A stretch of DNA of 64,000 nucleotides. It comes from Caldanaerobius polysaccharolyticus DSM 13641 (GTDB taxonomy: Bacteria > Bacillota > Thermoanaerobacteria > Thermoanaerobacterales > Caldanaerobiaceae). Positions 1-64,000 of the stretch are shown one piece after another. Each line of letters begins with the position of its first letter. The stretch's first letter is position 1. The stretch spans positions 990,524 through 1,054,523 of the forward strand of contig NZ_KE386494.1 in NCBI RefSeq assembly GCF_000427425.1, read 5' to 3'. Below the pieces are notes generated by a model, which saw nothing but the letters and a program-made list of their open reading frames with translations, made no database searches and was not told the origin of the DNA. The translations under genes and the position numbers were made by a program.

Positions 1-1709
1 AAGCCGTATTCTTTGCCAAAAAACAACTGTATCCTCTCATGGACATTTTTTATCCCTATACCAGAACCCCGTTTGCCTTCTGTCTGGTATTCTAAGATAT
101 TTTTTAAAATCTCAGGCTTTATGCCAAGGCCATTGTCACGGACTACGTATAATAGTTTATTATCCACAATTTGGGCAGATACTTTTATAAAGCCTTCATC
201 TACCATGTTTTCGATGCCATGATATATAGAATTCTCAATTATTGGCTGTAAAATCAATTTTAAAGTTCTACACTCAAGGGCCTCGGGCTGGGCTTGGATT
301 TCAAACCTGAACTTGTCTTTATACCTTATCTTCTGAATGGTCAGGTAGCTTCTGGCGTATTCAAGTTCTTCTCTTACGGTAATTATATTTTTGCCTTTGC
401 TTATACTTATCCTAAAAAACCTGGCCAGTGCTGTCACCATTTGTATGACTTCATCCATCTTCCCATTCTCTGCCATCCAAACGATTGAGTCCAATGTGTT
501 GTACAAAAAGTGAGGATTTATCTGCGCCTGAAGCGCGCTCAACTCGCTTTTCCTTTTTTGTTCTTCCTCAAGCACTATTTGGCTCATAAGGTGCTTGATC
601 TTTGAAACCATCAAATTAAAAGCTCTCGACAGCTGCGCTATTTCATTTTCACCTTTAACCTCAAGATGTACATCAAAATTTTCTTTTTCAATCATTTTCA
701 TGCAGTCTTCTAAGCGCTTCATGGGGCGAAATATTTTTTTAAAGATCAGGACAGAGCTAAGAATCACAAAAAATAAGGCTAAAACTACCGCAAAAACAAT
801 AAATCTGCTAACTTCTTTTTTGGTCGTTATCAATTCATCCATGTACGATACACCTATTATTTTCCACCTGGTGTACGCAACCGTTCTTACAATAACCAGG
901 CGTTTTTCACCGTTTATTCTTTCTAAATAGCTACCATCAGGATGACTTGCAAAGTTCATATTATTTTTTCTGCTCAATTCTAAATGATTTAATTGTTGCG
1001 GAGGTTTGTAAATCATGTTGCCACCAGAGTCTATTATATAAATATAGCTTCTTTTGCCGAGATTCACCATCTGGCATAAACGGTCTATTGTTCTAAAATT
1101 CATATCCAGCAACAGGACTCCATTCATCCTCCGCCCTTTTCTTTCAAAGGTGACACCTCTGCTCAGCGATATCACCCAGCTGCGCTGCCCTTCAAAAAGG
1201 TCCTGAACATGCGGTGGAGAAAAATAGTAGTTGCCAAAATTCTCTAGAGCCAGATTAAACCAATTTTGATTTTGCACATTGGATCCCGCTTTAAGCTTGG
1301 AAAACGGCGTTGCCAATAAAAGTTCTCCTTTATCCGAAAAAACCGCAATGGTAACTATGTCATCTTTTGAATTCAGTATCACATTCATCTGGTCTAACAA
1401 TTTGCTATTAGGGAAATCCTCTCCTACACTTAGCTGATTACTTATGGTGTTGGATATATATATCATGTCTTTAATGTAATACTCAAAATTTAAATTAACT
1501 TCTTCCAAAACCTGTCTGAAATTAAATATCATATCTTGCTCTGTTACCTGCAAAAATTTATCATATAGCACAAATCCCACGAACAACATACCCATAAACG
1601 CAATTAAAGCGAATGAAAATGTAATTATAAATTGCATACTTCTTACTTTAATTTCTTTAAATACATTCACAAATACGCTTTTAATGTATTCAAAAACCCT
1701 ATCTCTCAA
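1..1709 (-). CDS. YesM-type sensor histidine kinase (3' end off the window)
   Basis: Membrane sensor kinase expected to phosphorylate the response regulator encoded just upstream. Reading the minus strand gives an N-terminal membrane segment (about residues 25-45), a long extracytoplasmic part, a second membrane segment near 1.56-0.78 kb of the gene, a HAMP-like linker, then the HisKA_7TM/His_kinase motif NPHFLYNTLDSI with its His and ATPase motifs NGLGIKPE and GSGIGIKNVHER. The reading frame is open to base 1, so the C-terminus lies outside. I chose a TTG start at 1709: it overlaps the regulator stop as TTGA and has AGGTG seven bases upstream. A GTG at 1670 is a weaker alternative. This family usually senses carbohydrates or cell-envelope cues and works with AraC-type regulators; the signal is not evident here. 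Confidence 0.9.
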   Translation of the reverse strand, partial: MRDRVFEYIKSVFVNVFKEIKVRSMQFIITFSFALIAFMGMLFVGFVLYDKFLQVTEQDMIFNFRQVLEEVNLNFEYYIKDMIYISNTISNQLSVGEDFPNSKLLDQMNVILNSKDDIVTIAVFSDKGELLLATPFSKLKAGSNVQNQNWFNLALENFGNYYFSPPHVQDLFEGQRSWVISLSRGVTFERKGRRMNGVLLLDMNFRTIDRLCQMVNLGKRSYIYIIDSGGNMIYKPPQQLNHLELSRKNNMNFASHPDGSYLERINGEKRLVIVRTVAYTRWKIIGVSYMDELITTKKEVSRFIVFAVVLALFFVILSSVLIFKKIFRPMKRLEDCMKMIEKENFDVHLEVKGENEIAQLSRAFNLMVSKIKHLMSQIVLEEEQKRKSELSALQAQINPHFLYNTLDSIVWMAENGKMDEVIQMVTALARFFRISISKGKNIITVREELEYARSYLTIQKIRYKDKFRFEIQAQPEALECRTLKLILQPIIENSIYHGIENMVDEGFIKVSAQIVDNKLLYVVRDNGLGIKPEILKNILEYQTEGKRGSGIGIKNVHERIQLFFGKEYG

Positions 1710-3352
1710 TTTTCAACACCTGCAATTTCCCCATTAGCTGAATTTCTGTACTCTGTTGGAGACATACCCACGTATTTTTTAAAACTATAGCTAAAATAAT
1801 TGGGCTCAGGATAGCCGACTTTTTCGGCAATTTCAAACACCTTCATATTTGTGGTTTTTAAAAGCTCTTTTGCAACGTTCATTCTAATTTGTAATAAATA
1901 ATTCATATATGTCATTTTTGTCTCTTTTTTGAATATAAAACTGAAATAGGTAGGACTTATGTGGAGAAATTTACAGATTTTATCAATAGTTATATCGCTT
2001 TCACTGTAATGATTTTGCGCGTATTCTTTCGCTTTTTCTACCAGGAGCTTATACGTGCTCTTTCTATCGTTAGAAATGCAATTCATTATTTTAACACAAA
2101 TATTTTTAAGCCATTCTTTAACTCCTCGAATACTGTCAAATTTATACATCTCATTAAAAACACCAAAGTTCGATCCAAAGACCTCCTCTGTGTTTAAATT
2201 TAAAGCCGCCGCAGTCTTTAATATCGCCGTCATAATTTCCATCAAATATACCTTGTAATCGTCGATAGAAACCTTTGTCCAATCAATACCATCAAACAAT
2301 TTTTCAATTATGCCCTCAACTTCTTCGTGAGTTCCAACTCTTATGCAGCTTGTAAGCATACGCTCTTTCTCATCGTCAAAAACCACTTTGTTTTCACAAT
2401 GGGGCTCTATATCCTCTATCCATATGACCCTGTTATTTCCGAGAACCAACTTGTAATCCAGTGCAGAAAGCGCTTGTCGATAGGAATCGCTTATTCCCTC
2501 AGTGTTACCGCAAACAGTCCCTACTCCAATGGTTACAGTGAATTTGAGAAATTTTTCAACGCTTTTCTTTATCTCTTCCAAAGCCGAAAATGTCCTGTCC
2601 ATAACCGCATACTTGTCATTTTGATCGCTAACTGTTATTATCACGATTTTTTCATCGTTTAAAAATACTATACCCAGACCGTATTTATCCACCACCTCTT
2701 CGCATATATTCAGCAAAGCAAAGCTCAACAATTCACTATCTTCGGGCAAAACAAAACCCAAATTCTCTGCTGATTCTACCATGTTATCAATGCTTACAAC
2801 CGATACCACAAATAAACTCCCATTTAAATCCACGCCGTAATTATGAGATCTTTCCAATATCTCATTTTTGCCCAATTTGCCCATAACCAATGACGTCAAA
2901 AACTTTTCTCTTAATACAGGTAAACTCTTTCTATAATGTTCCCTTAAAGCTTGAATATCTTGCTTCTGAGCAATTTCGTCGTCAATTTGAGCCTTTACTT
3001 TTACGAGCACATCAACTAACTCCTTAGAAGAAACAGGTTTTAAAACGTAATCCATTACGTTTAACTTTATCGCCTTTTGAGCATATTCAAATTCGTCGTA
3101 ACCAGTCAATATAATGATTTTAGCAGTAGGGTACTTATCGCGCAAGAGTTCCGCGAGCTTTATCCCATCCATAAATGGCATTTTTATATCCGTAATAACC
3201 ACATCTGGTACAATTTTCTCAGCGACGTCCAGTGCATCCCAGCCGTTTTCGGCCTCGGCTACCACGTCAAAGCCGTACTTTTCCCACTGAATCTTGTTTA
3301 TAATGCCCTTTCTAACCTCTTCTTCGTCGTCCACAAGCAACAATTTATACAT
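1706..3352 (-). CDS. YesN-type response regulator, REC + AraC HTH
   Basis: DNA-binding partner of the kinase that follows it with a 4-base overlap. Residues 1-120 form a receiver domain with acidic pocket DDE at 8-10, phospho-acceptor D55 (in ITDIKMP), T83 and K105. A long middle region (about 130-430) carries no motif I recognise. Residues 440-540 form two AraC-type helix-turn-helices (ISPTYFSFIFKKE and VGYPEPNYFSYSFKK). The length (548 aa) is normal for YesN proteins. In Firmicutes such pairs commonly control nearby sugar uptake or glycosidase genes, but the neighbouring target would be off the left edge. A promoter-like site lies upstream at 3403-3430. Confidence 0.92.
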   Translation of the reverse strand: MYKLLLVDDEEEVRKGIINKIQWEKYGFDVVAEAENGWDALDVAEKIVPDVVITDIKMPFMDGIKLAELLRDKYPTAKIIILTGYDEFEYAQKAIKLNVMDYVLKPVSSKELVDVLVKVKAQIDDEIAQKQDIQALREHYRKSLPVLREKFLTSLVMGKLGKNEILERSHNYGVDLNGSLFVVSVVSIDNMVESAENLGFVLPEDSELLSFALLNICEEVVDKYGLGIVFLNDEKIVIITVSDQNDKYAVMDRTFSALEEIKKSVEKFLKFTVTIGVGTVCGNTEGISDSYRQALSALDYKLVLGNNRVIWIEDIEPHCENKVVFDDEKERMLTSCIRVGTHEEVEGIIEKLFDGIDWTKVSIDDYKVYLMEIMTAILKTAAALNLNTEEVFGSNFGVFNEMYKFDSIRGVKEWLKNICVKIMNCISNDRKSTYKLLVEKAKEYAQNHYSESDITIDKICKFLHISPTYFSFIFKKETKMTYMNYLLQIRMNVAKELLKTTNMKVFEIAEKVGYPEPNYFSYSFKKYVGMSPTEYRNSANGEIAGVEN

Positions 3353-3402
3353 ACTCTAACATCCCCCATTGCAAATATCGTCAACCCTACGTGGACAATA
3401 CT

Positions 3403-3430
3403 ATTATAGCTGATTTTGTAAAACTGTTAA
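3403..3430 (-). promoter_or_regulatory. Promoter of the yesNM-like pair
   Basis: On the minus strand there is a TTAACA -35 box (3425-3430), a 16-base spacer and a perfect TATAAT -10 box (3403-3408), about 50 bases before the regulator start. This is a sigma-A-type match by eye only. Confidence 0.55.
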
Positions 3431-3440
3431 AGAAAAAATA

Positions 3441-3472
3441 AAAAAGGCTTGACTCGTTAGTCTAAGCCTTTT
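3441..3472 (-). terminator. Rho-independent terminator after the GerMN gene
   Basis: A stem AAGGCTT(A)GAC / GTCAAGCCTT with a short loop is followed on the minus strand by a run of T residues. It lies 17 bases after the stop of the GerMN lipoprotein gene and before the yesN promoter. Confidence 0.8.
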
Positions 3473-3488
3473 CAAAATTCAAACTTAT

Positions 3489-4907
3489 TTATTTAAGCCT
3501 AACCGGTATAACCACCATATCCTGCCTGGAGCCGTCTTTAGGGCTCTGGGAATACACCCTCAACAACCCGTCAACAGGCTTATCTAGAGGTTGATAGGAT
3601 ACCATCGCTTCAAAGTCCCCCCATGAGGGTGCTCCCGCCGTAGCCTGAGCAGCGGTCTGATCCAAAAGTTTGCCATCAGACGTCACCAGTTCGATGTTGA
3701 CAGTACCTTCAAAAACCCTGGCTGTGCCTACAACTTTAAAAGGGCTCTCCAGCACCTGTTTTTGCGTGGGTTGGATGACCTTTATATTAGGCTCTTTTAG
3801 TATCTGAACCGGATCTGATACAATAATAGCACGGGCTTTTTTATCCTTGGTCAAAATTATGCCCAGCTCAGAGCCCAACTTTATATCCTCAAACTTCATG
3901 TCCTGTTCCTCGTATTTATACCCGTTATCGCTTATCCCGATTTTTTTCTGAAAATGTATAACCGCATCTTGCAAAACAGGGATGTCAGATCCCACATTGT
4001 TTTTTACATCCGCTGAATCCTGATATTCTCTCTCAATCTTTATAACCCTGTTTTGAACGTCAATACTCAAAAGCTTGCCGTATATAAACGTCTCGCCTTT
4101 TAGAGGATCTGCCTCAGCTATTTGAGTAAACTTAGCAGCCACGCTGTCAATAACCCATATCCCGCTATCTCCCTTTTTGATAGGCTGCTTGAGGTCAACA
4201 GTATACCCTTTCCCCATAGATACCACATCTACCTGTGCCGATCCGTCCTGTTGCCTCACCACGCTGAGCTCATCGTCGGAGTTGAAACCTACGATACCTC
4301 CTTCGGTCCTGACCACGGAAAGAGGATCAGTTCGCCACAGCTCTTTTCCCTCATCCACCCGGTCTTGTATTTCCTCAAGCCAACCTGACTGGTAATTTAC
4401 TTTACCTACAATCACCTCTCTGCTCATGGGGTCCATGCCGATGCTTTTTTGCTTCTGACCTTCAACCAGTAACTGTACGCTATTTACATTGGGAAGCTCT
4501 GTAAGGGTAGTCACCAGAGCTCTTACCTGTTCTCTGGTGGCCCGTGAGTACTCGGAAGAAAAGTTGACGTATAACACCCCTTGTTTTAGATCGTAGGATA
4601 TCACCTGAGTCCCGTCGGGAACCCCTTGCTCTTCAAAGCGGCTTTTAGGCCCTTTTAAAAACTCGTCCAGTACCTGTTTTACACTGTCGCTTTTTTCCGT
4701 TACGTTTCTCAATTCTAAAACCAAGCCACCGGCAGTAGAAGGGAAGTACAGCTTTATTTCTCCCATATCATTCTCAGTCGCCACCGGCTTGGGGTCTATG
4801 CTTACGGTTCCGCCACTGGATTTTTTAGATCTTTGAAATGGCGCACACCCTGACGAAATCAACGCAACCAACACTATTGACAATATAACAGCCAAAAACC
4901 TCTTCAT
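3489..4907 (-). CDS. GerMN/Gmad2 domain lipoprotein (spore germination-like)
   Basis: Predicted exported lipoprotein. The N-terminus is a lipoprotein signal peptide with lipobox ISSGC at about residue 20. Residues ~45-165 match a GerMN domain (the core LYFPSTAGGLVLELR is followed by a region ending in SREVIVGK), and the last ~95 residues match the immunoglobulin-like Gmad2 domain. GerM of Bacillus acts in sporulation and germination, so a role in spore or cell-wall biology is likely; the exact biochemical role is unknown for the family. An upstream in-frame GTG at 4940 exists, but the ATG at 4907 has GGAGGTGAAGGG directly before it and gives a proper signal peptide. It follows the OmpR/HisKA pair on the same strand and may be co-transcribed with it. 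Confidence 0.85.
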   Translation of the reverse strand: MKRFLAVILSIVLVALISSGCAPFQRSKKSSGGTVSIDPKPVATENDMGEIKLYFPSTAGGLVLELRNVTEKSDSVKQVLDEFLKGPKSRFEEQGVPDGTQVISYDLKQGVLYVNFSSEYSRATREQVRALVTTLTELPNVNSVQLLVEGQKQKSIGMDPMSREVIVGKVNYQSGWLEEIQDRVDEGKELWRTDPLSVVRTEGGIVGFNSDDELSVVRQQDGSAQVDVVSMGKGYTVDLKQPIKKGDSGIWVIDSVAAKFTQIAEADPLKGETFIYGKLLSIDVQNRVIKIEREYQDSADVKNNVGSDIPVLQDAVIHFQKKIGISDNGYKYEEQDMKFEDIKLGSELGIILTKDKKARAIIVSDPVQILKEPNIKVIQPTQKQVLESPFKVVGTARVFEGTVNIELVTSDGKLLDQTAAQATAGAPSWGDFEAMVSYQPLDKPVDGLLRVYSQSPKDGSRQDMVVIPVRLK

Positions 4908-4988
4908 CCCTTCACCTCCTGTTTTATTAAATATTAACACATATATATAAATTTATACTTACATTACATTTACAATAGTGTTACAAAA

Positions 4989-6359
4989 TCAAAAGGTCAC
5001 TGTAAACCTGGTACCTTTACCTACATCGCTTTGCACGCTTATACTGGCATCGTGCAAATCGGCTATCTCTTTTACAATAGCCAGCCCCAAGCCAAATCCT
5101 CCGCTTTTTCTGCTTCTGGCTTTATCGCCCCTGGTAAACCTCTCAAAAATATGGGGCAAGATCTCCGGTTCAATCCCTTCTCCGTGATCTTCCACGATTA
5201 CAGCCGGCATTCCTCCTACGTAGCCGGCAGCCGCATAAACCTCACTTTTTTCAGGGGAGTACTTTATACTGTTTTCTATTAAATTGTACACCATCCTGTA
5301 TATAAGGTCCTCGTTGACTCTAACTATCACAGGCCGGTCATCGCCGCGAAGTGATATGCCTTTGGCATCGGCCAGAGGCTTTATGTCAGAAATCACATTG
5401 CTTATGATTTTATTCAAGTCCGCTTCCCGCTTTTCCACCTTGATGGCCTTCTCCAGCCGTGTCAGATCTAAAAGCTGATTCACAAGCCTGGCCATGCGGT
5501 CCAGCTCGTCATTGATGTCGCAGAGAAATTCCCTGTACGTCTCCTTATCTGCGTCCCCGTATATCAAAGGCTCAACCATAGCCTTGATCGCCGCTATAGG
5601 AGTCTTAAGCTCGTGAGATGCATCAGATACGAATTTTTTTCTGGCTTCATCTATAATTTTTAACTTAACGCTCATATCGTTAAAAGCCCTGGCCAGATGG
5701 CCTACCTCATCTTTTCTCTTTATGTTAACCACATACCCCAGATTCCCCGCCGACATCTGGTTGGCCGCCTTGGTGAGCTCTTTAAGGGGTCTTGTGATAA
5801 AGTTGGCCATCATAAGCCCAATTAGCGTTATAAAAATGCCTGTAGCGGTAAACAGGTAAATCAGTTTGTACTTGATGTTTGCGGCCATAGCAATTACATC
5901 TTCGATGCTGGTGGATAACAAAATAGCCCCTACGCTTTTGCCCGATACCACTACAGGAACAGCAGTATACATGACATGGCCTATTCCCTTTAAATAATAA
6001 ATATTTGCCTGACTTATCCCCTTTAAAGCATTACTCACTTCTTTTATCCAAAGCCTTTGACCTTCAAGGCTTTTTACAGAAGAGGAATCGATAGCCACAA
6101 TTCCATCTCTATTTAAAAAGAGAACCCTGGAGTTAACCTGTTTTGAAAAAGTTTCTATAGTGGGCTTTAACATATAAGAGTTGCGCCCTATATAGCCTGC
6201 CATTATATTCGCTATTATATTGGCCTGGGTGAGATTGGATATCCTCTCAGAAGTCATGTAATCGCTGGTAATGCTATGGTAAAGATAAATGTCCATAGCT
6301 GAAAGGGAAACGCACAGAATAATAACGTATATGAGGAAAATCCTCCACCTTAAACTCAT
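4989..6359 (-). CDS. HisKA sensor histidine kinase (PhoR/ResE-like)
   Basis: Classical transmembrane sensor kinase of 456 residues. Membrane segments at about 7-28 and 165-187 flank a ~135-residue extracytoplasmic sensor region. A HAMP domain (188-236), HisKA with phospho-acceptor H249 in SHELKTPIAAI, and an HATPase_c domain with the N box (NLIENSIKYS), DHGEGIEPE and the GFGLGLAIVKE G2 box follow. It starts 4 bases after the stop of its response regulator, so the two form a standard operonic pair. The stimulus is not evident; envelope stress or phosphate are family-level guesses. Confidence 0.93.
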   Translation of the reverse strand: MSLRWRIFLIYVIILCVSLSAMDIYLYHSITSDYMTSERISNLTQANIIANIMAGYIGRNSYMLKPTIETFSKQVNSRVLFLNRDGIVAIDSSSVKSLEGQRLWIKEVSNALKGISQANIYYLKGIGHVMYTAVPVVVSGKSVGAILLSTSIEDVIAMAANIKYKLIYLFTATGIFITLIGLMMANFITRPLKELTKAANQMSAGNLGYVVNIKRKDEVGHLARAFNDMSVKLKIIDEARKKFVSDASHELKTPIAAIKAMVEPLIYGDADKETYREFLCDINDELDRMARLVNQLLDLTRLEKAIKVEKREADLNKIISNVISDIKPLADAKGISLRGDDRPVIVRVNEDLIYRMVYNLIENSIKYSPEKSEVYAAAGYVGGMPAVIVEDHGEGIEPEILPHIFERFTRGDKARSRKSGGFGLGLAIVKEIADLHDASISVQSDVGKGTRFTVTF

Positions 6360-6363
6360 GTGA

Positions 6364-7044
6364 TCACCCTTTAAAATAATATCCTGAGCCCCACTTAGTC
6401 ACGATATACTTTGGGTCAGACGTGCTGTCACCTAATTTTTCTCTGAGTTTGCTAATATAGACATTCAATGTCTTGATGTCTCCATTGAAATCGTATCCCC
6501 AGATCCTATCCAGTATCTGGTCTTTTGAAAATACCTTCCCCGGATTAGACGCCAGCAAATAAAGCACATCATACTCCCTGGCCGTAAGTTCCACTTCCTT
6601 CCCCTTTAAAAACACCCTTCTGCTGCGCGCGTCTATTTTTAAATCGCCGTATTCCAGCACATCCTGTTTCCTCTCATAGCCATTTCGACTTCGCCTCAAA
6701 AGCGCATTTATCCGCGCTATCAACTCTCTCGTGTTAAAAGGCTTTGTAACGTAATCATCTGCTCCCATCTCAATTCCCACGATCTTATCCACATCATCCC
6801 CTTTTGCCGTGAGCATAATAAGGGGCACGTTGGAAACCTCCCTGATTTTCCTGCACACGCTTAAACCATCTATCTCCGGAAGCATCAAATCCAGTATTAC
6901 CACATCGTGTTGATTTCTCCTGGCCATCTCAAGACCTGACCTGCCATCATAGGCCACATCTACCGCAAAACCGTTTTGCATTAAAGATAACCTCAAGCCC
7001 TTTACCAGCAATTCATCGTCATCGATTATAAGCACCTTGTCCAC
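6364..7044 (-). CDS. OmpR/PhoB-family response regulator
   Basis: Cytoplasmic DNA-binding regulator paired with the kinase that follows. The receiver domain has DDD at 8-10, phospho-acceptor D52 (in ILDLMLPE) and K101 (TKPF); the C-terminal ~100 residues are a winged-helix Trans_reg_C domain ending in the usual SKWGSGYYF-like element (here VTKWGSGYYFKG). I place the start at the GTG at 7044, which has GGGGGG seven bases upstream and begins directly with the VDKVLIIDDD strand. An upstream GTG at 7068 would add eight residues not typical of the family. Confidence 0.93.
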   Translation of the reverse strand: MDKVLIIDDDELLVKGLRLSLMQNGFAVDVAYDGRSGLEMARRNQHDVVILDLMLPEIDGLSVCRKIREVSNVPLIMLTAKGDDVDKIVGIEMGADDYVTKPFNTRELIARINALLRRSRNGYERKQDVLEYGDLKIDARSRRVFLKGKEVELTAREYDVLYLLASNPGKVFSKDQILDRIWGYDFNGDIKTLNVYISKLREKLGDSTSDPKYIVTKWGSGYYFKG

Positions 7045-7123
7045 TTTAAATCCCCCCGAGAAAAACACCCTATTGTGTATATTCTAATATATATGTCTAA
7101 AATGATCAACATTTAAAAAAACA

Positions 7124-7178
7124 TTGACAACTCAATAAATCTATAGTAAATTTATAAACGATAATGACAATCATTATC
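7124..7178 (+). promoter_or_regulatory. Promoter with Fur box upstream of the broken iron permease
   Basis: TTGACA at 7124-7129 and TAAATT at 7147-7152 (17-base spacer) form a promoter. At 7160-7178 lies a 19-base inverted repeat that matches the classical Fur box in 18 of 19 positions (GATAATGAcAATCATTATC). It sits at the expected transcription start, a normal place for iron-dependent repression. Confidence 0.85.
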
Positions 7179-7205
7179 ATAACTATGAATAAAAGGAGGC
7201 TTTTT

Positions 7206-7779
7206 ATGTTAGCAGGTATATTAATTACTATCCGCGAAGGACTTGAAGCGTTTCTAATCGTTGGTATACTCCTGGGATACCTCACAAAAATCAACCAAGC
7301 AAAAACAAAGCAAGAACATCAAAGGTGAACTTCAAGCAAAAATCGATGAAGCATTATCAAATAACCAGGTATGGGGTATATCAATTTTAGCATTTGCAGC
7401 AGTGACAAGAGAAGGAATAGAAACAGCTCTATTCTTAAGCGCCTTAAAAGATGAAAGCTTGTTATTAGGCTCATTTATCGGGTTATTTATAGCTGCAATA
7501 ATATCTGCTCTATTATACAAAACAACCATAAAATTAAATTTAAGTAAATTCTTTACGATAACAGGGTGGCTTTTAATACTCATTGCAGCAGGTTTAGCAT
7601 CCCATATGATTGCTGGATTAGGGAAATTGGGTATAATACCTCCGATAATTGAAAAAGTATGGAACCTAGAGTGGTTAAGATACGAGAGTTCACCATCTTT
7701 AACGCAGGTCATCGCGTATAGCGCATATGTATTAATCGTAGGAAAAATGTTTATGAACAACTCGAAGGCAACAGCTTAA
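7206..7779 (+). pseudogene. FTR1/EfeU-family high-affinity iron permease, internally deleted and frameshifted
   Basis: An ATG at 7206 behind AAAAGGAGG opens a frame of 40 codons containing the first FTR1 signature REGLE, then ends at TGA 7324-7326. The rest of the protein continues in another frame (from about 7300 to the stop at 7777-7779) with the second signature REGIE, three or more membrane helices and a normal-looking C-terminus. The two parts meet where an intact homologue would have membrane helices 2-3, so about 60 codons appear to be lost as well as the frame. FTR1 proteins import iron through the membrane using the two RExxE motifs. The intact Fur box and ribosome site upstream suggest the inactivation is recent. 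A sequencing or assembly error is possible, but would have to explain a deletion too. Confidence 0.85.
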
Positions 7780-7817
7780 CAACCAGCATGCCTACGCATA
7801 TGACGGCCTAAAGCACT

Positions 7818-8918
7818 TTATGCGTTCACATACTCCTTTAAAAATTCCAGAATGTCTTTGGCTTTTGGTGGGCATCCTTTCACACACCGGGAAAAGCCAC
7901 CAGTACATTTACCTACGCCTATACCCTCTATGGCTTTTCCTTTAAAGCCCTGGCCTATATACACCTTTTCTCTTAGTCTCCCCAGCAATCCCTGTTCATC
8001 CAATCTTGCCAGAGCGTGGACAAGGCTGCCGTAACACGCTGAACAGGCATCCTGTTCTATAATCCATTGAGAAAGCCTCTTTACCTTTCTGCCGGCATCA
8101 GTGAACTTTTTTTGTACTGCTGTATCTTTGTTTAATTCCACGATTTCGGCCTTTTTAAGATCAGCGCAACCTATCCCAAGCTCTTCAGCCAGCTTTATAT
8201 AACCTATATCATAAGGATCATAGCCCATAAGCTCTGCGGCGTAAGCATCTATCAACACAGGGTCCTTTCCAGCAATTATCCTGTTCATCTCCACGGGGTT
8301 ACCTCCCTCTTCAAAATCCAGGTCCCCTATAAGCCCATCCACGATATTAAAAGAAGGCTTTACGATTTTGTTTAAATAGGCAATAGGTCTGTGCAGTCCC
8401 ATAGTATGAAAACGCCGCTTTTCGCTGTCAGGTATGCATCCTTTCATGTTTTTAAGCGCGCATGTTATTTCCGTCTGACAATGGCCCTTTAATACAGGCA
8501 AATTTATAAGGTAATCCACCTCCATGACCTTATCGCAGACGTTTATCTTCATACCGCCGGCATCGTAGGCCTTAAATCCATCCTTTTTGGTATCAAAAAG
8601 CTCCACACCGTATTCCCTTGATATCCTATCATATCCACACACTTTAAAAGCCCTCTGGGTGCTGTCCCCTACCCATGAGCCCTCTAGAATGATTATGCGA
8701 TTAAAGCCGCAATCTTTAAGGTACTCTATTATGCCACAGACCATATCGGTTGAGGTAGTCGCGCCGGACTCAGGAGGTTTGGCAACCACCATGTTGGGCT
8801 TTAAACCTATCAGCATATCACCTGTGATCTCGTTTTCTATTTTCACAGCGTGCAAAAGCTCCTTGACCATTCTCTTTCCGTCATTCCCGTATATGACGTA
8901 AATACTTTGTCTATTCAT
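7818..8918 (-). CDS. DUF362 family protein
   Basis: A 366-residue DUF362 protein: the N-terminal two thirds carry the family pattern (LKPNMV, a LEGSWVGD segment, LINLPVLKGH, ALKNMKGC, NIVDGLIGDL). Instead of a typical ferredoxin insert, the C-terminal ~90 residues hold scattered cysteines (ACSACYG, VGKCTGG, SRCVKGCPP) that could bind an iron-sulphur cluster; this is inference. The biochemical function of the family is largely undefined. It overlaps the aldolase gene by 4 bases (ATGA type) and is the last gene of that operon, so it probably serves the same pathway. Confidence 0.8.
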   Translation of the reverse strand: MNRQSIYVIYGNDGKRMVKELLHAVKIENEITGDMLIGLKPNMVVAKPPESGATTSTDMVCGIIEYLKDCGFNRIIILEGSWVGDSTQRAFKVCGYDRISREYGVELFDTKKDGFKAYDAGGMKINVCDKVMEVDYLINLPVLKGHCQTEITCALKNMKGCIPDSEKRRFHTMGLHRPIAYLNKIVKPSFNIVDGLIGDLDFEEGGNPVEMNRIIAGKDPVLIDAYAAELMGYDPYDIGYIKLAEELGIGCADLKKAEIVELNKDTAVQKKFTDAGRKVKRLSQWIIEQDACSACYGSLVHALARLDEQGLLGRLREKVYIGQGFKGKAIEGIGVGKCTGGFSRCVKGCPPKAKDILEFLKEYVNA

Positions 8919-9790
8919 ATACGCTTCACCTCAGCAGATCCCTTGCCTTGGCTAAAGCACAAACCGATCTTGTGCTTTACTACCCGGGTAACCGCATCCA
9001 TAGCAGGGGCAAAATACCTTCTGGGATCATCCTCTTCAGGTCTTTCTTTAAACACCCGCTTTAAGGCATCAGCAAAGGGCATTTTAAGCTCTGTAGCTAT
9101 GTTGATCTTATTGATACCCGTTTTTACCGCTTTTATGATGGATTCATCAGGGACACAGGAAGCACCGTGAAGTACCAGAGGCACGTCTACCCTGCTCCTT
9201 ATAGCGCTCAACCTCTCAAAATCCAGCTTGGGCTCACCCCTGTAAACGCCATGGGCTGTACCTATAGCAACAGCCAGGGAATCCACGCCGGTTTTTTTCA
9301 CAAAATCCACAGCCAGATCAGGATCTGTGTACAGCGACATCTCATCTTCTACAGACAGGTCGTCCTCCACCCCTGCTACCCTGCCCAGCTCCGCTTCCAC
9401 AGTTACATCCCTGAGGTGAGCGTATTCCACAGCCTTTTTTGTCAGCGCCACGTTGTCCTCATAGGATAGCATGGATCCATCAACCATAACAGACGTATAG
9501 CCAGCATCTATACACCTTCTGGCCAGTTCCCAATCGGTACAATGGTCCAGGTGAAGTACCACAGGGATATCCGATAACCTGGCAGCAGCACTGGCCAGCG
9601 CCACCATGTACTCTATGCCAGCGTACTTAACCGTGCTCTGAGATGTCTGAATTATCACAGGGGAGTCCATCTCTACAGCGCCTTTAATCACAGCTTTTAA
9701 GGTCTCCATGTTGTGTACGTTGAATGCGGCAATAGCGTAATTACCCCTTACCGCATCCACAAGTATTTTTCTGGACGAAACCAATTTCAC
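8915..9790 (-). CDS. Class II (Zn) fructose-bisphosphate aldolase family protein
   Basis: Cytosolic metal-dependent aldolase. Catalytic D82 and metal ligand H83 are in LDHC, further ligands are H180 (GTAHGVY) and H208 (LHGAS), and the phosphate loop NIATEL is present. The 291-residue length and GatY/KbaY-like sequence fit cleavage of fructose-, tagatose- or related ketose-bisphosphates; the substrate cannot be fixed by eye. The start is a GTG at 9790 with GGGGGAT seven bases upstream. It lies 15 bases after a ROK regulator and overlaps the DUF362 gene, so it is probably a dedicated pathway aldolase and not the housekeeping glycolytic one. Confidence 0.88.
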   Translation of the reverse strand: MKLVSSRKILVDAVRGNYAIAAFNVHNMETLKAVIKGAVEMDSPVIIQTSQSTVKYAGIEYMVALASAAARLSDIPVVLHLDHCTDWELARRCIDAGYTSVMVDGSMLSYEDNVALTKKAVEYAHLRDVTVEAELGRVAGVEDDLSVEDEMSLYTDPDLAVDFVKKTGVDSLAVAIGTAHGVYRGEPKLDFERLSAIRSRVDVPLVLHGASCVPDESIIKAVKTGINKINIATELKMPFADALKRVFKERPEEDDPRRYFAPAMDAVTRVVKHKIGLCFSQGKGSAEVKRI

Positions 9791-9805
9791 CTTTAATATC
9801 CCCCT

Positions 9806-10999
9806 TTACGCGCCAAAGAGGCGGTTTAATATAAGGGCGTACGCCCCTTTTATCGTAGCATCGTCACCCAAAAGGGATATATCCAGCCTGCAGCCTTTAT
9901 AGGTGTTCTCTAATGCCCTCCTCTCTACCACATCTCCCAGAATCGGCCTTATAATATCTTTAACCTTGATGATATTGCCTCCCAGCACCACCAGTTCTGG
10001 GTTAAATAGGTTTATAAGGTTGGCAATGCCTATTCCTAGGTAGATAGCCACGTGCTTTATGACGTCCACAGCCAGTTTATCACCGGCGTTAGCGGCACTA
10101 TACACGTCTTCGATGTCCAGATCGTCCACGTTCTCTATAGAGCTCTCCTCGCCCATCTTCAGCCTCTTAGCGACAATATCGCATATCGCCCTCTCCGACG
10201 CCATAGCCTCAAGACAACCGTAATTGCCGCAACCGCACCTAGGGCCATTGATATCCACAGTGGTATGACCTATTTCCCCCGAAGAATGGGTTACACCCGT
10301 GTAAAGCCTGCCATCCATCACCACGCTGGCCCCAATGCCGTCTCCCACCCTAACCGCCACAAAGTTGTCCACGCCCTTTGCGGCGCCGTACCATTTTTCT
10401 CCCATAGCCATTGCCCTTACATCGTTTTCTACGTATACTTCTGTCTTTAATTCATCACTTATAATCTCTCTCAACCTGACATTTTTCCATCCCAGGTTAG
10501 GAGCGTATATAGAAATCCCTCTGTCAGAATCCACGAGGCCATGTAAAGCGACCCCTATACCGGCTATCTTTTCCACCGGTACCCCTGCCTGGTCTACCAT
10601 CTGACCATAGAGCTCAAATAAATTTTTTAGCACCCCTTCCAGCGATTTGTCCTTTAACTTCATCCTCTTGGATGCCAGTACGCGGTTATCCAGATCAGAC
10701 ACATCCAGGCGCAGGTGATTGGAGCTTATATGCACTAAAACCACATAAAAATAGCTGGGGTTAAGCTTTAGCAGCACCGGCCTGCGTCCACCTTTAGACT
10801 CTCCTATGGTAGCCTCTACGACAACTCCCTCTTTTATCAATTTTTTAGTGATATTGGTAACTGTAGGCGGCGTCAAACTGGTATATCTGGCTATATCCGC
10901 TCTGGATATAGTCCCTTTTTCCCTGATTATCCTTATGACGAGAGATTCATTCATCCCCTTTAAGAGCTTGTAACTTACAGGAATCAAATCAGCCAACAT
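9806..10999 (-). CDS. ROK family transcriptional repressor (NagC/XylR type)
   Basis: Sugar-responsive repressor of 397 residues. An N-terminal MarR-like winged helix (about 20-80, with SRADIARYTSLTPPTVTNI) is followed by a ROK fold with the zinc motif CGCGNYGCLE (about 255-265) and the GEIGHTTV signature. The kinase-like ATP/sugar motif is partly kept, so a sugar or sugar phosphate is the likely inducer. It is the first gene of the aldolase-DUF362 run and probably controls that operon and perhaps the aminotransferase/fusion genes upstream. The ATG at 10999 follows GGTGATGA. Confidence 0.92.
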   Translation of the reverse strand: MLADLIPVSYKLLKGMNESLVIRIIREKGTISRADIARYTSLTPPTVTNITKKLIKEGVVVEATIGESKGGRRPVLLKLNPSYFYVVLVHISSNHLRLDVSDLDNRVLASKRMKLKDKSLEGVLKNLFELYGQMVDQAGVPVEKIAGIGVALHGLVDSDRGISIYAPNLGWKNVRLREIISDELKTEVYVENDVRAMAMGEKWYGAAKGVDNFVAVRVGDGIGASVVMDGRLYTGVTHSSGEIGHTTVDINGPRCGCGNYGCLEAMASERAICDIVAKRLKMGEESSIENVDDLDIEDVYSAANAGDKLAVDVIKHVAIYLGIGIANLINLFNPELVVLGGNIIKVKDIIRPILGDVVERRALENTYKGCRLDISLLGDDATIKGAYALILNRLFGA

Positions 11000-11067
11000 T
11001 CATCACCACTAATATCTATTCTACAACTTTTTCATTTTTCCTGCACTTTGTTAACATTATAAAATAA

Positions 11068-11096
11068 TTGATTCTTATTAAATGATAATGTATAAT
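11068..11096 (+). promoter_or_regulatory. Promoter of the DUF4160-DUF2442 pair
   Basis: TTGATT (11068-11073), a 17-base spacer and TATAAT (11091-11096), about 55 bases before the first gene of the pair. Confidence 0.6.
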
Positions 11097-11149
11097 GACT
11101 TATGATAAAATAGTGATAAAGGACATCAAAATGAAAGGATGTCGAGAAT

Positions 11150-11407
11150 ATGCCTACAATATGCATGTTTTATGGAATAAAGATATCAATGAATTGGAAT
11201 GATCATATGCCCCCCCATTTTCATGCAGAGTTTAATGATAATAAGGCTATTATAGATATAATAAACGTTAAAGTATTAAAAGGCTATCTTCCGAAAAGAC
11301 AGTTACGGCTCGTACTAGCGTGGGCCGAACTTCACAAAGATGAATTGATGCAAAATTGGGAACTGGCACGTGAAGGAAAAGAATTAAACGAAATAAAAGG
11401 GCTATAA
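11150..11407 (+). CDS. DUF4160 domain protein
   Basis: A small 85-residue cytosolic protein matching DUF4160 over its whole length (MPTICMFYGI start, then the PPHFHAEF motif and a LAWAELHKDELMQNW helix). Function unknown; the family is often found next to DUF2442 genes, as here, and the pair has been suggested to resemble toxin-antitoxin modules without proof that I can cite. It has its own promoter and AAAGGA ribosome site. Confidence 0.85.
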   Translation: MPTICMFYGIKISMNWNDHMPPHFHAEFNDNKAIIDIINVKVLKGYLPKRQLRLVLAWAELHKDELMQNWELAREGKELNEIKGL

Positions 11408-11421
11408 AAAGGGGTGAGATA

Positions 11422-11733
11422 ATGGATCCAAGGTATTTCCCTGAAGTTGATCAAGTCATACCCACAAAAGATTTCAAAGTATATATATACTTTGATGATG
11501 GAAGTATAAAGTTGTTTGACGCAAAAGATTTAGTAAAAAAGGGAGTTTTTAAAAAATTACAGGACATAGACACATTCATAAACACGTGTACCGTTATAAA
11601 CGGAACGCTTGCATGGGATTTAAAAGGCAACTTCAGCGAAACCGACTGTCTTGATCTCGACCCTATTGAGCTGTACAATACGTGTCCTGATGTAGAAGAA
11701 CCCGAATGGTTATTTAATAAAAATAAACAATAA
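11422..11733 (+). CDS. DUF2442 domain protein
   Basis: A 103-residue protein with the DUF2442 fold pattern: the short strand YIYFDDGSIKLFDAKDL, a GVFKKLQD helix and the WDLKGNFSETDCLDLDP segment. It starts 14 bases after the DUF4160 gene with GGGGTGAG as ribosome site, so the two are co-transcribed. DUF2442 proteins resemble NE0471 N-terminal domains; no activity is known. It ends at a strong hairpin terminator. Confidence 0.85.
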   Translation: MDPRYFPEVDQVIPTKDFKVYIYFDDGSIKLFDAKDLVKKGVFKKLQDIDTFINTCTVINGTLAWDLKGNFSETDCLDLDPIELYNTCPDVEEPEWLFNKNKQ

Positions 11734-11771
11734 GGCTGCGCTATGCATAGCAGAATAACGCAGCCTTTTGT
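11732..11771. terminator. Bidirectional terminator
   Basis: Inverted repeat AAGGCTGCG / CGCAGCCTT (arms 11732-11740 and 11759-11767) followed by TTTT on the plus strand. It serves the DUF2442 gene and, on the minus strand, the fusion gene that stops at 11776. Confidence 0.85.
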
Positions 11772-11775
11772 GCAT

Positions 11776-13797
11776 CTATTTTATTAATTTTATTAAATAA
11801 TCCATATCAGATCCCCTGTTTTTTCTTATATGCCTTACAGCCTCCTCTGTAGAGTAATCCCGGTGTATAAGCAGACTTATGGCTTCCGCTATGGCCTTGG
11901 GGTCATCGTTTCCAGGATATAACACGTTTCTTCCCACCATGGCGCCTCTTACGTTTTTGCCCGCGCCCAATCCCTTTTCAAATTGCTTTATGGTATCCAC
12001 GGGGTTACCTGTAGATTCGCCTCCCAGCATGAGTATGGGAAGGGTAGTAGCTCTTACGACCCTATCATATCCATCCACATAGGGTATTTTGAGCCACAGG
12101 TTTCTTGAAGAATCCCCTATGGCCGATGCCACGCCAATTACTTTAATCATCTCATCGGCATCCATCTTGACAGGATACCCTTTTTCTGTCTTCTGCACAG
12201 GCAGCGCCTCCAAAAATACGGTAAGGCCGTATTTATTGCACTTCGTTACAGCCTCAGCGCAATATACCATTGTCCTGCCTGAATACTTTTCATTTTGCTC
12301 CAACCTGAACATCATCTTAGCGCCATCCAGTTTCATCTCACACATAGTTTCAGGAGTATACGCCGTCATCCTGTCATCCATTTCAAAGGAGAAACCTGCA
12401 AGGCCTGCCCTGTTCATGCAGCCCACCAGAACCTTCTCGTCCAGAAAGCTCTTGTTGCCTTTTTCTTTCACGATGTAGTTGATTATAAACAAATCTTCCA
12501 TGATGTCAGGAGTGGTCATAACCCCATCCACCAGATCCGAGGATACAACCCTGATTATCCTGCTTAAGTAGTCCAATCTGTTGCCCATCTTTACCGGATC
12601 CGACCCTACATTGGTTACGTATCTGGCAGGATGGTCACAGGCCAAAAGCAGCAATCTACCGTCTTTTGTAAGGGTCTCTCTCCGCCGTCGTGACTTGGCT
12701 TCATCTATGACCACATGGGGCTTATTGACCCTTATGTCTGTTATCATGTCAAAGATGTACTCCGGCAGAAATCGCCTTGGAACGTAAACATAGGAGCCCA
12801 ACGCATAATTGACATCTATCCTGCTGCTGGCCTCGTCAAAATAAGCCTTGGTCATGGATACCAGCGCATCGCTTTGCTCGTCGCCGTGGGGCATTACCTC
12901 AAACCCTATACCCTTTTCGTACTTTACCTCATTTAAGACCTTTAGAAACTCCGCAAGCAAATCTTTTGAGACAGCCCCATTGGGGTAATCAAAGCCCACA
13001 TGGGTATCGCCGTAAAGGGGATCGTCTTTGACAAGTACGCAGTTGCCCACGTGCACGTGATTTAAATATGGCGCCAGCGCTTTAAGCACATCAGGCGTCT
13101 CTCCGTCAAAGGAATTGTCCTTTAGCAATGGCATGTGGCTTAAATCGTACATAAGACCGAAGCTCTCGCATCCATAAGTAAACCTGAGCTCTTCCGCCAA
13201 CTCGATGGCTTCAGTAGTCGGACCTATCAACTGGTTTTTGCATCCCTTGTCATCAAGCCTGTCGAACATCTCTAGCGTCAAAATGAGAGGCTTTACCCCC
13301 AGTTTTTGTGCCTTTTCCAGCGAGTAACGGTATAGTTCCATTATAGAGCGCACAAGGGCTGTTTTAGCCTGCTTTCTAAGCTTCAAGCCCGCTGACGTCC
13401 CCACGTCTTTTCCGCTTACAAAAGCAAACTGTGTGGCGCCAAAGGCATAGGCATCGTCTATGTGTTCAAAAAGCCTCTGAACTGCCCGCTTTCTGTCCAC
13501 TTCATCGATGCTGGATATGTCAGTAGGCGGTATCATGTCATCCTTCCAGTTTAGCTGCACAGGTTGAGCGCTGTATATCACGTCCTTTCCGCTGGCCTTT
13601 AAAAGCTCTGCAGCCTTCGCTTTCAACACAGGGTCTTTTAATGCCGTTACTTCTACGCCACTGAAATAATCGTCCTTAAGTATTTTTTTAAGAGTTGTCA
13701 TAAAGTATTTCTCATCAGGCTCGCCCCTGAGCACCGAACTGGTATTCCTCGGCCCGGGATAAGCCATATGATATACTATGCTTATCTTGTTATCCAT
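11776..13797 (-). CDS. Fusion of sugar isomerase-like TIM barrel and Cgl0159/LacD-like aldolase
   Basis: A 673-residue two-domain protein. Residues ~1-330 look like an AP-endonuclease-2/xylose-isomerase-like TIM barrel, with FGLMYDLSHMP, HVHVGNC and GFEVMPHGDE supplying possible metal ligands. Residues ~350-650 resemble the Cgl0159-type (beta/alpha)8 proteins and LacD/DeoC aldolases, with ACDHPARY near the start and WLKIPYVDGYD, whose Lys could be a Schiff-base residue; that assignment is inference. One polypeptide might therefore isomerise and then cleave a sugar or cyclitol derivative. The ATG at 13797 has AGGGGGAA upstream; a TTG one codon earlier is less likely. It starts 11 bases after the aminotransferase and is probably in one operon with it. 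Confidence 0.75.
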   Translation of the reverse strand: MDNKISIVYHMAYPGPRNTSSVLRGEPDEKYFMTTLKKILKDDYFSGVEVTALKDPVLKAKAAELLKASGKDVIYSAQPVQLNWKDDMIPPTDISSIDEVDRKRAVQRLFEHIDDAYAFGATQFAFVSGKDVGTSAGLKLRKQAKTALVRSIMELYRYSLEKAQKLGVKPLILTLEMFDRLDDKGCKNQLIGPTTEAIELAEELRFTYGCESFGLMYDLSHMPLLKDNSFDGETPDVLKALAPYLNHVHVGNCVLVKDDPLYGDTHVGFDYPNGAVSKDLLAEFLKVLNEVKYEKGIGFEVMPHGDEQSDALVSMTKAYFDEASSRIDVNYALGSYVYVPRRFLPEYIFDMITDIRVNKPHVVIDEAKSRRRRETLTKDGRLLLLACDHPARYVTNVGSDPVKMGNRLDYLSRIIRVVSSDLVDGVMTTPDIMEDLFIINYIVKEKGNKSFLDEKVLVGCMNRAGLAGFSFEMDDRMTAYTPETMCEMKLDGAKMMFRLEQNEKYSGRTMVYCAEAVTKCNKYGLTVFLEALPVQKTEKGYPVKMDADEMIKVIGVASAIGDSSRNLWLKIPYVDGYDRVVRATTLPILMLGGESTGNPVDTIKQFEKGLGAGKNVRGAMVGRNVLYPGNDDPKAIAEAISLLIHRDYSTEEAVRHIRKNRGSDMDYLIKLIK

Positions 13798-13808
13798 CAA
13801 AATTCCCC

Positions 13809-14996
13809 CTATCCCTCAATGGTTTTTTTGATTCGCTTTAACCCCTCAACAATATTCTCCTTTGAAGTGGCATAGGAAAGCCTCAGGTATTCCTCCTTCT
13901 CCCCTACATTTTTGACTCCAAAAGACGTCCTCGGCAACACCGCCACATCGCCGTGGTACAATAGATACTGCTGCAAGGCTTTTGAATCCTTCAAACCCAG
14001 ACTGCGACATGCCTCAGTTACATTGGGGAAGACGTAAAATGAACCGCGGGGTTTAAGGCACTTAATCCCTTTGATGTCGTTTAATCCCTCCACTATGAGG
14101 TCCCGTCTCTCTTTAAATTCCTTTACCATCCTGTCCACGACATCCTGTGGCCCGTTTAAGGCCTCTACCCCTGCGTACTGCACAAAAGTAGCTGTACAGG
14201 ATTCGCAGTTGGTCTCAAGGCGCGCTATCTGTTGAGCAAGCGTCGGGTTCATGACCCCATAGCCCAGCCTCCAGCCTGTCATAGCATAGGTCTTGGAAAA
14301 GCCGTCTAACAAGACGGTGCGCTCTTTCATACCTGGAATAGACGCTATGCTGCAAAACTCGCCGTCGTATACGATCCTGCTGTAAACCTCATCAGACAAT
14401 ACCCATATATCGTTTTCTATGGCGATCTCGGCTATAGCCTCCAGGTCTTGTTTTGATAACATTCCCCCTGTGGGGTTTTGAGGTGAATTCAATATGATCA
14501 GTTTGGTTTTGTCTGTGATTAAAGACCTCAAATAATCTACATCCACGCTGAAATCTTTTTCTTCCAGAAGCGGTAGCGGAATAGGTTTTGCTCCCACAAA
14601 GCTTATAACCGATTCGTAGATGGGAAACCCCGGATTAGGGTATATGACCTCATCTCCCGGGTTAACCAAGGCGTGAATGGTGTAAAATATGATAGGCTTT
14701 GCCCCTGGCGTTATGACCACTTCCTCAGGAGACACGTCAATACCCCTGGTGCGGGAAATATAACCTGCTACAGCCTCTTTTAGCTCAGGTATACCGGCAG
14801 AAGGGCCGTAATGGGTCTTGTTTTCCATTATAGCCCTGATGCCCGCCTGCTTTATATTCTCAGGGGTGTCAAAATCCGGCTCCCCCAGTGCAAAGCTAAT
14901 TATATGCCTTCCCGCCGCAGCCAATTTATTCACTTCTGCCAGGACCTCAAAAGCGTTTTCTGTTCCCAGCCGCCACAGGCGTTCTGCCATCAGCAT
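13809..14996 (-). CDS. Class I/II pyridoxal-phosphate aminotransferase
   Basis: Cytosolic PLP enzyme of 395 residues in the aspartate/aromatic aminotransferase group (fold type I). Visible are the substrate-entry motif GEPDFDTP, NSPQNPTGG, DEVYSRIVYD and the PLP-binding Lys in DGFSKTYAMTGWRLGYG. The amino donor cannot be told from sequence. Its position directly before the TIM-barrel/aldolase fusion suggests it could act on an amino sugar or on an amino acid formed from that pathway, but a housekeeping role is equally possible. GGGGGG precedes the ATG at a good distance. Confidence 0.9.
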   Translation of the reverse strand: MLMAERLWRLGTENAFEVLAEVNKLAAAGRHIISFALGEPDFDTPENIKQAGIRAIMENKTHYGPSAGIPELKEAVAGYISRTRGIDVSPEEVVITPGAKPIIFYTIHALVNPGDEVIYPNPGFPIYESVISFVGAKPIPLPLLEEKDFSVDVDYLRSLITDKTKLIILNSPQNPTGGMLSKQDLEAIAEIAIENDIWVLSDEVYSRIVYDGEFCSIASIPGMKERTVLLDGFSKTYAMTGWRLGYGVMNPTLAQQIARLETNCESCTATFVQYAGVEALNGPQDVVDRMVKEFKERRDLIVEGLNDIKGIKCLKPRGSFYVFPNVTEACRSLGLKDSKALQQYLLYHGDVAVLPRTSFGVKNVGEKEEYLRLSYATSKENIVEGLKRIKKTIEG

Positions 14997-15071
14997 TTAA
15001 AATCCCCCCTTGTTTATAATATAAATATACAACAATTCACACAAAATCACAACACCTCAAATAAATAAAAA

Positions 15072-15092
15072 TCGAGGTGTTCATCACCTCGA
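15072..15092 (-). terminator. Terminator after the 64-aa ORF
   Basis: An 8-bp perfect stem TCGAGGTG / CACCTCGA with a 5-base loop, followed on the minus strand by TTTTTATTTATT. It separates the small ORF at 15103 from the aminotransferase operon. Confidence 0.75.
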
Positions 15093-15102
15093 CAAAAGCA
15101 AC

Positions 15103-15297
15103 TTATTTAATGAGCGATTTTAATGAATTTATAAGGGATCTAACTTCTTCAGCTTTTTTATCATCCATATATATCTCTGAACGCTTCTTTCTCTCTTCTG
15201 GTGCCAACGTTCCCATTTTTAAATAAATTTTATCCAATATGTCGAAATATCTGTCAATATACGGCGGTACGTTGTTTTTAAATATAGTCAATTTCAT
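15103..15297 (-). CDS. Hypothetical small protein (64 aa)
   Basis: A lysine/glutamate-rich helical protein that I do not recognise (starts MKLTIFKNN, ends SLINSLKSLIK). It begins a few bases after the stop of the truncated reading frame at 15315-15458 and is followed by a clear terminator, so it was probably the last gene of a small operon now disturbed by the IS element. Without homologues it could also be a chance ORF. Confidence 0.45.
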   Translation of the reverse strand: MKLTIFKNNVPPYIDRYFDILDKIYLKMGTLAPEERKKRSEIYMDDKKAEEVRSLINSLKSLIK

Positions 15298-15314
15298 TTG
15301 GCCTATTTGAGCAA

Positions 15315-15458
15315 TTACTTCATCAAATTATCCAATTCCATTATTGCGTTGTGGTATTGTACCCTGTCAACTTCATAAATATGTGAAGAATAACTGTAAT
15401 TAAGAAAAAGTTCATATATCAAAGTTACGATAATCAGTATATGGGCATTTCTTTGTGA
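15315..15458 (-). pseudogene. 3' remnant of a small gene cut by the TnpB element
   Basis: Between the IS right end and a TAA at 15315-15317 the minus strand keeps one open frame with protein-like content (RNAHILIIVTLIYELFLNY, then EVDRVQYHNAIMELDNLMK) but no start codon at the 5' side. The upstream part is missing because the frame runs straight into the element boundary. On the far side of the element, after the SDR gene, a ribosome-site-like AAAGGTG at 16839-16845 precedes a short frame (IRDFLTKT) that might be the lost 5' end; the junction is not in frame as it stands. Family not recognised. Confidence 0.55.
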
Positions 15459-15600
15459 ACCTACTCCATCCTATAGAGGATGGAGCTTCCTACTTCATTG
15501 ACCGCTGCCTGCTGTTATTCACAGCAGGTCTTACACAATCTCCATAGGCGTAACTTCGGGAGGAACCTTCCCTACGAAAAATATCATCACGTTTTTATGC
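15456..15600 (-). ncRNA. Candidate omega (reRNA) guide RNA of TnpB
   Basis: In characterised IS200/IS605 elements the guide RNA covers the 3' end of tnpB and the right end of the element, with the guide taken from flanking DNA. Here 15456-15600 lies between the tnpB stop and the right end, is non-coding, and folds into at least two stems: CCTGCTGT / ACAGCAGG at about 15527-15550 and the terminal hairpin at 15464-15485. The predicted guide would begin at about 15455 reading leftwards (AAAGAAATGCCCATATAC). Position and structure only; no expression evidence. Confidence 0.5.
15464..15485. repeat. Right-end hairpin of the tnpB element
   Basis: Perfect 8-bp arms CTCCATCC (15464-15471) and GGATGGAG (15478-15485) with loop TATAGA, typical of the subterminal palindromes recognised in IS605-type elements. 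Confidence 0.75.
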
Positions 15601-16692
15601 AGCTATCCCCAATTGTCTTAATCCTTCATGAAGTACATTTATCGCTGCATTTATATCTCTATCTATTTCTAACCCGCATTCACATCCGTGTACTCTTACT
15701 GATAAGTCTTTTTCTACTATTTTCCCGCATCTTGAGCATCTCTGCGATGTATACGCTGGATTTACTTTTATGAATATTTTTCCTTCTCTTTCCGCTTTAT
15801 ACTGTAAATACTTATCTAACATTCCCCATCCTACATTTGCTATTGATTTTGCAAGTTTATGATTTTTCATCATATTTTTCACTTGCAAATCCTCAACACA
15901 TATGATGTCATTGTTTTTGACTATGTTATAGCTTATCTTGTGCAGATAGTCCCTTCTCTGATTTGCTACTTTTTCATGAAGCTTCGCTAACCTCTTCTTT
16001 TGCTTTTCTCTATTTTTGCTTCCTTTCTTTTTCCTTGACAGCTGCCTTTGCAGTCTTTTTAGTCTCTTTTCTGCTTTCTGCAGCCATCTCGGGTTTAAGT
16101 ACAATTTTCCTTCTGATGTCGCAGCTATTGAGTTTATCCCTTTATCTATTCCTATAGCTTTTTTTCCTGTGGATACTTTCTCTTTTTCTTCTTCTATTTC
16201 GACTGACAAGTTTATATACCATTTCCCAGCATGGTATTTTATGTTTATTGTTTTTACCTTTTTCGGATCAAAGTCTCTGTGTGCTTTTATTTTTATATGC
16301 CCTATATTTTTTATATACACATATCCTTCTTTGCTGAAATTTCTTTTTGCTTCGCATTGAGGAAGTGTTATCGATGTGTAGTGATATTTGTCTTTGAATT
16401 TGGGATAATTTGCTCGTCCTTCAAAGAAGTTTTTATATGCTCTGTCCAACCTTCTCAATACATCCTGAAGTATTTGCGAATGTACTTCTTTGTATTCCGG
16501 ATGTTCTTTCTTAAATTCTGGAAGCATGTTCTGCTGATCTGTGTATGTGAGTCCTTTGCCGTATTCTTTGTAATGTTTTATCTTCTGTTCCAGTGAATAG
16601 TTGTATAATTTGCGGCACAAATACAGTGTATAAAACAGTTTTTCTTCCTGCTCTTTTGTCGGCTCTATGAGAAAATGTTGACATATCATCAT
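15595..16692 (-). CDS. tnpB: TnpB RNA-guided nuclease / IS605 OrfB
   Basis: A 365-residue TnpB, the RNA-guided DNA nuclease of IS200/IS605 elements and ancestor of Cas12. The RuvC residues appear intact: D183 in GIDKG, E267 in CVEDL and the DRDINAA motif (D344/D346). The zinc ribbon is CSRC (319-322) with C337/C339 in GCECG. The basic helix between RuvC I and II (KRLKRLQRQLSRKKKGS) is also normal. ATG at 16692 follows GGGTGAGAAAAG. The intact catalytic set suggests the protein could still be active with a matching omega RNA. Confidence 0.93.
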   Translation of the reverse strand: MMICQHFLIEPTKEQEEKLFYTLYLCRKLYNYSLEQKIKHYKEYGKGLTYTDQQNMLPEFKKEHPEYKEVHSQILQDVLRRLDRAYKNFFEGRANYPKFKDKYHYTSITLPQCEAKRNFSKEGYVYIKNIGHIKIKAHRDFDPKKVKTINIKYHAGKWYINLSVEIEEEKEKVSTGKKAIGIDKGINSIAATSEGKLYLNPRWLQKAEKRLKRLQRQLSRKKKGSKNREKQKKRLAKLHEKVANQRRDYLHKISYNIVKNNDIICVEDLQVKNMMKNHKLAKSIANVGWGMLDKYLQYKAEREGKIFIKVNPAYTSQRCSRCGKIVEKDLSVRVHGCECGLEIDRDINAAINVLHEGLRQLGIAA

Positions 16693-16766
16693 CTTTTCTC
16701 ACCCTGGCTTTCTAATGATAAAATCCGCTATATTTATTATGACATATTATTCTATTGCATACAATA

Positions 16767-16807
16767 GAAATTCGTCTCCCACCTGTAGAGGATGGGAGAC
16801 GAATTTC
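16767..16807. repeat. Left-end hairpin of the tnpB element
   Basis: A 15-bp perfect inverted repeat, GAAATTCGTCTCCCA (16767-16781) against TGGGAGACGAATTTC (16793-16807). No T-tract follows on either strand, so a terminator is unlikely; position and shared core with the right-end hairpin mark it as the element end. A TTGA directly flanks it, resembling known TAM sequences. Confidence 0.7.
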
Positions 16808-16845
16808 AAGTCTTTGTTAAAAAATCGCGTATTTTAATCACCTTT

Positions 16846-17595
16846 CTATGCCATGGTCCAGCCGCCATCTACCGGAAGGGCCACGCCTGTTATATATGAA
16901 GACATATCCGAAGCCAAAAAGAGGGCTGCATGGGCCACATCTACGGGCTGTGCGAACCTCTTTAATGGTATGGGTGCCAGGAACATCTCCCTTATTTCCT
17001 TATTTTCCAGCACCTCTCTGGTCATGCCTGTCTCTCCAGTGCCAGGGCATATGCAATTGGCTCTTATGTTGTCTTTGGCGTGATCTACAGCTATCGCTTT
17101 GGTCAACGACAGCACACCGCCTTTGGATGCTGCATACGCTACAGCATCAGGAAATCCTATTAAGCCTGCGGCCGATGCAGTGTTTATAATTACCCCACCG
17201 CCGTTTTTCTTCAAATACGGAATAGCATATTTGCACCCTAGGAATACTCCTTTGAGGTTGATATTGATCACCTTATCCCAATCTTCTGACGCCAACGCTT
17301 CTGCATTGCCCGGTATGTATATACCTGCATTGTTAAATATAATGTCCAGTTTACCAAAAGCCTTAATTGCTTCGTCTACAAACCTCTTGACATCCTCTTC
17401 CTTTGATACATCGGCTTTCACGAAGATAGCCTCTCCATTGCCAGCCTTTATATCATCGACGGTTTTTTGCCCGCTCTCGCTGTTGTAGTCTACTGCAACG
17501 ATTTTTGCTCCTTCTCGAGCAAACAGCAGTGATGTCTCTCTGCCAAATCCGGAACCTGCGCCTGTTACTATGGCGACTTTGTCTTTTAAAAGCAT
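16846..17595 (-). CDS. SDR-family NAD(P)-dependent oxidoreductase
   Basis: Classical short-chain dehydrogenase of 249 residues. The Rossmann motif TGAGSGFG (11-18), NNAG (about 88-91), catalytic Ser in NTASAAG, and YAASK (Tyr and Lys) are present, and the C-terminus GGWTMA is common in the glucose 1-dehydrogenase/3-oxoacyl-ACP reductase-like group. An acidic residue after beta-2 (VAVDYN) suggests a preference for NAD(H); this is inference. The substrate is unknown. Monocistronic as it stands, with AGGAGG before the ATG; the IS element lies just downstream. Confidence 0.9.
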   Translation of the reverse strand: MLLKDKVAIVTGAGSGFGRETSLLFAREGAKIVAVDYNSESGQKTVDDIKAGNGEAIFVKADVSKEEDVKRFVDEAIKAFGKLDIIFNNAGIYIPGNAEALASEDWDKVININLKGVFLGCKYAIPYLKKNGGGVIINTASAAGLIGFPDAVAYAASKGGVLSLTKAIAVDHAKDNIRANCICPGTGETGMTREVLENKEIREMFLAPIPLKRFAQPVDVAHAALFLASDMSSYITGVALPVDGGWTMA

Positions 17596-18313
17596 ATTAA
17601 AACCTCCTATCTGATTTAAATTTTGCCTTCATTTGCTATTATTATATCATGATTACAACTTATACCCAACGTAACTCAAAGAGGAAAAATAGTTGCTTCA
17701 AACCTTGTTAATACCTCCATTGAAATAGTATGGATTTTTTTGTATAATGTGGATAAAGATTGGAGGTGATAAAATAAAAACAGGAAATATACAAATATTT
17801 AAATTATGCACCTTTTATTCGTCGCTTGTGTAATCTATCACTGTTCCCGTTCAAAAATATTATAGCGATACTGTTACTGATATTACATCGATTAGTTTAT
17901 CAAACTGCCATCAACTACCCTCTACCAGTTTGGAATACATTAACTTCTTTCCAAGATACTCTCATGCAGTATTAAAGTATTGTCATACAGTATTGAATGC
18001 TACAGTAAATGAGTAAAAAATTATATATTTAAAGGAATTTAGATTAATGATTTTGATCAGTATATTGTTAAGAATGACTCACTTCGTAGGTAGACAAAAG
18101 ACATTTTTGGGCTGATTTCACATCGTATACGTTGTAAAAAATTAATAGATAAAATACTGTTTCTTCTTATTTCACTAACGCATTTATACATAGTAATGGG
18201 AACAAGTTCGTATTACCGATTTGACAAAGGTTTAATGAAAGCACAAGCAGTAATATTTTACCATGATTTTTTCATCTACAATAATAAATTTTTATGATTG
18301 GGGGAAAATGTAT
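17596..18313. other. AT-rich stretch without an intact gene
   Basis: About 700 bases with stop codons in all frames. The only clear signals are a good promoter at 17720-17748 and a GGAGGTGAT at 17762-17770. The latter leads into a short frame of about 20 codons (AAAATAAAAACAGG...GTGTAA) that lacks a proper start in phase, so it looks like the decayed 5' end of a gene. Nothing else is recognisable. Confidence 0.5.
17720..17748 (+). promoter_or_regulatory. Near-consensus promoter
   Basis: TTGAAA (17720-17725), 17-base spacer, TATAAT (17743-17748), with a ribosome site GGAGGTGAT 14 bases further on. No intact gene follows directly; transcription could reach the amidase remnant at 18.3 kb. Confidence 0.65.
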
Positions 18314-18938
18314 ATGTTAAAATTAAAATTGTTTTTATCATTTCTGCTCTTGTTTATATTTTGTTTAAATTTTAATACGTATGCATCTGTTTTTGATAGA
18401 TCCGCTGCTATTTCTTATGCTGAAAAATATGTCTACTCATATAATCCAAATTACCCTTCATTTAGTAGTGATTGTGCAAATTACGTATCGCAATGTTTAC
18501 ATGCTGGTGGTATTCCAATGTCAACGAAGCTTAATAATGAATGGTACTGTATGTATATAGGTGGCTCACAAATATGGAATTATTCGCATAGTTGGACGGT
18601 TGCTGAAGATCTTTATAACTGGTTAGAAAATAGCAATATAGGAAGTTGGATAGATGTATATGATTATGACATATATACAGCTTCAATACCAGAGCCTACA
18701 GATTCAAATTATAAATTATGGCCAGCGGATGTAATATTCTATGACTGGGATAGTAACGGCATAATTAATCATTCAAGTATTGTTGTTGGTTCTGGAACAG
18801 ATAGATCCCGATTCAGGCAAAACTGGAATATTAGTAAATCAACATACATCTGATCGCAAACATGCTATTTGGACATTAAGACCATATAATTCTAGGTGGC
18901 CTACTACAACTATTTATGCCGAAAGAATTAATTATTAA
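18314..18938 (+). pseudogene. Secreted putative amidase (Amidase_6), frameshifted near the 3' end
   Basis: An N-terminal signal peptide (MLKLKLFLSFLLLF..., cleavage near NTYAS) is followed by a domain like the putative amidase domain PF12671: the Cys of SSDCANYVSQCLHAGG and the His of INHSSIVVG are probable catalytic residues of this papain-like group. After VVGSGTD the first frame ends at 18851-18853, but the adjacent frame continues with DPDSGKTGILVNQHTSDRKHAIW and LRPYN to a TAA at 18936-18938, which is the normal family C-terminus. One frameshift near 18805-18812 therefore breaks the gene, or the sequence has an indel error. I start at the ATG at 18314, nine bases after GGGGG. AT-rich relative to neighbours. 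Confidence 0.75.
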
Positions 18939-18957
18939 AAAAGGGGGACGGATCAAG

Positions 18958-19533
18958 ATGACAAAAATAAGAAAAACACTTTTATTTTTAATTTTAATAA
19001 CTATAATAATATCAGCAACTGCCATATATGTTAATAAAGCATCTGCAAACACTGCTGATAATATAACACAAATTGAAAAAGCTAAAATTGAAAAAACTAT
19101 ACGATTAAGTATCGATTTGGAACAAAAAGGATTTGTCGTACATCAAAAAAATACATCAAATAATTTGTTTACTCTAGACGAAAAAAACAATGTCAAAAAA
19201 GAAATCTTGGAGAAATGTAAAAATGTCTTTAGTAATAAGAAACAACTATTATCAAAAAGGCTAGGTCAATTATCAGGAATAGTCGATATGCAAAATGATA
19301 AGTTTATAGTATTAGACGGAGGAGCAAGATGGGTAAAAATTAATGATATAACCATTAATGGTGATAATGCTACAGTAATAGCAGAAGTAAGATTTTGGTC
19401 AAAGTTTATAGAAGATGGCAAAGTATATACGCCAGAAAATACAATGAAATTAACATATATATTAAATAAAGAAGGAGACTTATGGAAGATCGTAGAATAT
19501 GATGGCGATTTTTTACCTGATGATGAACCATGA
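18958..19533 (+). CDS. Exported protein of unknown function
   Basis: A 191-residue protein with an N-terminal hydrophobic signal (KTLLFLILITIIISATAIY) and a probable cleavage site after ASA. The mature part is lysine-rich and ends with strands resembling a small SnoaL/NTF2-like lumicin fold (DNATVIAEVRFWSKF...NKEGDLWKIVEYDGDF), a pattern common in exported proteins that accompany amidase_6 proteins. I do not recognise the family. The ATG at 18958 has AAGGGGGA upstream; it follows the amidase remnant by 19 bases and likely shares its transcript. Confidence 0.65.
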   Translation: MTKIRKTLLFLILITIIISATAIYVNKASANTADNITQIEKAKIEKTIRLSIDLEQKGFVVHQKNTSNNLFTLDEKNNVKKEILEKCKNVFSNKKQLLSKRLGQLSGIVDMQNDKFIVLDGGARWVKINDITINGDNATVIAEVRFWSKFIEDGKVYTPENTMKLTYILNKEGDLWKIVEYDGDFLPDDEP

Positions 19534-19949
19534 TAAGAATTGCAAAAGTTATTGAAAAAACAATTATTATGAATAGAGGGCTCAAAATGGTTAAAAAGGA
19601 AAATTTAATTGTTTTTATTGTAGTTTTAATATTGATATCCTTTCTGCTGTTTACCTTTTTCTACCCAGGAATTAACGCAGTAGCAAAAAAGGTATCCATA
19701 ATTTATGGCGAGCGCAATCCGCAAATCGTAAGAATAATAAAAACAACCGATGACGCTACCAGAATGCCTATGTATATAGTCACATTGAAGGGAAACTTTT
19801 GTAAAGGCAACGTAAAAGCACCCAACCTTATATTCTCAATGACAGCATTTGGATTAAAAAAACAGGTCTGGAGTATAAGGTTATATAATGCCCAAAGCAA
19901 AAACAATATAATAGAAGAAAATAAGAATTTATATTTTAATCCATTTTAA
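19530..19949 (+). CDS. Small single-pass membrane protein of unknown function
   Basis: A 139-residue protein with one membrane helix (LIVFIVVLILISFLLFTFFY) and an extracytoplasmic tail; no family recognised. The ATG at 19530 overlaps the previous stop (ATGA). A later ATG at 19587 with AGAGGG upstream would start just before the membrane helix and may be the real start. It ends the three-gene AT-rich island at a strong terminator. Confidence 0.6.
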   Translation: MIRIAKVIEKTIIMNRGLKMVKKENLIVFIVVLILISFLLFTFFYPGINAVAKKVSIIYGERNPQIVRIIKTTDDATRMPMYIVTLKGNFCKGNVKAPNLIFSMTAFGLKKQVWSIRLYNAQSKNNIIEENKNLYFNPF

Positions 19950-19998
19950 AAGGCTGTAAGGGGTTTTAGTTTAATCAATAAACCCCTTACAGCCTTTT
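19948..19998. terminator. Strong bidirectional terminator
   Basis: A 19-bp perfect inverted repeat (arms 19948-19966 and 19980-19998) with a 13-base loop, flanked by A and T runs. It ends the plus-strand island and the minus-strand nitroreductase gene. Confidence 0.9.
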
Positions 19999-20014
19999 AA
20001 TACCATACCGGAAA

Positions 20015-20515
20015 TCAGTACCTCTCCCAGTGGATGACCTCGTCAAGGGACCTCTTCTGCGGCATACGAGGTTCTGCAGCAGGATAGCCCATGGGGATTA
20101 TGGATATCATCCTGAGATTTTCAGGTATCCCCAGGTATTTGTTTATGGCCTGCTCATAAGTCCTATCGTAGCCTGCCACCCAGCACGTCCCTATACCGTA
20201 CGCCTTTGCGGCTATTATTATATTTTCCGTGGCCGCCGCTCCATCTTCCAGGTGGTGGTTGTTGTCTTTCTCGCAGTACACTATTATACAGGCAGCAGCG
20301 TCCTTTATGAACTTGCCGTAAGTGGCTTGCTCAGATATATACCTTAAGGCATCCTTATCAGTAATGACCACGAAATGCCACGGTTGACCGTTTCTCCCCG
20401 ATGGGGCCAGCCTGCCGCAGTCTACTATATCCTCCAACACCTCTTTGGGTATTGGCTTATCTATAAAAGCCCTTACGCTCCTCCTGGTCTTCAAAAGCTC
20501 AATAAATTCTTTCAT
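20015..20515 (-). CDS. Nitroreductase-family FMN oxidoreductase
   Basis: A 166-residue flavoprotein of the nitroreductase fold. The N-terminal KTRRSVRAF, the LAPSGRNGQPWHFVV flavin-binding segment and the GIGTCWVAGYD segment are typical. It probably uses NAD(P)H to reduce nitro or quinone compounds; the physiological substrate is unknown. AGGAGGTGAT precedes the ATG at 20515, so I reject the GTG at 20524 inside the ribosome site. Single gene ending at the bidirectional terminator. Confidence 0.9.
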   Translation of the reverse strand: MKEFIELLKTRRSVRAFIDKPIPKEVLEDIVDCGRLAPSGRNGQPWHFVVITDKDALRYISEQATYGKFIKDAAACIIVYCEKDNNHHLEDGAAATENIIIAAKAYGIGTCWVAGYDRTYEQAINKYLGIPENLRMISIIPMGYPAAEPRMPQKRSLDEVIHWERY

Positions 20516-20564
20516 AAATATCACCTCCTAGAATATTATATCACCGTTACATTTTATATCCAAA

Positions 20565-21035
20565 TCAGCACAAGCTGGGAAAACCCAGCTGCCTTAAAGC
20601 CTCGTACACGATGATAGCTACAGAATTAGATAGGTTTAAGGACCTATCCGGTATTTTTTCGCTCATGGGTATCCTTATAGCGTCTTGCTCACGCTGCTGT
20701 ATAAGCCACCGAGGCAATCCTGCCGATTCCTTGCCAAACAGGATAAATGAATCCTCCTCATATCGAACATCTGTATAATACTTTTTCCCTTTGGTTGTTG
20801 CAAGATACAGCTTTTTATCTCCGTACTGCTCTAAAAATTTATCAAGGCTGTCGTGAACGGTAAGGTCCAGGTACGGCCAGTAATCCAGTCCCGCCCTTTT
20901 TATGCGCTTCTCGTCCAGTATAAAACCAAAGGGCCTAACCAGGTGCAGCCTGCTGCCCGTAAGCACACACGTCCTGGCTATATTCCCTGTATTTTGGGGT
21001 ATCTCGGGCTCTACCAAAACTACGTTTAGCGGCAT
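20565..21035 (-). CDS. trmL: tRNA (cytidine(34)/uridine(34)-2'-O)-methyltransferase
   Basis: SPOUT-class methyltransferase that 2'-O-methylates the wobble base of certain tRNA-Leu species. Length (156 aa) and motifs fit TrmL: EPEIPQNTGNIARTC near the N-terminus, FGKESAGLP in the middle and the knot segment IPDRSLNLSNSVAIIVYEALRQ. The start at 21035 has AGAGGTG upstream; the GTG at 21044 is part of that ribosome site. It follows the Uma2 gene by 11 bases. Confidence 0.93.
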   Translation of the reverse strand: MPLNVVLVEPEIPQNTGNIARTCVLTGSRLHLVRPFGFILDEKRIKRAGLDYWPYLDLTVHDSLDKFLEQYGDKKLYLATTKGKKYYTDVRYEEDSFILFGKESAGLPRWLIQQREQDAIRIPMSEKIPDRSLNLSNSVAIIVYEALRQLGFPSLC

Positions 21036-21046
21036 GTCCTTCACCT

Positions 21047-21616
21047 CTAATACAAAAATACGCTTTTTAAATCGATTTCCAGATCCTCAAATATACTTAC
21101 TTTTATCTTATCTTCTTCTGAGTAGGTGTGGGGCCGCCCATACCTGCCATCTTCCAGAAGAAAAACCATTACTACTCTTTGGTCGGGTTCTACAATCCAG
21201 TACTCTTTAACCCCGGCAGCTTCATACATATTGAATTTCTGGATCTTATCCTTTCTGGCAGTAGCAGGAGAAGTAATTTCTATGATTAACGTAGGAACAC
21301 CATAAAAGCCTGTACCTTTCAACCTTTTTTTATCGCATATCACAACGATATCTGGTTGCACCACATTTTTAGTATCTTCATCTTTCTCGCCTTCACAAGG
21401 GATTCGCAAATCAAAAGGGGCAGCAAAAACCTCACAAGGCTTATCCTTAAGATAGCTTCCAAACTGGACCATCAGCTCCCTGGATACCGCCTGATGCTGC
21501 CACGAAGGCGCTGCCAGCATATACGGAACACCGTCTATAATCTCCCATCTTTCATCCTCAGGCCATGTTAGATAATCTGCGTAAGTGTATTTTTTCTTTA
21601 AATCGGGTATAGGCAT
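21047..21616 (-). CDS. Uma2 family endonuclease-like protein (DUF820)
   Basis: A 189-residue protein of the Uma2/DUF820 group with a PD-(D/E)xK-like core: VVQPDIVVICD and LIIEITSPATARKDK supply the D...ExK pattern, with YEAAGVKEYWIVEPDQR after it. These proteins are abundant in cyanobacteria and occasional in Clostridia; their role is unknown and nuclease activity is inferred from fold. It probably shares an operon with trmL. Confidence 0.88.
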   Translation of the reverse strand: MPIPDLKKKYTYADYLTWPEDERWEIIDGVPYMLAAPSWQHQAVSRELMVQFGSYLKDKPCEVFAAPFDLRIPCEGEKDEDTKNVVQPDIVVICDKKRLKGTGFYGVPTLIIEITSPATARKDKIQKFNMYEAAGVKEYWIVEPDQRVVMVFLLEDGRYGRPHTYSEEDKIKVSIFEDLEIDLKSVFLY

Positions 21617-21769
21617 ACAAAATCACTCCTGCATTTATTATACAAAATGTGAGCTCAATATAAAAGCGCCTATAAGATTTAAAAATCCCCCCTTGTATAA
21701 GAAGCGTTTTTCGCATAATATATTTATATATCAAAAACTTTTGGCGATAAAAATAAGGGGTGTAAACGC

Positions 21770-23524
21770 ATGGAGTATTTAATCAGGCTGACCAGGTACG
21801 CCAGGCCTTTCTGGAAATACCTCTTAATTGCGGCTATAAGCACGATATCCATTACAGGTCTAAACCTTCTGGGGCCTTGGCTTATCAGAAACCTCATAGG
21901 GGTTTTAACCAATGTAAAGCAGTACCCCCATCCCAGGGCGTACATAATAAATCTTTCTATTATCCTCGTCCTCTCCTACGTGGCCAGGACGGTTTTCCAG
22001 TTCCTGAGCAGCTACCTTTCCCATTACGCCGCGTGGAACCTGGTAGCCCACATGAGGATACTGGTATACGACAAATTGCAGCAATTATCCCTGAGGTACT
22101 ACCACGACAAGCAGACAGGCCAGCTTATGTCAAGGGTTACTAATGACACAGCCACCTTTGAAACCCTCATAGCCCATGCGCTGCCAGATCTGTTTACCAA
22201 TGCCTTAATACTATTAGGGGTGGCTATTATACTGTTCATCATAAACCCCACTCTGGCGTTTCTGTCTCTGATACCTATACCTTTTCTGATATACAGTGGT
22301 ACTGTGTTCACAAAGCACATCCTGCCCAGTTTCAGGTACGCCCAGAGAGCACTGGCGGACTTAAACGCTGACCTGCAAGACAATATATCGGGGATACGGG
22401 AGATCCAGGCCTTTAACCAGCAGCAAAGGGAAATGGAGAAAATAACAAATAGCGCATACAGGCACGCCTCAGCGCTTATAGGCGCTCTCAAGTTAAGCGC
22501 TATTTTTCACCCCACTGTAAACTTTTTCAGCTCTATAGGAACGGTCATCGTGGTCGCTTTAGGCGGCGTGATGGTATTAGACGGCCGTCTGCCTGTTGAA
22601 GACATAGTAGGGTTCATTCTGTACCTGAGCATGTTCTACCAGCCCATAACAGCGCTGGGCCAGGTATTGGAAAACCTGCAGCAGGCGCTGGCTGGTGCAG
22701 AAAGGGTTTTTGAAATCTTGGATACCCAGCCGGACGTCAAAGAAAAAGCACACCCTGTGGTGCTCAAGGACGTAAAGGGCAAAATAACCTTTGAAAAGGT
22801 CAATTTTTCATACAACCCGGGAGTTCCTGTGCTGAAGGATATATCCTTTACTGTACAGCCAGGGCAGATGGTGGCTTTTGTAGGACCTACAGGGGTAGGC
22901 AAGACCACCATCATGAGCCTTATAAACCGGTTTTACGATGTGGACTCGGGAACCATTAAAATCGACGATGTAGATATAAGGGACGTATCCTTAAGGTCAT
23001 TAAGGGACAACATAAGTATGGTTCTGCAAGACGTTTTTCTTTTTAATGGCACCATCGCCGATAACATAGCCTACGGCAGCGAAAACGCCACCATGGAAGA
23101 CATAATAAATGCCGCTAAAATAGCTTGTGCCCATGATTTCATCACAAAACTTCCCGATGGGTATAACACGTATATAGGCGAAAGGGGCATAAAGCTCTCA
23201 GGGGGTCAGAAACAGAGGCTGTCCATAGCGCGGGCTGTGTTGAAGAACTCTCCTATATTAATCCTCGATGAAGCCACATCATCGGTAGATACCGAAACCG
23301 AAAGGGAGATACAAAACGCCATAAACAATCTAGCGGGAAGCAGGACCATACTCATAATAGCCCACCGCCTGTCCACTGTGAAAAAAGCTGACAACATCAT
23401 CGTTCTTCACGATGGCGAAATCGTCGAGATGGGAAATCACCAGGAGCTTTTAAAGCGCAAAGGGCTTTACTATTACCTGTGTTCCATGCAATTTATGCAC
23501 CATAATGACACAAAATTGGCGTAA
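21770..23524 (+). CDS. ABC exporter half-transporter (MsbA/LmrA-like)
   Basis: A 584-residue fused membrane/ATPase half-transporter that should dimerise. About six membrane helices occupy residues 20-310; the nucleotide-binding domain (about 335-575) has Walker A GPTGVGKTT, signature LSGGQKQR, Walker B LILDEATSSVD and the H-loop IAHRLSTVKK. It resembles multidrug and lipid exporters of Firmicutes; the substrate is unknown. It stands alone, and GGGGTG precedes the ATG. Confidence 0.92.
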   Translation: MEYLIRLTRYARPFWKYLLIAAISTISITGLNLLGPWLIRNLIGVLTNVKQYPHPRAYIINLSIILVLSYVARTVFQFLSSYLSHYAAWNLVAHMRILVYDKLQQLSLRYYHDKQTGQLMSRVTNDTATFETLIAHALPDLFTNALILLGVAIILFIINPTLAFLSLIPIPFLIYSGTVFTKHILPSFRYAQRALADLNADLQDNISGIREIQAFNQQQREMEKITNSAYRHASALIGALKLSAIFHPTVNFFSSIGTVIVVALGGVMVLDGRLPVEDIVGFILYLSMFYQPITALGQVLENLQQALAGAERVFEILDTQPDVKEKAHPVVLKDVKGKITFEKVNFSYNPGVPVLKDISFTVQPGQMVAFVGPTGVGKTTIMSLINRFYDVDSGTIKIDDVDIRDVSLRSLRDNISMVLQDVFLFNGTIADNIAYGSENATMEDIINAAKIACAHDFITKLPDGYNTYIGERGIKLSGGQKQRLSIARAVLKNSPILILDEATSSVDTETEREIQNAINNLAGSRTILIIAHRLSTVKKADNIIVLHDGEIVEMGNHQELLKRKGLYYYLCSMQFMHHNDTKLA

Positions 23525-23590
23525 AATTTTGTTGAAAATTGTATTGAATAATAAAATCAAATGATATAAAATAAGAATGGTGTAATATCT

Positions 23591-24418
23591 ATGGGTAAAT
23601 TGTATGAGATATTAAAACCCCTGAGCAACAACGTGGTCGTCGCTGAAAAAGGCGACGATATCTATGTGCTTTTAGGCAAAGGAATAGGTTTCGGCAAAAA
23701 AAAGGGTGACGTGATAACCGAAGAAAAAAAGATTGAAGAAAGGTACATCAAGATTGACCCTCTGGAAAAAAACAACTACAGAAAAGTGCTGCAGGATATA
23801 AAAGAGGAAGTATTGGCGGTTTCCGAAGAGATCATAGCCATGGCAGAAAGCGTATTGGGTGAGAGCCTCAATTCCCATATCCACGTGGGTTTGGCCGATC
23901 ACATAGATTTTGCTATAAAGCGCGTAAATGAAGGCATTGAAATCGTCAACCCGTTCATGTACGAGATCCAGGTCATGTACCCTAAAGAATACCAGATCGC
24001 TCAAAGGGGTTTATCGCTGATAAAGGAAAGGCTGAATGTAGAGTTACCCGAAAGCGAAATAGGGTTTATAGCCCTTCACATACACTCAGCAAGGGTCAAT
24101 CAAGATGTATCCGAAAGCCTTAAGCGCACCAGATTGATAAAAGACATCACCGATAAAATACGGGAACTGTTGCACGTAGACATGGACAAAAAGTCGATGG
24201 AGATGTCAAGGCTGATATCTCACCTCAGGTACTCCATAGACCGAATAGAAGCCGGCAAGCCTTTGGAAAACGTGCTGCTGCCATCGGTAAAGCGACAATT
24301 AAAGAGAGAATTCAAAATAGCGCAGCGCATATGCGAATACATCTCTGAAAAGTTGGGCAAAGAGGTCCCCGAAGAGGAAGTGGGTTATCTGGCACTCCAC
24401 ATACGCAGGCTTATATAA
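23591..24418 (+). CDS. glcT: BglG/GlcT-family transcription antiterminator
   Basis: RNA-binding antiterminator with an N-terminal CAT domain (1-55) and two PTS-regulation domains. Likely phospho-histidines are H104 and H163 in PRD1 and H211 and H270 in PRD2, the usual four sites through which HPr and the glucose EIIB control activity. Directly downstream lies a GlcT-type RNA target and terminator followed by ptsG, which fixes the assignment to glucose regulation. Length 275 aa is normal. Confidence 0.92.
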   Translation: MGKLYEILKPLSNNVVVAEKGDDIYVLLGKGIGFGKKKGDVITEEKKIEERYIKIDPLEKNNYRKVLQDIKEEVLAVSEEIIAMAESVLGESLNSHIHVGLADHIDFAIKRVNEGIEIVNPFMYEIQVMYPKEYQIAQRGLSLIKERLNVELPESEIGFIALHIHSARVNQDVSESLKRTRLIKDITDKIRELLHVDMDKKSMEMSRLISHLRYSIDRIEAGKPLENVLLPSVKRQLKREFKIAQRICEYISEKLGKEVPEEEVGYLALHIRRLI

Positions 24419-24430
24419 GAATAAGAGCAT

Positions 24431-24463
24431 AAGGCGTGTTACTGATTCGATCAGGCATGAGCC
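24431..24463 (+). promoter_or_regulatory. GlcT-type ribonucleic antiterminator (RAT)
   Basis: The segment GTGTTACTGATTCGATCAGG (24436-24455) and its flanks match the RAT of Bacillus ptsG as I remember it. It overlaps the 5' arm of the terminator at 24453-24511, so binding of GlcT and formation of the terminator would exclude each other. Confidence 0.88.
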
Positions 24464-24511
24464 TTATTGAATGTCTTTGTGACATTTAATAGGTTCATGC
24501 CTTTTATTTTT
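24453..24511 (+). terminator. ptsG leader terminator, controlled by GlcT
   Basis: Long inverted repeat, AGGCATGA...GAATGTC against GACATTT...TCATGCCT, followed by TTTTATTTTT and then the ptsG start 48 bases on. Regulatory, not a gene-end terminator. Confidence 0.88.
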
Positions 24512-24558
24512 GAAATTTTAACACACACTATTTTATAATTAAGGAGGTTGAAACACAC

Positions 24559-26031
24559 ATGTCAAGAAAAAATCTCTTTAAGACATTGCAGAGGATAGGA
24601 AAAGCCATCATGACTCCTGTTTCCGTTCTGCCAGCAGCGGGTATACTGGTGGCACTGGGCAGGTGGCTCATGCAAAACCATGGACTTTTAAACGCTATAG
24701 GCCAGGTCATGAACAATGGTGGCCTCGCGGTATTCGCAAACCTCTCGCTGATATTCGCCATCGGCGTAGCCATAGGGTTTACAGGCAACATCGGCGTCGC
24801 CGCATTGGCTTCAGCGGTAGGCTATGAAGTAATGGTAAACGTGCTGGACGTCATGGGTAAATTGCTAAACATCAAAGCAAAGGGCATACCAAATATAGAC
24901 ACAGGTGTATTTGGCGGCATAATAATCGGGCTACTCGCCGCAAAGATGTACGACAGGTTCCACGATACAAAGCTGCCTCCATACCTTGGATTTTTCGCCG
25001 GAAAAAGGCTTGTGCCCATCGTAACAGCAGCGGCTTCGCTGATAATAGGAGTGGCATTCGCCCTTATATGGCCGCCCATACAGATAGGCATAAATAAATT
25101 CGCGTCCTTTGCCACCACATCACCTATTGGATCAGCTATTTACGCTGCAGGGAAAAGGGCTTTGATCCCCGTAGGGTTGCACCATGTCTTCTATCCGCCC
25201 TTCCTGTACCAGTTCGGCAGCTTTAAAGACCCTGCTACAGGAGAAATACTCAGAGGCGAAACCGCCAGGTATTTCGCAGGAGACAGGACCGCAGGGTACT
25301 TCATGGCCAGCGAGTTTCCCATCATGCTCTTTGGCCTTCCTGCAGCTACCTTGGCGATGTACCTGGCTGCCCCAAAACAGAGGCGTAAGAGCATAGCAGG
25401 CGTCATGCTTACGGCAGCGATAACATCTATATTGACAGGCATTACAGAACCCATAGAATTTTCCTTTATATTTGTGGCACCGCTGCTGTACTTCTTCCAC
25501 GTAGGCGCTGCATTTGTATCAGGTCTGCTGACAAAAGCACTAAATATAAGGCTCGGGTACACATTTTCAGCCAGCTTGATAGACTACGTACTGGGCATAT
25601 CCAACGCCCAAAACGGCTGGAAGCTGTTTTTGATTGCAGGGCCTATAATGGCAGCCCTGTACTTCGCGGTGTTCTATTTCTCGATAAAGGCCTTTGATTT
25701 CAAAACCCCTGGCCGCGATATAGAGGAAGACGAGGAAGATAAAGGCGAAAGTGGAGCTACAGCTTCAACAGAGAACAACAGGTATGCAGATAAAGACACA
25801 AAAGCTGCAAAAATACTGGCTGCTCTGGGCGGAAAAGAGAACATCGATGCCATCGACGCCTGCATAACACGATTAAGGCTTACAGTAAATGATGTATCCA
25901 AAGTAGATAAAGCAGCTCTAAAACAGTTAGGTGTTGCGGGAATACTGGACGCTGGGGGCGGTAACCTGCAGGTGGTAGTTGGTACCGAAGCGGAAATGCT
26001 AAAAGATGAAATAGTAAAACTCATGAAGTAA
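24559..26031 (+). CDS. ptsG: PTS glucose-type permease, EIICB
   Basis: Membrane sugar permease that phosphorylates its sugar during uptake. The EIIC part (1-385) has about ten helices and the motif GLHHVFYPPF; after an acidic linker the EIIB domain carries the phospho-cysteine C435 in DACITRLRLTV. The EIIA domain is encoded separately in the next gene. Control by a GlcT-type RAT points to glucose; N-acetylglucosamine is the main alternative. GGAGG precedes the ATG. Confidence 0.9.
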   Translation: MSRKNLFKTLQRIGKAIMTPVSVLPAAGILVALGRWLMQNHGLLNAIGQVMNNGGLAVFANLSLIFAIGVAIGFTGNIGVAALASAVGYEVMVNVLDVMGKLLNIKAKGIPNIDTGVFGGIIIGLLAAKMYDRFHDTKLPPYLGFFAGKRLVPIVTAAASLIIGVAFALIWPPIQIGINKFASFATTSPIGSAIYAAGKRALIPVGLHHVFYPPFLYQFGSFKDPATGEILRGETARYFAGDRTAGYFMASEFPIMLFGLPAATLAMYLAAPKQRRKSIAGVMLTAAITSILTGITEPIEFSFIFVAPLLYFFHVGAAFVSGLLTKALNIRLGYTFSASLIDYVLGISNAQNGWKLFLIAGPIMAALYFAVFYFSIKAFDFKTPGRDIEEDEEDKGESGATASTENNRYADKDTKAAKILAALGGKENIDAIDACITRLRLTVNDVSKVDKAALKQLGVAGILDAGGGNLQVVVGTEAEMLKDEIVKLMK

Positions 26032-26051
26032 GTTGGGAAAGGAGTATGTTT

Positions 26052-26552
26052 ATGTTCAGGCTGTTCAAAAAAGATAAAAAAGATCAGAAAAAACCTGAAA
26101 AAGTCATAATAAAATCACCTGTAAATGGCAGGTGCTTTAGCGTAAAAGAAGTGCCCGATGAAGCTTTTTCTACTCTAATGATGGGAGACGGTATAGGGTT
26201 TGAATCCAGCGATGGAATATTGTACGCACCGGTAAGTGGGGAAATCCTGCAGGTTTTCCCCACCAAACACGCTGCTGTAATAAGGACCCATGAAGGTCTG
26301 GAAATACTTCTCCACGTAGGCGTAGAAACAGTATCGATGAAAGGAGAAGGCTTTGAAGCTTTCGTCAAAAAGGGCGACAAGGTCTCGCCAGGAGATAAGC
26401 TTATAGCCTACGATATCCAGTTGATCAGGCAAAAAGCCAAATCCGACTTAAGCCCCATGATAATAACCAATATGGACATGGTGGATTCTATTGATTTCCA
26501 TTACGGAGAAGTAACCACCGACTCTGTAGTCATGGAAATCACTTTAAAATAA
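26052..26552 (+). CDS. crr: PTS glucose EIIA component
   Basis: Soluble 166-residue EIIA(Glc)-like protein. The two active-site histidines are in FPTKHAAVI and LLHVGVET (residues 73 and 88 from the start used here), with the C-terminal domain GEGFEAFVKKGDKVSPGD. It accepts phosphate from HPr and passes it to C435 of the permease. I prefer the ATG at 26052 because AAAGGAG is seven bases before it; the ATG at 26046 is too close. Confidence 0.9.
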   Translation: MFRLFKKDKKDQKKPEKVIIKSPVNGRCFSVKEVPDEAFSTLMMGDGIGFESSDGILYAPVSGEILQVFPTKHAAVIRTHEGLEILLHVGVETVSMKGEGFEAFVKKGDKVSPGDKLIAYDIQLIRQKAKSDLSPMIITNMDMVDSIDFHYGEVTTDSVVMEITLK

Positions 26553-26564
26553 GGAGGAATAGAA

Positions 26565-26825
26565 GTGGTTGAAAAAAAAGCTATTGTGCGCAGTGAAAAC
26601 GGCATACACGCCAGGCCTGCCATGAAAATCAACAAAGTAGCTTTGCTGTACAAATCAAACATCATAATCATAAAAGACGGCAATGAATACAACGCCCGCA
26701 GCATTGTAAGCTTGATGACGATGGCTGCAGAAAAAGGCGACGAGTTAATCGTGCGCACCGAAGGCGCCGACGAGGAAGAAGCTGCCACAGCCATCGTACA
26801 AGCCCTGGAAAACATTGAAGGTTAA
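26565..26825 (+). CDS. ptsH: Phosphocarrier HPr
   Basis: An 86-residue HPr. H15 in GIHARPA takes phosphate from enzyme I, and S46 in ARSIVSLMTM is the regulatory site for HPr kinase, so it can act in CcpA-type catabolite control. The start is a GTG at 26565 after AAGGAGG. It is unusual that the general phosphocarrier lies inside a glucose-specific operon. Confidence 0.95.
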   Translation: MVEKKAIVRSENGIHARPAMKINKVALLYKSNIIIIKDGNEYNARSIVSLMTMAAEKGDELIVRTEGADEEEAATAIVQALENIEG

Positions 26826-26839
26826 GCAGGAGGATTTTT

Positions 26840-28561
26840 ATGTTAAAGGGTATAGCCGCATCAGGCGGAATAGCAATAGGTAAAGCTTTTATATACCAGA
26901 AAAGCGAAGCCAAAGTGCAAAGGCGCACCGTTCAAAACATAGCCGCAGAGCAAAAGCGACTGGACGATGCCATCGACGCCGCAAAAAGACAGTTAAAGGC
27001 CATATACGAAAAAGTAAAATCCGAATTAGGCGAGGATAAAGCTGAGATATTTGAAACCCATATGTTCATCCTTGACGATCCTGAACTCATAGGCGGCACA
27101 AAGGAAAAAATGCAAAAAGAAAATGTAAACGCCGAATACGCTTTAATGTCCACCGCAGAAAAACTGGCGGAGATATTTAAGCATATGGGCAACCAATACA
27201 TGGCAGAGCGGGCTACAGATATACTGGATGCCAGCAAAAGGGTAATAAACATCCTCGAAGGCAACAGCAATCTATCTCTAAGCGATATAGAAAACCCGTG
27301 CATAATAGTCGCCCGGGATTTGGCTCCTTCAGATACCGCCAAGCTAGACAGAGAAAAGATATCAGGTATAGTGACAGAAACAGGGGGGCGCACATCCCAT
27401 TCCGCTATAATAGCCAGATCGCTGGGAATCCCAGCGGTATTGGGAATTGATAATGCTACGTCCTATATAAAAAGCGGAGACCTCTTAATAGTAGACGGAT
27501 ACAAAGGGACCGTGCATATAAACCCTGATGAAAACCTGTTAAAAACCTATGAAGCGGAGCGTAAAAAAGACATAGAAGATAAAAGGCTTCTTCTGCGCTA
27601 CAAAGACGTAGAGTCGATAACAGCTGACGGCAAAAAAGTGGAAATCAATGCCAATGTGGGCGGTATCGAGGATGTAGAGGAGATTCTGAAATTTGGCCCT
27701 GACGGAATCGGCCTTTACAGGACAGAATTTCTATACATGGCTAAAGACGAGCTGCCTTCTGAAGAAGAGCAATTGGCTGCGTACAAGTCTATCGTGGAAA
27801 AGATGAAGGGCAAACCGGTGATCATAAGGACGTTGGACATAGGAGGCGATAAAGACCTTCCAGCTCTGGGCATAACAAAAGAACTCAACCCCTTTATGGG
27901 ATACAGGGCTATAAGGTTGTGCCTTGACAGAAAAGATGTATTCAAGACCCAGCTCAGGGCTTTACTCCGGGCCTCAGCCTACGGCAATCTGAAAATAATG
28001 TTTCCCATGATCGCAAACGTCCAGGAGGTCATAAGAGCAAAAGAGATACTAGAAGAATGCAAAGTCGAACTTGCGCGCCAAGGGATAGAATTTAACAAAA
28101 ACTTAAAAATAGGCATAATGATTGAAGTGCCTTCCGCTGCTCTTATATCAGATATCCTAGCAAAAGAAGTAGACTTTTTCAGCATAGGAACCAACGATCT
28201 AATGCAATACACCTTAGCTGTTGACAGGATGAACCAGAAGGTATCGTATTTATACGATTTCTTTGATCCTGCCGTTTTGCGCCTCATCAAGATGACCATA
28301 GACAGCGCCCACAAGGCTAATAAAACCGTAGGCATGTGCGGGGAAATGGCAGGTTTTGTCCCTCTAATACCCGTTCTGCTGGGAATGGGCCTGGACGAAT
28401 TCAGTATGAGTCCTTCTTCTATCATAAGCGTCAGAAAGCTGATAACAGGTCTGAAATACAGCGATTGTAAATTACTAGCAGATAAAATACTGAGCATGGG
28501 CAGCTCCGATGAGATTAAAAAACATCTCAAAGCGTTTAAAACGTCAAATTATAAAATTTAA
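26840..28561 (+). CDS. ptsI: PTS enzyme I (phosphoenolpyruvate-protein phosphotransferase)
   Basis: Cytosolic enzyme that starts the PTS by transferring phosphate from PEP to HPr. Phospho-histidine H187 lies in GGRTSHSAIIARSLGIPA; the C-terminal PEP-binding TIM barrel has IGTNDLMQYT and the conserved Cys in GMCGEMAG. 573 residues is the normal length. Last gene of glcT-ptsG-crr-ptsH-ptsI, with GGAGG before the ATG. Confidence 0.95.
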   Translation: MLKGIAASGGIAIGKAFIYQKSEAKVQRRTVQNIAAEQKRLDDAIDAAKRQLKAIYEKVKSELGEDKAEIFETHMFILDDPELIGGTKEKMQKENVNAEYALMSTAEKLAEIFKHMGNQYMAERATDILDASKRVINILEGNSNLSLSDIENPCIIVARDLAPSDTAKLDREKISGIVTETGGRTSHSAIIARSLGIPAVLGIDNATSYIKSGDLLIVDGYKGTVHINPDENLLKTYEAERKKDIEDKRLLLRYKDVESITADGKKVEINANVGGIEDVEEILKFGPDGIGLYRTEFLYMAKDELPSEEEQLAAYKSIVEKMKGKPVIIRTLDIGGDKDLPALGITKELNPFMGYRAIRLCLDRKDVFKTQLRALLRASAYGNLKIMFPMIANVQEVIRAKEILEECKVELARQGIEFNKNLKIGIMIEVPSAALISDILAKEVDFFSIGTNDLMQYTLAVDRMNQKVSYLYDFFDPAVLRLIKMTIDSAHKANKTVGMCGEMAGFVPLIPVLLGMGLDEFSMSPSSIISVRKLITGLKYSDCKLLADKILSMGSSDEIKKHLKAFKTSNYKI

Positions 28562-28599
28562 AAAAAGCTCGTACCGCACAGCGGTTATCGAGCTTTTTC
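28560..28599. terminator. Bidirectional terminator between ptsI and larE
   Basis: Stem AAAAAAGCTCG / CGAGCTTTTTT with an inner ACCGC / GCGGT pair. It ends ptsI on the plus strand; on the minus strand it overlaps the last codons of larE. Confidence 0.85.
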
Positions 28600-29409
28600 T
28601 TTTAACACCTCATTCATGCTCCCTGTCCTGTACCCTTCCATATCCAGAGCCACATAAGTAAAACCAATATCCTTTAACTTGGCTGCTATATCTCTCATCA
28701 GGTTTTTATCCAAAATCTTATCGTATTCTTTTTCCCCGACCTCAATCCTGGCGATATCCCCATGGTGCCTCACCCTTACTTGCCTGAATCCCAATTCTAA
28801 AAGGAAATTCTCTGCTCTTTCTACCATAGACAGCTTTTCGCGGGTTATCTCCTGTCCATAGGGTATACGGGAAGACAGACATGCAAAAGACGGCTTATCC
28901 CACGTGGGAAGGCCTATATCCCTGGACACAGCCCTTATATCCTCTTTAGTAAGTTTGGCGTACTTGAGAGGGCTAACTACCTTGAGCTCCTGCGCTGCTT
29001 TCAAGCCTGGTCTGTAGTCATTTAAATCGTCAAAGTTAGAGCCATCTGCCACATGCTCTATGCCGTTTTGCTTTGCCACTTCCCATATCTTTTCAAAGAG
29101 CTCTCTTTTACAGTAATAGCACCTGTCCACAGGATTTCTGGAAAAGCCATCGATATCCAGCTCTTCTGAGGTGATAACCACATGCTTTGCCCCTATATCC
29201 TTAATGTACTCCAGCGCCTCATTAAACTCCCTCTCAGGGTATGTAGAAGAACGAGCTGTAACAGCCAAAACCCTGTCACCTAACACATCATAGGCTACTT
29301 TTACCAAAAACGTGCTGTCCACGCCGCCAGAATAAGCTACTGCCAAACTCCCCAGCTCTTTTAAGTACGACTTTAAAACTTCCAGCTTATGCTGCAATAT
29401 ATCATTCAA
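28585..29409 (-). CDS. larE: LarE-type ATP-dependent sacrificial sulfur transferase
   Basis: PP-loop ATP pyrophosphatase (SGGVDS at 27-32) that adenylates pyridinium dicarboxylate mononucleotide and supplies sulphur for the nickel-pincer cofactor of lactate racemase in known systems. Three cysteines are present, C97 and C100 (DRCYYCK) and C177 (PSFACLSSR). Lactobacillus LarE sacrifices a single Cys, whereas the three-Cys form described in Thermotoga binds a [4Fe-4S] cluster and uses it for sulphur transfer, so this copy probably works catalytically. No larA, larB or larC is visible nearby. A good promoter lies upstream. Confidence 0.88.
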   Translation of the reverse strand: MNDILQHKLEVLKSYLKELGSLAVAYSGGVDSTFLVKVAYDVLGDRVLAVTARSSTYPEREFNEALEYIKDIGAKHVVITSEELDIDGFSRNPVDRCYYCKRELFEKIWEVAKQNGIEHVADGSNFDDLNDYRPGLKAAQELKVVSPLKYAKLTKEDIRAVSRDIGLPTWDKPSFACLSSRIPYGQEITREKLSMVERAENFLLELGFRQVRVRHHGDIARIEVGEKEYDKILDKNLMRDIAAKLKDIGFTYVALDMEGYRTGSMNEVLKEKAR

Positions 29410-29456
29410 TTTATTTCCCCCTTATCCCCATAAACTACAACTATTACTACTAGTTT

Positions 29457-29485
29457 AGTATAAATTATATATACCCCATTGTCAA
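29457..29485 (-). promoter_or_regulatory. larE promoter
   Basis: Minus-strand TTGACA (29480-29485), 17-base spacer, TATACT (29457-29462), about 48 bases before the larE start. Confidence 0.7.
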
Positions 29486-29499
29486 TGGCATAAAAAACC

Positions 29500-30885
29500 T
29501 CATCTTATGCCGTATTCCTCCACAGCCACTTTGGAACAATCTATATCGTCTTTCAACTGGTACCACAGCTCTTGCTCGTCATCAGGGGTATCTTCTAGCT
29601 GCGCCTCCATTATGTCAAGCCACTTTAACTCCCTCTCAGGCAGATCAACCTCTTTGTCATTAGCTGCTCTCCTAAGCTCCTCTATAGCGGCCTGAGCGCC
29701 TACTTTGGCCCTCTTCAGGTCGCCCTGTGCCCTGACGATCTTATCGCTGATCCTCAAGACCACATCAGGCCTTAACACATATGCCTGGGGATCCAGATAA
29801 CTATCGGAGTCCGCCAGCCAATCCCTCAGCTTTAGCGCGCCTTCCTTTCCCGATGCATATGCCCTATTCATAAGCCTGCAATCGTATATGAGCTGTTCCA
29901 TGGAAACCGTTGGAGCCATATCGCTTAACAGCTTTACGTTCTGTATGGACTCGTTGCTCCACAGATCCGCGACAGCTGCTGCCACATTCCCCACAGGGCT
30001 CAAATGCGCCCCTGCGCTGGACTTGCCTTCCATGGATATGGGCATACCCGTTATGGCTTTAATATAAGGGCCTTCATATGCGCAGTCCTTGCTGGGCCCT
30101 ACAGCTCCCATCTCATAAGCCACCAGCGAACGACCTACCGTCACGACTCTCACCACCGCTGCAAACACCCGCGGTATAAAGCCCTGATCAGCTAGTACCA
30201 TGGCCGTGTTGGCAAAACCACAAGCGCTATCTCCCGCTGGTACGGTACCTGTCTCCTCGGCAATAGCCACTATCCTCCCCCACAGGTACTCCATATCCTT
30301 TGAGCCCAGCACCCCCAATGAAAACAACACCTTTTTTAGATCGGCGTTTAACAGCGCATCGTCATTCACCTCTTTGCCACCTGTAGATTCAATAGCTAGA
30401 AAATCAGCCCCTGCCCTGGCACATCCTTCAAAGGTCTTATACATGTTTTCCACATACGTTCCTGAGCGCATCTTTGGCGGCCTTACCATATCCCTGGTGT
30501 CATTGGGCGTTATCCGCAAGAGGCTCTTTAAACCCCGCTTCTGCTCGTAGTCGTACATCCTGTCCCTGATTATTTTGCATACCTCTATACCCCATTCAGG
30601 TACCGCAGTCATATCAGGCAACAGCTCTAATTCCACTACCACGCCGGGAGCGTGCAATTCTACAGCACGCTTTAATACCCCTTGGATCATCTCCTCATAT
30701 TGTCTCTTCACCTCGGGCATCGTGTCTTTGTTGATGTTCATGGAAGGCAACGTAAAGTTGATCTCAGGATAAACCACACCCCCGCCTATGACCATGCCGT
30801 TTTTCATCTTCAATGGCCTCACAGCACTGCCGTAAACAAAATCATCTACCGATGAGTAACTGAGCTCGGTAAATCTCTTCCTCAT
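29500..30885 (-). CDS. mtaB: Methanol:corrinoid methyltransferase subunit MtaB homologue
   Basis: A 461-residue TIM-barrel protein like MtaB, the zinc enzyme that activates methanol and transfers its methyl group to a corrinoid protein. The three zinc ligands of the Methanosarcina enzyme have counterparts here: E166 in AIESTGG, C222 in GDSACGFANTAM and C268 in SKDCAYEGPY. Neither the corrinoid protein MtaC nor MtaA is encoded nearby. The partner may lie elsewhere, or the enzyme may use another small methyl donor. The ATG at 30885 follows GGGGGATGGG; an earlier start at 30906 is less likely. Confidence 0.85.
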   Translation of the reverse strand: MRKRFTELSYSSVDDFVYGSAVRPLKMKNGMVIGGGVVYPEINFTLPSMNINKDTMPEVKRQYEEMIQGVLKRAVELHAPGVVVELELLPDMTAVPEWGIEVCKIIRDRMYDYEQKRGLKSLLRITPNDTRDMVRPPKMRSGTYVENMYKTFEGCARAGADFLAIESTGGKEVNDDALLNADLKKVLFSLGVLGSKDMEYLWGRIVAIAEETGTVPAGDSACGFANTAMVLADQGFIPRVFAAVVRVVTVGRSLVAYEMGAVGPSKDCAYEGPYIKAITGMPISMEGKSSAGAHLSPVGNVAAAVADLWSNESIQNVKLLSDMAPTVSMEQLIYDCRLMNRAYASGKEGALKLRDWLADSDSYLDPQAYVLRPDVVLRISDKIVRAQGDLKRAKVGAQAAIEELRRAANDKEVDLPERELKWLDIMEAQLEDTPDDEQELWYQLKDDIDCSKVAVEEYGIR

Positions 30886-31000
30886 ATTCCCATCCCCCGT
30901 AAACATTTTTGTAATAAAATTGTATCACATCCTTTAAAAACGCTCTTTAAATATACTGCGTTTTTTTTTCAAAAATCTCATTTGCAATAAAAAAGAGAGG

Positions 31001-31429
31001 TTAACCCTCTCTTATGCAGTCCAACAGCTCCTTTACCCTGCGCTCTATCTCATCCCGCACCTTCCTGAACGCATCCATAATCTCCTCATCTGTACCCGTA
31101 GTTTTTGCCGGATCTTCCAACCCCCAATGCATGCTCTTGACAGATGGCGGCAACACCGGACATTTGTCTCTGGCATCTCCACAAAGGGTTACAACATAGT
31201 CTGACTTAAAGAGCAGCGATTCGTCTATGAGTTTTGACTTGTGGCTGGATATGTCAATGCCCTTTTCAGCCATGACCTCAATAGCCTTGGGGTTAACCCC
31301 ATGGGCTTCTACCCCTCCGCTTATCACATCTACCACGTCACTGCCGTAATGCCGTGCAAAGCCTTCAGCCATCTGGCTTCTGCAGGAATTGCCTGTGCAT
31401 ATAAAGTATACGATTTTTTTCTGGCTCAT
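31001..31429 (-). CDS. arsC: Arsenate reductase, thioredoxin-coupled (LMW-PTP type)
   Basis: A 142-residue low-molecular-weight phosphatase-like ArsC. The P-loop CTGNSCRS carries C11 and C16, and the redox pair C83 and C90 is in [10 protein letters not shown], which fits the thioredoxin-linked Staphylococcus pI258 type and not a simple phosphatase. It reduces arsenate to arsenite for export by the Acr3 protein encoded immediately before it. Third gene of arsR-acr3-arsC. Confidence 0.93.
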
Positions 31430-31430
31430 T

Positions 31431-32504
31431 TCAAAACCTCCCTGCTGAACTGTGCTTTTTTACAAAAAACCTGTTGCGCAATTTCCATGCTACATTTACC
31501 AGCGCTATCATCACAGGTACCTCTATAAGCGGCCCCACTACTGCCGCAAAGGCCTGCCCTGAGTTGAGCCCAAATACAGCTACTGCCACCGCAATAGCCA
31601 GTTCAAAGTTGTTGCTGGCAGCAGTAAATGACAGGGTCACCGTCTGCTCATAACTAAATCCCTGTTTATAAGATAGCCAGAAGCTAATAAAAAACATGAG
31701 CACAAAATACAGCAACAGTGGCACGGCGATTCTCACCACATCCAACGGCAAATTTACTATATAGTGGCCTTTAAGCGAGAACATGACCACAATAGTAAAC
31801 AAAAGGCCTATTAGTGCCGTCGGCGAAATCTTCTTGACAAATACGCCGTCATACCATTCCTTGCCCCTCGCCTTTATAAGGCTAAAACGCGTGGTTATAC
31901 CTGCTGCAAAAGGAATGCCCAGGTAAATAAGCACACTGGACGCCACTTCCGATATGGTGACGTGAATCGTTTTTTTCACAAATTCTAATCCAAGCCATCC
32001 TGGCAACAGATTTACAAAAATGTAAATGTATACTGAATAAAAGAAGATCTGAAATAGCGAGTTTAAAGCCACCAGTGCTGTAGCGTATTCGCTGTCACCA
32101 TCAGCTAGCGAATTCCATACGATAACCATGGCTATACACCGGGCAAGACCTATTATGATAAGCCCTACCGTATATTCAGGTTTATCCCGCAAAAACAGCA
32201 CCGCCAGCGCGAACATAAGCATAGGACCTATAATCCAGTTTTGTAAAAGCGACATCAAGAGAACGCGCCGTGACTTAAAAACCCTTCCCATCTCTTCATA
32301 TTTTACCCGTGCCAGTGGCGGATACATCATCCAGATCAGACCTATAGCTATAGGCAAAGATACTGCCTTTATTTGATATTTATTCAATACATCCGCAAGG
32401 CCAGGAACAGCGAATCCAAGGCCTACGCCAACCACCATGGCCAGAAATATCCACAGGGTAAGGTATTTATCCAGTATACTTAAACTCTTTGATTTATTCT
32501 CCAA
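31431..32504 (-). CDS. acr3: Arsenite efflux permease Acr3
   Basis: A 357-residue integral membrane protein of about ten helices in the BASS/Acr3 group ([19 protein letters not shown] near helix 2, [12 protein letters not shown] with the conserved Cys, and [17 protein letters not shown]). It exports arsenite using the proton gradient. It lies 14 bases after arsR and one base before arsC. Confidence 0.93.
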
Positions 32505-32518
32505 AACCCCCTCACCTC

Positions 32519-32812
32519 CTAACAGCTGCTCTTTTTGTATTCTCCTACTACATATATTTGATCCTTTACAAGATCATGCAGTTGATCCAGGACCTGCTGA
32601 TTTAAAATGTAATGAGACCATTTGCCATTTTTTTTGCATATCACAAAACCGGCATCCTCTAGTATTTTCATATGATGAGATACCGTAGGCTGACTTAAAC
32701 CTAAATTTTCTGTTATATCACATACGCACATTTCGCCCGAATATAGCATTTTAAGGATTTTAAGCCTGTTTTCATCAGCCAGCGCTTTAAATTTATTCGC
32801 CAGTTCTTTTAT
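32519..32812 (-). CDS. arsR: ArsR/SmtB-family repressor with unusual start codon
   Basis: Winged-helix arsenic repressor. The helix-turn-helix is [19 protein letters not shown], preceded by the metalloid motif MCVCD (compare ELCVCDL of ArsR), with further Cys residues at FVICKK and the C-terminal KSSC. The first ATG in frame (32749) lies inside the conserved fold; the frame and homology continue upstream through [20 protein letters not shown]. No ATG, GTG or TTG exists in that extension. The best site is an ATA at 32810-32812, eight bases after AGGTGG, giving 97 residues. Start by AUA is rare, so an unnoticed sequence error is possible. Confidence 0.82.
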
Positions 32813-32824
32813 ATTACCACCACC

Positions 32825-32880
32825 TATATAGATACATTTAAATTTATCTATATATTATATAAAAAAATAAAAGCTGTCAA
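32825..32880 (-). promoter_or_regulatory. ars promoter with ArsR operator
   Basis: On the minus strand TTGACA (32875-32880) is followed 15 bases on by TATAAT, or 17 on by TAATAT. Overlapping the start region is a perfect 10-bp dyad, TATATAGATA (32825-32834) and TATCTATATA (32845-32854), a fitting operator for ArsR autoregulation. Confidence 0.75.
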
Positions 32881-32916
32881 GCTAAAAACGAGCAATCGAA
32901 CAATTGCCTGATATAA

Positions 32917-33732
32917 CTACATTTCCTCAATACGGCGAGATAGCTTTTCAAATTTGCAAAGAGACGTGTAGCCGCATTTTTTGATATAATCTATGCCTTT
33001 ATCAAACATATAGCCTACGTGTTCAGGATAGTGGGCATCTGAGTTTAAAATAACAGGAACGCCGTATTTTGAAAGTATCTCCAGAAATACCTGCGACGGG
33101 TACATCTCACCTACAGGCTTTCTAAGCCCTGCCGTGCTCACCTCTACACACTGCCCATTTTCAGCTATGACCTTTGCAGCGTCTTCGTAGAGTTCTGTTA
33201 TATCCTCCCAAGGCTTGTACCCAAAAACCTTAATGACATCAGGATGCCCGAGAAAGCTGAATATCCTGCTCTTAGCAGCTTGTTTTAATATCTCAAAATA
33301 TCTCTTATAGGCATCATAAACGTCTTTATCCTCCCAATCTCTTGGGTCCAGGTCGATTCCCCAATCCCCCAACCAATGAATAGAGCCAATGACGTAATCA
33401 AAAGGATACTGCTTAACAAATTGCCTGATTTCTTCCTCTTTCTCCGGTATATAATCCAGCTCAATGCCTAATTTTACCGAAAATCCTCGATGTTTAGCCT
33501 TTTCAATGAGGCCTATATACTCTTCTATATCCTCTCCGCCGTGCTTCTCAACCCAGCTGCCTCTATAGCCATCAGTGCATATAAGGTGATACGCCTGTTT
33601 AAACCTGTACCCGTGCTCTGAAAACCCTATTTCTGCCACATTCCTGCTTTGACCATGCCGGACAAATTCGCTTAGCCATTCTATAGTATAAGGCCCGTTT
33701 TCAAGGTGTACATGGTAATCCCAATAATGCAT
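32917..33732 (-). CDS. PHP-domain histidinol-phosphatase-like protein
   Basis: A 271-residue PHP-family metallophosphatase. Metal ligands are visible in DYHVHLE, FSEHGYR, GIELDYIP, IGSIHWL, LGHPDVIK and LNSDAHYP, the same order as in HisK/HisJ. The family hydrolyses histidinol phosphate; with no his genes nearby, another phosphate monoester or a phosphodiester is possible. Monocistronic. Confidence 0.85.
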   Translation of the reverse strand: MHYWDYHVHLENGPYTIEWLSEFVRHGQSRNVAEIGFSEHGYRFKQAYHLICTDGYRGSWVEKHGGEDIEEYIGLIEKAKHRGFSVKLGIELDYIPEKEEEIRQFVKQYPFDYVIGSIHWLGDWGIDLDPRDWEDKDVYDAYKRYFEILKQAAKSRIFSFLGHPDVIKVFGYKPWEDITELYEDAAKVIAENGQCVEVSTAGLRKPVGEMYPSQVFLEILSKYGVPVILNSDAHYPEHVGYMFDKGIDYIKKCGYTSLCKFEKLSRRIEEM

Positions 33733-33838
33733 TTACATTCCTCCAATTCAGCTTTTTTATTCTTAAATTATATCATATTCAGACATCTTCCCACCGTATT
33801 TTGTAACATTAATTTAACATAAAAATCCCCCTGAAAAT

Positions 33839-33868
33839 TTGACTTTTTAAATACATTTGTAATATAAT
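33839..33868 (+). promoter_or_regulatory. Promoter of the riboswitch-controlled wall hydrolase
   Basis: TTGACT (33839-33844), 18-base spacer, TATAAT (33863-33868), about 30 bases before the riboswitch. Confidence 0.65.
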
Positions 33869-33899
33869 TTTAATATACTTAATAATTAATTAATAAATA

Positions 33900-34028
33900 G
33901 CCTAATCCATATTCTATATGGAGCGGGGGATAAACCTTGGGGTGAATCCACTTCGCAAAAATTTCGAAGTGGTAGGGTTTGCTCTTTACCGAACCCGTCA
34001 ACTAACCTCGCAGGCTAAAAGAGAAAGG
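33900..34028 (+). ncRNA. Cyclic di-AMP riboswitch (ydaO/yuaA motif)
   Basis: The conserved ydaO blocks appear in order: GAGCGGGGGA (33921-33930), GGGGTGAATCC (33939-33949), a variable hairpin CCACTTCG / CGAAGTGG, TAGGGTTTGCTCTTTACCGAACC (33973-33995; key blocks TAGGG, CTCTTT and CCGAACCCGTC), then ACTAACCTCGCAGGC before AAAAGAGAAAGG. This class binds c-di-AMP and usually turns off cell-wall hydrolase or potassium genes; the gene here is an NlpC/P60 hydrolase, a classic target. No separate terminator hairpin is obvious before the gene. Confidence 0.92.
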
Positions 34029-34037
34029 ATGGTTACA

Positions 34038-34994
34038 TTGAACACAAGAAAAATCGTGGCATCTGCGCTGATCGCCTACACGCTGATGCAAACACCTTCT
34101 GCTTTTGCCGCCAGCCTTCTGCGCTACGGTAGCAGTGGACAAGCTGTGGTAACCTTACAAAAAGAGCTGAAAAGCCTAGGATACTTCAACAGCAGTATTG
34201 ACGGCATATTCGGTCCCCTCACTTTAAACGCTGTAAAAAGATTTCAAAGCAGCAACGGCCTTACCGCTGACGGCATCGTAGGCCCTGCTACATACCAGCG
34301 CATTCAACTGCTGCTAAACGGCAGAAACGCCCTGGCATCCAGAGGGAGTATAAACAGGACATCGCCTGGGGTAACCTTATCCACTACAACTCTTAAAATA
34401 GGCTCGAGAGGCGATGCCGTAAAGAACCTGCAACAAAGTCTCAGCAGATTGGGCTATAGCACAGGGGGAATAGACGGCATATTTGGGCCAGCCACAGAAA
34501 AGGCCGTAAGGGCCTTTCAGGCTAGACATAATTTAACTGTAGACGGCATTGCTGGACCCCAAACCATCAGCGCTATAAATAAAGCCTTATCCAATTCAGC
34601 TTTATCGTCCAGGGGCTCCTACGAAAGGCCTACATCAAACACCAGCGTGGTGGACATAGCCAAGCAGTACCTGGGCACCCCGTATGTGTACGGAGGCACA
34701 TCTCCAGCAGGGTTTGATTGCTCAGGCTTTGTACAATACGTATTTAAACAGGCTGGCATATCCATAGAGAGGACAGCTAGTGCCCAATACTCTGGGGGTA
34801 CATATGTGAGCAGCAATGATTTGATGCCAGGTGACATAGTGTTTTTCTCTACATCCGGAGGTAATCCTACTCACGAAGGCATTTACATCGGAAACAACCA
34901 GCTTATACATATGAGCAGCTCCAAACAAAAGGCGGTAATATCTGACTTCAGCGGCTGGTTCAGACAATACTATATAGGCGCTAGGAGGTATTAA
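34038..34994 (+). CDS. Cell-wall hydrolase: signal peptide, two PG-binding repeats, NlpC/P60
   Basis: An exported peptidoglycan endopeptidase of 318 residues. A signal peptide (cleavage near AFAAS) is followed by two PG_binding_1 repeats of about 65 residues (each with YF/YS..GIDGIFGP and FQ..nGLTaDGIvGP) and a C-terminal NlpC/P60 domain with catalytic Cys in GFDCSGFV, His in PTHEGIYIG and a second His in LIHMSS. It should cut stem peptides of the wall. Open frame extends upstream across the riboswitch, so I place the start at TTG 34038, eight bases after AAAGGA. Regulated by c-di-AMP through the leader. Confidence 0.9.
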   Translation: MNTRKIVASALIAYTLMQTPSAFAASLLRYGSSGQAVVTLQKELKSLGYFNSSIDGIFGPLTLNAVKRFQSSNGLTADGIVGPATYQRIQLLLNGRNALASRGSINRTSPGVTLSTTTLKIGSRGDAVKNLQQSLSRLGYSTGGIDGIFGPATEKAVRAFQARHNLTVDGIAGPQTISAINKALSNSALSSRGSYERPTSNTSVVDIAKQYLGTPYVYGGTSPAGFDCSGFVQYVFKQAGISIERTASAQYSGGTYVSSNDLMPGDIVFFSTSGGNPTHEGIYIGNNQLIHMSSSKQKAVISDFSGWFRQYYIGARRY

Positions 34995-35001
34995 CTAAAA
35001 C

Positions 35002-35035
35002 AAAGGCTATCGGGATGTATCCCGATAGCCTTTTA
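35002..35035. terminator. Terminator after the NlpC/P60 gene
   Basis: 14-bp perfect stem AAAGGCTATCGGGA / TCCCGATAGCCTTT with a 4-base loop and a T-run; works for both convergent genes. Confidence 0.9.
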
Positions 35036-35049
35036 TGCCCCATGAGCTT

Positions 35050-36294
35050 TTAAAACTTCCTCTCCAGAAAACCCCAGAAATTGCCTCCAAACAGTTTTTC
35101 CACGTCCCGCCTTACTTCCTGGGACTCAATAGCCCACCCTGTTCTGGCGAGGTCCGTGTACTTGTCTACAAGAACATCCGCTATGATCTTTCTTGAGTGT
35201 TCCCACTTGTAGATCAGCTGGTCCAGCACTCTGGCATCAGAATGCTGAGGTATGAAGCTCACCCCTAAAAGCTCACACCTCATGCGGGTTATCTCGTCCA
35301 CAAGGCTGGGGTTATTTAAAAACCACCAGCAGCCGAAGGGCATAAGGTTTCTGAATTTGCGTGCAGCTACGGCCAGCTCGTGCTGGTTTTCTCTGGACAG
35401 CAACGTCACCATGAATTTATTGTGGGGATAGCGAGAGCATAGGTATTCCACCGCCCTGACATCAGCCCTTCCAACCCCATCACCGGCATCTTTGAGCCCA
35501 GGATTTAATTGTCTCTTTACGCCTATCATAAGTGCAAAGGGCTTGTTTAGCTCGCCAGCTACAGGCAGCACGCATTCCTCTATAATGCGACTTCTAGGAG
35601 AATCCTCAGGATACGCAAAATCCCATGGCAGCGATACCGCCATGTACACAGCTTCAATTCTGTCCATCCACTCCCTCAAAAACTTACGTATTTGTCCTGC
35701 GGTGTCACCGCTAAAATCCTCCGACACCTCATAGCCCCACTGCCTTAATTTTGCGCAAGCCTCAGGCCAATTATTTAAAAGGACATCAAGCCTTAAAGCC
35801 CCTTTAAAGCGGCTATCTTTGAGCCCTTTAAGCCAGTAACCTCTTTCCTCCTCGTTAAAAGGATCGTTTGTCATAACCACGCATTTTATACGCCCTTCTT
35901 TAAAGATCCTGTCTACATACTCTTCCAGCGATACGCTGTCAAAGTATTTTCTGTACTTTATAAGATCCCTGGATGCCACATCAAAACCCAGTTTATGTAA
36001 GTTCGTAAGCACGCCCCTGCACGCTTCGCTGTACGGAGAATTGTCAACAAACAGCGTTTTCCATATGAAATCCGCCTGTTCTCTTTTGCTCATGGCCCAG
36101 AAGTCCTGATAAGGAATATCCGCCCAGCGCATGGCCTCTGCTACAAGGTAATGGTAATTCAAGAGCTCGTCAATGCCCCATAAAAGCATATTTCCAAAAG
36201 AAGGCGGATACAGGTGCGTGTGCACATCCGTTATCTCAACGTTTTCCACGGCCTCATAAACCGTTTTTTTGATTTCGCCTTCGCTCAAAACCAT
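35050..36294 (-). CDS. Glucuronate/uronate isomerase-like protein (UxaC family, divergent)
   Basis: A 414-residue amidohydrolase-fold protein. VHTHLYPPSFGNMLLWGIDELLNYHYL resembles the opening of UxaC, with the metal-binding HxH; WDFAYPE and the late IPQHSDARVL segment follow. UxaC interconverts uronates and keto-uronates, but this protein is shorter than usual (about 465) and stands without other uronate genes, so the substrate is uncertain. The ATG at 36294 is preceded by AAGGGGGATG; the open frame continues upstream to 36399 through a hydrophobic stretch that I judge to be untranslated. Confidence 0.75.
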   Translation of the reverse strand: MVLSEGEIKKTVYEAVENVEITDVHTHLYPPSFGNMLLWGIDELLNYHYLVAEAMRWADIPYQDFWAMSKREQADFIWKTLFVDNSPYSEACRGVLTNLHKLGFDVASRDLIKYRKYFDSVSLEEYVDRIFKEGRIKCVVMTNDPFNEEERGYWLKGLKDSRFKGALRLDVLLNNWPEACAKLRQWGYEVSEDFSGDTAGQIRKFLREWMDRIEAVYMAVSLPWDFAYPEDSPRSRIIEECVLPVAGELNKPFALMIGVKRQLNPGLKDAGDGVGRADVRAVEYLCSRYPHNKFMVTLLSRENQHELAVAARKFRNLMPFGCWWFLNNPSLVDEITRMRCELLGVSFIPQHSDARVLDQLIYKWEHSRKIIADVLVDKYTDLARTGWAIESQEVRRDVEKLFGGNFWGFLERKF

Positions 36295-36373
36295 AACCAC
36301 ATCCCCCTTGTGTTTAAATGTTACGTATTTATTATAGCAAAAACCACAAAAATAGTATATACCCAACAAAAAT

Positions 36374-36419
36374 AAAAGCCAGCTTGAAAGAAAGCGCACT
36401 TTCTAACAAGCTGGCTTTT
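36374..36419. terminator. Terminator downstream of the alcohol dehydrogenase gene
   Basis: 13-bp perfect arms AAAAGCCAGCTTG / CAAGCTGGCTTTT with an inner AGAAAG / CTTTCT pairing. It lies at the end of the minus-strand dehydrogenase gene. Confidence 0.85.
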
Positions 36420-36440
36420 GACTAAGACTAGGTATTTTTG

Positions 36441-37610
36441 CTATTTGGCCAAATTCAATATGCTGAGCACATCCTCCCGCTTCAATGGCACAAACTGGCC
36501 AATGGTCTTTTGGCCTTTATTGGTGGCTTTATCGGCCATCTCCTCAAATCTCTCCGGCGTAATGTTCACTTCGCTCAATCTCACCGGAAGCCCTATAGAC
36601 CTAAAGAAATCCTCCAGGCGTTTTATGCCTTCCAGCGCGGTCTCTTCCACATTTTCAAAGTTTACATCCACGCCCCAAACCCTGTTGGCAAACTGGGCAA
36701 ACCTGTTTATATCGTGCTTATACACGTATTTCATCCAGGCCGGAAACACAATAGCCAGCCCTGCGCCGTGGGCTATATCGTAAATGGCGCTAAGCTCATG
36801 CTCAATGGCATGAGAAGACCAATCGCCAATCCTGCCCGTGCTCAAAAGGTCGTTATGGGCAATAGTCCCTGCCCACATTATCTCCGCTCTTGCCGCGTAG
36901 TTTTGCGGGTCTTTAAGAACAATGGGCGCATTATGTATCACGGTCTTGAGCGTGGCTTCACAAAGCCTATCGGTTAGCTCCACATCGCGGGTGTTGGTAA
37001 AATACCTCTCCATAATATGAGCCATTATGTCGGCAACACCACAGGACGTCTGATACGGCGGTAAAGTAAAGGTGAGCTCAGGGTTCATAATGGCAAACTG
37101 CGGCCTTATGATGTCCACGTTGAGCCCACGTTTGTACCATCCATCTTCATTGGTTATAACAGAACTCTTGCTGGCTTCGCTGCCTGTAGCCGCCAGCGTA
37201 AGTATAACACCTACAGGCAGTGCTTCTTGTGGCACGGCTTTCCCCGCATAAAAATCCCACACATCTCCCTGGTAAGGCACCCCTACGGCTATGGCCTTGG
37301 CCGAATCAATGGCGCTGCCGCCACCTACTGCCAGGATAAAGTTAATCCCGTTTTCCCTACAAATCTTTATGCCTTCGCGCACCAAGCTGAGCCTGGGATT
37401 GGGCTGCGCCCCTGGCAGCTCTATGAACTCCACGCCCGCCTTTTTCAGAGAATTTACCACTTTGTCGTAAAGCCCTGTGCGCTTTATGCTACCCCCACCG
37501 TAGTGAAACAGGATTTTGCTGCTGTACTGCTTTACCTCTTCTCCTACCAAATCTTCCGTGCCCTTGCCGAATATTATCTTAGTTGGGCTTTTAAATGTAA
37601 AATTATCCAT
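36441..37610 (-). CDS. Iron-containing alcohol dehydrogenase (butanol dehydrogenase-like)
   Basis: Group III metal-dependent alcohol dehydrogenase of 389 residues. The NAD(P)-binding GGGSAIDSAKAIA and the iron-binding residues in CGVADIMAHIMERY and HAIEHELSAIYDIAHGAGLA are present. Sequence type resembles BdhA/YqhD enzymes that reduce aldehydes with NAD(P)H, as expected for a fermenting anaerobe. I start at the ATG at 37610 behind GAGGTGG; the longer frame to 37649 adds a leader not seen in the family. Confidence 0.92.
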   Translation of the reverse strand: MDNFTFKSPTKIIFGKGTEDLVGEEVKQYSSKILFHYGGGSIKRTGLYDKVVNSLKKAGVEFIELPGAQPNPRLSLVREGIKICRENGINFILAVGGGSAIDSAKAIAVGVPYQGDVWDFYAGKAVPQEALPVGVILTLAATGSEASKSSVITNEDGWYKRGLNVDIIRPQFAIMNPELTFTLPPYQTSCGVADIMAHIMERYFTNTRDVELTDRLCEATLKTVIHNAPIVLKDPQNYAARAEIMWAGTIAHNDLLSTGRIGDWSSHAIEHELSAIYDIAHGAGLAIVFPAWMKYVYKHDINRFAQFANRVWGVDVNFENVEETALEGIKRLEDFFRSIGLPVRLSEVNITPERFEEMADKATNKGQKTIGQFVPLKREDVLSILNLAK

Positions 37611-37670
37611 CGCAACCACCTCTACTATAATTATATCACACACTTCCATACATCCAACACTTCAAGAAAA

Positions 37671-37708
37671 TAAAAAGGCCGGCAAGTTCTTCCCGCCAAT
37701 GCCGACCT
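37671..37708 (-). terminator. Terminator of the hsp20 gene
   Basis: Minus-strand stem GTCGGCA / TGCCGGC followed by CTTTTTATTTTC, 30 bases after the Hsp20 stop codon. Confidence 0.7.
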
Positions 37709-37736
37709 GTACCACCTATATTGTACATAACTGTAC

Positions 37737-38147
37737 TCATTGAATAGGAATTCTCCTGCCCCTTGGCTTATCAGGCTGGACTTTAGGCATCCTTATGGTG
37801 AGAACGCCGTTTTCAAACGTAGCCGTAGCCTTATCCGCATCCACTTCCGCAGGCAGGACAATTCTCCTGTGAAAAGCACCGTAATACCTCTCTGACAAGT
37901 AGTAACTTTGCCTGTTTCTTTCTTCCTTTCCCGCGGTCTGCCCTTTGATCTCAAGTATGTTATCCTGTATATTTATCTCGATGTTATTTTTATCAATGCC
38001 AGGTACCTCAGCTGTTGCAATGACCTCTTTTTCGGTTTCAGATACGTCCATCCTTGGCCTGTTAAAATTCTGTATAAACGAGGGGATCCTGAAATCAAAG
38101 GGAAAGTCCAACCAATCTTCAGCAGGATTCCATCTTATTAAGCTCAT
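37737..38147 (-). CDS. Hsp20/alpha-crystallin small heat-shock protein
   Basis: A 136-residue ATP-independent holdase. The alpha-crystallin domain spans about residues 35-125 (MDVSETEKEVIATAEVPG, then IEINIQDNILEIKG and the A-x-x-x-n-GVL motif FENGVLTIRMPK) and the tail ends RRIPIQ, containing the I-x-I type oligomer motif. GAGGAGGGA precedes the ATG. Single gene with its own terminator; no CIRCE-like repeat is visible upstream. Confidence 0.93.
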   Translation of the reverse strand: MSLIRWNPAEDWLDFPFDFRIPSFIQNFNRPRMDVSETEKEVIATAEVPGIDKNNIEINIQDNILEIKGQTAGKEERNRQSYYLSERYYGAFHRRIVLPAEVDADKATATFENGVLTIRMPKVQPDKPRGRRIPIQ

Positions 38148-38210
38148 AAAATCCCTCCTCTCGATAATGTTGACATAAATATTATCTGTCGAAAGGAGGA
38201 AAATATGCGA

Positions 38211-38837
38211 TTATATAGCTCCCACCGTCTTAAGCCATGCCTGCGCTATAAGGGCATGCCCTGCAGGAGTTGGGTGTACACCGTCTGCCGCCCAAAAAGC
38301 TGGTTGTCTCCTGGTACAGGCTTGAGCCATAATGCCATCCAGAGGTATGAGCAAGGCACCGTATTCCCTTGCCAGCTTTCTTACCGCCTGTATTTTAGGA
38401 TCCAGGTCTTCCCTCCATTGCACCCTGTCCTCTGAAGTAGGAAGGACAAAAGGCTCTAGGATTATAATTTTAGCATCCAATTCTTCCTTCACTTGATCCA
38501 GTATATACCTGTAATCAGCCTCAAAAGCCTCTACCGATGTAGGATCATTGCTGTCATATCTCCTCCAGCAATCGTTGATTCCTATGAGTATAGAAACCCA
38601 ATCGGGTTTTAAATCAAGGCAATCCTGCCTCCAGCGCGATTTAAGATCCCTAACCCTGTTGCCACTTACCCCGCGATTTATAAAGCGGACATTTACATCG
38701 GGGTACATCGCAGAAAACCACGACGCTACAAACATGGGGTACCCAAAACCCAGATCGTTTCCGTCGTCCCTATTGCGCCCCACGTCTGTAACGCTATCCC
38801 CTTGAAATAATACCAATTCCCCTTGCTTTAACAACAT
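38211..38837 (-). CDS. SGNH/GDSL-family hydrolase
   Basis: A 208-residue esterase-like enzyme. Block I GDSVTDVGRN gives the nucleophile Ser, block III is LIGINDCWRR, and block V DGVHPTPAGH gives the Asp-His pair. No signal peptide, so it is cytosolic. Family members remove acetyl groups from sugars or act on lipids. It lies just after a ribokinase on the same strand, compatible with carbohydrate processing. Confidence 0.9.
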   Translation of the reverse strand: MLLKQGELVLFQGDSVTDVGRNRDDGNDLGFGYPMFVASWFSAMYPDVNVRFINRGVSGNRVRDLKSRWRQDCLDLKPDWVSILIGINDCWRRYDSNDPTSVEAFEADYRYILDQVKEELDAKIIILEPFVLPTSEDRVQWREDLDPKIQAVRKLAREYGALLIPLDGIMAQACTRRQPAFWAADGVHPTPAGHALIAQAWLKTVGAI

Positions 38838-38880
38838 AACAGGATTCCTCCTTTTAATAAATTTGCCCTTTCGGGCCTCA

Positions 38881-39771
38881 TTAGCTAAAAATATCAGGAT
38901 CTATGACGTATTCCTGTGCTCCCATAAATCCTATCTTAATTGCCGCCACGCGGCTGCCAGCCCATACCGCCTCATCAATACCCTTGCCCTTTGACAGTGC
39001 AAAGACCAGCCCACCTATAAAAGCATCACCAGCACCGGTGGTATCCACTACGTTGGTGGCCACAGCTTCCTGCCTTTTTATCGTATCGCCACTATTGTAC
39101 ACGCACCCCTGGGCCCCTAGCGTTACGACCACATTTTTTACTGATTTATCTATTATCCTTTTTATGATGTCTCCATATTCCATACGGTTTGCTTCTGGTT
39201 CCAGTAGAGCTTTGCACTCTATCTCGTTGGGAACAATCACATCCACATTACGCCATATATCCTCATCCAAAGGACGAGCAGGAGCAGGGTTTAAAACCGT
39301 TATAACACCGTTATCGTGGGCTGTTTTAAGGGCCCATTTCACGGTCTCATAAGGTATTTCCAGCTGGGTAAGCAGTATTTTAGCGCCTTTTATAATATGG
39401 GCGTAAGGCTTTACGGTATCCACCGTGCAGTGGCCATTGGCACCGCTGTAGAGGATTATGGTATTCTGGCCTTTGAACACGTTTATAAAAGCTATGCCGC
39501 TGCTGTCATCAACCTCCAGAATGTAATCGGCGTTTACGCCGTTTTCTCTTAAATTCCTGACCAGCCTTTTACCGTAATCGTCACGGCCTACGCATCCCAG
39601 CATCAAAACCTCAGCACCCAGCTTGCCCAAAGCCACAGCCTGATTGTTTCCCTTCCCGCCAGGATGCATCTCAAAGCTCTGGCTGCATATAGTTTCGCCA
39701 GGAGAGGGATTGCGCTCTGTCTTGAGCACCAAGTCCATGTTAAGGCTTCCCAACACCACCACGTCGGCCAT
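38881..39771 (-). CDS. rbsK: Ribokinase
   Basis: PfkB-family sugar kinase of 296 residues. The N-terminal LGSLNMDLV and GGKGNNQAVA motifs match ribokinase; the C-terminal signature DTTGAGDAFIGG supplies the catalytic Asp. It phosphorylates D-ribose to ribose 5-phosphate; a close sugar is possible. No ribose transporter or pyranase is adjacent. Confidence 0.88.
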   Translation of the reverse strand: MADVVVLGSLNMDLVLKTERNPSPGETICSQSFEMHPGGKGNNQAVALGKLGAEVLMLGCVGRDDYGKRLVRNLRENGVNADYILEVDDSSGIAFINVFKGQNTIILYSGANGHCTVDTVKPYAHIIKGAKILLTQLEIPYETVKWALKTAHDNGVITVLNPAPARPLDEDIWRNVDVIVPNEIECKALLEPEANRMEYGDIIKRIIDKSVKNVVVTLGAQGCVYNSGDTIKRQEAVATNVVDTTGAGDAFIGGLVFALSKGKGIDEAVWAGSRVAAIKIGFMGAQEYVIDPDIFS

Positions 39772-39800
39772 CTTAATCCTGCCTTTCCCTTAAAATTACC

Positions 39801-40184
39801 TCATTTGTCACCCCTGTACCTTAAAATAAGGCCTATTCCTAAAGCTATAAGCAAAAGAGGCCAAAAATACCTGCTGAAAAACCACGGCACTACAAACTTA
39901 AACATGAGCAATGCGCCTACGGCGATAAGTATCCAGCCGAATACCTCCGCTCCTGCCCTGGTGTTAAACAGACCTTTGTCAGACCCATCTATCACATCCA
40001 CGGGATTTTCGGGTATCAGTATCCACGCGACGATGTACGCCAGTATTCCTGCTCCTCCTGCAAAAATGGTTATAATCCAGACTATCCTCACCAGGGTCGG
40101 GTCTAACCCAAAGTATTCTGCAATACCTGCGCAAACCCCACCAAGTATTCTGTTGTGAGTTGAACGGTACAGCTTATTCTCCAT
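39801..40184 (-). CDS. PspC-domain membrane protein
   Basis: A 127-residue envelope protein. The PspC domain at the N-terminus (LYRSTHNRILGGVCAGIAEYFGLD) includes the first membrane helix; two or three more helices follow (IVAWILIP, GWILIAVGALLMF, PLLLIALGIGLIL). PspC proteins act in membrane stress responses. The ATG at 40184 has GGAGG upstream. It follows a 113-residue membrane protein on the same strand and may work with it, as PspC and LiaF-type proteins often do. Confidence 0.9.
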   Translation of the reverse strand: MENKLYRSTHNRILGGVCAGIAEYFGLDPTLVRIVWIITIFAGGAGILAYIVAWILIPENPVDVIDGSDKGLFNTRAGAEVFGWILIAVGALLMFKFVVPWFFSRYFWPLLLIALGIGLILRYRGDK

Positions 40185-40219
40185 CAAACAAACCTCCAAT
40201 TCTTTACCGGTTTAAATCA

Positions 40220-40561
40220 CTACATCAATTGTCTGTAAACCGGCGGACGTATAATATGGCGTATTTCTCTATTAATCCTTAAGTCCACACCGCCTGCGTA
40301 AAACTGCGCAGCCATAAGCACCACAAAAAAGGTAAATAAGATAAGGCCATAATTGACAGAACCGCTATCAAACCTCCTGGCCGTGATGATTACGTCCAGC
40401 CCTACCAGCACAAAGAAAGCCGGAATCATGTAAGAACCTATATAGGGAATAAAAACAAACTTGCCGGTCTGCGCCATAAGGCCTAATATTCCCACAGCCA
40501 TCAGAGACAGCGCGCAGCTTATAGTCCCCGCCTTTTTTATAAAAACCACCCTTTCTTTCAA
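40220..40561 (-). CDS. Small membrane protein (about four helices), LiaF/PspC-associated type
   Basis: A 113-residue hydrophobic protein with about three membrane helices (ISCALSLMAVGILGLMA, MIPAFFVLVGLDVII, YGLILFTFFVVLMAA) and a short basic tail. I do not recognise a named family. Start is TTG at 40561 with GGAG eight bases upstream; a GTG at 40549 is possible. It lies between the ABC exporter operon and pspC, all on one strand. Confidence 0.6.
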   Translation of the reverse strand: MKERVVFIKKAGTISCALSLMAVGILGLMAQTGKFVFIPYIGSYMIPAFFVLVGLDVIITARRFDSGSVNYGLILFTFFVVLMAAQFYAGGVDLRINREIRHIIRPPVYRQLM

Positions 40562-40622
40562 CCTTTATTCTCCACTCTCTAACATTATAGCACAAAACGG
40601 GTAAATCTGACACTGCCATAAA

Positions 40623-41525
40623 TCAACCCGTTTTCTTTTGTTTCCCCTCGGGAGGCAATAACACAATCTTGCCATCATCCAGCTTTATCTTAAGCCTGTT
40701 GCTTATCCCCAGGGACTCAAGATAATCCCTGGGAATCTGCACACGCCCGGCCCTGTCTACTATTGCCAGTTCCTGGTGAGACATCTCGCTCATGCGCGCC
40801 TCCATCTCTTCTTCCTCAAAAGTCCTCACATCACCTGAATCAACCCTTCTAATAAACTCGCTGCTGGTCTTGCCATCCCTTATGGCCACAACCCTGTCTA
40901 CCTTGCGGGCAAGCCTCAAGTCGTGGGTCACGATGATCGTAGTAAGCCCCAACTGCCTGTTTAATTCCCTTATTACGTCCAGTACCACATTGGCCGTAGC
41001 GGTATCCAAAGACCCCGTAGGCTCGTCAGCCAACAGCAACTTGGGGTCATTGGCCAGGGCAATAGCTATAGCTACCCTCTGCTGCTCACCCCCTGATAGC
41101 TCTAAGGGCTTGCGGTCCGCTTTATTCCCCAGGCCCACCATGTCTAAAAGCTCTCTGGCCCTTTGCCTCCTTATCCTGCCCTTAAATATCATAGGCAACT
41201 CCACGTTTTCCAGAGCCGAGAGATATGGTATAAGGTTCCTAGCATTGTTCTGCCACACAAACCCTACCGTCTCCCGCTTGTAGCGCACCAGGTCCCTTTC
41301 GCTCATTTTAAGCAAGTCTTTCCCATCCACAAACAGTTTGCCTGCCGTAGGTCTGTCCAACCCACCCAAGAGGTTTAAAAGGGTGGATTTGCCACTTCCG
41401 CTGTTGCCGATTATGGCCATGAGCTCGCCTTTTTCCACGTACAGGTCCAACCCCTGCAGTGCCATCACCTCTATATCAGCTACTTTGTAGATTTTTACCA
41501 GTTCTTCACATTCTACCATGAACAC
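40623..41525 (-). CDS. MacB/LolD-type ABC ATPase with C-terminal AbrB-like domain
   Basis: ATPase of an export complex. Residues 1-220 are a standard nucleotide-binding domain (Walker A GNSGSGKST, signature LSGGEQQR, Walker B LLLADEPTGSLD, H-loop THD). Residues 252-300 then form an unexpected tail with the SpoVT/AbrB swapped-hairpin pattern (IVDRAGRVQIPRDYLESLG...KLDDGKIVLLPPEG). In AbrB proteins that fold binds DNA as a dimer; here it may simply dimerise the ATPase or may regulate it. GTG at 41525 has GAGAGGA seven bases upstream. It starts three bases after the permease stop. Confidence 0.88.
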   Translation of the reverse strand: MFMVECEELVKIYKVADIEVMALQGLDLYVEKGELMAIIGNSGSGKSTLLNLLGGLDRPTAGKLFVDGKDLLKMSERDLVRYKRETVGFVWQNNARNLIPYLSALENVELPMIFKGRIRRQRARELLDMVGLGNKADRKPLELSGGEQQRVAIAIALANDPKLLLADEPTGSLDTATANVVLDVIRELNRQLGLTTIIVTHDLRLARKVDRVVAIRDGKTSSEFIRRVDSGDVRTFEEEEMEARMSEMSHQELAIVDRAGRVQIPRDYLESLGISNRLKIKLDDGKIVLLPPEGKQKKTG

Positions 41526-41528
41526 GGC

Positions 41529-44396
41529 TTAATCCTCTCCCATCTTTATAGCCTGATTGATCTTGATCCTGGACGCCATACATCCTACCACTACAAGGCC
41601 AGCTATAAGCATCATCAGCACCGAAAGCAGTAGCTTTACCTGGTCGCCTACCTCTGATACCACGACAAAAGGCGGAACCTGGTTGGAAGCATTAAACGCC
41701 ATCTGAAACAGAGGCACATAAAGAGCACTGGCCAAAAAGCCTACTGCGATACCCATAAGCAGAGCCATTCCGGACGTCAATATCTGTTCCCAGATGATCA
41801 TGGCTATAAGCTGCCTGAAGTAAAGACCTATTGCCCTTAAAATGCCAAACTGGTATTCACGGCTGATCAGGGATAATATCCAGTATATTAAAAATCCCAT
41901 AAAGCATACTACAATAGAGATCATAAAGCTTAAGGTAAGGGCTCCGTTTAGCCCCAACTGAAAAGGATCGTTTTTAGCTGCAACCAGTTCCTGCCTGGCA
42001 TTGATTACACTTATCACGCCTACATGGTTTTTCTCTATGGATTTATACAACTCTTCAGAGGTAGCTCCGGGTTTTAATTTTATCCACACGTTGTAGGGCT
42101 CCAGCGGGAAATTGTCCTGTACATAAGGTAGGTTGGCCACCACCAGCGCAGGGATACTGACATCCACTTGATCTGACGGCTTCTTTGGATTCCACGAAGG
42201 CCAGTAATTCACTATGCCGTAAACCGTAAAGGTAGCCTCCTCTGTTCCCGGCACTTTCACTTTTATTTCGTCACCAGGGGATATGTGGTACTTTTTGCTC
42301 AACGACTCAGAAATCAACGCCGCTGAAGGATTGCTTGAAAGCAGATTCAAATACTGGTTTATGTGATAGGGCAATAGCCCATTCCTGAACCACAAAGTCA
42401 TACCAAAATCGTAAGGATCTACGGCCATCATCCTCACGTTGTCCTGTACGCTGTTGTTGTATATTAAAGTAGCATCATCGCGGTCGTAGACCCTGGCAGC
42501 ATACTGAACCCCATCTAGCTTCTGGTATATAGAAAAGGAAGGCTCGATATAGTGTGCCACTGAACCGCCCTCATCCCCGCTGGGCGACGGCGTATAAGAA
42601 GCAGGGGGTGAAGATTTAACCGCCTCCCAATAAGGGGTAAGGACAATATCTGTCCCCACTTGGTAGTATACCCTGTCGTGCACATTGGCGTTTATGGTCC
42701 TAGCCGAATTGGCCCCAAATAAGCCTGTGGATATGGTTATAACCAGAAACAGCATTAAAAATTGGTAACGTCTGGAGCCCCTCCCTATCTCGATGAGGGT
42801 GATATAAAGAGGCGTAGGCCACACGCTATTGCCCATCCTGTATATGAGGTCTACGATATAAGGGTAAATCCTTATCAGCAACAACCCTGAGCCTATGATG
42901 AACAGCGTGGACGCAAAAAACAACAATGGGTTTATGCTCAGATTAGTAGTGTTGATATTTGTCTGATTTAACACCTGTTGTCTCTGGTCAAAGGCGTACA
43001 GTGCGTACAGGGATATACCTATAAGTACCACATCCAGAAAATACTTTTGCCAGAAAGTAGGCTTTGCCATCCTTGCGCTTTCCTGTTTTTGCGTGACAAT
43101 GCTGTAATTGCTGGCATAGTAGGCCGGGATAAGGGAAGTTATAATAGCGACCACTGTCGCCAGCAGAGCATATCGGTAAGAAGTTGCCGTTATACGCACC
43201 GGTATAGCCGTCCTGCTGACAAATTCCATAAACCCGTTGGATACCCCCAGCACCTTGCTTATAAAATACCCCAGGATAGGGCCTAAAACAAAAGCTATAG
43301 CGCACAGCATCCCATTTTCTATGAAATAGCCCATTAAGATATGCCATTTTGTGGCACCCCGGCTCCTTAACACGGTGATCTCATCTTTTTGCTTTTCCAC
43401 CAGCAATCCCGAAACCATAAATATATAAAAAAGCAGCATAAGCATCACCGGGATGTCCAGCGTAAGCAGCATTATCTTGAGCTGGCTCTGCCTCTCCATG
43501 TAGCTTTCCAGGATAGGCGTGTACTGACTGTAGACTCCCATGTCTTCAAACCTGTTTACCGTATTCCTCTGGATATACTGGTCGGCGTAGACTAGATTAT
43601 ACATATTCTCCAGATTGATGCGATGGTAATCGAATATATAGCTCCACAGGGCAAATTTCAGCTTGGTAGGATTGTTATTTATAAATTCCCTTTTAAATAA
43701 TTCCTGGGTTACAAACACGCTATCTTTAGTAGAAGGTACATCAGAAGCACCGATCCAGTACCTATCATTATAATCCTTGGGCTGAAATACCCCTACGATC
43801 CTGATCTTTATCACGTCTTTAGAATTGGGATCAGAGGGGTCGGTAAGGTAAAACTCATTGCCCAATACCGTGTCGTACGCATCCAGTGCCGACTGGTTTA
43901 CGATGACCTCATAAGCTCCGTCAGCAGGTTTATTGGACGGCATTTTACCGTCGATGATTTTAATGTGTTTTTCTAAATTCGACAGGGCCTGTACCGACGC
44001 AAAGCGCTGTTTCCCCGGATCCACTTTTTTATAATCCACAGGCTGCATTCTGTACTTGTCTGTGGAATAATCCACTATAGCCGCGTCCATGTGTAATCCA
44101 AAAGCCTTCTCCCCGCTCTTTTTCATAAAGAGATCTACTTTATAAAAGACATCCTCTCTCTTTTCCATAGCCGTCTTATCGGTAAAGTAAAGTGTAACGG
44201 TATAGCTTCCAGGGTACTGATCGGTTTTCTGTTGGCTGTTTTCAAACTCCTTTATTAAAAATTTTTGCAACACGCCATCGGTGTATATAGGTATGCTGCT
44301 CACCAGCCCCACTGATATGATCAGGCCTATAAGAAGGCACAAAGTCAGCCAACGGTTGTTATTAATTTTTCTTAAAACCATAATAATAACAGTCAT
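41529..44396 (-). CDS. FtsX-like ABC permease (MacB type)
   Basis: A 955-residue membrane protein: one N-terminal helix, a large extracytoplasmic domain (about 40-310), a cluster of helices between ~310 and 530 that resembles an FtsX core, a second extracytoplasmic domain (about 560-800) and three or four C-terminal helices with the FtsX pattern (LSFMISIVVCFMGFLIYWIL, RAIGLYFRQLIAM). This duplicated layout is typical of large Firmicutes macrolide/peptide exporter permeases. It sits between the lipoprotein adaptor and the AbrB-tailed ATPase. Confidence 0.88.
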   Translation of the reverse strand: MTVIIMVLRKINNNRWLTLCLLIGLIISVGLVSSIPIYTDGVLQKFLIKEFENSQQKTDQYPGSYTVTLYFTDKTAMEKREDVFYKVDLFMKKSGEKAFGLHMDAAIVDYSTDKYRMQPVDYKKVDPGKQRFASVQALSNLEKHIKIIDGKMPSNKPADGAYEVIVNQSALDAYDTVLGNEFYLTDPSDPNSKDVIKIRIVGVFQPKDYNDRYWIGASDVPSTKDSVFVTQELFKREFINNNPTKLKFALWSYIFDYHRINLENMYNLVYADQYIQRNTVNRFEDMGVYSQYTPILESYMERQSQLKIMLLTLDIPVMLMLLFYIFMVSGLLVEKQKDEITVLRSRGATKWHILMGYFIENGMLCAIAFVLGPILGYFISKVLGVSNGFMEFVSRTAIPVRITATSYRYALLATVVAIITSLIPAYYASNYSIVTQKQESARMAKPTFWQKYFLDVVLIGISLYALYAFDQRQQVLNQTNINTTNLSINPLLFFASTLFIIGSGLLLIRIYPYIVDLIYRMGNSVWPTPLYITLIEIGRGSRRYQFLMLFLVITISTGLFGANSARTINANVHDRVYYQVGTDIVLTPYWEAVKSSPPASYTPSPSGDEGGSVAHYIEPSFSIYQKLDGVQYAARVYDRDDATLIYNNSVQDNVRMMAVDPYDFGMTLWFRNGLLPYHINQYLNLLSSNPSAALISESLSKKYHISPGDEIKVKVPGTEEATFTVYGIVNYWPSWNPKKPSDQVDVSIPALVVANLPYVQDNFPLEPYNVWIKLKPGATSEELYKSIEKNHVGVISVINARQELVAAKNDPFQLGLNGALTLSFMISIVVCFMGFLIYWILSLISREYQFGILRAIGLYFRQLIAMIIWEQILTSGMALLMGIAVGFLASALYVPLFQMAFNASNQVPPFVVVSEVGDQVKLLLSVLMMLIAGLVVVGCMASRIKINQAIKMGED

Positions 44397-44412
44397 GAGT
44401 TTCGGCCCCTTT

Positions 44413-45414
44413 CTAGCGAAGAATCACCTGCTGACCTTCTTTAAGCCCCGATACGATTTCAACCTGGGTTGCCGTCTGGATACCTATCTCTACATCGATC
44501 TCCCTTTTTTTATCCCCCTCCATCACCTGAACGTACGTCCTGCCCATATAAGACCTTACAGCGGCAGCAGGTAGCAGTAAAGCGTTATCCTTTTTCTGAA
44601 GCACTATGGTAAAATCCGCTATATGACCCATCTTTACATAGGACGGTAAATTGTCCACCTTGATAAACATGGCATTTTTCCTGTTGTCATCGGCGGCTTC
44701 CGCCGTATCCGCTGGAGACACCGTTACAGTTCCCGTATAATGCTTGCCGTCTATCACCACATCGGCTTTCATACCCGCTTTTACGTATTTATAATTGCTC
44801 ATGTCCAGAGCTTGATAATACAGTTGAACGCTGTAAGGATCCGCGACTTTTATAAACGCCTGGTACTTAGCTATGTTGCTCCCCTGTTTGACGTTCTCAT
44901 CCACAAATGTCACCACGCCATCCATCGGCGAAAACATTTTAGTCTTTTGAAGCTGCTGACTTAAAACGCTGTACTGCAGCTGGGCTTCTTCAAGATCCAG
45001 CTTTAAAAGCTCTATGGTGTACTTGTCCGCTTTGTTGTTCACGGCCTGTTCCAGCCGAATTTTAGCCTTCTGCACCTCATACCCCTGTGTTTGCAGCCTG
45101 TAAGGCACATCTCCCGGTTCCAGCTCAGCCAGCAATTGCCCTTTTTTTACGCTATCGCCTGCTTTAACGTATACGTCTTTTAAACGGCCTTCCATATCCT
45201 TAAAAGACAGAGGCACCTCCCGGCTTGATACAAAAGTGCCCGTACCTGACACTTGCCTCACGATACTACCTCTGGTCACCTTTGCGAAGGTATATGTGAC
45301 CTGAGGAGGTTTTATCAAAGGCGGCGCCAGTGCCTGCTCTTCTTTGGGCATGATAGAGCTACAGCCTGCCGTACTGGCCGCGATCAAGGCAGACAATACC
45401 CACAGGCTAAGCAT
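44413..45414 (-). CDS. HlyD/MacA-type membrane-fusion lipoprotein
   Basis: Adaptor subunit of 333 residues. A lipoprotein signal with lipobox STAGC (about residue 18) is followed by a biotinyl-lipoyl-like half-motif (GRLKDVYVKAGDSVKKGQLLAEL), a helical hairpin (about 110-170), the second half (FSPMDGVVTFVDENVKQG) and beta-barrel domains. The longer frame to 45480 overlaps the upstream ATPase gene and lacks the lipoprotein signal at its start, so I use the ATG at 45414, which directly follows the previous stop codon. It links ATPase and permease to extracellular export. Confidence 0.9.
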   Translation of the reverse strand: MLSLWVLSALIAASTAGCSSIMPKEEQALAPPLIKPPQVTYTFAKVTRGSIVRQVSGTGTFVSSREVPLSFKDMEGRLKDVYVKAGDSVKKGQLLAELEPGDVPYRLQTQGYEVQKAKIRLEQAVNNKADKYTIELLKLDLEEAQLQYSVLSQQLQKTKMFSPMDGVVTFVDENVKQGSNIAKYQAFIKVADPYSVQLYYQALDMSNYKYVKAGMKADVVIDGKHYTGTVTVSPADTAEAADDNRKNAMFIKVDNLPSYVKMGHIADFTIVLQKKDNALLLPAAAVRSYMGRTYVQVMEGDKKREIDVEIGIQTATQVEIVSGLKEGQQVILR

Positions 45415-45415
45415 C

Positions 45416-46090
45416 CTATACAATTTGCCCGTCCTCCAACGTGTACACAACATCTGCCACCTCCATAATAGCGGGGTCATGGGTAGCTATGACCACTGTT
45501 AACCCCTCGTTGTCCACCAAATTCCTAAACAACTTTAAAACCTGAAGCCCCATCCTGCTGTCAAGCTCTGCCGTAGGCTCATCAGCCAGCACCGCTGCTG
45601 GCCTATGCGCAATGGCCCTGGCTATAGACACCCTCTGCTGCTCGCCCCCTGAGAGCTCTAATGGCCTGTGATCCATGCGCTTTGAAAGCCCTACCACAGC
45701 AAGCGCTTCCCTGGCCATCTTCTTTCTCTGGTCTTTTGGCACGCCCGCTATCCTGAGGCCAAATTCAACGTTTTCATAAGCCGACATAAGGGGCAGCAAG
45801 CCAAAAGACTGAAAAACGTATCCTAATTTGTACCTCCTTACGTCATCTCTTTCTCTTTCGCTAGCCTTAGAAATATTTTTACCTTGAAACAACACATCGC
45901 CAGCAGTAGGATAATCTAGCGCACCCAGGATATTCATGAGAGTAGTCTTGCCAGATCCTGAACGGCCTTTTAATGCGACGAGTTTTTTTTCTTCAATGGT
46001 TATGCTCACATCCTTGACAGCGTGTACCACTTCTCTGCCTGTTGTAAAATCCCGGCAGACGCCATGGGTTATAAATACGTATGAAGACAT
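45416..46090 (-). CDS. ABC transporter ATPase (LolD/MacB type)
   Basis: A 224-residue ATPase with Walker A GRSGSGKTT, signature LSGGEQQR, Walker B AVLADEPTAELD and a C-terminal THD. It is the first gene of the four-gene exporter operon (ATPase, adaptor, permease, AbrB-tailed ATPase). Two ATPases for one permease suggest a heterodimer or alternative subunits. Confidence 0.92.
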   Translation of the reverse strand: MSSYVFITHGVCRDFTTGREVVHAVKDVSITIEEKKLVALKGRSGSGKTTLMNILGALDYPTAGDVLFQGKNISKASERERDDVRRYKLGYVFQSFGLLPLMSAYENVEFGLRIAGVPKDQRKKMAREALAVVGLSKRMDHRPLELSGGEQQRVSIARAIAHRPAAVLADEPTAELDSRMGLQVLKLFRNLVDNEGLTVVIATHDPAIMEVADVVYTLEDGQIV

Positions 46091-46206
46091 TTCCCTCCCC
46101 CTTGTCGTCTATTTGATTTTTATTATAACACCGGGGTTTTGAAATATCAAACGCCTTCAAATTAACCTTACAAATACGATGACAGTACCAACATGCTTAT
46201 GTTTAC

Positions 46207-46233
46207 AAAATAGCTCCGGGCATCCCGGAGCTA
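46207..46233 (-). terminator. Terminator after the yhaN-like gene
   Basis: 10-bp perfect stem TAGCTCCGGG / CCCGGAGCTA, immediately after the stop codon, followed on the minus strand by TTTTGT. Confidence 0.75.
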
Positions 46234-48144
46234 TCATATTCTAATAATACTTACGCTACCGCCATTTAATTTTTCTACCACATCAATTTCCCTTTTATGA
46301 CACGTAAATAAAATCACCTGACGCTTTTTCCCGTACTCCACCAAAAAGCCCAAAGCATTTTCAAGCCTTTGGTCGTCATACTGTACCAGGGCATCGTCGA
46401 GGATCAAAGGGGGATTTTTATCGCAAGACACCATGTCGGCCAGAGCTATTCTAAAGCCAAGGTAAATCTGATCCGCCGTTCCACCGCTCAGCTCAAAAGG
46501 GGATTTAAACACGCTGTACTCCGGAACAACAACCGACAGCTTAAAGCCATCGCTGTCAATGCCCACTTTCTCGTACTTACCTGTTATGGATTTTATAGCC
46601 TTCCCCGCTCTGCGTACAAGGGATGGGGCAAAGTCTGTATTGATCTCTTCAAGGCAGCTGCTCATAACGTTATAGGCCAGCTTACAGGCCCTGTACTCAA
46701 AATTCATCTTATCCAGCCGCTCATCCAGCAAGGCAATCTCCTGCTTCAACTCAGGTATCCTCTTGAAAACCTCGCAATCCTTCCAGCGCTCCTGTATAGA
46801 GGCAATCTGGCTTATTACTTTCTCCTTTTCCTCCGACTTTTGACCTATTACCTTATTTATCAAGCCATTTAGGTCCTCGCCACTACCCGCTATATCGCTT
46901 ATACGGTATTGTCTCGCGTACACAAAAAACTGGCTCATGAGACCTTCAATGCGCCTTTGTAGCTGTTTTGCGCTGCTTTCTCTCTCCTCTTTAGCGAATC
47001 TCAGGCGATCTACCTTTGATTGCATTTCGCCTAATCTGGACTTTATCCCATCAATCTCTGATATAAGCTGCGCAAGCCTTAGGTATTTGCCCTTACATCT
47101 ATAACCTAAAACGGTCAACGCAATGCCGGCCGCTGCCACCACAAAAGACAAAGGGTTGAAAAAAACAGCTACCAAGCCTATGGCCGCGAGCGCCGCACCC
47201 AATGACAGATATGCTCGATATACCGAAAACCGCCTCAATGCACCATCCACATCATCGACTTTGCCCGGCAACAGCCTCTTGACTTCCCTTTGCCTTTTGT
47301 TCAGTTCCTCTCTTGCTTTTTTTAAAGAAGAGTCTTCCAACTCCTTTATTTCGCCGCTCAATGTCTCTATCTCAGATTTCAACCTGGCAAGCTGTCCTTT
47401 GTACTCTCCTACGACAGCAGCTACAGGTTTGAGCTCATCCAATCGGGCAATCTCTTCATCCAATTCTTTAAGCTGTTCTTTAAGTTCCAGCAGCCTCGAT
47501 TCATCTTGCATCATAAGCCGATGCTGGTTTATAAGCTCGTTTAACTCTTTTTCTAAAGAGTCTCTTTGCTCCATTAGGCTATTTATCGATACGTCTTTCC
47601 TTCTGCTAGAAAGTTCTTTTATGCGGCTTTCAAGATAAGACAGGGCATTGGAAGCATTCACATCCTCTTGCCCCGTATGGACGAGGTTTACTAGTTTGTT
47701 GTATAAGTCCCCCGTGTCATCCGACACCTTTGTTACAGAAAGCTGCCTTATAAAGACCGTATTGTCAAAAGCATTTGACGTTAAACCTGTTATGTCTTCA
47801 CCTTTAATATCCAGCTCCTTGCCCCTTACCATATCTGAAATCTGGCAAAAATCCCTTTTGTAGCTTTCCCTATCAAATTTTCTGTGTATCATGATTTTTC
47901 TCTCGCCATCGGCTACCACCATATACCCCTCGCACTGGCTGCCGTCCCACGGCATATACGCCACTCTGTCAGGTGTCCTGTTTTTCTTTTCGCTGAGGCC
48001 GTAAAGCATAGCCCTTATAAAGGCGATTAACGTGCTCTTGCCGCTTTCATTGGACCCAAAGACTATATTTAGGCCATCTCCCAGAATAAGTTTTAAATCC
48101 CGCAGCTTGCCAAACGACTTCACGTAAAGCTCTTTTATGATCAT
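46234..48144 (-). CDS. YhaN/SbcC-like AAA ATPase
   Basis: A 636-residue SMC-like ATPase. Walker A is FGSNESGKST near the N-terminus; coiled coil occupies about 165-300 and 370-480; the ABC signature FELSGGTADQIYLG and Walker B NPPLILDDALVQYDD close the protein. Between the coils, residues ~325-360 form two hydrophobic helices (LGAALAAIGLVAVFF, FVVAAAGIALTVLG), so the coiled-coil apex may be membrane-attached instead of carrying a zinc hook, as in B. subtilis YhaN. It overlaps its nuclease partner by 4 bases. Probable role: DNA end processing. Confidence 0.88.
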   Translation of the reverse strand: MIIKELYVKSFGKLRDLKLILGDGLNIVFGSNESGKSTLIAFIRAMLYGLSEKKNRTPDRVAYMPWDGSQCEGYMVVADGERKIMIHRKFDRESYKRDFCQISDMVRGKELDIKGEDITGLTSNAFDNTVFIRQLSVTKVSDDTGDLYNKLVNLVHTGQEDVNASNALSYLESRIKELSSRRKDVSINSLMEQRDSLEKELNELINQHRLMMQDESRLLELKEQLKELDEEIARLDELKPVAAVVGEYKGQLARLKSEIETLSGEIKELEDSSLKKAREELNKRQREVKRLLPGKVDDVDGALRRFSVYRAYLSLGAALAAIGLVAVFFNPLSFVVAAAGIALTVLGYRCKGKYLRLAQLISEIDGIKSRLGEMQSKVDRLRFAKEERESSAKQLQRRIEGLMSQFFVYARQYRISDIAGSGEDLNGLINKVIGQKSEEKEKVISQIASIQERWKDCEVFKRIPELKQEIALLDERLDKMNFEYRACKLAYNVMSSCLEEINTDFAPSLVRRAGKAIKSITGKYEKVGIDSDGFKLSVVVPEYSVFKSPFELSGGTADQIYLGFRIALADMVSCDKNPPLILDDALVQYDDQRLENALGFLVEYGKKRQVILFTCHKREIDVVEKLNGGSVSIIRI

Positions 48145-49259
48145 AGGCCAGATCCCTCCAGCGCCTTTATGCCTAGCCTCAGGGCTTCCTTTATCACCTT
48201 TTTTTCATCCTCTCCTGCACTGCTTAGCATTTCATTTAGCTTTCTGGCATAAAGGCCCTTTATGCCCGGTTCTTTTTCCAGAGCAGAGGGATCTATGTCT
48301 ACATCGGTTTCATCCACAATATCCACATAAAATAACCCATCTTTTACTCTGTCAGTGAGTTGATCCACCATAAAGGGAATATTTAGCCCATCTTTGTATT
48401 GTTGTTCCACACAGCCTTTGAGATATACCCTCAGTATGGCGCTTTTTTTACCGGCCCTTTTCACCTGGCGCATCAGCTCCTGAACATCCGGCATGTCCGT
48501 CACATCGATCTCCACCACAACGTATTCCCTGGCGCATATTGGGCGAAAATCCACATCGCACCCTTTCTCATCCAGCGTGCATATCACAAAACCCCTGGGA
48601 CCGCACTCGCTGAAATCCCTGCCTTCTATATTGCCCGGATAGCACCACCACGTCTTTCCCGCCCGCCTCAGGCCTGAATAAGTATGAATATGGCCCAGTG
48701 CAGCATAATCCAGCCCTGAGCTCTCCAGATCCCTAGACCTTATGGGGTTATAAACGCTCTCCTGTGCCACATCTCCGTGAATAGCCATGATGTTTATCCT
48801 GCTGCCGTCTTCCACCTTAAATCCTTCCAGGGCGGGTTCTTTCGCATAAGATTCATTAAAACCCCATCCGTACACCGAAACATCTAAACCCATCAAGTCA
48901 AATCTCTCTATTCCGTGGGAGAATATATGCACGTTTTCAGGCCAATCTGAAACCCTGTAGTACGACTCTCTGGTGTAAGGATCGTGATTGCCCGGCGCTA
49001 TAAAAACTCTTACAGGGTACAGTTCACCTAGCTTTGAAGCAACGTGTTTTACAGTGCTCCTTAAAACCGACTGATCGTCAAAAAGGTCGCCGGATATGAT
49101 GAGCATGTCAACCCCTTCGGCTTTTACTGTATCAATAGCCCTGTCAAAGGTCATCATCATTTCTCCCCTGCGGATGGACGAAAGGCGGGGAGGTAGCCCC
49201 AAAAACTCTGAATCCAGATGTATATCAGCCATATGAGCGATCTTTAAAGCCATAATCAA
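48141..49259 (-). CDS. YhaO/SbcD-like DNA repair exonuclease (metallophosphoesterase)
   Basis: A 372-residue calcineurin-like nuclease. Metal motifs are ADIHLD, SGDLFDD, APGNHDPYT, IHGDV and GHIHTYSG, as in SbcD/Mre11. The ~100-residue C-terminal part should contact the ATPase. Overlap with the YhaN-like gene (ATGA) shows a two-subunit complex. Confidence 0.9.
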   Translation of the reverse strand: MIMALKIAHMADIHLDSEFLGLPPRLSSIRRGEMMMTFDRAIDTVKAEGVDMLIISGDLFDDQSVLRSTVKHVASKLGELYPVRVFIAPGNHDPYTRESYYRVSDWPENVHIFSHGIERFDLMGLDVSVYGWGFNESYAKEPALEGFKVEDGSRINIMAIHGDVAQESVYNPIRSRDLESSGLDYAALGHIHTYSGLRRAGKTWWCYPGNIEGRDFSECGPRGFVICTLDEKGCDVDFRPICAREYVVVEIDVTDMPDVQELMRQVKRAGKKSAILRVYLKGCVEQQYKDGLNIPFMVDQLTDRVKDGLFYVDIVDETDVDIDPSALEKEPGIKGLYARKLNEMLSSAGEDEKKVIKEALRLGIKALEGSGL

Positions 49260-49281
49260 TGTAAACCCCCTATATAGCCAA

Positions 49282-49315
49282 ACATGGCATAGATCCCTAG
49301 CAATCTATGCCATGT
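49282..49315. repeat. 13-bp perfect inverted repeat between operons
   Basis: ACATGGCATAGAT (49282-49294) and ATCTATGCCATGT (49303-49315), loop of 8 bases. It lies after the HEPN remnant; no T-run follows on either strand, so termination would be inefficient. It might be a terminator, an operator or an element end. Confidence 0.55.
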
Positions 49316-49342
49316 CTAGCATAACATAATTGACGTATCAGT

Positions 49343-49739
49343 TCAAGAACTCAGTTTATTAACATACTTTTCCATAGCATTAATAAACTTTTCTGCATTT
49401 TCCACTTGTTTTTCAGCATCTTCCCTACTCGCTATATAAAAATCATTGTAATCACTTTTATTTCTAATTCTTTCTGCGCTCATCAATATTTTTGAATAAC
49501 ATCTATCAAAAATTCCTGTATTAACAAAATGCTGGTTAAAATAAGCAATAACACTAGAATGTTTTTTAGAATCAAAATGCTCGAATGCCAACACAGCTCT
49601 TACAGCATGAAATATTGAATAATATGACCTGTTAAGAGATTGAGAATATATTATTATCAAGAAGTAATTTAGATGCTTTTAAATCGTTTTTAGCTTTTTC
49701 TATTCTATATTTAGCCAATTCCCTTGTAGCATCATCCAT
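49343..49739 (-). pseudogene. HEPN-domain protein, frameshifted
   Basis: An ATG at 49737-49739, overlapping the end of the nucleotidyltransferase gene by 8 bases, opens MDDATRELAKYRIEKAKNDL and the frame ends at 49632 after LLDNNIFSIS. The neighbouring frame at once continues the HEPN fold (SLNRSYYSIFHAVRAVLAFE, with the R...H motif) to a stop at 49343. A single-base insertion or two-base loss near 49645-49655 joins the two parts, so the gene appears inactive. HEPN proteins in such pairs are ribonuclease toxins or nucleotidyltransferase partners. Confidence 0.8.
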
Positions 49740-50088
49740 AAATCCTGATACATTCTTTCTCAATGTTCCTGAAGAGAGGAAGTATCTCAATATACTTTTT
49801 ATAGCTCTGAACGCTTTGGACATACAAAGAAACCAATATACCATGTTTTAGCGACAAATCGACCATAATATCCGTTATCTTATCATCATACTTTTTAAGA
49901 TCTTCTTCTCCTTCATTAACTAACACCATGATATCTACATCCGAATCACAGGAATAATCTCCGCGTGCATAAGAACCGTATAAAATAATGTTCTCCAGTT
50001 TATTATTAAAAAGGCTTACCATATTATTTTCGATTTCTTTTAATATTTCTTTTAATCTTTTATTAGTAATAGCAGATATACTCATCAT
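49732..50088 (-). CDS. MNT-type nucleotidyltransferase (antitoxin-like)
   Basis: A 118-residue minimal nucleotidyltransferase with the signature GSYARGDYSCDSDVDIMVLV, i.e. GS followed by the DxD metal motif. In known MNT/HEPN modules the MNT enzyme modifies and silences the HEPN RNase, by AMPylation in studied cases. The first two residues are both Met; either may be the start. Here it precedes a frameshifted HEPN gene, so the antitoxin may be an orphan. Confidence 0.88.
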   Translation of the reverse strand: MMSISAITNKRLKEILKEIENNMVSLFNNKLENIILYGSYARGDYSCDSDVDIMVLVNEGEEDLKKYDDKITDIMVDLSLKHGILVSLYVQSVQSYKKYIEILPLFRNIEKECIRIYG

Positions 50089-50175
50089 AAAGATCTCGTC
50101 CTCACTTTAAATATTTACCATCCCATATTAAATTATAACATATTATTGTGTCAAACAGTAACTTCACACCTTCAT

Positions 50176-50862
50176 CTACAGCCTTATTTCCACCCGATCA
50201 AAATACCCCACAACCTCATCCCTGGCCTTTTGCAGATACGCTTTATCGCAGTTTTGCCTGCCACACAACGCCGGGTTTAAAACTCCATCGCTATACCTAT
50301 AGCCCTGAAGCACATATTTTCTGGCGCCTTTAAGCCATTGACCTATCCTCTTTATATCCTCAATGCTCAGCAGGCGAGGGTGCACCGTAGTCCTGAACTC
50401 GTAGTCCACGGGCGAGCTCTTTATAATGTCTACACTTATATTTACTTTTTCTATATCTCTTACCTGTGTCAAAAAGTTCCTGTAGCCGTCCAGTGGTGCC
50501 TTTACATCCATGGCAATATAGTCCACCAGCTTCTCTTCAATCAGCTCTTGCACCACCTCAGGTCTCGACCCATTAGTATCCAGCTTTATCAAAAAGCCTG
50601 ATGATTTTATTTTGACCATCAGGCTTTTTAACCCATCCCAGAGGGTAGGTTCTCCACCGCTTATACATACACCGTCTATCAGGTTTTTTCTCCTGCCCAG
50701 ATACCTCAAAATGTCCTCATCGGTAAGGTTGGCTTTTTTGTTTATGACAATGGAGCTGTTGTGACAATATGGGCAGCGAAAATTGCAACCACTTATAAAC
50801 ACGGTTGTGGCGATTTTGCCTGGATAATCGACAGTAGAGACAGGCATAAAGTCATATATCAT
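50176..50862 (-). CDS. nrdG: Anaerobic ribonucleotide reductase activating protein
   Basis: Radical SAM enzyme of 228 residues that makes the glycyl radical on NrdD. The cluster cysteines are C26, C30 and C33 (GCNFRCPYCHN) and the GGEPTL motif binds SAM. It overlaps nrdD by 4 bases (ATGA) and shares its NrdR-controlled promoter. Confidence 0.92.
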   Translation of the reverse strand: MIYDFMPVSTVDYPGKIATTVFISGCNFRCPYCHNSSIVINKKANLTDEDILRYLGRRKNLIDGVCISGGEPTLWDGLKSLMVKIKSSGFLIKLDTNGSRPEVVQELIEEKLVDYIAMDVKAPLDGYRNFLTQVRDIEKVNISVDIIKSSPVDYEFRTTVHPRLLSIEDIKRIGQWLKGARKYVLQGYRYSDGVLNPALCGRQNCDKAYLQKARDEVVGYFDRVEIRL

Positions 50863-52934
50863 ACGGCGAATTCCTTTCTGTCTTTAAATTCCTCTTTCTT
50901 GCCGTTGTTCCAACACTGCACCGGCCTGTAATATCCTACTACCCTGCTGTAGACCTCGCAGTCATTCCCGCAATAAGGACATGTAAAATGCTCTCCCGAA
51001 ATATAACCGTGATCGTTGCACACGGAAAAGGTTGGTGTAATCGTATAGTACGGTATCCGGTAATTGTAAGCGATCTTCTTAACCAACGCCTTGCAGGTTT
51101 CCACGTCGTTTATCCTCTCACCTATGAAGCCATGCAATACCGTTCCTCCCGTGTACTTGCACTGCAACTCTTCCTGAAGGTCCAGCGCTGTAAATATGTC
51201 GTCAGTAAAGTCCACAGGAAGCTGAGTGGAATTGGTGTAATATGGCTCATCGCGGCCACAAGTTATTATATCCGGAAACATTTCTTTGTCCTTTTTGGCT
51301 AGCCTGTACGATGCCCCTTCTGCAGGCGACGCCTCCAAATTGTAGAGAATCCCCGATTCCTGCTGGTATTCCTCCATCTTTGCCCTCATAAAATCCAGTA
51401 CTTCCAGCGCAAAAGAGCGACCTTTTTCTGTGGTTATATCAACGCCCATAAAATTCAATAGCGCTTCGTTCATGCCTATAAGACCTATGGTATTGAAGTG
51501 GTTCTGCCAGTAGGAACCAAACCTCTTGTATATATCCCTCAGATAGAACCTGGCATAAGGATACAAACCTTCTTGGGTCAACCTCTCCAACACCTCACGC
51601 TTTATCTCAAGGCTTGTCCTGGCTATGTCCATGAGCCTTCCCACTCTCGATAAAAACTCCTCTTTTGTCTTGGAAAGATATCCTATCCTTGGCATATTGA
51701 TTGTCACGACACCGATGGAACCGGTCAGTGGGTTAGCCCCAAAAAGCCCGCCCCCGCGCTTTCTCAGTTCTTTGTTGGAGAGACGAAGTCTGCAACACAT
51801 TGACCTGACATCTTCAGGCTTCATATCGCTGTTTATAAAATTGCTGAAATACGGAAGGCCGTACTTTGCTGTCATCTCCATTACCTTATCCACTACAGGG
51901 CTGTCCCAATCGAATTCCTTCGTGATATTGTAAGTGGGTATGGGGAATGTGAATATGCGGCCACTGGCATCTCCTTCCATCATCACCTCGGCAAAAGCCG
52001 TGTTGAGCATATCCATCTCTTTCTGAAACTCTTTGTACGTCCTATCCATAAGCTGCCCGCCTATTATCACGGGCTCATCGGCTAGTATACCAGGTACAAC
52101 CAGATCCATGGTTATGTTGACAAAAGGAGTCTGAAATCCTACCCTCGTAGGGACGTTCAGGTTGAATATGAACTCTTGCATAGCCTGCTTGACCTCTTTA
52201 TACGTGAGGCCATCGTAGTATATAAACGGAGCCAGGTATGTATCAAAATTAGAAAACGCCTGAGCTCCCGCCGCTTCTCCCTGGAGGGTGTAGAAAAAGT
52301 TTACGATCTGTCCTAACGCCGTCCTGAAATGCTTTGGCGGTTTGCTTGCTACCTTACCCTCAACTCCTGTAAATCCGCTTAAAAGCAGATCGCGCAAATC
52401 CCAGCCGCAACAGTACACAGACAGCAAGCCTAAATCGTGAATGTGAAAATCTCCGTTGACGTGAGCATCCCTTACCTCTTTGGGATATATCTTGTTGAGC
52501 CAGTACTTGGAGATCACAGTAGTAGATATGTGGTTGTTGAGCCCCTGAAGGGAAAATCCCATGTTGCTGTTTTCGTTTATCCTCCAATCTACCTTGCCAA
52601 TGTACTGATCAACTGTCTCCTCTATGTCCAGAAACAATTTTTTAAAATCCCTGATATCCTGATGCTGCTTTCTGTACAGTATATAAGCTTTTGCCGTCCT
52701 GGCATGGCCGTTTTCTATGAGCACTTTTTCCACTACATCCTGGACATCCTCAACCGACGGTATGGAATCATTGAACCTCTGTTCGATAACCTCTACCACC
52801 TGCAACATAAGCGCATGGGCTATGGTTCTGTCGCTTCCTCCAACCGCTTTAGCCGCCTTAAATATGGCCTGTTCTATTTTGCCCTCTTCAAAAGGCACGA
52901 CGGAACCATCCCTTTTTCTAATATATGTAATCAC
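50859..52934 (-). CDS. nrdD: Anaerobic (class III) ribonucleoside-triphosphate reductase
   Basis: A 691-residue glycyl-radical reductase that makes dNTPs without oxygen. Residues 1-90 form an ATP-cone (MITYIRKRDGSVVPFEEGKIE), the active-site region includes VRSMCCRLRLS, the zinc site is CPYCGNDC, and the radical glycine is about G667 in RVVGYYRPVQCWN. Formate or thioredoxin-type reductant cannot be told from sequence. Confidence 0.95.
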   Translation of the reverse strand: MITYIRKRDGSVVPFEEGKIEQAIFKAAKAVGGSDRTIAHALMLQVVEVIEQRFNDSIPSVEDVQDVVEKVLIENGHARTAKAYILYRKQHQDIRDFKKLFLDIEETVDQYIGKVDWRINENSNMGFSLQGLNNHISTTVISKYWLNKIYPKEVRDAHVNGDFHIHDLGLLSVYCCGWDLRDLLLSGFTGVEGKVASKPPKHFRTALGQIVNFFYTLQGEAAGAQAFSNFDTYLAPFIYYDGLTYKEVKQAMQEFIFNLNVPTRVGFQTPFVNITMDLVVPGILADEPVIIGGQLMDRTYKEFQKEMDMLNTAFAEVMMEGDASGRIFTFPIPTYNITKEFDWDSPVVDKVMEMTAKYGLPYFSNFINSDMKPEDVRSMCCRLRLSNKELRKRGGGLFGANPLTGSIGVVTINMPRIGYLSKTKEEFLSRVGRLMDIARTSLEIKREVLERLTQEGLYPYARFYLRDIYKRFGSYWQNHFNTIGLIGMNEALLNFMGVDITTEKGRSFALEVLDFMRAKMEEYQQESGILYNLEASPAEGASYRLAKKDKEMFPDIITCGRDEPYYTNSTQLPVDFTDDIFTALDLQEELQCKYTGGTVLHGFIGERINDVETCKALVKKIAYNYRIPYYTITPTFSVCNDHGYISGEHFTCPYCGNDCEVYSRVVGYYRPVQCWNNGKKEEFKDRKEFAV

Positions 52935-52944
52935 AGCTGTATAC

Positions 52945-52991
52945 CCCCAATATATAGTATACTAATACAATTATCATACTATATATTCTAC
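52945..52991 (-). promoter_or_regulatory. Two NrdR boxes upstream of nrdDG
   Basis: Two 16-base sites, 52945-52960 (CCCCAATATATAGTAT) and 52976-52991 (ATACTATATATTCTAC), match the palindromic NrdR consensus ACACWATATATWGTGT imperfectly, 11-12 of 16 positions. Their offset is 31 bases, three helical turns, which is the spacing known for NrdR. They lie directly before nrdD. Confidence 0.8.
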
Positions 52992-53032
52992 CACCACAGA
53001 ACTAAAATCTCAAGAGATGGTTTTAAAAATAT

Positions 53033-53074
53033 AAGGTAGCAGAAGGATTTTTCATGGATTTCCTCTGCTACCTT
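53033..53074. terminator. Terminator after the Wzz-like gene
   Basis: Arms AAGGTAGCAGAAGGA (53033-53047) and TCCTCTGCTACCTT (53061-53074), 13 paired bases with one bulge, with T-rich sequence on the minus strand. Confidence 0.75.
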
Positions 53075-53099
53075 TTGAAACAAGTAAAAATATGCTTTT

Positions 53100-54044
53100 T
53101 CATTGTGGCGTATTTAATTTAACAGAATCGCTTGAATTTTTCCAATACTCCATAAAAAATACGACAAATACGCTAACCATAATACCAAGTATAAAAGCTA
53201 TTGATATATTCAACAATTTCTTAGGCGACACAGGTTGTTCAGGGAGTAACGCCTTATTTGTTATCAAAATACTTTGTTCTCCTAATTTTGAGGCTTTAAT
53301 TAACTCCAGCATATTGTATTTCTCCATCATTATGTCTCTGGATTTTTTAAGCAAATTTAACTTCGTCTGCTTTTCGCTTATTAATGTTTTGTCGTTTGTG
53401 TTTAAAGCCTCATTAAGGTCCTGAGTAGCCTTATCAATTTTCTCGTTTTGAAGTTTAATCAGCTGACCCAATGTTACCATCAGTTTATCTGTCTGCTTAT
53501 TATTTCTATTAATTATATAATCCCTGAATTTTTCGGCTATTGTATCAGCTATCTCCATAGCAAGCCTGGGATTATTATCTTTCACAGTTATATCGATCAA
53601 ATTGGTTTTATCTATAACAGTAACATTTACGCGGGATTTTAAATCATCAATAGTATACCTGTCATTTAATTTCAATTGACTTATCGCATCCTGCAACACA
53701 ACGGGGTTGGTTACCTCTTCTTTGAACGTGTCAACAGTCATGTCAGGATATTTCAACAAAGAGGACAAAAGCGAAGATATATCTTTATCCGTAACATCAC
53801 TGTAGATATTATCACCGGAAGAGTTGTTACCCGGTATTATTACCGTAGTATCCGACCCAAAAAAACCTGTGGATGGCGTAACATCCGTCACCACAATTTT
53901 CGTAGACGCTTCGTATGTAGGCTTTATAACAAAAAAACTCAAAAAAGCCGAAAAAAGCGTAGAAATAATGGTAATTAAGGCAATTATCTTCCTGCCTCTC
54001 CAAACAACTTCTATTATCTCTCTTAATGATATTTCTTCTTCCAC
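53100..54044 (-). CDS. Wzz/YveK-like polysaccharide co-polymerase
   Basis: A 314-residue inner-membrane protein with a helix at each end (KIIALITIISTLFSAFLSFFV near the N-terminus; ISIAFILGIMVSVFVVFFMEY near the C-terminus) and a long, partly coiled, extracytoplasmic domain. This is the chain-length-determinant layout; the P-rich sequence LLPEQPVSPKK precedes the last helix as in the family. No cognate tyrosine kinase, Wzx or Wzy gene is adjacent. GTG start with AAAGGAGG upstream. Confidence 0.88.
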   Translation of the reverse strand: MEEEISLREIIEVVWRGRKIIALITIISTLFSAFLSFFVIKPTYEASTKIVVTDVTPSTGFFGSDTTVIIPGNNSSGDNIYSDVTDKDISSLLSSLLKYPDMTVDTFKEEVTNPVVLQDAISQLKLNDRYTIDDLKSRVNVTVIDKTNLIDITVKDNNPRLAMEIADTIAEKFRDYIINRNNKQTDKLMVTLGQLIKLQNEKIDKATQDLNEALNTNDKTLISEKQTKLNLLKKSRDIMMEKYNMLELIKASKLGEQSILITNKALLPEQPVSPKKLLNISIAFILGIMVSVFVVFFMEYWKNSSDSVKLNTPQ

Positions 54045-54126
54045 TATTTTCCTCCTTTGCTTCCTATTCTTTATTTTTCTATATTATTATAAATATTTTT
54101 AACGCAAAAGACAAGTAAAAGGTATA

Positions 54127-54792
54127 TTACCTGCCTTTCCTATATCCATCCATTATCTCCGAAAAAATCTCAGCAGTAGTAGGCGGCGTATACGTTATAG
54201 CATTAGCGCCCGCTTCAATAGTTCTCAGTATAGATTCATCCGAAGGACCCCCTGTGGCTATAATTGGCACCTGGGGAAACTCATCTCTCACCTTTCTTAC
54301 AATCTCAGGGGTATTTCTTGCCCCTGATATGTTGAGAATAGTAGCACCTGCTTCCAGCCTTCCCTTCACGTCGTCTTTTTCAGAAATAATAGTGACCACA
54401 ATAGGTATGTCTATGGTCTGCCTCATTTTTTTGATAGTTTCATTGGGCGTAAGCGCATTTACCACAACACCTATGGCCCCCTGAAATTCCGCATCGAGGG
54501 CTAAATTTACCACCCTTTTGCCCTGGGTCTGCCCTCCTCCTACACCGCAAAACACCGGCAGATCCGATGCCATCATGAGTGCATGGGTTATAATGGGTTG
54601 CGGCGTAAAAGGATAGACTGCAATTACCGCGTTAGCGTTGGTATTTCTTATAACGGCAATATCCGTCGAAAAAACCAGGGATTTTATAAGCTTTCCGAAA
54701 ATTTTTATACCTGACGCCTCGTTGATCACCTCAGGCACCTTTATCATTTTCTGTCTTAACTGCGAAGTAATTTCTGGAATATACCCACTCAC
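54127..54792 (-). CDS. TIM-barrel protein, often annotated hydrolase
   Basis: A 221-residue protein with the pattern of a flavin- or phosphate-binding TIM barrel (CGVGGGQTQGKRVVNLALD, IISEKDDVKGRLEAGATILNISG and IIATGGPSDESILRTIEAGANAITYTPP, the last a phosphate-binding loop). Function unknown; I cannot name substrate or family with confidence. Start is GTG at 54792 after GGAGGGG. Monocistronic. Confidence 0.6.
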   Translation of the reverse strand: MSGYIPEITSQLRQKMIKVPEVINEASGIKIFGKLIKSLVFSTDIAVIRNTNANAVIAVYPFTPQPIITHALMMASDLPVFCGVGGGQTQGKRVVNLALDAEFQGAIGVVVNALTPNETIKKMRQTIDIPIVVTIISEKDDVKGRLEAGATILNISGARNTPEIVRKVRDEFPQVPIIATGGPSDESILRTIEAGANAITYTPPTTAEIFSEIMDGYRKGR

Positions 54793-55010
54793 AGCTTTCC
54801 CCTCCCATTTTACATACTAATACTTTTAACTAATGCTTTTATATATTATATTTATTCTACACCTTCCGTCAAACCCTTCTGTCAAAGCTTAAACACATCT
54901 TAAATTTTTGTTAATTTTGTATAAAAAATATTGTTATATTGCACAGCAAGTGTCATAATATATTTTGCCTACATAATATCTATTATACAACCACAGGTTG
55001 GAGGAATATT

Positions 55011-55859
55011 ATGAAAAGCGTAAATCCAGAGCACAGGGCCGTTTTTATTTTCCTTGCGCTTTTACTTGTAATAGGAATTTTTATATACGCCAGAACAGCC
55101 GGCGATCATAAGACGATGTACAAGCAGTTTTATTCCACCAGAGGAATCCCTGTCCTCATGTACCACAAGGTAAACCCCGATAGAAAGACAGGCGGTTTAG
55201 GCCTCAGGGTACTGCCTAAAGATTTTGATTGGCAGATGGATTACCTGTATAAGCACGGATTTCACACCGTATCATTGGAAGACGTAATTGATTACTGGCA
55301 CCACAAAAAGCCGTTGCCACCAAACCCAATCGTCATAACCTTCGACGACGGCTACCAGGATAATTATACATACGCTTTTCCCATACTAAAAAAATACCAC
55401 TTTACAGCTACGATATTTGTTGTGGTAAATTCCATCGGGAAAACAAACTTTTTTGACGCAGACAGAAAGGTCCAACCTGTAAACAAAATGCTGTCACTAA
55501 AGCAAATAAAAGAGTTAAACGCATACGGCATAACCATAGGAGCCCATACCATGAACCATCCCCATCTGGCAAAGATAAGTTTAGACCAGGCCAGAGAAGA
55601 GATAATAAACTCAAAAAAGGCGCTGGAAAAAATCCTGGGCAAACCCGTATTGGTGTTTTCTTATCCTTATGGCAGTTACGACAAAAATGTAGAGAAAATC
55701 GTCAAAGAAGCGGGTTATAAAGCTGCTGTAACCACAAGACAGGGCATCAACTTCCCCGATTCAGATCCGTATGCTCTAAAGCGCATACGCATAATGGGAA
55801 TGTACAGCCACAGGAAATTTATTTATGAACTAAACAGATACTACAAAAAGCGGTTTTAG
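55011..55859 (+). CDS. Polysaccharide deacetylase (NodB family)
   Basis: A 282-residue membrane-anchored carbohydrate esterase-4 enzyme. One N-terminal helix (FIFLALLLVIGIFIYARTA) precedes the NodB domain with motif 1 TFDDG and the metal-binding HTMNH of motif 2, then the motif FSYPYGSYD. It removes acetyl groups from wall glycans or another surface polysaccharide. The ATG at 55011 has GGAGG upstream; the longer frame from 54939 is not needed. Confidence 0.9.
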   Translation: MKSVNPEHRAVFIFLALLLVIGIFIYARTAGDHKTMYKQFYSTRGIPVLMYHKVNPDRKTGGLGLRVLPKDFDWQMDYLYKHGFHTVSLEDVIDYWHHKKPLPPNPIVITFDDGYQDNYTYAFPILKKYHFTATIFVVVNSIGKTNFFDADRKVQPVNKMLSLKQIKELNAYGITIGAHTMNHPHLAKISLDQAREEIINSKKALEKILGKPVLVFSYPYGSYDKNVEKIVKEAGYKAAVTTRQGINFPDSDPYALKRIRIMGMYSHRKFIYELNRYYKKRF

Positions 55860-55900
55860 GTATCATAACATCAAGAGAAAAAAATTCTCGCCCATGTTTA

Positions 55901-55929
55901 TTGACAATTGCGTAAAATAAAGATATAAT
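55901..55929 (+). promoter_or_regulatory. Perfect consensus promoter of the ammonium transporter
   Basis: TTGACA (55901-55906), exactly 17 bases, TATAAT (55924-55929). Transcription should start at about 55936, right at the leader hairpins. Confidence 0.85.
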
Positions 55930-55939
55930 AATGACATCG

Positions 55940-56014
55940 TGAACGACGTTGTTCATTCAGGCGATGAAGCCTTTAAAAGGGTTATATTTACCCTTTTAAA
56001 GGCTTTTATTTTTT
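55940..56014 (+). promoter_or_regulatory. amtB leader: two hexaloop hairpins and an overlapping terminator
   Basis: Hairpin P1 is TGAAC-GACGTT-GTTCA (55940-55955), P2 is AGGC-GATGAA-GCCT (55959-55972). A terminator with 13-bp arms GCCTTTAAAAGGG (55969-55981) and CCCTTTTAAAGGC (55991-56003) and a T-run to 56014 shares bases 55969-55972 with P2, so P2 and the terminator exclude each other. This is the architecture of ANTAR-protein antitermination targets, but the loops (GACGTT, GATGAA) have G at position 4 without A at position 1. An unknown nitrogen-responsive RNA binder is possible. Confidence 0.7.
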
Positions 56015-56041
56015 AAATTTCAAAATCAAGGAGGGATCTTT

Positions 56042-57322
56042 TTGAATACAGGTGATACTGCATTTGTGCTAATCTCCGCTGCTCTCGTCATGTTCATGAC
56101 ACCGGGAGTAGCACTGTTTTACGGTGGAATGGTCAGAAGAAAAAACGTGTTGGGTACCATGATGCAAAGCTTTATAATCATAGCTCTGGTATCTGTCATA
56201 TGGGTCTTATTAGGATATTCTCTTTCTTTTGGGCCAGACGTAAATCACATCATAGGAAGCCTCAAGTGGTGGGGCTTAAACGGCGTTGGGTTAAAACCAA
56301 ACCCCAACTATGCTTCATCTATTCCTCACATGGCTTTTGCCGTGTATCAGATGATGTTCGCTATCATAACGCCAGCCCTCATAACAGGGGCTTTTGCAGA
56401 GCGCATGAGATTTAAGCCTTTCCTCATATTCATCGCTCTTTGGAGCATTCTCGTATACTCCCCCTTATCCCACTGGGTCTGGGGAAATGGCGGATGGTTA
56501 AGGACATTAGGCGTGCTGGACTTTGCTGGGGGAAATGTGGTGCACATAAGTTCAGGCGTATCCGGGCTTGTGCTGGCATTGGTACTTGGTAAAAGGCTGC
56601 GCTATGGCCAAGAACCCATGATTCCCCACAACCTGCCCATGGTGGTATTAGGTGCCGCAATACTCTGGTTTGGCTGGTTTGGATTCAACGCAGGCAGCGC
56701 TTTGGCCGCAAACGAATTGGCCGTAAACGCTTTTGTCACTACCAACACAGCCGCAGCGATGTCCTCGCTAAGCTGGATGATTACCGAATGGATGGTCACT
56801 AAAAAACCTACGCTATTTGGCGCTGCCAGCGGCGCAGTAGCTGGCCTTGTGGCCATTACCCCTGCTGCTGGGTTTGTAAGCCCTCTGTCTTCAATAGTGA
56901 TAGGACTCATAAGCGGCATATTGTGTTATTATACCGTCAATATAATGAAGTACAAACTGGGCTACGATGATTCACTGGACGCTTTCGGAATACATGGAAT
57001 AGGAGGCACATGGGGCGCTATAGCTACCGGTTTATTCGCTTCTAAAGCCATCAATCCCGCTGGTGCTAACGGCTTATTCTTCGGAAATCCTCATCAGCTG
57101 CTCGTTCAGTTTATAAGCGTAATAGTGACATACGCATTCGCTGCTGTGGCATCCTTTATCATAATAAAAGCCATATCCATATTCACTCAGGTAAGGCTGA
57201 GCGAAGAAGAGGAAGAGCTGGGGCTGGACCTTACACAGCACGGCGAAGAAGCATATCCATATACCGAAAGCATCGCTTTATCCAATACCCATAAACACAT
57301 CAAGCAAGAGCAGGCAGTTTAA
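56042..57322 (+). CDS. amtB: Ammonium transporter
   Basis: A 426-residue Amt/Rh channel with about eleven helices (start NTGDTAFVLISAALVMFMTPGVALFYGG; ALLIGFWAE-like core WSLVYSPLSHWVWGNGG; conserved histidines in FDFAGG.VVHISSG and the late IHGIGGTWG). It moves ammonium into the cell. TTG start at 56042 behind GGAGGG. Usually paired with a PII gene (glnK); none follows here. Its last 45 bases overlap the 3' end of mntH on the other strand. Confidence 0.93.
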   Translation: MNTGDTAFVLISAALVMFMTPGVALFYGGMVRRKNVLGTMMQSFIIIALVSVIWVLLGYSLSFGPDVNHIIGSLKWWGLNGVGLKPNPNYASSIPHMAFAVYQMMFAIITPALITGAFAERMRFKPFLIFIALWSILVYSPLSHWVWGNGGWLRTLGVLDFAGGNVVHISSGVSGLVLALVLGKRLRYGQEPMIPHNLPMVVLGAAILWFGWFGFNAGSALAANELAVNAFVTTNTAAAMSSLSWMITEWMVTKKPTLFGAASGAVAGLVAITPAAGFVSPLSSIVIGLISGILCYYTVNIMKYKLGYDDSLDAFGIHGIGGTWGAIATGLFASKAINPAGANGLFFGNPHQLLVQFISVIVTYAFAAVASFIIIKAISIFTQVRLSEEEEELGLDLTQHGEEAYPYTESIALSNTHKHIKQEQAV

Positions 57323-58549
57323 GCTAATTATTACCGATGCCACAAACCACCCGAACAACTTCGTATACAGCCCATTGACAAATTGACCCATTATGTCCTT
57401 TTTCCCTGTGATCAATAAAAGGGGAATTACAGCTGCAGGCAATGCGAAGCTCAGTATGACCTGGCTTACAACCAAAGCCTTCATCGGGTTAACATTAAGG
57501 CCAATTATAACCATGGCAGGAACCATAGTGATCAGCCTTCTTAAAAACAAAGGTATCTTTACACCCACAAAGCCATCCATAACGACCTCTCCTGCCATGG
57601 TACCCACAGCAGAGGAAGACAGACCTGAAGCCAGCAACGCCACCGCAAATGCTACACTGGATAAAGGCCCCATAAGGGGCTCCAGTGATTTATGAGCCTG
57701 TTCTATGGTATCCACCCTTATTCCCCTGCTGTAGAAAACCGCTGCCGATACAACGACCATTGCCGCATTGACGATGAAGGCTATATTCATGGCTAAAACC
57801 ACATCTATCTTTTCCATAAGCAAATGCCTTTTCTTGTATTCATAGGACTTATCTTTATTTCTGCACTGAACCAGCTCTGAATGCAAAAATATCACATGAG
57901 GCATAACCGTGGCTCCCAGCATCCCTACGGCGATTAAAAGGGCATCGTTGTTTTCAAGAGCTGGAATAAAAGTGTGCACGCCTACCTGTATCCAATCAGG
58001 ACTGGCAACAAACAGCTCTATTCCATATGCAACGCATATAACTCCCACAAGAGACGATATTATAATTTCTAAAATCCTCTGACCGTACCTCTTCGCATAG
58101 GTTATTAAAAATGTTATAGCGCCTGTTAACAACCCAGCGTAAACCAACGGAATATTAAACAGCAGGTACAAGCCCAGCGCTCCTCCTAAAAATTCTGCCA
58201 AGGTGGTAGCAATAGCTGCCATCTCAGCTATTGCCCACAAAAACCAGTTTAACTCTCTCGAAAACACCTTACTGCACATTTGAGGTAGTGTATACCCCGT
58301 AGCTATTCCCAACTTTGCCGATATGACCTGCAAGAAAATAGCCATGATATTGCTCCACAGGATAACCCATATAAGGCTGTAATTAAACGCAGACCCTCCC
58401 TTAATATTGGTAGCAAAATTCCCAGGGTCAATATACGCTACGCTGACTACAAAAGCAGGGCCTAGATACCTTACAATTTGGAAGTTCTTTACCGCGCCCT
58501 TGATTTTGTTGTAAAAAAGCAATGGTTGCTCAGTTATCACATCGTTCAC
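57278..58549 (-). CDS. mntH: Nramp-family Mn2+ transporter
   Basis: A 423-residue divalent metal importer. The two helix-break motifs AYIDPGNFATN and GATVMPHVIFLHS, with metal-binding Asp/Asn and Met, are present. About eleven helices follow. Start GTG at 58549 (GTG at 58540 is an alternative). It is divergent from the DtxR/MntR-family gene, its probable regulator, and convergent with amtB. Confidence 0.93.
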   Translation of the reverse strand: MNDVITEQPLLFYNKIKGAVKNFQIVRYLGPAFVVSVAYIDPGNFATNIKGGSAFNYSLIWVILWSNIMAIFLQVISAKLGIATGYTLPQMCSKVFSRELNWFLWAIAEMAAIATTLAEFLGGALGLYLLFNIPLVYAGLLTGAITFLITYAKRYGQRILEIIISSLVGVICVAYGIELFVASPDWIQVGVHTFIPALENNDALLIAVGMLGATVMPHVIFLHSELVQCRNKDKSYEYKKRHLLMEKIDVVLAMNIAFIVNAAMVVVSAAVFYSRGIRVDTIEQAHKSLEPLMGPLSSVAFAVALLASGLSSSAVGTMAGEVVMDGFVGVKIPLFLRRLITMVPAMVIIGLNVNPMKALVVSQVILSFALPAAVIPLLLITGKKDIMGQFVNGLYTKLFGWFVASVIISLNCLLLLDVFMGIG

Positions 58550-58682
58550 CTGCCTTCTATAATTTTCAAAAGGCTTAATTTAACCGCCTCTAATTTTTTT
58601 ACCTAATGTAAAATATGAATATTAACATTCACCGGTTACACATATAAATAAACTAAACATACTGAATGGCAGGTGAATGCAA

Positions 58683-59144
58683 ATGCAAGAGGATGAATTT
58701 TACACATTTCGTGAATATATGAAAAGAGAAGAAAATACGCTAACAGCTTCCATGGAAGATTACCTTGAAATGATATACCGCCTTTGTGCCCACACCCCCT
58801 ATACCAGGATAAACGAGCTGGCCGCCGCTTTAAACGTACAGCCTCCATCGGCCACAAAAATGGTACAAAAATTATCGGATTTAAACTTGATAGATTACAG
58901 AAAATACGGCATAATCACCCTTACAGAGAAAGGGCAACAAATCGGCAAAGCCCTGCTAAAGCGCCACGAGATCATAAAAGAATTTTTAAGCCTCATAGGC
59001 ATAACCGACAGTATCCTTGAAGAAACCGAAAAGATAGAACATACGATAAGCGATGAGACATTAAAAAAGCTAAATGAACTCGTATCCTTCTTTAAAAGCA
59101 ACCCTCATATCATCGCTATGTTCCACAATTATAAAAAACCGTGA
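58683..59144 (+). CDS. mntR: DtxR/MntR-family manganese repressor
   Basis: A 153-residue metal-responsive repressor. The N-terminal winged helix (TASMEDYLEMIYRLC...AAALNVQPPSATKMVQKL) is followed by a dimerisation domain with E and H ligands (RHEIIKEFLSLIGI, EKIEHTISDET); there is no SH3-like C-terminal domain, so it is the short MntR type. Divergent from mntH. The ATG at 58683 has AGGTGA six bases upstream; the ATG at 58677 is too close to it. Confidence 0.9.
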   Translation: MQEDEFYTFREYMKREENTLTASMEDYLEMIYRLCAHTPYTRINELAAALNVQPPSATKMVQKLSDLNLIDYRKYGIITLTEKGQQIGKALLKRHEIIKEFLSLIGITDSILEETEKIEHTISDETLKKLNELVSFFKSNPHIIAMFHNYKKP

Positions 59145-59148
59145 AATA

Positions 59149-60213
59149 CTATCTGTCCCATAGCCGTAGCGCCAGCATAAGCCCAAATAGCCCTGCCACA
59201 AATTTGGACACCATAAACGGTACCAGCATACTCGGCGCTACACTTGACACAAACCCCATCTGGCCACCAAACACAAAAGCACCGCTTATGGCAAAAGCTG
59301 AACATACTACTTTCCCCTTGGCATTCATATTTTTAAAATTGCCAAATACCAGTAAATTAGTAGCGAGATTACCCAGCAAGCTGATAACAGAGGAGCTGTC
59401 AATGCCGTATCTATTTCCTATCTTTTTTAAAAAACTGCCAAAAAACTTTTCCAGCACAGCCAGCATTGGGTACGCACCGCCCAGTATAAAGGCGATTTTC
59501 CCCACCACAGACATAACTTGTTGCAGCGGAATAACTTCAAAACCCAGGTTGATACCAAAAACAGAATAACCTCCTTGTGCTAGCAGCCCTGCAGTACTTA
59601 ATCCTATTATCACCTTTCCAAAGGCATCAAAGCAGCCCAGCAAAACATCAGGTATCAGCGATAACCCTATTCCTATAAAAGCTGAAATAACCAGTATAGG
59701 CAGCATATCCTTCAGCAGTTTAAGGGGATTTAAGCCATACCACAATCCGGCGGCAAAACAACCTATTGGTATCGCTATTACTCCTATCATCACGCCCTTA
59801 GAAAAATACCTCTGCTCATCTCTGGATATCATCCCCATAGCTACGGGTATAGAAAAGCTTATGGCTGCACCCAGATTGGAAGCCACCACAACACCAGAAA
59901 ACAGCCCCATTTTCTCATCAAAAGCTAAGCTTCGGGCTATCTGATATCCACCCATATCCACTGCTAAAAAACTAGCGGCAATCGCAGAAGGATCTACGCC
60001 AAAGACCTTAGATACAGGAGTTATCGCTATTAATAGAACTTGGGATATAGCAGGCGATATGGAGTAAATACCTATCATACCAAGGCCCACCGCTCCCATT
60101 GCCTTGATCCCTTCTTCAAACTTTTTGCCCAGTCCTAGAGGAGATCCTATGGCGTAATCTAATCCACCTATTGCAAAAAACACGCCTATCAAATACAGCA
60201 CCACATTTCCCAT
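59149..60213 (-). CDS. eutH: EutH-like ethanolamine permease
   Basis: A 354-residue membrane protein with about ten helices and the EutH pattern (FAIGGLDYAIGSPLGLGKKFEEGI at the start, VDMGGYQIARSLA, FVFGGQMGFVSSVAPSM near the end). EutH facilitates ethanolamine diffusion. No other eut gene or microcompartment gene is present in the window, so the substrate is uncertain. The ATG at 60213 has AAAGGA upstream. Convergent with mntR, four bases apart. Confidence 0.88.
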   Translation of the reverse strand: MGNVVLYLIGVFFAIGGLDYAIGSPLGLGKKFEEGIKAMGAVGLGMIGIYSISPAISQVLLIAITPVSKVFGVDPSAIAASFLAVDMGGYQIARSLAFDEKMGLFSGVVVASNLGAAISFSIPVAMGMISRDEQRYFSKGVMIGVIAIPIGCFAAGLWYGLNPLKLLKDMLPILVISAFIGIGLSLIPDVLLGCFDAFGKVIIGLSTAGLLAQGGYSVFGINLGFEVIPLQQVMSVVGKIAFILGGAYPMLAVLEKFFGSFLKKIGNRYGIDSSSVISLLGNLATNLLVFGNFKNMNAKGKVVCSAFAISGAFVFGGQMGFVSSVAPSMLVPFMVSKFVAGLFGLMLALRLWDR

Positions 60214-60363
60214 AGCCAATTATCCTTTCATACTTTTAGCCCCATTGTATCACCGGCTCATGGGTTTCTCAAGAGGACTTTACTAAAATATAAAATAGAA
60301 CAGTCACACCTCCAGGGAAGTTTTCATAAACTTAATATCAGAAAGCCATTGGAGGTGAAAAAA

Positions 60364-60579
60364 GTGAAAGAAAAAGAGCTCGCTCAAAAAATTGATGAAC
60401 TCATCGACTCTTTTGAGAGCGACAGCAGGGATTTAAACGACGTAGAAAACGAACTGCAAACACTGTTTAAAGACGATGACCCTGACTTTATTTTCAAACT
60501 CATATTCAAACTCTTGTTCAAAATAAAGGATGAGATCAAAGACATCGAAAAGAAATTAGACAAGATTTTCAGGATTTAA
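60364..60579 (+). CDS. Small acidic helical protein (71 aa), unknown
   Basis: A charged, almost entirely helical protein with LFKDDDPDFIFKLIFKLLFKIKDEIKDI, rich in Lys, Glu, Asp and Leu, so perhaps a coiled-coil or surface-associated protein. Function unknown and no family recognised. GGAGGTG lies six bases before the GTG at 60364, and a strong terminator follows, which together make a real gene likely. Confidence 0.65.
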   Translation: MKEKELAQKIDELIDSFESDSRDLNDVENELQTLFKDDDPDFIFKLIFKLLFKIKDEIKDIEKKLDKIFRI

Positions 60580-60584
60580 GACAA

Positions 60585-60612
60585 AAAGCCCCGCTGACAG
60601 CGGGGCTTTGTT
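60585..60612. terminator. Terminator after the 71-aa gene
   Basis: 11-bp perfect stem AAAGCCCCGCT / AGCGGGGCTTT, 3-base loop, T-rich tail. Confidence 0.9.
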
Positions 60613-60693
60613 TAATATAGCGGCAAATCGCCTTCAATTTTTCTCTTATAAAACATTCATGTCATGCGAATAATAACACAGGAGGCGATTCTC

Positions 60694-60858
60694 ATGAACG
60701 GAAAAACTACAAGCTGGGTAGTAGCTGGTATCGGCGCAGTTGTTACAGCAATAGGGTATATGACAGGTGGAACAATAGGCGCCGGTATAACTGGTTTCGG
60801 TTTAGCCCATGTAGTTCTCGGAACATTAGATATGTTTAGGCCGAGCGTTCAAAAATAA
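60694..60858 (+). CDS. Small hydrophobic glycine-rich protein (54 aa)
   Basis: A short protein with one or two glycine-rich hydrophobic stretches (SWVVAGIGAVVTAIGYMTGG, IGAGITGFGLAHVVLG). Excellent ribosome site AGGAGGCGA upstream and a terminator downstream. I recall similar small proteins in thermophilic Clostridia but no function; a membrane peptide or bacteriocin-like protein are possibilities that the sequence does not decide. Confidence 0.7.
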   Translation: MNGKTTSWVVAGIGAVVTAIGYMTGGTIGAGITGFGLAHVVLGTLDMFRPSVQK

Positions 60859-60873
60859 TTGTCTCCATAGCAG

Positions 60874-60908
60874 AAGGCACTTCGGCTTTAACCGTGGTGC
60901 CTTTTTTA
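60874..60908 (+). terminator. Terminator after the 54-aa gene
   Basis: AAGGCAC / GTGCCTT stem with a 16-base loop containing CGG / CCG, followed by TTTTTT. Confidence 0.8.
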
Positions 60909-60987
60909 ATGCCCTTTTTGCACTTATGTTTTTATCTAAACATATAATATTATCACTCTAAAAATTAATTCTTGGAGGTTGAATTAT

Positions 60988-61362
60988 ATGGATTTATCTA
61001 TCGAAGAAATTAAAAAGTATTTTGATTATTATGATAAAAAAGGTGAAGGTCAAACCCATAACCATGAGTTTCTAGGTAGCACAAAGTTAGCTGCAGAAGA
61101 GGAAGAAGAAGAGCACAACCATCGCTTTGCAGGTGTTACCAGCCAAGTTATACCAAAGGGTTCTAGTCACGTCCATGCAATATTGGTAAGCACTGACTTC
61201 TATGAGGATCATCATCATGAGATAGGCGTAATAACTGGCCCTGCTATTGATGTCGGCGATGATAAACACGTACACTTTGTTGAAGGAAAAACTACTGTTG
61301 ATAATAATCACTTCCACAATTTTACCTTTGCTACCCTAATTGAGGATCCTATTTCTGATTAA
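60988..61362 (+). CDS. YmaF-like histidine-rich protein
   Basis: A 124-residue soluble protein with repeated His-x-His units (THNHEF, EHNHRF, SHVHAI, HHHEIGV, KHVHFVEG, NNHFHNF), spaced about 18 residues as in YmaF proteins, and an acidic EEEEEE run. Such spacing would suit binding of several metal ions, possibly Zn or Ni; no experimental role is known to me. GGAGG is nine bases before the ATG at 60988. Monocistronic with terminator. Confidence 0.82.
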   Translation: MDLSIEEIKKYFDYYDKKGEGQTHNHEFLGSTKLAAEEEEEEHNHRFAGVTSQVIPKGSSHVHAILVSTDFYEDHHHEIGVITGPAIDVGDDKHVHFVEGKTTVDNNHFHNFTFATLIEDPISD

Positions 61363-61422
61363 ACACAATTAACTTCTGCAATGTATATAAAGCACCGGGT
61401 AATTTTATGATGCCATAAACAA

Positions 61423-61450
61423 TAAAGGCACCCATCCTCGGGTGCCTTTA
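61423..61450. terminator. Terminator between YmaF-like gene and tRNA-Arg
   Basis: 11-bp perfect stem TAAAGGCACCC / GGGTGCCTTTA, six-base loop, usable on both strands. Confidence 0.9.
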
Positions 61451-61466
61451 TTCATAGAAATTCCAG

Positions 61467-61540
61467 TGCGCCAGGAGGGATTCGAACCCCCGACCACCTG
61501 ATTCGTAGTCAGATACTCTATCCAACTGAGCTACTGGCGC
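61467..61540 (-). tRNA. tRNA-Arg (anticodon ACG)
   Basis: Full cloverleaf of 74 bases on the minus strand: acceptor GCGCCAG / CTGGCGC, D-loop AGCTCAGTTGGATAGAG, anticodon loop CTACGAA with ACG (wobble A is normally deaminated to inosine), and T-arm GGGGGTTCGAATCCC. The CCA end is not encoded. It stands alone, without other tRNAs. Confidence 0.97.
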
Positions 61541-61606
61541 CTCACATCCTTTTATAGTATAACACAACCTATTTAAATATTCAACATAGGTTTTGAGGAT
61601 GTGAGC

Positions 61607-62161
61607 TTATTTTAAGTCCAACGACATGATGTCCTTTCCTGATTCTAAATCTACTATTCTAGCAACCCCGTCTTCAATAAGCCCTATCGAATTGACCTTG
61701 TCCTCTCTCTTGCTGAGTGACGTAGATCCGGGATTGATCACCACGCAACCGCCGATTTTCTTTAAAATGGGAATATGGGTATGTCCTGTTATGAAAAAAT
61801 CCAATCTGTACCTGCCAATTAATTTATGCATATCCTCATCAGAAATGGTATGTCCATGTTGAACCATAAACCTCTTTCCCTGAATCATGGTAAACACATA
61901 GGGTGTTTGCATAGGTATATCGAGTACCATCTGATCTACATCTGCATCACAGTTTCCCTGAGCCACCAGAAGAGGAACACTGCAGGAATTTAACGCGCTG
62001 GAGAGCTTTTTGGGGTCATATCCAGGAGGAAGAGGGTTGCGGGGTCCATGGTACAACACATCTCCAGCGTGAAAAATCAAATCCGTATCTTTTAAAAAAT
62101 TCCACGCTTTTTCCCAAGATATGTAATCTCCATGGGTATCGCTTATAACGCCGATCCTCAT
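61607..62161 (-). CDS. YfcE-type metallophosphodiesterase
   Basis: A 184-residue calcineurin-like phosphodiesterase with VISDTHGD, FHAGDVLYHG, VAQGNCD, VQHGHT and FITGHTHIP, and INPGS as last ligand block. YfcE of E. coli cleaves artificial phosphodiesters; the natural substrate is unknown. The ATG at 62161 is 12 bases after AAGGAG; the ATG at 62173 touches that site and is less likely. Confidence 0.88.
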   Translation of the reverse strand: MRIGVISDTHGDYISWEKAWNFLKDTDLIFHAGDVLYHGPRNPLPPGYDPKKLSSALNSCSVPLLVAQGNCDADVDQMVLDIPMQTPYVFTMIQGKRFMVQHGHTISDEDMHKLIGRYRLDFFITGHTHIPILKKIGGCVVINPGSTSLSKREDKVNSIGLIEDGVARIVDLESGKDIMSLDLK

Positions 62162-62232
62162 GTCAACACTCATCTCCTTTTTAAAAGATCGCTTATGCCT
62201 TTTATAATTTTATCATTTGGGCAAAAAAAATT

Positions 62233-62270
62233 AAAGATAAGGCGGCATCATAACGCCGCCTTATCTTTTT
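62233..62270. terminator. Terminator after the GH130 gene
   Basis: 14-bp perfect stem AAAGATAAGGCGGC / GCCGCCTTATCTTT, 8-base loop, followed on the minus strand by T-rich sequence. Confidence 0.9.
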
Positions 62271-62279
62271 AACGCAGCT

Positions 62280-63263
62280 TTAACTATTGGACTTTATAAA
62301 GTCTATCACTTCGTCCACCTTGGCAAAGGCAAGACATGTAACCGTATCCGCAGCTCCGTAGTAGATCGCTATCCTTCCCGTGGGCGCATCGTACAACGCC
62401 GCTGTGGGAAATACCACATTGGGCACATCCCCTACGCACTCGTACAGCTTTTGCGGTGACAGCAGGTAATCCGATGCCCTGTATATCACCTTCCACGGCT
62501 CATCTAAGTCCAGTAAAGCGGCTCCAAAGCTGTACACAAACCCGTTGCACGATGTCAAAACCCCATGGTAGAACAGCAACCAGCCTTCCGTCGTCTCTAT
62601 AGGCACAGGACCTGCTCCTATCTTGGTGCTCTCCCACGGCTTGTTGGGCGACATCACGTGCCTGTGGTGCCCCCAGTGCACCATATCCGGGCTCTCGCTG
62701 TAGAATATATCGCCAAAAGGCGTATGCCCGTTGTCGCTAGGCCGGCTCAACATCGCGTACTTGCCCTTTATCTTACGCGGAAACAGCACACCATTCCTGT
62801 TAAAGGGCAAAAAGGCGTTTTCCATCTGGTAGAATTCTTTAAAATCGTAGGTATACGCAACGCCTATAGTGGGATAGCCATGGTATCCGTTGCACCACGT
62901 GATGTAATACCTGTCCTCTATCTTGCAAACCCTGGGATCGTAGGCGTAAACAAACCTGCTTACCTCTTCATCGTCGCATATAAATTTTATACGTTCATGG
63001 TCTATCTCCCAGTTAAGGCCGTCCTTGCTCCTTCCGCTGTGTATCTCCATCTGGCGGCTTTTTGTGTCGCATCTGAACACACCTGCGAATTCTCCATTAA
63101 AGGGTACCACAGCGCTGTTAAAAATGCTGTTGGATGAAGGTATAAGGTCTCTGGGTATCACCGGGTTTTGCTGGTAGCGCCACACTACGTCATTACACCC
63201 TGCTGGCCTATCCTGCCACGGTATATTGGGTAATGCCTCCCCGACTATTAACTGTTTGCTCAT
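62280..63263 (-). CDS. Glycoside hydrolase family 130 protein (beta-mannoside phosphorylase-like)
   Basis: A 327-residue five-bladed beta-propeller enzyme. GH130 motifs visible: [12 protein letters not shown], the catalytic-Asp strand [37 protein letters not shown] and [13 protein letters not shown]130 enzymes phosphorolyse beta-mannosides in the cytosol, though several have hydrolase or other activity. It lies 33 bases downstream of a MalG-type sugar permease and is expected to process the oligosaccharide that transporter imports; mannan-derived sugars are the best guess. Confidence 0.9.
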
Positions 63264-63296
63264 ACATCGTCGCTCCTTCCTACAAAAATTGTTTCA

Positions 63297-64000
63297 TCAT
63301 GCCTTTATACTGCCGGTTAGCGTCAACCCCTCCAGCAACGCTTTTTGCGTTATAAAGAATAAGACAATCATGGGAATCGTCATAATCAAAGACACTGCCA
63401 TTAACTGATTCCATATAGCTCCATGAGCTGTCTGGAACTGCTGTAGCCCAAGGCTCATCGTATACTTTGATTCATCCGATAGGTAAATTAACGGACCCAG
63501 GAAATCCTGCCATGCTGCTATCATCTGAAATATGGCAACAGTCCACAGCGCAGGTTTTGTTATGGGAACTATTATTCTCCAAAGTATTCCCCACTCTGAT
63601 GCCCCATCTATCCTAGCCGCTTCTGACATCTCCTTGGGTATAGACATCATAAACTGCCTTATAAGGAAGATGTAGAAGGGTACGCCGAAAAATGATGGCA
63701 CTATTAACGGCAACAGTGTGTTAACAAATCCCAGGTTCTTGAAAATTATAAACAGGGGTATCATCGTAACCTGATACGGCAGCATCATGGTCATCAGCAC
63801 TATAAAGAATACCGTATCTCTGCCTTTCCATCTAAGCCTTGAAAAACCATAGGCAATTACCGTACTGGACAGTACCGTTCCCAACATCGAAAATACCGCG
63901 TATATTAGTGTATTGCTCAAATACGTCCAAAAGGGTATGGCGTTTATAGCGTCAGTAAAGTTTTGCCACATAAAAGTTTGAGGTATAAATTGGGGGGGTA
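63297..64000 (-). CDS. Carbohydrate ABC transporter permease, MalG type (5' end off the window)
   Basis: Inner-membrane permease with six helices and the EAA loop EMSEAARIDGASEWGILWRIIVP that docks the ATPase. The frame is open through base 64000, where QFIPQTF precedes the first internal Met, so the N-terminus lies outside; the last residues are LTGSIKA. It belongs to CUT1 oligosaccharide importers with a MalF partner and a solute-binding protein presumably just upstream. Confidence 0.92.
   Translation of the reverse strand, partial: PPQFIPQTFMWQNFTDAINAIPFWTYLSNTLIYAVFSMLGTVLSSTVIAYGFSRLRWKGRDTVFFIVLMTMMLPYQVTMIPLFIIFKNLGFVNTLLPLIVPSFFGVPFYIFLIRQFMMSIPKEMSEAARIDGASEWGILWRIIVPITKPALWTVAIFQMIAAWQDFLGPLIYLSDESKYTMSLGLQQFQTAHGAIWNQLMAVSLIMTIPMIVLFFITQKALLEGLTLTGSIKA

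What the first reader, a model, noticed from the sequence alone, without database searches (positions are those of the whole stretch)
15456..16812. TnpB-only element with intact nuclease residues and candidate guide RNA
All RuvC and zinc-ribbon residues appear present; hairpins at the two ends share the core CCATCCTCTA(T/C)AGG; the non-coding stretch after tnpB folds as an omega RNA would, and the flank at the right end predicts the guide. TTGA beside the left end could be the TAM. This is a compact, possibly functional RNA-guided nuclease from a thermophile.
Basis: partly seen in the sequence, partly recalled or inferred. Interest (0 to 1): 0.62.

Follow-up and report, generated by a model that had tools for sequence, protein, structure and literature searches.

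The report
TnpB-only insertion sequence with guide RNA

Summary
A TnpB-only IS200/IS605 (IS1341-type) element lies on the minus strand at 15455-16816 (1362 bp). tnpB (15595-16692) encodes 365 aa with D183, E267, D346 and the four zinc cysteines, under strong purifying selection among copies (dN/dS 0.06-0.14). Copies in related genomes and an exact empty site in a same-genus genome fix the ends. The TAM/target is TTTAA (16817-16821), not TTGA, which lies inside the left end: of 34 distinct insertion sites, 33 have TTTAA and 1 TTCAA. The right end closes with GGTTCAC at 15455, so the guide starts at 15454 (AAAGAAATGCCCATATACTG, minus strand). The 121-nt omega-RNA scaffold (15455-15575) folds better than all 200 shuffles, shows covarying stems, and has the GAA/UUC pseudoknot nearly where ISDra2 has it. 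The element interrupts a small host gene. The host genome holds one copy and only two broken Y1 fragments, so it is probably stranded. TAM and terminal motif match a characterised Sulfolobus TnpB: a new member of a known kind. The most interesting by-product is a related genome with 16 mini-elements that keep the omega RNA, each with its own guide, but no tnpB.

The parts
15455..16816 (-). whole insertion element, 1362 bp, IS200/IS605 group, tnpB only (IS1341-type)
   Evidence: exact empty site in same-genus genome G001:C51; ends of copies in other genomes; coordinates
16817..16821 (-). TTTAA: insertion target and predicted TAM, host DNA next to the left end
   Evidence: TTTAA in 33 and TTCAA in 1 of 34 distinct sites found by pattern; retained once in the empty site
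16767..16807 (-). left-end hairpin (17 bp stem, 7 nt loop), presumed Y1 TnpA recognition structure
   Evidence: conserved in copies
15595..16692 (-). tnpB, 365 aa; RuvC D183/E267/D346; zinc C319/C322/C337/C339
   Evidence: dN/dS
15455..15575 (-). omega-RNA (reRNA) scaffold, 121 nt
   Evidence: fold z -3.68; covariation; covariance model R1 hits after tnpB in other genomes
15464..15485 (-). right-end hairpin CTCCATCCTCTATAGGATGGAG (stem 4 of the omega RNA; also DNA hairpin for transposition)
15555..15557 (-). GAA strand of the predicted guide-proximal pseudoknot (pairs with UUC at 15457-15459)
   Evidence: invariant in 20 of 20 sequences; nearly the same place as in ISDra2
15435..15454 (-). predicted guide AAAGAAATGCCCATATACTG (first 20 nt of right flank)
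   Evidence: position from exact RE end; occurs once in own genome even with 3 mismatches allowed

Best explanation
A TnpB-only IS200/IS605-family insertion sequence. Shown by comparison: it inserted 3' of TTTAA in a small host gene without target duplication, and its tnpB and omega RNA are intact by sequence. Inferred from characterised relatives: tnpB mRNA reads into the right end, TnpB trims it to an omega RNA whose scaffold ends in UUCAC and whose next 16-20 nt of flank form the guide. The ribonucleoprotein then cuts TTTAA + guide, which exists only where the element has been lost (empty donor site or an element-free sister copy), so that repair from an intact copy restores the element. 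At the occupied site the guide is preceded by TTCAC rather than TTTAA, which should protect it. Mobility must come from a Y1 TnpA acting in trans on the two hairpin ends; none intact was found in this genome, so this copy is probably stranded but may still be a working nuclease.
For: Family: guided_TnpB model E 5.9e-109; ISDra2 TnpB E 1.7e-55 over residues 10-363; fold matches 8h1j, 8iaz, 8exa as top three. Catalytic and zinc residues present and invariant in 15 of 15 aligned proteins. dN/dS 0.057-0.142 in the 18 of 19 window-versus-copy comparisons that could be computed (the 19th, L081, was saturated at synonymous sites). Ends: empty site in G001 with TTTAA once and no base gained or lost at the junction; TTTAA in 33 of 34 distinct sites, while TTTAA starts at about 0.35% of positions in the window (448 of about 128,000, both strands). 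Right end GGTTCAC next to differing flanks. Omega RNA: fold, 15 of 30 pairs with changes on both sides against 6.9 in shuffles, invariant GAA/UUC pseudoknot as in ISDra2 (PMC10097598, section read). Model R1 matches 62 of 199 related genomes; of 54 hits that I picked from that list, 39 lie 8-162 nt after a same-strand tnpB. Published precedent: Sulfolobus TnpB with TAM TTTAA and guide right after UUCAC (PMC11043419, passages; PMC10640517, passages).
Against: No expression or activity data. No promoter reaching the scan's threshold in the left end (7 promoter-like sites in the region against 6.0 expected by chance). The pseudoknot never varies, so covariation cannot test it. AlphaFold pTM only 0.48, so domain arrangement is uncertain and TM-scores are about 0.5. 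Some sister copies have stop codons or truncations. A published screen found TAM activity in only 27 of 59 TnpB orthologs (PMC10278001, section read), so an intact sequence does not guarantee activity.
Confidence: 0.9

Rival explanations
1. Inactive relic: tnpB still open only because the insertion is recent; no functional RNP is made.
For: No intact Y1 transposase in this genome (2 partial matches, each with a stop); a single copy; several sister copies broken; the interrupted host gene has decayed further by a 148-bp deletion.
Against: Full-length ORF, all catalytic residues, intact omega RNA, ratio of nonsynonymous to synonymous change about 0.1 even against same-genus copies.
Confidence: 0.2
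2. The right-end folds serve only as DNA hairpins for a Y1 transposase, and there is no guide RNA.
For: Both ends carry hairpins sharing one core, as TnpA needs.
Against: Conservation and covariation extend over 121 nt, far beyond the end hairpin, include the ISDra2-like pseudoknot strands, and the same RNA model sits after distant tnpB genes. Several different mini-elements keep this stretch.
Confidence: 0.04
3. Domesticated TnpB or nuclease-dead regulator (TldR-like, recalled) with a host function.
For: No transposase beside it; single copy in the genome.
Against: RuvC residues intact, transposon ends intact, insertion absent in the same-genus genome, guide is simply the insertion flank with no other match in the genome at up to 3 mismatches.
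Confidence: 0.02

Closest known systems
SisTnpB7 / SisTnpB1 of Sulfolobus islandicus IS605 elements (PMC11043419, PMC10640517; passages read)
   Same: TAM TTTAA; for SisTnpB7 the RNA scaffold ends in UUCAC with the guide immediately after it, and a TTCAC-flanked target is not cut; thermophilic setting
   Different: archaeal; in PMC10640517 TTTAA belongs to elements with both tnpA and tnpB, and TTTAT to the solo-tnpB ones, whereas here a tnpB-only element uses TTTAA; sequence identity to ours not measured
ISDra2 TnpB of Deinococcus radiodurans (PDB 8h1j, 8exa, 8bf8)
   Same: homologous over the full protein (E 1.7e-55); same catalytic and zinc residues; omega-RNA order with stem 2, variable stem 3, terminal stem 4 and GAA/UUC pseudoknot
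   Different: TAM TTGAT (PMC8612924, passages), 408 aa against 365; our RNA has an extra local hairpin before the pseudoknot strand; Foldseek identity 31-32% for 8h1j and 8exa
tnpA+tnpB elements of related genomes (L070 in G015, L076 in G006, L077 in G008)
   Same: same ends, TAM and omega RNA; TnpB 88-89% identical
   Different: carry a Y1 tnpA that the window element lacks
PATE-like element of Halanaerobium hydrogeniformans (PMC7290912, section read)
   Same: ends-only element that keeps the whole right end and the end of tnpB, like the mini-elements found here in G015
   Different: one copy, described before TnpB guide RNAs were known; a relative of the mini-elements, not of the window element itself

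Membership tests
TnpB RNA-guided nuclease (IS200/IS605 type) | TnpB domains over the whole protein | tested here: met
   NF040570 364.9 bits against cut-off 100; the narrower exception model NF038281 reached 328.3 bits, below its cut-off of 425; Pfam PF01385, PF07282, PF12323 above cut-offs
TnpB RNA-guided nuclease (IS200/IS605 type) | RuvC D/E/D triad and four-cysteine zinc finger | tested here: met
   D183, E267, D346; C319, C322, C337, C339, all invariant in A3; literature residues in PMC10097598
TnpB RNA-guided nuclease (IS200/IS605 type) | omega RNA at the right end with guide from the flank | tested here: met
   by sequence only: conserved, covarying 121-nt scaffold ending at the exact element end; expression not tested
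TnpB RNA-guided nuclease (IS200/IS605 type) | RNA-guided, TAM-dependent DNA cleavage | not testable with these tools
   needs biochemistry
IS200/IS605 insertion sequence | insertion 3' of a short fixed target without target duplication, subterminal hairpins | tested here: met
   TTTAA at 33 of 34 sites; exact empty site; hairpins
IS200/IS605 insertion sequence | own Y1 transposase TnpA (not required for the IS1341-type subgroup, as recalled) | tested here: not met
   no tnpA ORF between the ends and no Y1 match there; tnpA-bearing relatives share the ends
CRISPR-Cas12f | Cas12f-level match | tested here: not met
   Cas12f2 model 86.5 bits against cut-off 450
CRISPR-Cas12f | CRISPR array next to the gene | not tested
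   no dedicated array search; the repeat search of 15000-17000 listed only pairs of copies

The most novel reading that the evidence does not exclude
In this lineage one TnpB may be programmed by many dispersed guide-only mini-elements. Genome G015 carries 15 mini-elements of 260 bp and one of 181 bp that keep both ends and the omega-RNA scaffold, each with its own flank-derived guide. A few full elements would supply TnpB (and TnpA) in trans, so non-autonomous copies would be guarded against loss by a shared nuclease, like a scattered guide array. The window's TnpB belongs to the same family and should accept these RNAs.
Probability: 0.35. Interest if true: 0.5.

Novelty: new member of a known kind. 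Interest (0 to 1): 0.27.

Why it matters
It is a compact (365 aa) TnpB with a fully predicted guide-RNA scaffold, TAM and native target, and with its ends proved by an empty site, so it can be tested directly, possibly at high temperature. The related mini-elements that keep only ends and guide RNA make it testable whether TnpB protects non-autonomous transposons in trans.

Tried and rejected
TTGA as TAM: rejected. Rfam: the matches within the element were far below the gathering scores, e.g. STnc400 28.5 against 80 and HPnc0580 23.2 against 37, so no curated family names this RNA. Promoter scan: no more sites than chance; an extended -10-like TGTCATAAT seen in most tnpB-only left ends was noted by eye only. 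Guide with a second target in the genome: none at up to 3 mismatches. RNAalifold on the first, wider alignment A1 (19 sequences) gave a weak covariation term (-1.24), I think because three divergent sequences misaligned in the variable hairpin and one in the terminal hairpin; for A2 (20 sequences) I dropped L081, L103, L132 and L025 and added five, so A2 favours closer relatives, and its structure was named partly from these same sequences. One search scanned 59 loci; 36 left ends were found by pattern (34 distinct sites). Left ends of L076, L078, L079, L092 and L098, missed by the pattern, also follow TTTAA; L090 could not be resolved. One search picked a wrong left-end start for L071, L074 and L077, which I disregarded in favour. 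For one search I picked 54 of the hits listed and compared them only with tnpB matches listed, which is capped; the 15 of 54 without a neighbour include genomes whose tnpB list was cut.

Full report
What is there. The finding covers a tnpB gene on the minus strand, 15595-16692, 365 aa. It matches the guided_TnpB family (E 5.9e-109), the Pfam OrfB_IS605, TNB and HTH_OrfB domains, and solved ISDra2 TnpB (E 1.7e-55). The triad D183/E267/D346 and cysteines 319/322/337/339 are invariant among the 15 proteins aligned. A model (pLDDT 83, pTM 0.48) finds 8h1j, 8iaz and 8exa first in the PDB, with TM-scores near 0.5, so the assignment rests mainly on sequence.

Ends, target and guide. The own genome has a single copy, so copies were taken from related genomes. 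Their left ends start right after TTTAA, and their right ends stop at GGTTCAC (a few decayed copies differ), next to flanks that differ from copy to copy. A pattern search of 59 loci found 36 left ends at 34 distinct sites: 33 TTTAA and 1 TTCAA. The decisive result is an orthologous empty site in the only same-genus genome examined: it reads ...GATTTTTTAA|AAAGAAATGCCC..., exactly the window's two flanks joined with TTTAA once and nothing gained or lost at the junction. The element is therefore 15455-16816 (1362 bp) and the guide begins at 15454: AAAGAAATGCCCATATACTG.

What it hit. The joined flanks encode an open frame. In the same-genus genome this is a small gene (187-aa ORF) directly after the SDR gene; the element interrupts it near its start, and the window copy has also lost 148 bp further on.

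The guide RNA. The 121 nt before the right end fold at -43.5 kcal/mol, better than all 200 shuffles (z -3.68). On 20 sequences, 15 of 30 named pairs show changes on both sides (shuffles 6.9 on average, none of 500 as high), and sliding the partners by 1-3 columns drops paired cells from 88% to 31-50%. GAA at scaffold positions 19-21 and UUC at 117-119 are invariant (20 of 20). Counted from the guide they lie at -103 to -101 and -5 to -3; in the ISDra2 structure the pseudoknot joins -105 to -103 with -5 to -3, in a 116-nt scaffold (PMC10097598, section read). The CCUA/UAGG stem and the two hairpins follow in the same order. A covariance model matches 62 of 199 related genomes. Of 54 hits that I picked outside the training clade or nearly so, 39 lie 8-162 nt after a same-strand tnpB; a few of those genomes (G030, G016, G145, G027) had lent sequences to alignment A1 but not to the model.

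Selection and origin. dN/dS between the window tnpB and other copies is 0.057-0.142 in 18 of 19 comparisons (the other was saturated). Three related elements carry a Y1 tnpA before tnpB with the same ends (L070, L076, L077). Most aligned tnpB-only copies share the sequence between left end and tnpB, which suggests one tnpB-only lineage that spread in trans. In the own genome only two partial Y1 matches with stops were found (completeness 96%).

How it probably works. By analogy with characterised TnpB (PMC8612924, passages; PMC11043419, passages; PMC10278001, abstract, part of the Results and one further section), TnpB trims its own transcript, keeps the flank as guide, and cuts TTTAA + guide, i.e. 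the site that has lost the element. Sulfolobus TnpB7 has the same TAM and the same UUCAC end, and does not cut when TTCAC replaces the TAM, which would explain why the occupied site is safe. These steps are inferred; none was tested here.

A by-product. Genome G015 holds 15 mini-elements of 260 bp and one of 181 bp; G017 has one more of 260 bp at a site shared with G015; 11 of these 16 260-bp copies are identical. They are internal deletions of the tnpA+tnpB element: copy L151 is 100% identical to L070 over 109 nt of left end and 159 nt of right end. All keep the omega-RNA scaffold and differ in guide, except the pair at the shared site. Short ends-only relatives with a complete right end are known (PMC7290912, section read). 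My searches (listings only, plus the papers named here and passages of PMC9956272 and PMC11870625) did not show a paper on such mini-elements as guide sources in trans, but most subscription papers are not held, so this is no claim of novelty.

Verdict.

Noticed in passing
L151-L166 (genome G015), L167 (G017): 15 mini-elements of 260 bp and one of 181 bp in G015 (one further 260-bp copy in G017, at a site shared with G015) with both ends, TTTAA target, omega-RNA scaffold and individual guides, but no tnpA or tnpB.
   Followed up: partly
window 15103-15454 and 16817-16841 (minus): Remains of a small gene after the SDR gene, split by the element and shortened by a 148-bp deletion; intact as a 187-aa ORF in the same-genus genome. 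Function unknown.
   Followed up: partly
L104 (G000:C1:146000-151800): Other, divergent TnpB-like ORFs (397 and 333 aa) in the same genome near a broken Y1 transposase fragment.
   Followed up: no
L068 and L073; L152 and L167: Same flanks in two genomes each (G015 with G019, G015 with G017): insertions apparently shared between species.
   Followed up: no
G132:C2:398990-399245: Two omega-RNA model matches in tandem directly behind one tnpB; possibly two guides for one nuclease or a nested insertion.
   Followed up: no

Follow-up and report, generated by a model that had tools for sequence, protein, structure and literature searches.

A probable variant ANTAR-type antitermination switch in the amtB leader of Caldanaerobius polysaccharolyticus

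We describe here that the amtB leader of Caldanaerobius polysaccharolyticus is very probably an ANTAR-type antitermination switch. The leader lies in a stretch of 64,000 nucleotides, termed the window, whose numbering is used throughout (Table 1). In favour of this reading are a layout beyond chance, a three-way compensation between the second hairpin and the terminator, a single ANTAR gene linked to glnA, and switches of the same plan in the same genome. Further support comes from relatives with and without ANTAR proteins, from a 4-nt gap between hairpin cores that recurs elsewhere, and from a eutA-like leader recovered by covariance model R2. Because the published defining letter, A at loop position 1 (A1), is absent from both loops, we file the leader as a variant and not as a plain member: A1 is relaxed to R1, the leader would belong to a nitrogen regulon, and it is a predicted target of the ANTAR protein. 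The original prediction had left two readings side by side. The ANTAR gene beside glnA, the switches in the same genome and the amtB switch conserved in relatives support the first, a variant ANTAR target; given this evidence, the second, a new nitrogen-responsive attenuator, is not needed.

The layout is as originally predicted. A promoter with a perfect consensus match sets the predicted transcription start at about 55936, and the first hairpin, P1, begins roughly 4 nt later, where a distance within about five bases had been claimed. Two adjacent hexaloop hairpins follow, P1 with 5 and P2 with 4 stem pairs (at least 3 define such a hairpin), and the second shares four bases with an intrinsic terminator: the P2 3' arm GCCT (55969-55972) falls within the terminator 5' arm. 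Since the same bases serve both stems, P2 and terminator are mutually exclusive. The linker between P1 and P2, 6 nt between 3-bp cores and 3 nt between full stems, agrees with the short linkers of 5-12 nt in Enterococcus faecalis eut and of 2-25 nt in PMC8164766. The folding energy of the leader is -32.1 kcal/mol (z = -5.5), most of which is accounted for by the terminator. Its lowest-energy fold also contains a long 5' pairing, which the sister species does not have and which was set aside.

Table 1. Features of the amtB leader, the ANTAR gene and related leaders (window numbering unless a contig of the same genome, G000, or a locus, L, is named).
Feature	Position	Strand	Evidence or remarks
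Promoter: -35 TTGACA 55901-55906, 17-nt spacer, -10 TATAAT 55924-55929	55901..55929	+	12/12 consensus
P1 hexaloop hairpin tgaac[GACGTT]gttca, loop 55945-55950	55940..55955	+	sequence, sister conservation, covariance-model match
P2 antiterminator hexaloop hairpin aggc[GATGAA]gcct, loop 55963-55968	55959..55972	+	sequence, sister compensatory changes
Intrinsic terminator: 17-pair stem-loop 55966-56006 and T-rich tail	55966..56014	+	fold; co-change with sister P2 stem
Ribosome-binding site AAGGAGG	56028..56034	+	sequence
amtB, ammonium transporter, TTG start	56042..57322	+	PF00909 E 2.4e-137; TIGR00836
ANTAR gene (receiver-ANTAR)	G000:C3:972766-973335		E 1e-21
glnA leader (G000)			P2 loop AAGGGC
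amt2-glnK leader (G000)			P2 loop AAAGGC
nifH leader, first switch (G000)			P2 loop AAAGGC; one P2-stem mismatch
nifH leader, second switch (nif-2, G000)			P1 AGTGTC, P2 GGAGAT
Pyrimidine leader, dual hexaloop gaac[AGCGTA]gttc / tagc[GATGGC]gcta and terminator	G000:C2:487687-487718 (L287)	-	
Tandem nifH attenuators (G000 nifH leader)	L170 about 6540-6680	-	
Tandem nifH attenuators	L208-L212; L222		

From this anatomy a mechanism can be proposed. By default, polymerase starting at about 55936 would make P1 and then the long terminator, which would swallow P2, and would stop before amtB. The active glnA-linked ANTAR response regulator would bind the hexaloops as they emerge. Bound P2 would be stabilised, and with its 3' arm forming the base of the terminator 5' arm no terminator would form and amtB would be transcribed. 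From the genes involved, we infer that the regulator is active under nitrogen limitation, as regards both the signal and the direction of the response.

The leader was compared with that of a single congener (G001; amtB 87% identical), a narrow base that counts against the ANTAR reading. The sister leader has the same promoter, P1 tgaac[GATGGT]gttca, P2 ggac[ATCGAA]gtcc and then a terminator whose arms start with gtcc and end with ggac. Both hairpins with G4 in both loops are kept in this relative, where failure to find the two loops conserved would have spoken against the prediction. Two of the four P2 pairs are altered on both sides, with a matching change in the second arm of the terminator, and the P2 5' arm, P2 3' arm and terminator 3' arm change jointly from aggc/gcct/aggc to ggac/gtcc/ggac. 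Such a three-way compensation is expected if both alternative structures matter. In P1 all ten stem bases are identical in the two species and the loop alone differs. That this stem stayed the same while the P2 stem changed would also suit an explanation we regard as unlikely, in which P2 alone is the ANTAR site and P1 is a DNA palindrome (TGAACGAYGKTGTTCA), a repressor operator just downstream of the start with an incidental hairpin. The P1 sequence is a near palindrome, P1 is missing from the amt and glnA leaders of many relatives, and both genomes have a comparable palindrome across a glutamate-synthase-like start codon. However, genome-wide counts of the P1 motif equal those of a reversed-pattern control, bar its own copy and one site per genome (at most one mismatch), the one over that start codon; the P1-P2 spacing agrees with other dual hexaloops; and the P1 hairpins of the G040 nif, G047 amt and G000 pyrimidine leaders keep the hexaloop and G4 with a mostly different stem. 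The hairpin over the start codon, TGAAC[GATGTC]GTTCA (sister loop AATGTC; L116:1500-1520, L115:1498-1520), could be a translational ANTAR site or due to chance, the latter being an option because the stretch is partly coding.

Beyond the genus, a P2 of type C[ANNGNN]G that overlaps a terminator is found in most amt and glnA leaders of ANTAR-bearing relatives, including Thermoanaerobacterium, Thermoanaerobacter and further families, among them f4, which we take to be Caldicellulosiruptor. Exceptions, with no match, are the nifH leaders of f4 genomes and the glnA leaders of G007, G010 and one G049 copy. Three genomes without ANTAR act as natural negative controls and fit this pattern: G009 and G013 have no amt match and no such P2 before glnA, and the amt leader of G050 is devoid of the switch. 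The amt genes and ANTAR tend to occur in the same genomes (43/48 vs 1/13, p 4e-8, uncorrected for phylogeny). The gap between 4-bp cores is 4 nt in the window, the sister, the nif-2 and pyrimidine leaders of this genome, G040 nif, G047 amt and Thermoanaerobacterium nif-2. Many relatives have amt and glnA leaders with P2 and no recognisable P1, a point against the ANTAR reading. No P1 is recognisable in the glnA leaders of this order (L230-L253). In the f4 amt leaders (L023-L031, L180-L183), P2 tgcc[AATGGG]ggca starts about 11 nt after a consensus -10 box, so that there is no room for P1; these leaders resemble ANTAR switches with a single hexaloop, whereas in E. faecalis two have been shown to be required. 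A free-standing hairpin, aataatgc[GATGAT]gcattatt, lies between two canonical P2/terminator units in the second-type amt leaders of two Thermoanaerobacterium genomes (L190, L191).

The window holds neither an ANTAR regulator nor a PII gene, as had been stated, and all genome-wide matches lie outside C2:990524-1054523, for ANTAR on contig C3 and for PII on C3 and on C2 near 479 kb. The search for ANTAR-domain proteins proposed with the prediction found exactly one in the genome, a receiver-ANTAR protein encoded immediately 3' of glnA. Among solved structures its best match is 6wsh/6ww6, which carries the label 'Response regulator'; we read it as EutV because its residue numbers agree with those of the EutV paper once shifted by two. 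The protein keeps the equivalents of EutV Tyr164, which stacks on loop G4 (PMC8934654), and of Met172. Those of N173, R175 and R177, a trio whose joint mutation abolishes binding by EutV, are D, G and P, which weighs against the ANTAR reading. In the receiver the aligned phospho-acceptor Asp is kept; the second acidic residue is replaced by Ser and the usual Lys by Arg, and going by this residue alignment the receiver may respond to an unusual input.

Switches of the same plan, with P2 and terminator, precede glnA, amt2-glnK, nifH (two) and a pyrimidine-catabolism-like run in the same genome. The last precedes the aminotransferase that heads the gene run, whose likeness to pyrimidine catabolism was judged from the sequences, and suggests that this operon is in the same regulon as amtB. 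Two ANTAR-type attenuators stand in tandem in the nifH leaders of this genome, of G040 and of several Thermoanaerobacterium genomes.

The loops of the amtB leader, GACGTT and GATGAA, share G1, A2 and G4 as predicted; of these, G4 alone is conserved, the P2 loop of the sister having A1 and G4. The A1/G4 rule derives from the eut, nasF and amiE leaders, and both positions affect EutV binding, with A1 required for full binding (PMC3369931). The departure from this rule is real, yet not unique. In this genome G1 occurs in P2 of the amtB, nif-2 and pyrimidine leaders, in the latter two beside a canonical A1/G4 P1. It is also found in P1 of the sister's amtB and of G047's amt, in P2 of G038's glnA and of a second G289 element, and in both loops (GACGAA, GATGGG) of the G040 nif leader from another family, again with the 4-nt gap between cores. 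In a six-sequence alignment (A2) each loop has an invariant G4 and P2 an invariant closing C-G pair; covariation of the pairs is seen at the proposed register and lost on sliding it, a count that is not independent as the sequences were partly selected for forming hairpins. In the EutV crystal the base contact is to G4 alone and A1 is thought to hold the loop open, and cross-loop pairing has been suggested to hinder binding (PMC8934654). G1 can pair with position 6 in several loops, and ViennaRNA closes P1 of the window to a tetraloop. Both the G1 in each loop and this possible G1-U6 pairing in P1 count against the ANTAR reading. A1 is no absolute feature of the family: slightly more than half of the predicted actinobacterial targets conserve A1 and G4 (PMC8164766). 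A tentative and rather doubtful idea is that G1 loops (GAYG type) make up a second class of ANTAR target, distinct in specificity or affinity, by which one regulator would stagger amtB against A1-loop genes including glnA.

The missing A1 in both loops, together with the finding that no Rfam family fits, might also point to a protein-independent or unrelated switch, read by another RNA-binding protein, a small RNA or a ligand, with convergence on hexaloops as the source of the ANTAR likeness. We hold this to be very improbable: the same plan occurs before glnA, beside the only ANTAR gene, and before other nitrogen genes of the genome, G1 loops stand next to canonical P1 loops in the nif-2 and pyrimidine leaders, and the switch is associated with ANTAR presence in relatives, albeit uncorrected for phylogeny. 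LicT/SacY-type RAT sites are single long imperfect hairpins, and such a site was considered and set aside by description. Rfam gave no match at the amtB leader at the gathering threshold and only sub-threshold matches in a lenient scan. Elsewhere in the window, a c-di-AMP riboswitch lies at 33889-34032 (RF00379, 84.8 bits). The covariance search proposed with the prediction was carried out with two models. Model R1 (4 sequences) recovered little beyond its own seeds; its weak extras are mostly inside coding genes, except a G049 glnA leader. Model R2, built from six aligned sequences including the amtB leader, was run on 399 genomes of the phylum and recovered amt and nif leaders with terminator and the eutA-like leader, though its total of 36 matches at E 0.1 is about the number that E-values predict by chance. 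Matches without terminator are mostly inside coding sequence. Those with terminator are almost all before nitrogen genes (several amt, nif, an asparagine-synthase-like gene and the gene that resembles eutA by its sequence), and only the terminator-bearing matches before nitrogen genes are taken as informative. The eutA-like leader has canonical loops, AATGGT and AATGAA; in this match and in the asparagine-synthase match P2 was shifted by one base, and both were corrected manually. The recovery of the eutA-like leader, a classical ANTAR context, by a model that has the amtB leader in its seed supports a common recognition.

The leader was also compared with chance by keeping the terminator fixed and shuffling the preceding stretch 20,000 times with dinucleotides kept. 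Any P2 hexaloop arose in 3.8% and two hexaloops in 0.7% of the shuffles; under the loop rule C[RNNGNN]G, which was picked after the data were seen, a P2 arose in 0.38% and two such loops in 0/20,000. A P2 of this type is present at 1 of 44 terminator-like sites in the window, the amtB leader. That the terminator merely ends the polysaccharide deacetylase gene upstream (same strand, end at 55859) and the hexaloops are there by chance is hardly credible, as the shuffles do not yield the arrangement, the perfect promoter between this gene and the terminator is the only promoter-like site found in 55850-56060, and the sister shares the arrangement, with analogous ones before amt in other families.

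An ANTAR-type reading of the leader ties an apparently orphan amtB to the glnA-linked regulator and outlines an antitermination-controlled nitrogen regulon in this order of thermophilic Firmicutes. The G1 leaders are natural test cases for the idea that A1 just shapes the loop and G4 carries recognition (PMC8934654). Searches requiring A1 in both loops can miss likely members. Antitermination of the ANTAR kind is already known and the relaxation of A1 is mild but testable, while the regulon assignment is useful.

Among known ANTAR proteins, NasR of Klebsiella oxytoca and AmiR of Pseudomonas aeruginosa use other input domains, and to our knowledge their genes are not linked to glnA. Their targets nasF and amiE likewise have hexaloop hairpins before a terminator, with A1/G4 loops (PMC3369931), unlike the G1 loops of amtB. 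NitR of Clostridium acetobutylicum, cited in PMC4676874, is likened here by its regulator gene alone, which is of ANTAR type and linked to glnA within the nitrogen system of a clostridium; that source treats it along with an antisense RNA. ANTAR-type switches have been predicted before nitrogen genes in Desulfotomaculum reducens (glutamate synthase) and Pelobacter carbinolicus (nitrogenase), by a seed alignment with fixed A1/G4, and the available portion of that work makes no mention of amtB with G1 loops (PMC3369931). The EutV/eut system of E. faecalis shares the close hexaloop pair, the second hairpin overlapping the terminator and G4 in both loops (PMC3369931, PMC8934654), and its regulator is likewise a receiver-ANTAR protein. 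In contrast to EutV and its A1 loops, the regulator described here is encoded with glnA, with no adjacent kinase gene and with an atypical receiver, and its predicted target is ammonium uptake.
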